Positions 1-14,884 of a stretch of 14,884 nucleotides of DNA are shown one piece after another. The DNA is from Alphaproteobacteria bacterium (lineage in GTDB: Bacteria; Pseudomonadota; Alphaproteobacteria; JAJFFI01), in NCBI GenBank assembly GCA_021776755.1, contig JAJFFI010000344.1, forward strand, positions 1 to 14,884, given 5' to 3'. A program made the position numbers and the translations under genes. The notes beneath the pieces were generated by a model. It was not told where the DNA came from and searched no databases. It was given only the letters and a program-made list of their open reading frames with translations. Each line of letters opens with the position of its first letter. The stretch's first letter is position 1.

Positions 1-1
1 C

Positions 2-715
2 GACCGTGATCGCACCGCCTCGACGCCGCTGGTGGCTGAATTCCTGGCCCCGGGCAGCGGCGAGGACAATGACGAACCGGCTTTTCTCTATGCGGTCCTG
101 TCAGTCGCCGTGCTGCGCCCGGCGGCCGAGACCGCGGTCACCGTCTTCACGACGCCGCGCGACCAGATCGACGATCTGACGCCGCCGCCGCTCCACGCCG
201 GCAATCTCTCACCGGAGGATCTCGGAGAGGACGACATGGCGGCGGGTTTCCCGGCGCACGGGCTCAAGATGTCCGGACGGCGCGCGGCCATACTGGGCGG
301 TGGTGGTGCGCCGCATCGGGGATCAAGCTATGGCAGGGGACGGGGGACACCGGTCGACCGGACCCTCGACCTGCTGGCGGCCTCGGCCAACGAACTGCAT
401 CTGACAGCCGTAGAGAGCGACGGCAGTTTTGGGGGCGACGACCCTGAAATCGGCTTCTACACCGGCCTGGTCGTCGTCGATGGCCCGCTCTACGAGGCCG
501 CGGTGCGGGGATCCGGGTCGCCCGAACTCCGTGCCGTCGAGCATCTCGCCGTGAAATACCGGCAGGGCGCCACGCGCTACACGACGGACGCGGGCGCTAG
601 GGATCATTTCATTGATTTTGTTGCGGTTTCCGGGCTCGAGCGTTATCTGGCCCGCTATGAAAACTGGCTCGAGACGCTGTTCGACCGGTTGATTGGCAAC
701 CTTATTTCCGAATAA
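2..715 (+). CDS. Unrecognised protein, C-terminal part (5' end outside window)
   Basis: The frame is open from the first bases of the window (it reads DRDRTASTPL before the GTG at 32) and ends with TAA at 713-715, so this is probably the C-terminal 237 or so residues of a longer protein. A GTG start at 32 is possible but has no visible Shine-Dalgarno. I do not recognise the family. The middle is glycine-, arginine- and proline-rich, roughly the residues encoded at 260-360. The C-terminal third looks folded, with a strand-like FYTGLVVVDGPLYEA, then LRAVEHLAVKYRQG, then an amphipathic helix ending in YLARYENWLETLFDRL. No signal peptide, membrane segment or catalytic motif is visible in the part present. 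It converges on the secreted protein at 768-1574. That it is a real gene rests on its length, its codon pattern and the well-formed C-terminus. Confidence 0.6.
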   Translation, partial: DRDRTASTPLVAEFLAPGSGEDNDEPAFLYAVLSVAVLRPAAETAVTVFTTPRDQIDDLTPPPLHAGNLSPEDLGEDDMAAGFPAHGLKMSGRRAAILGGGGAPHRGSSYGRGRGTPVDRTLDLLAASANELHLTAVESDGSFGGDDPEIGFYTGLVVVDGPLYEAAVRGSGSPELRAVEHLAVKYRQGATRYTTDAGARDHFIDFVAVSGLERYLARYENWLETLFDRLIGNLISE

Positions 716-727
716 TTCGAGGTTTCA

Positions 728-748
728 GGCGGACCAATTTTACCCGCC
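728..748. terminator. Weak candidate hairpin between convergent genes
   Basis: A GGCGG (728-732) / CCGCC (744-748) inverted repeat with an 11-nt loop lies between the stops of the two convergent genes. There is no clear U-tract. The stem has only 5 bp, so this is a position-supported guess. Confidence 0.25.
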
Positions 749-767
749 GGGCCGCGTAAGTCCTGGC

Positions 768-1574
768 CTAGCGCACCTGAACTTCATGCCAGGGCGACCA
801 TTGGCCCTTGCCGGACCCCCAGGCGTGCCGCACCCGGAAATAGTACTCGCCCTTGTTCCCGAAGGCTGACCGCGCGACCGAAGTCTGGGTGTCGCCGTTC
901 GGATCGCACAGCAGCCGCTCCGGCATCTGCTGCAGGTTGGTCCAGCTCGGCGGTGGCTTGCCCGCTCCCTTGGGCGGCAACCAGCGCCATTCGAGCTGGT
1001 ACTGACCCGAGCGGCAGTTGTCTTCCGACACCCGCGGCCGAAATTTCAATACGACGTCGCCCGAAAACGCCTGACCCTTCCGGGGCGATAGCACATTTGG
1101 CTGGGCCTGGGCATCGGCGGTCATCGTGACGCCGGCCGTGATCCGGAACTTCCGCCATTCGGAGACATGCTCGGTGTTTGGGATCCGCGCGCGCACCCGC
1201 CAGAAGCCGACGCCACCCCGGCTCAGGAACCAGTCGATCTTGCGGACCAGGCCCGAGGAGAAATAGGTCTTGCCGGTCTTCTCCCAGTCATCGCCGCCCT
1301 TGGGATCGTCGCAGGGCTGGCGCGCGCTGCCGGGGATTGCCGGACACGCCTGCCATTCAAGATCGACCTGCGGTGCCTCGAGCGCCCAGAGATCCTTGCG
1401 CACCTTCACCTGCACGACGACCCGGGGCTCTTCCATGTTGATGGCCTCGTCCTGCTTCGGCCAGATGACCTGAACCGCCGGTTCCTGAGCCGACGCAGTG
1501 TAGATTGGCCCCATGAAACCAGCTACTAGCGCCAACCCGGCGATACCGATCACTTTTTGCCAGACATGGCGCAT
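768..1574 (-). CDS. Secreted protein with two tandem beta-sandwich (FnIII/Ig-like) repeats
   Basis: The chosen start is the ATG at 1574, giving 268 residues. An AGGA lies 8 nt upstream of it, and the signal peptide begins directly there (RHVWQK, then a hydrophobic IGIAGLALVAGFMG, then a likely cut after ASA before QEP). An upstream in-frame ATG at 1601 adds nine residues but sits at or before the predicted transcription start. The mature protein holds two similar units. The first spans about residues 30-140, running from VQVIWPKQDEAI to FWRVRARI and SEWRKFRI. The second spans about 155-268, running from NVLSPRKGQAF to YYFRVRHAWG and WSPWHEVQV. Each unit has an inner LEW strand and ends in a W-R-V/F-R type strand, as in fibronectin-III or related sandwich domains. 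Four cysteines, two per unit, could form disulfides in the periplasm or outside. No catalytic motif is visible. A binding or envelope-structural role is inference. The N-acyltransferase gene lies upstream on the same strand, 223 bp away. Confidence 0.75.
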   Translation of the reverse strand: MRHVWQKVIGIAGLALVAGFMGPIYTASAQEPAVQVIWPKQDEAINMEEPRVVVQVKVRKDLWALEAPQVDLEWQACPAIPGSARQPCDDPKGGDDWEKTGKTYFSSGLVRKIDWFLSRGGVGFWRVRARIPNTEHVSEWRKFRITAGVTMTADAQAQPNVLSPRKGQAFSGDVVLKFRPRVSEDNCRSGQYQLEWRWLPPKGAGKPPPSWTNLQQMPERLLCDPNGDTQTSVARSAFGNKGEYYFRVRHAWGSGKGQWSPWHEVQVR

Positions 1575-1602
1575 AGTCATTATCCTGTTGATCCAAAACA
1601 AT

Positions 1603-1632
1603 AAAATAAGATAGGCGACCCGAGTGGTCCAA
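1603..1632 (-). promoter_or_regulatory. Candidate sigma-70 promoter for the secreted two-repeat protein
   Basis: Reading the minus strand, a TTGGAC -35 (1627-1632) is followed after 18 nt by a TATTTT -10 (1603-1608) in a clearly AT-rich patch. Transcription would begin near 1596, about 20 nt before the ATG at 1574. This also argues against the longer start at 1601. The hexamers are imperfect. Confidence 0.4.
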
Positions 1633-1797
1633 TCTGGTTGGGTTTGGGCGTGGGCTTCCCGGTTCAGACGAGGCCCCCCGGCCGGACGCGCAGTCTAGCC
1701 CGCGGTCTTGCAGGGTTCCAGCGCCGAATGTGGCTTTCAATGACGGGGTATCGTGGCAGAATTCCGGCCGAGGATTGGGTGCGCCTTGGTGCGCCCC

Positions 1798-2934
1798 TCA
1801 CGCGTCCGGACGGGCCATCATCCGCTCGGTCGTGCCGGTCAGCCGTCGGGCCAGTTCGCGGGCGAGATTGAGCAGCACCTTGGCGCCGATCGTGGGCTCG
1901 GTCCGGATGAACCGCTCGAGAAAATCCGCCGACAGAACCAGCACTTCGCCGGCGCTCCGCGCGATTACGTCCGCGGTGCGCGCCGTGCCGGTCAGAAAGC
2001 CGATCTCGCCGAACGTATCGCCGGCCCCAAAGACCGCAACCGCTGGCGCGCCCTCGCTCAAACGGACATCGGCGATCCCGGACAGGATTGCAAAAAGCGT
2101 GTCGTCCCGTTCGCCCCGGCGGACTATCTTGTCGCCCCGGCCGACCTGGAGCAGCCCTGCGCGGGCGAGGAATTTCTCGGCCTCCTCCTTCGTCAGCCCG
2201 TCGAGGAGGGCGACCGCGTGCAGCGGATCCCGGGCGACCCGGTCCGAAAGGAACTGAAAGAACGCCGAATCCTCCATGAACGCCCCGGACATGGGCGCCA
2301 CATAGGCAGGGTAAGACGCTGAAAACCAAGCCCTTGCTGCGACATCGTCGTCCATCGGGTCGATCAGCTTCCGTAGCGGCGAGCGCACTCGCGTCAGATA
2401 GTCGAGATCGCGCGAAATCATGAGAATCGGGACCTTGAAACCATAGGCAGTGTCGTTGTAGCCGTCGGTGTAGCGGCGGTAACCGAGTTGCTCGTAGAAC
2501 GGCAACAGATGGGGGCTGCAATCGCCATAGTTCAGGCGGTATCCGGCTCGGAGCTGGTCATCGAAGCATTTCTGCATCAATCGCATGATGGCGAGCGAGT
2601 TCCTGAGGTGCGGGGCAATGATAAAGCGCGATGTCGTCAACAACTGGTCCGCGCCGAAGGCATCGAGCGCCGGCTGCATGGCGAATTTCTCGGCAAACGG
2701 CGTGGTGTCCGGCACCGCGTCCATCCGGAGCACCCGCAGCGAACCTGCGATCTTTCCGTTCTCGAAGACGGCATAGGACTGCCCATAGTCGTCGTAATCG
2801 TCGACCAGCCATTTCCGCTCGTGGTCCGCTTCATCGGTCATGCCGTATTCCTCGACATAGACACGGTAGCGGAACGCATAGAGATCGGCACGCTCCGCTG
2901 CGGTTTCGACCAGCCGGACTTCGGATTTTGACAT
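1798..2934 (-). CDS. LuxI/FeeM-like GNAT-fold N-acyltransferase fused to a cyclic-nucleotide-binding domain
   Basis: The protein has 378 residues and two domains. Residues 1-190 resemble acyl-homoserine-lactone synthases and N-acyl amino acid synthases (FeeM). The visible matches are FRYRVYVEEYG (21-31), an acidic WLVDDYDDYG (42-51), GKIAGSLRVLRMD (60-72), TSRFIIAP (101-108) and FYEQLGYRRY (146-155). The order R-x-R-V-F/Y, D-x-Y-D, G-x-R-x-x-R, S-R-F is the LuxI-type order. The known reaction of such enzymes moves an acyl group from acyl-ACP or acyl-CoA to an amine. Residues 245-365 form a cNMP-binding domain. Its phosphate-binding cassette reads GDTFGEIGFLTGTARTADV, with Glu310 and Arg319 in the places that contact the cyclic phosphate and ribose in CRP and PKA. 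No DNA-binding helix-turn-helix is evident after it, so cAMP or cGMP probably controls the enzyme directly. Amine and acyl substrates are unknown. It lies 32 bp downstream of the HDO gene and probably shares its transcript. Confidence 0.82.
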   Translation of the reverse strand: MSKSEVRLVETAAERADLYAFRYRVYVEEYGMTDEADHERKWLVDDYDDYGQSYAVFENGKIAGSLRVLRMDAVPDTTPFAEKFAMQPALDAFGADQLLTTSRFIIAPHLRNSLAIMRLMQKCFDDQLRAGYRLNYGDCSPHLLPFYEQLGYRRYTDGYNDTAYGFKVPILMISRDLDYLTRVRSPLRKLIDPMDDDVAARAWFSASYPAYVAPMSGAFMEDSAFFQFLSDRVARDPLHAVALLDGLTKEEAEKFLARAGLLQVGRGDKIVRRGERDDTLFAILSGIADVRLSEGAPAVAVFGAGDTFGEIGFLTGTARTADVIARSAGEVLVLSADFLERFIRTEPTIGAKVLLNLARELARRLTGTTERMMARPDA

Positions 2935-2966
2935 GATTTCAGTGCCTTGGGAGTGTGCCGCGCGGG

Positions 2967-3605
2967 TCAGCCGGCCTCAATTTCCTGGAACATCCGGACA
3001 TAGAGTTCGCCGACCACGTCGGCCACATGATGCACATAGGCCATGTCGGCTGCCGGGATATTGGTCTCGATCTGCGCGATGATGTCCTTGGTGTGCTCCT
3101 CATCGGCCTCGCCGTGGCCGGCGAGAAACTTGACCCCGTCGGGCAGGTCGAGCCCGCGTGCGATGCTGTCGGCAACCACATGGCCAAGGTCGTCGCCCAT
3201 CGCCTCCAGAACATAAAGCCATCCGAAAAGCCCGACGGGGTTGGCGTGGCCCGCCGTGAAATACTCAAATCCGATCATCGCCGCACAGGATGTCGCGGGC
3301 CGCGAGGCCCTGAGCGTGTCTTCGCTGACCCCGAGAGCCGCCAGATCCGTAATTGCCCAGGCTTCATGGCCCAGTTCCTCGAGCGCGTGGTGCAGCAGAT
3401 ATCTGGCAAGCTCCGGGTGGTCCGGGACACAGCGCGCGCCGGCAAGCCCGATGACCGTCGAGCTGTGCTGTGCGTAGTGCCAGACGTTCATCAGATATCG
3501 CTGGTAGAGTTTGGAATCGGCTTTGCCTTCAAGGACTTGCTGTATTCCGGCAATGTTCGTGATGCCGTCGCGCACGCGGCTCCGGATGCCTTCGAGTGTC
3601 TTCAT
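2967..3605 (-). CDS. Heme-oxygenase-like fold iron enzyme (HDO / TenA-type superfamily)
   Basis: The protein has 212 residues and is predicted all-helical and cytosolic. The N-terminal helices carry HYAQH (43-47). The next helix reads HHALEELGHEAW (72-83), then GWLYVLEAMG (128-137), which matches the 'YVLE' helix of heme-oxygenase-like proteins, then GHGEADEEHTKD (163-174). The E-x2-3-H and D-E-E-H pairs together with Glu134 are the usual ligand pattern of heme-oxygenase-like diiron oxidases (UndA, CADD and SznF are known members). Likely ligands are Glu76 or Glu77, His80, Glu134, Asp168 or Glu169, and His171; the last ligand is unclear. Family members carry out oxidative decarboxylation, N-oxygenation or desaturation. 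The substrate here is unknown. The start at 3605 has GGGAG just upstream. It is the first gene of a likely two-gene operon with the acyltransferase-cNMP gene, so its substrate may be that enzyme's product or precursor (inference). Confidence 0.78.
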   Translation of the reverse strand: MKTLEGIRSRVRDGITNIAGIQQVLEGKADSKLYQRYLMNVWHYAQHSSTVIGLAGARCVPDHPELARYLLHHALEELGHEAWAITDLAALGVSEDTLRASRPATSCAAMIGFEYFTAGHANPVGLFGWLYVLEAMGDDLGHVVADSIARGLDLPDGVKFLAGHGEADEEHTKDIIAQIETNIPAADMAYVHHVADVVGELYVRMFQEIEAG

Positions 3606-4020
3606 CGATCACGCTCCCGCTGATTGCCCGTCCTGGCCTCGGGCCCCACTGAATGGCGCCTGCCGGAAGCATAGCAGACTATGTAAATCGCCGGAATTTG
3701 GCTAACCGAGATCGGAAAAACGTACATTCAACCATTTCGTTGAATGTCGGGAAAGCGGGCGTAGGCAACGCCGGTGGCGTATTCGGTGCGCCTTCCCGGA
3801 AATCGCAATGCGTCAAGTTGTGGATGGCTGGATCTCGCGGCCTTGGAAAATCCGGGTGGCGACGCCAGAGGCGGCGCAGGCCTTGCCAGCGCGCATATCC
3901 GGCTTATCCTTTTCTCAGGAGTTGGCGTCCTTGCAGGATGCGGCGTCCGGCGGAGGCCAGGTCCAGGGCCGCATCAATCCGCTTCACTCGAACGCGCGAA
4001 CCAGTTTCCGGGAACCCTTC
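3606..4020. other. 415-bp divergent intergenic region (HDO operon / GST)
   Basis: This gap must carry promoters for both the minus-strand HDO operon and the plus-strand GST pair. An in-frame extension of the GST back to 3808 exists, but its composition is not protein-like and the GST fold starts cleanly at 4021. The only strong structure I see is the inverted repeat at 3724-3747. The stretch 3680-3750 is more AT-rich than the surroundings. Confidence 0.6.
3724..3747. promoter_or_regulatory. Perfect 9-bp inverted repeat, candidate operator
   Basis: ACATTCAAC (3724-3732) and GTTGAATGT (3739-3747) are exact reverse complements separated by CATTTC. The 24-bp element sits 119 bp upstream of the HDO start and 274 bp upstream of the first GST start. 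A dyad of this size and spacing fits a dimeric regulator (TetR, LysR, GntR or MarR class). It could also form an RNA hairpin. No regulator gene is visible in this window. Confidence 0.5.
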
Positions 4021-4725
4021 ATGGCAGACACACCAATCGATCTTTATTCGTGGCCCACACCGAACGGGCACAAGGTCCACATCGCGCTCGAAGAGATGGC
4101 GCTGCCCTATACGGTGCATCCCGTCGATATCCTCGCGGGGGATCAGTTCGAGGCAGATTACCTTGCGCTCAACCCGAACAACAAGATGCCGACCATCGTC
4201 GATCCGGACGGCCCGGGCGGGTCGCCCTATACGGTTTTCGAGTCAGGCGCGATCCTCCTGTATCTTGCCGAAAAGACCGGAAAATTCATGCCGCAGGACA
4301 CCGCCGGGCGGTACGACGTGATCCAGTGGCTGATGTGGCAGATGGGCGGGGTCGGTCCGATGTTCGGCCAGCGCCACCATTTCCATGACTACGCTCCCGA
4401 AAAACTGCCCTATGCCATCGACCGCTACACCAAGGAAGCGCACCGGCTCTACAACGTGCTCGACCGGAGGCTCGCCGGACGCGAGTTCATCTGCGGCGAC
4501 TACACGATCGCCGACATGGCGGCCTTTCCCTGGTGCCGCCTCTATGAGCGCCACGACGTCGATGCCGCGGACATCCCGAATGTGAAAGCCTGGATCGACC
4601 GCATGCACGAGCGGCCCGGCGTCGCCCGCGGCCTCGAGGTTCTCCAGGAAAAGCGCCGGGACATTACGAAAGACAAAGGGGGCATGGAGAATCTGTTCGG
4701 CGACAGTCAGTATACAAAGCGTTGA
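4021..4725 (+). CDS. yfcG: Nu-class glutathione S-transferase, YfcG-like (copy 1)
   Basis: The protein has 234 residues. The start at 4021 is chosen because IDLYSWPTPNGHKVHIALEE is the canonical beginning of the thioredoxin-like domain of E. coli YfcG and YghU. Thr13 and Asn15 of TPNGHK correspond to the residues that activate glutathione in this class, which lacks a catalytic Tyr or Cys. Residues 1-95 are the thioredoxin-fold domain, with NPNNKMPTIVDP and FESGAILLYLAEKTGKF contributing GSH contacts. The all-helical domain follows, with WLMWQMGGVGPMFGQRHHF and GDYTIADMAAFPW as family signatures. YfcG-type enzymes are known disulfide-bond and peroxide reductases using two GSH molecules, and this role is likely here. 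A C-terminal tail of about 25 residues (after ARGLEVL) is not shared with copy 2. The gene lies head-to-tail with a close paralogue at 4852. Confidence 0.88.
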   Translation: MADTPIDLYSWPTPNGHKVHIALEEMALPYTVHPVDILAGDQFEADYLALNPNNKMPTIVDPDGPGGSPYTVFESGAILLYLAEKTGKFMPQDTAGRYDVIQWLMWQMGGVGPMFGQRHHFHDYAPEKLPYAIDRYTKEAHRLYNVLDRRLAGREFICGDYTIADMAAFPWCRLYERHDVDAADIPNVKAWIDRMHERPGVARGLEVLQEKRRDITKDKGGMENLFGDSQYTKR

Positions 4726-4851
4726 TATATATATAGAAAATGGCTTTGCGAACCACCTGAACAAGATTCAAAACGTGCCATGTCAGGCTTTCTGTCCTGA
4801 ATGGGCCAATATCCAAGACATCCATCCTGAATATCTAACCTGAGAGGCCAG
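4726..4851 (+). promoter_or_regulatory. AT-rich spacer between the GST paralogues, possible promoter for copy 2
   Basis: A ten-base alternating TA run (4726-4735) starts directly after the stop of copy 1. TCCTGAAT then occurs twice, at 4795-4802 and 4825-4832, exactly 30 bp apart. The second copy's Shine-Dalgarno (GAGAGG, 4842-4847) follows. With 126 bp and such composition, copy 2 may have its own promoter, but I could not identify a convincing -35/-10 pair. Confidence 0.35.
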
Positions 4852-5469
4852 ATGACGATCGATCTCTACACTTGGGGCACACCCAACGGCCGCAAGGTCT
4901 CGATCATGCTCGAGGAGACCGGGCTGCCATACACCGTGCACACGATCGACATCATGAAGGATGAGCAGTTCGACCCGGACTTCCTCAAGATCAGCCCCAA
5001 CAACAAGATCCCGGCGATCGTCGATCCGGAGGGCCCGGATGGCGAGGCGATCTCGATGTTCGAATCCGGGGCAATCCTGTTTTATCTCGCGCAGAAGTCG
5101 GGGAAACTGCTGCCGAAAGACGCCCGCGACCGCTACGCGGTGCTTGAGTGGCTGATGTTCCAGATGGGGGGGGTCGGCCCGATGCTCGGTCAGGCGCATC
5201 ATTTCCGCCGCTTTGCGCCCGAGCAGATCGAATACGGCATCAAGCGCTACACCGACGAGACCCGGCGGCTCTATGGCGTGATGGACAAGCGGCTGAAAGA
5301 GAACGAGTTTTTCGCGGGAGACTACTCGATCGCCGATATTGCGATCTTTCCCTGGATCGCGCGCCACGAATGGCAGGGAGTCGAGCTTTCCGAATTTGCC
5401 AACGTGAAGCGATGGTATGACGCGGTTGGCGCGCGGCCGACCGTCGAAAAGGGGATGGCGGTCCCGTAA
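4852..5469 (+). CDS. yfcG: Nu-class glutathione S-transferase, YfcG-like (copy 2)
   Basis: The protein has 205 residues. The start at 4852 has GAGAGG 4 nt upstream, and MTIDLYTWGTPNGRKVSI aligns with the YfcG N-terminus. Thr10 and Asn12 of TPNGRK are the presumed glutathione-activating pair. ISPNNKIPAIVDPEGP, MFESGAILFYLAQKSGKLLP and FQMGGVGPMLGQAHHF match E. coli YfcG nearly residue for residue, as does GDYSIADIAIFPW in the C-terminal domain. This copy looks closer to YfcG than copy 1 and ends shortly after the last helix. The expected role is glutathione-dependent disulfide or peroxide reduction in the cytosol. Both copies keep the active-site residues, so neither is obviously decayed. The stop at 5467-5469 is followed by an inverted-repeat cluster. 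Confidence 0.9.
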   Translation: MTIDLYTWGTPNGRKVSIMLEETGLPYTVHTIDIMKDEQFDPDFLKISPNNKIPAIVDPEGPDGEAISMFESGAILFYLAQKSGKLLPKDARDRYAVLEWLMFQMGGVGPMLGQAHHFRRFAPEQIEYGIKRYTDETRRLYGVMDKRLKENEFFAGDYSIADIAIFPWIARHEWQGVELSEFANVKRWYDAVGARPTVEKGMAVP

Positions 5470-5506
5470 TCATCGTGCCGGTCCCGATGTCCGGCGCAAG
5501 CCGAAG

Positions 5507-5563
5507 GCCGGCCTGTCGGCTGCATCGTCGGACTGGCAGGCCGGCGGACTGCCGGACCGGCAG
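5507..5563. terminator. Inverted-repeat cluster between convergent genes, candidate bidirectional terminator
   Basis: GCCGGCCTG (5507-5515) pairs perfectly with CAGGCCGGC (5537-5545) across a 21-nt loop. Just beyond it, CTGCCGG (5549-5555) and CCGGCAG (5557-5563) form a second near-perfect palindrome with a one-base centre. Both lie in the gap between the GST stop and the stop of the minus-strand small protein. No U-tract is present on either side, so termination is inferred from position and stem strength. Confidence 0.45.
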
Positions 5564-5564
5564 G

Positions 5565-5813
5565 TTAGTTGGCGGCCGCCTTGCGTTTGCCTTCGGCGCT
5601 GGCCGCCGGGAAGGCGATCACGTCGCCGCTGGCCTTTTTCGCGCATTTCGGCGACTTGGCGAGGGTGTCCTCGGCAAGGGCCACGAGCTCGCGGCGTGCT
5701 TTCTCGAGTGTTGCGAGGTCACGGGCGTCTTCGCGGTCGTAAACTTCCATGCAGCTCAGCTTGATCTCGATCAAATCGACCAAGGTCTCGATGCTCTTTT
5801 TGCTCAGTCCCAT
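5565..5813 (-). CDS. Small conserved-type alphaproteobacterial protein, function unknown
   Basis: The protein has 82 residues. I chose the ATG at 5813 because an AGAGG lies a suitable distance upstream. The N-terminus there (MGLSKKSIETLVDLIEIKLSCMEV in two adjoining pieces) is a regular helix, whereas the 30 residues added by starting at 5903 are Gln/Pro/Ala-rich and unstructured. Two charged helices make up residues 3-48 (the second is DREDARDLATLEKARREL), followed by a Lys/Ala tail with one further Cys. The first helix also holds a Cys. Small cytosolic helical proteins starting with this motif are, to my recollection, common as hypotheticals in alphaproteobacteria. No function is known to me. 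It converges on the GST pair and diverges from the gene at 6074. Confidence 0.65.
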   Translation of the reverse strand: MGLSKKSIETLVDLIEIKLSCMEVYDREDARDLATLEKARRELVALAEDTLAKSPKCAKKASGDVIAFPAASAEGKRKAAAN

Positions 5814-5939
5814 ACTGGACCTCTGCTGTTGCGGCGCCGGGGCTGTCTGCCGTTTGCGTTCGTTGGCGGACCGGGCTTCGGGGCCAGTAGCGCAGCAGAC
5901 CATCCGCTGCGTCCGGGACCGATTTAGCGCCCGGCATGA

Positions 5940-5954
5940 TTAACGCGGAGTAAA
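5940..5954 (+). promoter_or_regulatory. CtrA-box-like motif TTAA-N7-TAAA (site 1)
   Basis: TTAACGCGGAGTAAA matches the alphaproteobacterial CtrA consensus TTAA-N7-TTAA at 7 of 8 fixed bases. The octamer AACGCGGA inside it is repeated directly at 5958-5965, 16 bp on. The site is 120 bp upstream of the ATG at 6074 and 127 bp upstream of the divergent gene. Confidence 0.35.
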
Positions 5955-6002
5955 TCCAACGCGGAATCCGGGTTCGGCGAAATCTGGCGACAATGCAGCC
6001 AC

Positions 6003-6017
6003 TTAACGGATTCTAAA
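6003..6017 (+). promoter_or_regulatory. CtrA-box-like motif TTAA-N7-TAAA (site 2)
   Basis: TTAACGGATTCTAAA has the same spacing and the same single deviation from TTAA-N7-TTAA as site 1. It lies 57 bp upstream of the ATG at 6074, close to where a promoter would be. Confidence 0.38.
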
Positions 6018-6073
6018 GCCAAATTTCCTAGACTCCCGGCGACATCAGACAGTCAAAAGCCGGAACCCAGACC

Positions 6074-6460
6074 ATGGACGATACTTCAGGCGTCATCAAC
6101 GCATCCGATCTCTTCGCCGACGATCCGGGCGAAATGTTCGGCGACCTCGGCGAACCCGATTATCAGCGCCGGCTGACCGACAAGATCCTGGCGGCCTTCA
6201 ACCACGCGTATTCGGTCGGGGAATCGGAAATCGCCGACGTTCTCAAGGCGGCGCTCAAAATGGCCGAATCTCGCGGCACCCGCGAATTCCCCGCCCGGCG
6301 GAGCGAGCAGGCCGTGGACCAGGCCGACGCCTGGATCCAGTTCGTGGCAGCCCGCGACCACTACAAGGCTCTGGTCGAGGGCGGAGCCGCGGATGCCGAT
6401 GAATGCCAGAATGCGCTCCGCGACATGAAGTCCCGCTATCAGGTCTGGTCGAACGCCTGA
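6074..6460 (+). CDS. Small acidic helical protein, function unknown
   Basis: The protein has 128 residues and starts with ATG at 6074; no strong Shine-Dalgarno is seen. The N-terminal 27 residues are acidic (DLFADDPGEMFGDLGEPD). Three likely helices follow: YQRRLTDKILAAFNHAYSVG, ESEIADVLKAALKMAESRG, and from EQAVDQADAWIQFVAARDHYKAL through DADECQNALRDMKSRYQVW, with a short charged linker. No signal peptide, membrane segment or known catalytic motif is present, so it is probably cytosolic and may act through protein contacts (inference). Two CtrA-box-like motifs lie upstream. It is followed after 150 bp by tRNA-Ser, which has its own promoter. Confidence 0.65.
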   Translation: MDDTSGVINASDLFADDPGEMFGDLGEPDYQRRLTDKILAAFNHAYSVGESEIADVLKAALKMAESRGTREFPARRSEQAVDQADAWIQFVAARDHYKALVEGGAADADECQNALRDMKSRYQVWSNA

Positions 6461-6519
6461 GCATCCCTGCCAGGGTCCGCTCCGGGCGCCTGCGCCTTCC
6501 GGGCAGCGCGCCAGCCGCA

Positions 6520-6548
6520 TTGACACTCCGAACCCCCGTGGCTAGAAG
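6520..6548 (+). promoter_or_regulatory. Sigma-70 promoter for tRNA-Ser
   Basis: A perfect TTGACA -35 (6520-6525) is followed by exactly 17 bp and a TAGAAG -10 (6543-6548, 4 of 6 to TATAAT). Transcription would begin near 6555, about 55 nt before the mature tRNA. This is the best promoter match I found in the window. Confidence 0.7.
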
Positions 6549-6610
6549 GTCCAGCGCTCGCAACCGGGCGGGTTGGCCCGCCGATTTTGCGGGTTTCCCG
6601 GCAGCACCCA

Positions 6611-6699
6611 GGAGGGATGGCAGAGCGGTAATGCAGCGGATTGCTAATCCGTCAACGTGTAACAGCGTTGCGAGGGTTCGATTCCCTCTCCCTCCGCCA
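6611..6699 (+). tRNA. tRNA-Ser (anticodon GCU), CCA encoded
   Basis: All arms can be drawn. The acceptor GGAGGGA (6611-6617) pairs perfectly with TCCCTCC (6689-6695). The anticodon stem is GCGGA/TCCGT (one G-U) around the loop TTGCTAA, with GCT at 6643-6645. A long variable arm, CAACG...CGTTG (6653-6670), marks a class II tRNA. The T arm is GAGGG-TTCGATT-CCCTC (6672-6688). The discriminator G is followed by CCA at 6697-6699. The tRNA reads AGC and AGU serine codons. Such tRNA-Ser genes often serve as integration sites, but no second copy of the 3' end and no integrase lie in this window. Confidence 0.97.
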
Positions 6700-6813
6700 T
6701 TTGCCCATGCCGCGGCACTGCAGCGCCTCTCCCCGATAACTGCCGCCGGCGCGACGCTCTGGCATGGCCCTTCCCGAGTGCGTGGAATTGAGAAACTTCA
6801 ACGTCTGCCACCG

Positions 6814-6850
6814 AATTGGTCCCGAAGATTTTCCGAAATTCCAATTTTTT
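6814..6850 (+). terminator. Candidate terminator downstream of tRNA-Ser
   Basis: AATTGG (6814-6819) pairs with CCAATT (6841-6846), and the T-run continues to 6850. The loop is long (21 nt) and the stem AT-rich, so the structure is weak. The T-run and the position after the tRNA are the support. Confidence 0.3.
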
Positions 6851-6945
6851 ATAGAGCCGCTATGCGGATTTCCGCGAAAACCTGTCAAGCGCTTAATATC
6901 ATTGCAAAATTTGAGTTTCCTGAATACAGTTGCACGAAGTCAACG

Positions 6946-6969
6946 GTGGCCCGCAAAATGCGCGGCCAC
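6946..6969 (+). ncRNA. Strong 10-bp hairpin in the intergenic region
   Basis: GTGGCC-CGCA (6946-6955) pairs with TGCG (6959-6962) and GGCCAC (6964-6969), with an AAA loop and a single bulged C at 6963. Ten base pairs with one bulge are unlikely by chance at this spot. It may be part of a small RNA or a leader. No U-tract follows, so it is not a standard terminator. Confidence 0.4.
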
Positions 6970-7113
6970 GGAGGTCTCCAAGGGTGGAAATCCATCCAAC
7001 ACCGAAAGCGGAGAGATTGTCAGGGGTCCGCTGATTCTGGGTTTTCATCTTGAAATACAAAGCGAATCGACGAACCTGCTCCGGAATAGCTGATTTTCGG
7101 CAACGTTGAGACA

Positions 7114-7131
7114 TGTTGCAGAAATGCAGCA
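7114..7131 (+). ncRNA. Hairpin with GAAA tetraloop upstream of the leader ORF
   Basis: TGTTGCA (7114-7120) pairs with TGCAGCA (7125-7131) through seven pairs, including one G-U, closed by a GAAA (GNRA-type) tetraloop. It lies just upstream of the Shine-Dalgarno of the 37-codon ORF. Confidence 0.4.
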
Positions 7132-7163
7132 GAGCAAGAAAGATTTGCGTTGAAGGAGGCCAA

Positions 7164-7277
7164 ATGCTATCTCTCCTCACGCTTTCAGGCATCGGAAGTC
7201 CCGCGTTGGGAAGATTTCCGGCCCGAAAGAAACTGGAGGGGGCTTCCTCTCGCACTCCGGGCAACCGGACAGTGTGA
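7164..7277 (+). CDS. Candidate 37-residue leader peptide
   Basis: ATG at 7164 is preceded by AAGGAGG (7153-7159), the strongest Shine-Dalgarno in this half of the window, with a 4-nt spacer. The frame runs 37 codons to TGA at 7275-7277. The peptide starts MLSLLTLSGIGSPALG, continues with a basic RFPARKKLE stretch and ends TPGNRTV. It is 140 bp upstream of the M23 start. Its last codons run through the first CAA-loop hairpin (7256-7269), and its stop lies just before the second, so a ribosome on it would control folding of the array. No run of one amino acid typical of classical attenuators is seen. It may be a leader peptide, an unrelated small protein or a chance ORF. Confidence 0.4.
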   Translation: MLSLLTLSGIGSPALGRFPARKKLEGASSRTPGNRTV

Positions 7278-7381
7278 TCCCGGGCAACCGGGTAACATAA
7301 ACAAGTAACCGGCGGAGCAACCGCCCAAGGGCAAGATGGCGATCCAATCGCGACACAGGCAAGACGGCGGATCAACCGCCG
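7256..7381 (+). repeat. Array of five hairpins with loops ending in CAA
   Basis: Five short hairpins follow one another. They are TCCGG-GCAA-CCGGA (7256-7269), CCCGG-GCAA-CCGGG (7279-7292), GGCGG-AGCAA-CCGCC (7311-7325), GCGA-TCCAA-TCGC (7339-7351) and CGGCGG-ATCAA-CCGCCG (7365-7381). The stems differ, but every loop ends in CAA, and the first two are GNRA-type GCAA tetraloops. The last two sit in a 28-bp direct repeat that begins GGCAAGA (7330 and 7358). Between these repeats the stem bases change on both sides in a way that keeps pairing. The array ends 36 nt before the M23 start codon. Confidence 0.6.
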
Positions 7382-7417
7382 GAAAGTGCGGGACAAACTA
7401 ACTCTGGGTAGGGATAC

Positions 7418-9625
7418 ATGGTGCGGCTGCAGGACGTGCTACGCCGTGACGGGAAATGTGGGGGTGCCAATCGCCCGAACGCCCGTCAGGCTGACGATGG
7501 TCAAATCGGTGATGCTCAAGCGAGCACAGGGGCCGGTGGATCAGATCGCAACGCTTCCAACCGAACGGAAGGGACCGCCACGCGCGGCGCGTTCCGCCGG
7601 GCTCCGGCAAAGCCGGACCCGCGGTCCATTTCGGCCGAAGCCCGCCGCGCGGCATCTGCTGCGCATACACGGTTCGCGGAAACTTTCGCAAGCGATGAGG
7701 AGCGCGCCCGCAGCCCCTTCGCGAAGAAGGTTTCCGACGCCCGCCTGCATTTCACGGGGACCAGCCAGTATGTCGTCCGCGGATTCCGCAACGCCCGCCT
7801 GAAAATCCGTACCGTTGCCGTAATGAAAAGCCGCGTCGTCAAGGCGCGGCTCTCGAATGCGCTCACCCATTGCCGGACCCGCATCCGCGCAGGCTGGCGC
7901 AACTGGCGCCATCAGCGCGCGCATTTCGGCCGTTTCGATGTCATTAACAGGTCGATCGCGGCAGAACGTGCGCGGATCGAGGCCGCCGCCGCGGATGCCT
8001 CGGCGTCTGTACCGGCACGGGCACCCACGCCGCAGTCCGCCCGCCGCGGCCGTCTGGTCCGCACCCTGAGAGGATCGGCGCGGAGCGCACCCGTGCGCGC
8101 CGCCAGCACGATCGACGATCCGGCCGAGCTGTTCCGGCAAATGCAGGCTCATGCGGAATCCCAGTCCCGGCGTTCGGACGAGGTGCGCGCACGCCTCAAG
8201 TCCGCGGGCTTCCGGGTCCGCGTGTCGCGCGGTCTTCGCGTCTTTGGCATGCGCATCTTCACCGGGATCGGCGGCTTCATGGGCTGGGCCGCTGGCTGTG
8301 TCTTCAGCGCCTGGTCAGCACTCGGGCGGCGGTCGCGCGGGCTGATTCCGTCGCGCGAGGTCATTTACCGGTCGCGCGGCAAGGTTTCCCATCACCGCAT
8401 GTCCCCGACCGTGCAGGTCGGCGGCGCCATCGCATCGGTGGCGGTCGTGATGTGGGCCGGGTTCGCGTCCTATTACTATGTGTCGTTCGATCACATGATC
8501 CAGCAGCGCGACCGCGAGATTGCCTCGCTCAAGTCGGCGTATCGCAGCATGGCTTCGATGCAGGAGCAGACGCGCGGCGAAATGGAACGCGTGACGGCCG
8601 AGCTTGAGACCACCTATCAGCGCATCGTCGAGGTGATCGACCGCGCCGGCATTCCGGCCCGGGCCAAGGTCGGCCCGGTGGGGGCCGTCTCGGTGAAACT
8701 CGCCGAAGTGCCGGCCAGCGCGCCGAACGCCTTCAAGCGCGACATGTACCGGATGCGCAAGAACTGGGGCGCGCTCTCCCAGCGTACGGCCGATCTGGGC
8801 AGCGCCTTCGTCGTCGCCGGTGCGCAGTTCGAGACGGTTGTATCCGCGCACGGCGCGGTCAGCTCCCACCGCGATGGCCTGATCCAGCGCGTGGCCGAGC
8901 TCCAGACCGAGATGGCCAACCTCCGCACGACCCAGGAAGAAGTTCTGGCCCGCGTCACCGAGCGCACCCGCAGCAACATCGTCGAGGTGGCCCAGGTCAT
9001 CGAGAAGACCGGCCTTGATGCGAAGGGCCTGCTGGCCCGCCTGCAAAAGGAGCGCCGCAAGGCCTCGCGCAAGCTCCGGTTCGCGCGCGGCGGCCCGTTC
9101 ATCGAACTGGCCTCCGCCAAGCTCCCGTCCGGCGATCCGCTGGTGACCCGCGTCGCAAAGCTCGACAAGGACATGGGCCAGTGGCAGGACTTCCAGCAGA
9201 TCCTCAGGATGCTGCCGATCTCCACGCCGGTCGACGTCTTCACGCCCACCAGCGGCTTCGGCAAACGGCGCGATCCGATCCGCCGGCGGTGGTCGATGCA
9301 CAGCGGCTTTGACATGGCCAACAAGATCGGCACGCCGATTCTCGCGTCCGCGCCCGGCAAGGTCACTTTCGCTGGCTGGCGCGGCGGCAACGGCCGCATG
9401 ATCGAGGTCGACCATGGTCTCGGAATCACAACACGCTATTTGCATCTGTCGGAAATTCTGGTTGAAGAGGGGGATCAGGTCGGCTTCCGCGACAAGATCG
9501 GACTCATGGGCAGTTCGGGCCGCAGTACCGGCTCGCACCTGCACTACGAGATCCGCATCGAAGGGCGGGCGGTCAATCCACGGCGCTTCCTGCAAGCAGG
9601 GAAATTTGTCTTTGTAGGAAAATAA
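7418..9625 (+). CDS. Membrane-anchored M23 peptidoglycan endopeptidase with DUF5930-like region and long Arg-rich N-terminus
   Basis: The protein has 735 residues, with ATG at 7418 and AGGGA just upstream. Residues 1-310 are very basic (58 Arg in the first 330 by hand count) and match no domain I know. Residues about 311-358 (PSREVIYRSRGKVSHHRMSPTVQ, in two pieces, then the membrane segment VGGAIASVAVVMWAGFASYYYV) look like the start of the DUF5930 family. Residues 358-550 are long coiled-coil helices. Residues 605-725 are the M23 domain with all metal and catalytic positions: His628 and Asp632 in HSGFD, His676 in YLHLS, and His707 and His709 in SHLHYE. The catalytic domain should face the periplasm and cut peptide cross-links. 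A second hydrophobic stretch (about 276-300) complicates the topology. The first 60 residues look poorly folded, so the true start could be later, but no Met occurs until residue 136. The bactofilin gene follows after 49 bp. Confidence 0.85.
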   Translation: MVRLQDVLRRDGKCGGANRPNARQADDGQIGDAQASTGAGGSDRNASNRTEGTATRGAFRRAPAKPDPRSISAEARRAASAAHTRFAETFASDEERARSPFAKKVSDARLHFTGTSQYVVRGFRNARLKIRTVAVMKSRVVKARLSNALTHCRTRIRAGWRNWRHQRAHFGRFDVINRSIAAERARIEAAAADASASVPARAPTPQSARRGRLVRTLRGSARSAPVRAASTIDDPAELFRQMQAHAESQSRRSDEVRARLKSAGFRVRVSRGLRVFGMRIFTGIGGFMGWAAGCVFSAWSALGRRSRGLIPSREVIYRSRGKVSHHRMSPTVQVGGAIASVAVVMWAGFASYYYVSFDHMIQQRDREIASLKSAYRSMASMQEQTRGEMERVTAELETTYQRIVEVIDRAGIPARAKVGPVGAVSVKLAEVPASAPNAFKRDMYRMRKNWGALSQRTADLGSAFVVAGAQFETVVSAHGAVSSHRDGLIQRVAELQTEMANLRTTQEEVLARVTERTRSNIVEVAQVIEKTGLDAKGLLARLQKERRKASRKLRFARGGPFIELASAKLPSGDPLVTRVAKLDKDMGQWQDFQQILRMLPISTPVDVFTPTSGFGKRRDPIRRRWSMHSGFDMANKIGTPILASAPGKVTFAGWRGGNGRMIEVDHGLGITTRYLHLSEILVEEGDQVGFRDKIGLMGSSGRSTGSHLHYEIRIEGRAVNPRRFLQAGKFVFVGK

Positions 9626-9674
9626 CGGCCAGCCAAACGTGCTAAACCCGCAACCAAGGGATACCAACAAGAAA

Positions 9675-10106
9675 ATGAAACCAGCAAACTCCATGCCCTC
9701 CATCGTCAGCGTCAATCTGCGCATTTCTGGCGACCTCATCAGCGACGGCGACATCCAGGTCGAAGGCACCGTCGAAGGCAACGTCAAGAGCCGCATGCTC
9801 ACGATCGGTGAGTCAGGCGCGGTCAAAGGCGAGATCGATGCCGAGCAGGTGCTCGTCAGCGGCAAGGTCGTCGGCAAGATCAAGGCGACCAGCGTCACCC
9901 TGAGCCAGACCGCAGACGTCACCGGTGACATCACCCACGAAGCGCTCGCAATCGAATCCGGCGCGAACTTCGAGGGCAACATCAACCGCATCAGCAACGC
10001 CTCCGGTGTGGCCCGCAACGGCGGCGCCCCGCTCGGTGGCGCCAAGCCCGCCGGTGGCAGCCCGTCGCTGCCCAAGGCCGGCGAAGCTGCGGCGGCCGCC
10101 AACTAG
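9675..10106 (+). CDS. bacA: Bactofilin (polymer-forming cytoskeletal protein)
   Basis: From the ATG at 9675 the protein has 143 residues. AAGGGA lies 13 nt upstream, which is a little far. A GTG at 9639 would add 12 residues but has no ribosome site, and the ATG at 9693 is a third option. The core is a right-handed beta-helix of short repeats seen as regular turns: ISGDLISDGDIQVEGTVEGNV, MLTIGESGAVKGEIDAEQVLVSGKVVGKI, VTLSQTADVTGDITHEALAIESGANFEGNI (each shown here only as turn landmarks joined from adjacent pieces). The tail is flexible and rich in Gly, Ala, Pro and Lys. Bactofilins polymerise without nucleotide, often on the inner membrane, and position cell-wall enzymes. The upstream M23 peptidase is the likely partner and shares the transcript. 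Confidence 0.92.
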   Translation: MKPANSMPSIVSVNLRISGDLISDGDIQVEGTVEGNVKSRMLTIGESGAVKGEIDAEQVLVSGKVVGKIKATSVTLSQTADVTGDITHEALAIESGANFEGNINRISNASGVARNGGAPLGGAKPAGGSPSLPKAGEAAAAAN

Positions 10107-10127
10107 GCAAACATTCGTTTCGGTTCC

Positions 10128-10180
10128 GCGGCCTCGTCCGCCCCGCGCCCTCCAGTGGCGTCAGGGGCGGGCGGGGCCGC
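10128..10180. terminator. Long GC-rich inverted repeat between convergent genes
   Basis: The arm at 10128-10144 (GCGGCC...CCGCCCC) pairs with the arm at 10164-10180 (GGGGCGG...GGCCGC), with small internal mismatches. It starts just after the bactofilin stop. Its right arm lies inside the last codons of the minus-strand hydrolase, whose stop codon is at 10161-10163. There is no strong U-tract, but the stem could serve transcription end for both sides. Confidence 0.5.
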
Positions 10181-11120
10181 AGCCGTTTCGGGCCGGACTA
10201 GGTAATCGGTGTGTGCCTGGGGCGCGGGCGGCATCGGCCTGTTCGAGCACCCACGCGATCGCGGCCCGTGCGCCGGGTTCGCTCAGGGTCGGCGTGTGGC
10301 CTTTCCCTTCGATGACCGCGAGATTGAGGTTGGGATGTGCCGCCGCCATCGCCTCGGCCGTCGCCTGGCTCAGGACATCGGACTGTCCCCCCCGGATGAT
10401 GGCGACCGGCACCCGGAACAATCCGCGGAAAAGCGCCCAGAGGTCGAGCCTCGTCTGGGGCTTGTCGGCGAGCGGCTTTGCCAGATTTATATCCCAGTCG
10501 AAATGGAGTTTTCCATCGTCTGGCGCGTGGGGCGGATCGGCCCGGTAGGTGCCTTCGGCAAGTTGGCGCCAGTCATCGTCGTTGTCGAGGCCGATCGTCG
10601 TCAATGTGGACTTCAGGAACTCGGCCGCGGTCTCGATATCGGGTTGCGGCCGGTCTTCCGAGATGAAGGCGATGATGCGGTCGAGCCCTTCGCCGCCGAC
10701 ATCGGGGCCGATATCGTTCAGGATCGCCCCCGCCACCGACCCCGGGGACAGCACCGCCATTCCGTTGGCCAGGAGGCCGCCGAGCGATGTTCCGGCCACG
10801 ACCACCCGGTGCAGATTTGTGGCCACCATCAGGTGGCGGAGATCGCTCAGATACACCGGCGGTGAATAGTGATCCCAGTCGCTGTCGTAGTCGGACTGAC
10901 CGCGTCCCCGATAGTCCGGACAGATCACCCGGCGCGGCGTCTCGTGTTCGGTTGAAAGCCAGGTCGCGAGCCGGTCGAAATCCTTCGAGTTCCGCGTCAG
11001 GCCGGGCAGACATAGCACCGGCGTGCCCGGCAGGTCCGGCGCCCCATAGCCACGGTACCCGTAGTCACGGTAATAGAGGCTCAGACCGTCCTGGGAGGTG
11101 AAGCGGCGTTCGGCATACAC
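10161..11120 (-). CDS. Alpha/beta hydrolase
   Basis: The protein has 319 residues with the standard alpha/beta-hydrolase order. PVLCLPGLTRN (34-44) supplies the oxyanion region. VICPDYRGRGQSDYDSD (65-81) is the usual D-x-R-G-x-G-x-S loop. GTSLGG (110-115) carries the nucleophile Ser112. IIRGGQSDVLS carries the acid Asp248, and GKGHTPTL the catalytic His275. A cap region lies at about 140-225. No signal peptide is present, so it is cytosolic. The substrate is unknown; ester or similar bond hydrolysis is the family activity. The last 20 or so residues (after LEQADAARAPG) are not conserved-looking and overlap the terminator-like repeat. It starts 41 bp after the HAD gene on the same strand, so the two are probably co-transcribed. 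Confidence 0.87.
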   Translation of the reverse strand: MYAERRFTSQDGLSLYYRDYGYRGYGAPDLPGTPVLCLPGLTRNSKDFDRLATWLSTEHETPRRVICPDYRGRGQSDYDSDWDHYSPPVYLSDLRHLMVATNLHRVVVAGTSLGGLLANGMAVLSPGSVAGAILNDIGPDVGGEGLDRIIAFISEDRPQPDIETAAEFLKSTLTTIGLDNDDDWRQLAEGTYRADPPHAPDDGKLHFDWDINLAKPLADKPQTRLDLWALFRGLFRVPVAIIRGGQSDVLSQATAEAMAAAHPNLNLAVIEGKGHTPTLSEPGARAAIAWVLEQADAARAPGTHRLPSPARNGCGPARP

Positions 11121-11161
11121 GGCAGCGGTGCCTATCGGTAGCGGAAGAAACTGAACACCGT

Positions 11162-11851
11162 TTACCCGATGCCGAGGATCGGCAACATCTGGCTAAGATC
11201 GGTGATTTCGGCATCGGGCTCCGCGGTCAGCCGCTCGCGGCGCTGGCCATAGCGGTTGCACCAGATGACCTTCATCCCGAAGGTCGCCGCCGCCACCGCG
11301 TCCCAGGCGTTCGAGGACTGGAAGCTGATCCGTTCGGCCGGCACGTCAAGCTCGTCGCAGGTCATCTGATAGACCGAGAAATGCGGCTTGTAGACGCCAA
11401 CGCTTTCAACCGACAGCACCGCATCGAGATCGCCGCCGATGCCGGAATTCCGGACTGCGGAGTCGAGCATCTTCGGCTCGCCGTTCGACAGGATCGCGGT
11501 CTTTATTCCCGCAGCCTTCAAGTCTTTCAGGACCTGGGGCACCTCGGGGAACGCGTCGAGTTTCAGATAGAGGTTCATCAGGCGCTCGCGGAGGTCCGCG
11601 TCGTCGAAACCGAGTGTGTCGAGCGCATAATCCAGGGCGTCGCCCGTGACGCCCCAAAAGTCCTTGTGCTTGCCCATGCAGGCGCGAAGCCAGGTATACT
11701 CGAGCTGCTTGGTCCGCCAGAGGGCGGAGAATTCATCGGCCTTGTCGCCGAGGCTGTCGCGCTCTGATTTTGCAGCCGAATTGAAATCGAACAGCGTGCC
11801 ATAGGCGTCAAAGACGCAGGCTTCAATATTCTCTAGTCGCGTATCGGTCAT
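11162..11851 (-). CDS. (S)-2-haloacid dehalogenase-type HAD hydrolase
   Basis: The protein has 229 residues, which is typical for haloacid dehalogenase type II. The start at 11851 has GGAGG a few bases upstream. Residues known from L-DEX-type enzymes are present in order: the nucleophile Asp15 and Thr19 in FDAYGTLFD, Arg46 in LWRTKQLEYTWLR, Ser122-Asn123 in LSNG, Lys155 in YKP, Tyr161, and SSNAWDA (179-185) with Asn181 and Asp184. Known members hydrolyse short 2-haloalkanoic acids with inversion via an aspartyl ester, without needing magnesium. The full set of active-site residues supports that type over a general phosphatase, although natural substrates of chromosomal copies are often uncertain. 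An alpha/beta hydrolase follows in the same likely operon. Confidence 0.88.
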   Translation of the reverse strand: MTDTRLENIEACVFDAYGTLFDFNSAAKSERDSLGDKADEFSALWRTKQLEYTWLRACMGKHKDFWGVTGDALDYALDTLGFDDADLRERLMNLYLKLDAFPEVPQVLKDLKAAGIKTAILSNGEPKMLDSAVRNSGIGGDLDAVLSVESVGVYKPHFSVYQMTCDELDVPAERISFQSSNAWDAVAAATFGMKVIWCNRYGQRRERLTAEPDAEITDLSQMLPILGIG

Positions 11852-11949
11852 GGAGGCCTCCGATCAGCCTTGCGCTGGCCAGTCTTTGGAACAGGCGGTT
11901 TGCCAGTCGACTGACAGTGCCGCGATAGGGGTGGGGACGCAAGCCGCCG

Positions 11950-14391
11950 TCAGCAGACTTGTCCGCCCCGTGCCGAGAAGGCGCCGCAGGCCTCGGGTTT
12001 CTTTGGCTCTCCCCCAGCAGCCTTGCCGCTCGGTTCCGGCACCGACTTCGGCACCAGCGACAACGCCTTTCGGCCACTCTCGTCATCCTTCATCTTCACC
12101 GCCCCGTCCTTGCCACCGCCGCTCGACTTCGATTTTGCGGATTTGGTTTCCGGGGTCTGCTTCTTGCCGTCCTTGCCGTCTTCGGGCTGGGGCTTGCCGC
12201 CGGTCAGCGAGGCTACCGGTTCCTTGGCCTTCGGTTTCTCCTTGGGCGCGGGCTTCCCGGGAATAACCGGCACGCCGGCGTCCTTGCTCGCCAGGAGAAA
12301 CTTGTTCGCCTTGGCGTCCTGCGGGCCGTACATGTGCTCGATCTGCTGCGGGATCAGCGGCCCAAGGCCTAGGCGCCAGCGGTAGACGTTCATGTTCTCG
12401 ATCACGCGCTGGACGTAGTTCCGGGTCTCGCGGAAGGGGATGTATTCGACCCAGTCGATGATGTCGGTCTCGGGCGCGCGGGGGTCGCCAAACTGGCCGA
12501 TCCACTGCACGACCCGGTGTTCGCCGGCGTTGTAGCCCGCGGCCGCCATCGCATAGTTGCCTGAGAACTCGACCAGCCGGTCCGAGATATACTTCCGGCC
12601 CAGCATGATGTTGTACTCGGGGTCCTCGGTCAGCCGCCCCTTGTCGTATTTGACCTCGAGCTGTTTTGCGACCCGGCGGGCGGTAAACGGCATCAGCTGC
12701 ATCAGCCCGCGGGCGCCCACCCAGCTCATGGCATCGACATCGAACATGCTTTCCTGGCGGATCAGGCCCTGGACCAGCGCTTCCTCGGGACCCGCGCCAT
12801 CGCCGTAGGGTTTCATCGGCTGGATCGGATAGCCTTCGGGAACCAGGGGATCGCCCTTGCGGTGCGCGAGCTTGGAGGTCGCGACCGCCAGTTTTCTGTC
12901 GCCGGACTCGAGCGTCCAGCGGATCGCCTGCACCCGCATCGCCGGCGTCGTGCCGCTGCGGAAGAGCTGGCGCAGGAATATGCTGCGCGTGCGCCCGGCG
13001 TTCAGCTTGCCGAGCTTGCGGACCGCCTGCACCAGATCGCTTTTCTCGAAATCCTCCCGGTCCTTTGCACTGACATAGGCCGACAGCCGCGGGTTGAAGC
13101 CCTCGCCGAGCTTGATCGCAGCAAGCTGGCCATAGAACGTGCCCGGATAGTTGGCCGCGATCCGGAACCATTTCGTGGCCGCCTTGGTGTCACCCAGCGC
13201 GGCATTCGCCCGCGCCGCCCAGTATCCGGCGCGTGACTGGCTCAGCGGGTACTTCACCCCCGCATGCAGGCGCAGGAAATGCTTCAGCGCCTGGCGCGGC
13301 TGGTTGCGGAAGCGCAGCGCGATCCAGCCGAGCAGGAACTCGGCCTCGGCGAAATGCTTGCCTTCTTTCAGCCCGTGGTGGGCAGCCAGCGTATAGGCCT
13401 TGTCATATTTCTTGCGTGCCAGCAGGTCGCGCACCGTCTCGTCGCGGGCTAGCCACCATTTCTTGGCGTTGCCCAGCGGCCCGCGCCTTGAGGCGTCCAG
13501 CATCACCTTTTCGGCCGCGTCCTTGCTGCCCTTCTTCACCAGCCACTGCATGTAGGCGTACTGGATGCCCGGATGCAGGCGCGCCGTGCTGTCGACCATG
13601 CCAAAGGCCGCGTCCACGTCCTTGCGCGACATTTTGTCCCGCGACAGCGCCGCCCAGGCCTTCACGATCTTCTTGTGATCGTCGCTGAGGTAGGGGAGCA
13701 ACTGTTTCGCGCCCGAGACGCGTTTCTTCCAGAGCAGCCGCTCGGCGCGGAGGAAGTGATCCGTTTCGCGCAGGTGCTCCTTGTTCCGGGCGAGGAAGGA
13801 CATGGCGTTGCCCTGTCCCGAGCGCCCGCGGAACGGCTCCTGCACCCAGGTCAGCCGCAGGTGGCGCTGGGCCTTGAGGCGATTCTTGGCGCCGGCCGTC
13901 GCGCCTTGCTTGTCCGCCAGCCGCAGCAGCGCGCGGGCGTAACGTTCGTCGGACAGCAGCGTCTTGGGCCGGTGCTTTTCAAACCACGCCACGACCTCGG
14001 CGTCCGGTGTCGACTTCGGCATCTCGCGTTCGGCGTGCAGCAGCAGGCGCGACATGTGCGGCCAGCCCGGGTTGGCGTCGATGAAGGCCGCGATCTCCTT
14101 GAAGGTCGCGCCGCTGTTGAGTTCCTGGAAATAATACCAGTCGAGGATCTTCGTCAGCACCGGATCGTTGCCGGCCCGCCCGATGCGCCGGGCTTCTCCA
14201 AGCCGGCCCCGCGAAATGGACGCAAACGCGCGCTCATAGACGTCCTTGTCGATGATCTCGACATCCTTGGGCGCCTGCGCCACCGCTTGCTGAATGGCTG
14301 GGCTGGCCAGCACAAGCATCGCCACGCTCAAGAGCGTGTAAAGCGGAAGTCGGATGCGGCGCCGTTGGGGTGCGGCGGGCGAAAGCGGCAT
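11950..14391 (-). CDS. slt: Soluble lytic murein transglycosylase (Slt70 type) with Lys-rich C-terminal tail
   Basis: From the ATG at 14391 the protein has 813 residues. This start is preferred over 14442 because AGGAGGG (14401-14407) lies 9 nt upstream and the signal peptide begins right there (RRRIRLPLYTLLSVAMLVLASP, landmarks of residues 10-31; cut near AVA, residue 38). Residues about 45-500 form the long alpha-helical ring domain typical of Slt70. The catalytic goose-lysozyme-like domain spans about 530-680, with the acid Glu547 in LIRQESMFD, GARGLMQLMPFTA, and AAGYNAGEHRVVQW. It cleaves the MurNAc-GlcNAc bond to give 1,6-anhydro ends in the periplasm. The last 102 residues are low-complexity with about one Lys in five, then end in CGAFSARGGQVC. 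Such a tail is not part of the Slt70 core. The gene diverges from dapA. Confidence 0.93.
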   Translation of the reverse strand: MPLSPAAPQRRRIRLPLYTLLSVAMLVLASPAIQQAVAQAPKDVEIIDKDVYERAFASISRGRLGEARRIGRAGNDPVLTKILDWYYFQELNSGATFKEIAAFIDANPGWPHMSRLLLHAEREMPKSTPDAEVVAWFEKHRPKTLLSDERYARALLRLADKQGATAGAKNRLKAQRHLRLTWVQEPFRGRSGQGNAMSFLARNKEHLRETDHFLRAERLLWKKRVSGAKQLLPYLSDDHKKIVKAWAALSRDKMSRKDVDAAFGMVDSTARLHPGIQYAYMQWLVKKGSKDAAEKVMLDASRRGPLGNAKKWWLARDETVRDLLARKKYDKAYTLAAHHGLKEGKHFAEAEFLLGWIALRFRNQPRQALKHFLRLHAGVKYPLSQSRAGYWAARANAALGDTKAATKWFRIAANYPGTFYGQLAAIKLGEGFNPRLSAYVSAKDREDFEKSDLVQAVRKLGKLNAGRTRSIFLRQLFRSGTTPAMRVQAIRWTLESGDRKLAVATSKLAHRKGDPLVPEGYPIQPMKPYGDGAGPEEALVQGLIRQESMFDVDAMSWVGARGLMQLMPFTARRVAKQLEVKYDKGRLTEDPEYNIMLGRKYISDRLVEFSGNYAMAAAGYNAGEHRVVQWIGQFGDPRAPETDIIDWVEYIPFRETRNYVQRVIENMNVYRWRLGLGPLIPQQIEHMYGPQDAKANKFLLASKDAGVPVIPGKPAPKEKPKAKEPVASLTGGKPQPEDGKDGKKQTPETKSAKSKSSGGGKDGAVKMKDDESGRKALSLVPKSVPEPSGKAAGGEPKKPEACGAFSARGGQVC

Positions 14392-14634
14392 GCGCGGTTT
14401 CCCTCCTGGTTCCGGGGCTTGCTCGTCAAGAATTCCAGGCAATCGAACGTCTGGCGATCAGATCCTGCCTTCTCTCTCCGAGCCGCCGCCGCGATACCTT
14501 GCGGCCGGCAATCGGAACCAAAAAACTTTCCCCCGGCTACGTCCGGATCATAGCGCCAACGCGGGTTCCGGTCCAATTCGGCCCCCGAAGTCCTGGGCGG
14601 CGGCCATTCCGAAAATCGCGTTTCGCGCCAATGC

Positions 14635-14656
14635 GTTGCAGGTCTTGTTCTGCAAC
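14635..14656. promoter_or_regulatory. 7-bp perfect inverted repeat upstream of dapA
   Basis: GTTGCAG (14635-14641) and CTGCAAC (14650-14656) are exact reverse complements with an 8-nt spacer. The dyad lies 44 bp before the candidate dapA -35. It may be an operator. Chance occurrence is possible for a 7-bp arm. Confidence 0.3.
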
Positions 14657-14699
14657 ACGGACGATTCAGGCGCGCCGACGACAACAGCACTTCAACCTC

Positions 14700-14728
14700 T
14701 TGCCGCTGTCCGGCACGCCCGGTATGTT
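14700..14728 (+). promoter_or_regulatory. Candidate promoter for dapA
   Basis: TTGCCG (14700-14705) and TATGTT (14723-14728) are spaced by exactly 17 bp and each match 4 of 6 consensus bases. The start of transcription would be near 14735, giving a leader of about 94 nt. I saw no lysine riboswitch motif in that leader. Confidence 0.38.
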
Positions 14729-14828
14729 CAGGCTTAGCCGACAAATCCGGCAGCATTTTGACCCGATCAGGACCGCAACCGGGCGCGGCATCGCCGCATG
14801 TCCGTGCCGGTTCAAGTGGAGAAGACCC

Positions 14829-14884
14829 ATGGCACCCGTACTTCAGGGATCACTTGTCGCCCTCATCACGCCGTTTCGGGACGG
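14829..14884 (+). CDS. dapA: 4-hydroxy-tetrahydrodipicolinate synthase, N-terminal fragment
   Basis: Only the first 18 codons are inside the window. They read MAPVLQGSLVALITPFRD, and the G-S-x-V-A-L-I-T-P-F motif is the well-known N-terminus of DapA, part of strand 1 of the TIM barrel. A GGAGA ribosome site lies upstream. DapA condenses pyruvate with aspartate semialdehyde in the first committed step to meso-diaminopimelate and lysine. The call rests on the N-terminus and on the slt neighbour, a pairing I recall from alphaproteobacterial genomes. Confidence 0.88.
   Translation, partial: MAPVLQGSLVALITPFRD

Follow-up and report, generated by a model that had tools for sequence, protein, structure and literature searches.

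A candidate structured 5′ leader of CAA-loop hairpins upstream of an alphaproteobacterial M23–bactofilin operon

Genes and features of the locus

The DNA analysed here, which we call the window, is a stretch of 14,884 nucleotides from an alphaproteobacterial genome (G000) that is 68% complete and that we compared with one other genome of its order (G001). Within it, a 718-nt stretch bordered by a tRNA-Ser gene (6611–6699) on one side and by an M23 peptidase gene on the other holds an array of five short hairpins (Table 1). An earlier note on this DNA had placed the array directly upstream of an M23–bactofilin gene pair, with 36 nt between the end of the array and the M23 start codon. Pfam confirms the gene pair, and the distance is exact for the ATG at 7418, a start that is supported by an N-terminus (MVRLQDVL) conserved in two homologues. 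The sole Pfam match of the M23 protein is the M23 domain at residues 627–721. The gene combines two marks of the LmdC type, a C-terminal M23 domain and an adjacent bactofilin gene.

Table 1. Features of the hairpin array, its predicted fold and the downstream operon. Positions are those of the window; p is the predicted pair probability.
Feature	Position	Strand	Description
Structured domain with extended closing helix (predicted)	7233–7407	+	7233–7238 pairs with 7402–7407, then 7248–7256 with 7385–7393
Closing helix, 5′ arm (predicted)	7248–7256	+	9-bp helix with one U-G pair; pair probabilities 0.54–0.999
Hairpin unit 1	7256–7269	+	TCCGG/GCAA/CCGGA, loop GCAA; p 0.39 for the outermost pair, at least 0.997 for the four inside it
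Hairpin unit 2	7279–7292	+	CCCGG/GCAA/CCGGG, loop GCAA; p at least 0.995
Hairpin unit 3	7311–7325	+	GGCGG/AGCAA/CCGCC, loop AGCAA; own-hairpin p 0.012–0.013, predicted partner unit 5
28-bp tandem duplication	7330–7385	+	carries units 4 and 5; 9 differences in 28
Hairpin unit 4	7339–7351	+	GCGA/TCCAA/TCGC, loop TCCAA; p 0.974–0.999
Hairpin unit 5	7365–7381	+	CGGCGG/ATCAA/CCGCCG, loop ATCAA; own-hairpin p 0.012–0.013, predicted partner unit 3
Closing helix, 3′ arm (predicted)	7385–7393	+	pairs with 7248–7256
AGGGA, possible Shine-Dalgarno	7410–7414	+	just outside the structured domain; from sequence
M23 peptidase gene, LmdC-like, 735 aa	7418–9625	+	Pfam PF01551, E 3.2e-31
Bactofilin gene, 155 aa	9639–10106	+	Pfam PF04519, E 2.7e-25; 13 nt after the M23 gene

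The array region is presumably transcribed. A consensus scan of 6650–7500 found no promoter of the sigma-70 type and no terminator-like site on the + strand; the one terminator-like site in this interval lies on the − strand, over unit 3, where 1.2 such sites are expected by chance. A weak promoter candidate of the alphaproteobacterial type is present at 7150–7173. Its spacer is one base shorter than the consensus, and two equal-scoring matches occur elsewhere in the window.

We also note some features of the surrounding DNA. The GC content is 0.43–0.53 between the tRNA-Ser gene and the array (6800–7174), compared with 0.61–0.69 in the flanking tRNA and M23 stretches. We considered the tRNA-Ser gene as an integration site and rejected this, as the window holds no second copy of its last 12–19 bases. 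About 28 nt before the tRNA-Ser gene lies a GC-rich hairpin (6566–6583, GGCGGG/TTGG/CCCGCC on the + strand) followed by a short T run, possibly the terminator for the reading frame that ends at 6460; on the − strand it scores 15.2 bits with the hairpin model described below. Farther away, at 1798–2934 on the − strand, the window encodes a protein in which a GNAT-type acetyltransferase domain at the N-terminus is joined to a cyclic-nucleotide-binding domain at the C-terminus.

The hairpin array and its predicted fold

The five hairpins with CAA-ended loops that the earlier note had described at 7256–7381 are all present, and all have perfect stems. To count hairpins in shuffled sequences we required a stem of four or more pairs without mismatch and a loop of 4–5 bases ending in CAA. 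Five such hairpins were never found in 5000 dinucleotide shuffles of 7256–7381 (mean 0.03, maximum 2), nor in 3000 shuffles in which the shared loop triplet was left free (maximum 2). The density of hairpins irrespective of their loops is less extreme, with five or more in 12 of 5000 shuffles. Outside the array the window has four further CAA-tailed hairpins, two on each strand. We then have the comparison with real sequence: across 130 other loci (1,162,244 bases, both strands, with loci derived from the window excluded and some of the loci overlapping one another) there was no cluster of at least four hairpins with a common loop end within 130 nt, and there were 20 clusters of three. A further 61 loci also had no cluster of at least four. 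Because it is absent from the shuffles and because no clusters of four or more occur in the other loci, we conclude that the five-hairpin array is real, rare and non-random. Tandem Repeats Finder called no array here. The AT skew of 0.50 is unusual, being reached by 1.3% of 19,363 windows, and is not decisive.

How many independent hairpins the array holds is a separate matter. Units 4 and 5 lie in the two copies of a tandem duplication, an identical 12-mer is common to units 1 and 2, and a 16-mer of unit 3 recurs in unit 5 with a single mismatch. From the duplication and these long identical cores it follows that the number of independent hairpins is two or three, not five, and the five units under selection that the earlier note implied shrink accordingly once duplication is allowed for. 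The description of the units as kept loops on changed stems is likewise partly right. The CAA is kept, but the phrase overstates the case, as two of the five loop bases differ between units 4 and 5. Within the 28-bp repeat, where the stem was said to have changed with pairing kept, this is true of only one pair, which differs on both sides (A7342–T7348 against G7370–C7376); the change of G7352 to C does not preserve a pair but adds one to unit 5. Units 1 and 2 provide one additional changed pair (T-A against C-G). With the stem pairs numbered outwards from the loop, all units agree at pairs 2 and 3; pair 1 is A-T in unit 4 and G-C in the others; at pair 4, units 1 and 2 have C-G and units 3–5 have G-C; and pair 5 is, from unit 1 to unit 5, T-A, C-G, G-C, broken and G-C. 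Pairing has thus been retained through base changes, in no more than two or three independent lineages.

The preferred fold is not the row of five separate hairpins that had been proposed. In the predicted fold of 7240–7400, units 1, 2 and 4 form with a probability near 1, and units 3 and 5 pair with each other. The minimum free energy (MFE) is −66.9 kcal/mol, compared with −55.6 kcal/mol for five hairpins plus the closing helix and −43.3 kcal/mol for five hairpins alone. The closing helix, which was absent from the earlier note, encloses the array at its borders, and MFE folds of 7200–7420 and of 7230–7450 extend it to the domain given in Table 1. When the flanks were shuffled, the same eight pairs were obtained in 27 of 2000 cases with 15-nt flanks and in 337 of 2000 with 40-nt flanks; the predicted helix is modestly unusual at its position.

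The stability of the predicted fold depends on the strand. For the whole domain (7233–7407) the z-score is −4.8 on the + strand and −0.9 on the − strand; the corresponding values are −4.2 and −1.3 for 7240–7400, and −5.1 and −1.3 for 7248–7393 (−5.5 and −1.5 with a second set of shuffles). Over all stretches tested, z lies between −3.3 and −5.5 on the coding-sense strand and between −0.5 and −1.9 on the opposite strand. Units 3–5 alone are equally stable on the two strands, at −31.6 (+) and −31.9 (−) kcal/mol (z −3.3 versus −1.9), and we take the strand asymmetry to be due in part to the GCAA loops. The lowest z among 72 windows located 5′ of 36 related M23 genes was −2.6. These windows came from 42 of the 80 related loci described below, six of which were dropped for lack of a start, with 25 shuffles each and with the first ATG or GTG of the open frame taken as the start. 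An excess of unpaired A was considered as evidence for an RNA and rejected (34, against 35.9 ± 1.7 in shuffles).

The possible Shine-Dalgarno sequence is unpaired with a probability of 0.94–0.99 in the 7230–7450 fold, in which the start codon is paired, and of 0.29–0.78 in the 7180–7440 fold. Since the exposure of the ribosome site varies with the length folded, we make no firm statement about translation.

Searches for relatives of the array

The check proposed in the earlier note, for conservation at other M23–bactofilin loci, failed in the loci compared: the orthologous operon in G001 lacks the array. A single CAA-tailed hairpin is present 5′ of that orthologue (CAAG/TCCAA/CTTG, L035:5812–5824). 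The G001 locus has three CAA-tailed hairpins on that strand in 11 kb, at a density upstream of the gene like that in the rest of the locus. By eye from the reading frames, the downstream order (M23, bactofilin, and a hydrolase on the other strand) is common to G001 and the window, and the upstream genes differ.

At the DNA level no similarity to the array was found in 95 other genomes, for which the best first-look candidates were scored, or in plasmids and phages. The covariance-model search that the earlier note had suggested found only the window above chance level. Specifically, a model of the whole leader (R2) gave matches in two of the 95 other genomes under stricter filters, at E 0.20 and 0.37, which we take as chance; run on 80 related M23 loci together with L035, L036 and the window, it gave, besides the match to the window itself, only matches at E 1.2 and 4.5. 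The 80 loci are the best 80 of 101 confirmed in a wider genome scan, and one of them, L069, is on a contig exactly as long as the one with the G001 orthologue, so that the two are probably the same sequence. None of the 80 has a cluster of at least four hairpins with a shared loop. When the four closest M23 sequences were used to scan named genomes, 35 stretches came up, of which none was confirmed. A second covariance model, of the single hairpin, covers units 3–5 only, because the difference between 4- and 5-base loops shifts the stems out of register; it misses units 1 and 2. The mark of a conserved cis-regulatory leader, structure 5′ of orthologues, was thus found neither in G001 nor, by model, in the 80 related loci, and a single occurrence does not make a class.

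Within G000 the searches likewise showed no other cluster. Its core CGGNNCAACCG has 69 matches there, two of them inside the array, compared with 68 for the reversed control, which is background; the repeated CAACCG has 28 matches against 30 in the control; and the hairpin model gives 25 matches up to E 10 that are clustered only in the array. The paired-core pattern occurs in 116 of 289 genomes, and its reversed control also matched widely. Two nearby copies of CCGGGCAACCGG occur in 2 of the 289 genomes, that of the window and one other. At L038 (G035:C13:104688–104728), from another member of the same taxonomic class, two copies of CCGGGCAACCGG lie 29 bp apart, the distance for units 1 and 2 being 23 bp. 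One genome, G078, has 17 paired-core matches against 1 in the control, 16 of the 17 being one identical 48-nt word. Seven of these 16 copies begin less than 60 bases from a contig start, and the word is probably an insertion-sequence end at which the assembly breaks, unrelated to the array.

The statement of the earlier note that no named element has this pattern holds for Rfam 15 at gathering and at lax thresholds: at the gathering score the whole window matches only tRNA-Ser, and 6700–7500 gives no match at E up to 1. Literature searches on bactofilin–M23 operons, leaders with tandem stem-loops, motifs of structured RNA, quasipalindromes and autoregulation by repeated hairpins gave no entry that we recognised as this element.

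Leaders of the CsrA/RsmA type contain several hairpins with a common loop word near the ribosome-binding site, the sites for CsrA having GGA in the loop. The array resembles them in having several hairpins with a common loop word in such a 5′ position, but GGA occurs in none of its five loops, and we rejected a CsrA/RsmA-bound leader. The GCAA of two of the five loops fits the GNRA tetraloops, whereas the other three are pentaloops and not GNRA. Palindromes of the REP/BIME type are short intergenic inverted repeats that occur in clusters, as the array does, but the array shows no sign of repetition elsewhere in G000. A dispersed repeat (REP/MITE) was rejected because the sole DNA match in this 68%-complete genome is the window itself (8 of 17 first-look candidates scored). 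No named element tested here or known to us fits the array.

Alternative accounts of the array

Our preferred reading, to which we give somewhat less than even confidence, is that an M23–bactofilin (lmdC-bacA-like) transcript begins with a lineage-specific structured 5′ leader whose core is the array. We favour it because of the strand-specific stability, the position, the closing helix and the recorded need for tight expression of LmdC. Of the proposal in the earlier note, an RNA leader or multi-site element, what stands is the non-random, strand-specific fold upstream of M23–bactofilin and the lack of an Rfam match; what falls away is the count of five independent units under selection and the row of five separate hairpins as the preferred fold. 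The failure to find conservation, the equal strand energies of units 3–5, the lack of a promoter by scan, the number of unpaired A, which does not exceed that in shuffles, and the dependence of ribosome-site exposure on the length folded all count against a leader. In the lmdC-bacA operons of Alphaproteobacteria the M23 gene also adjoins the bactofilin gene, and the available part of PMC10945521 argues that LmdC-type enzymes must be tightly expressed. The same part of that source reports that the rubrum gene lysed a large share of E. coli cells, which makes a control element here plausible. The operons differ from the window in that this part of the source has no hairpin leader, the words "leader" and "untranslated" occurring 0 times in the main text.

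A structured leader might work as follows. The apical element, consisting of C-G, G-C and usually G-C pairs under a CAA-ended loop, would offer a protein or RNA partner several copies of one docking site. Either binding of the partner or a change between the paired state of units 3 and 5 and separate hairpins would alter the stability of the domain. With the base of the domain abutting the ribosome-binding site, this stability would set the output of the M23 enzyme, whose level must stay tight. Basal stem positions are kept only as pairs, and the apical pairs and the CAA as sequence, as expected of a multi-site binding platform, although two or three independent units make this weak evidence. 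A functional leader would provide a handle on how bacteria hold a wall hydrolase that determines cell shape, and that is toxic in excess, at the right level along with its bactofilin scaffold; it would also be a recognition element of repeated hairpins that Rfam lacks.

The structured leader is the best single account, with duplication and template switching without function close behind. According to the latter, which we consider possible though on balance doubtful, one or two hairpins were duplicated locally (units 4 and 5 and probably 3; units 1 and 2) and template switching between the inverted repeats in replication kept their arms complementary. The CAA loops would then be common by ancestry, and the changed pairs would reflect correction, not selection. 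The tandem duplication and the long identical cores speak for this account, and so does an array that is missing in G001 and was not found elsewhere by DNA or by model. It also has a published route to compensatory changes, as template switching is reported, in the available part of PMC8794818, to create and maintain RNA hairpins that carry them. By itself it explains neither the closing helix that frames the array, which is rarely reproduced with shuffled 15-nt flanks but more often with 40-nt flanks, nor the strand asymmetry, the latter being attributed in part to the GCAA loops. The process would also have to be rare, given that 1.16 Mb of other DNA has no clusters of at least four hairpins. 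If it is correct, the array is a clean natural case in which duplication and template switching mimic the covariation usually read as selection on RNA.

The same inverted repeats could instead act as DNA. Five repeats of the form CGG-N4/5-CCG might, close to the promoter of the M23 gene, be operators for a transcription factor that binds as a dimer, which we regard as unlikely. The arms are perfect as DNA too, CGG/CCG half-sites are present in four of the five units and the upstream position fits, but the spacer is conserved as CAA on one strand, its length is 4 or 5, and the spacings between centres (23, 32.5, 27 and 28 bp, calculated by hand) are out of helical phase. The background frequency of the core in G000 gives no sign of a regulon, and Pfam recognised no transcription regulator among the 14 proteins scanned beside the operon, five of which have no family at all. 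Neither enriched sites elsewhere nor helical phasing was therefore found, although a dedicated factor with a single target could still be at work. Less probable again is that the 718-nt stretch harbours a separate gene for a small RNA, with the array as its 3′ part. A predicted closed multi-helix domain in a long stretch without a recognised gene would suit such a gene, but 6650–7500 lacks a terminator-like site on the + strand, and the domain abuts the M23 start region.

A more specific form of the structured leader would be a new autoregulated class in which the M23 protein, through its strongly basic and lineage-specific N-terminal part, binds the CAA hairpins of the mRNA that encodes it. 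We regard this as very improbable; if true, it would couple synthesis of the wall hydrolase to the free, and not the bactofilin-bound, enzyme. The part in question (7418–8353) consists of about 310 Arg-rich residues ahead of a likely membrane segment, and an Arg-rich part of some 300 residues in this place sets the protein apart from LmdC. Its net charge is +38 over 312 residues in the window protein, and +38 over 301 and +31 over 296 residues in two homologues. The closest M23 homologues (P0002–P0004) are 57–72% identical, with 57–58% for P0002 and P0003, and come from metagenome contigs; the Arg-rich part is common to P0002 and P0003 and is missing in the G001 orthologue, whose locus is also without the array. 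The likely membrane segment is preceded by a conserved stretch, REVIYRSRGKVSHHRMSP, whose likeness to the published BacA-binding beta-hairpin was judged by eye only. Both genomes of the order also have another M23 gene (G000:C82:7033–7563 and G001:C33:39166–39924), 50% and 44% identical, respectively, to the M23 protein of the window in the aligned part.
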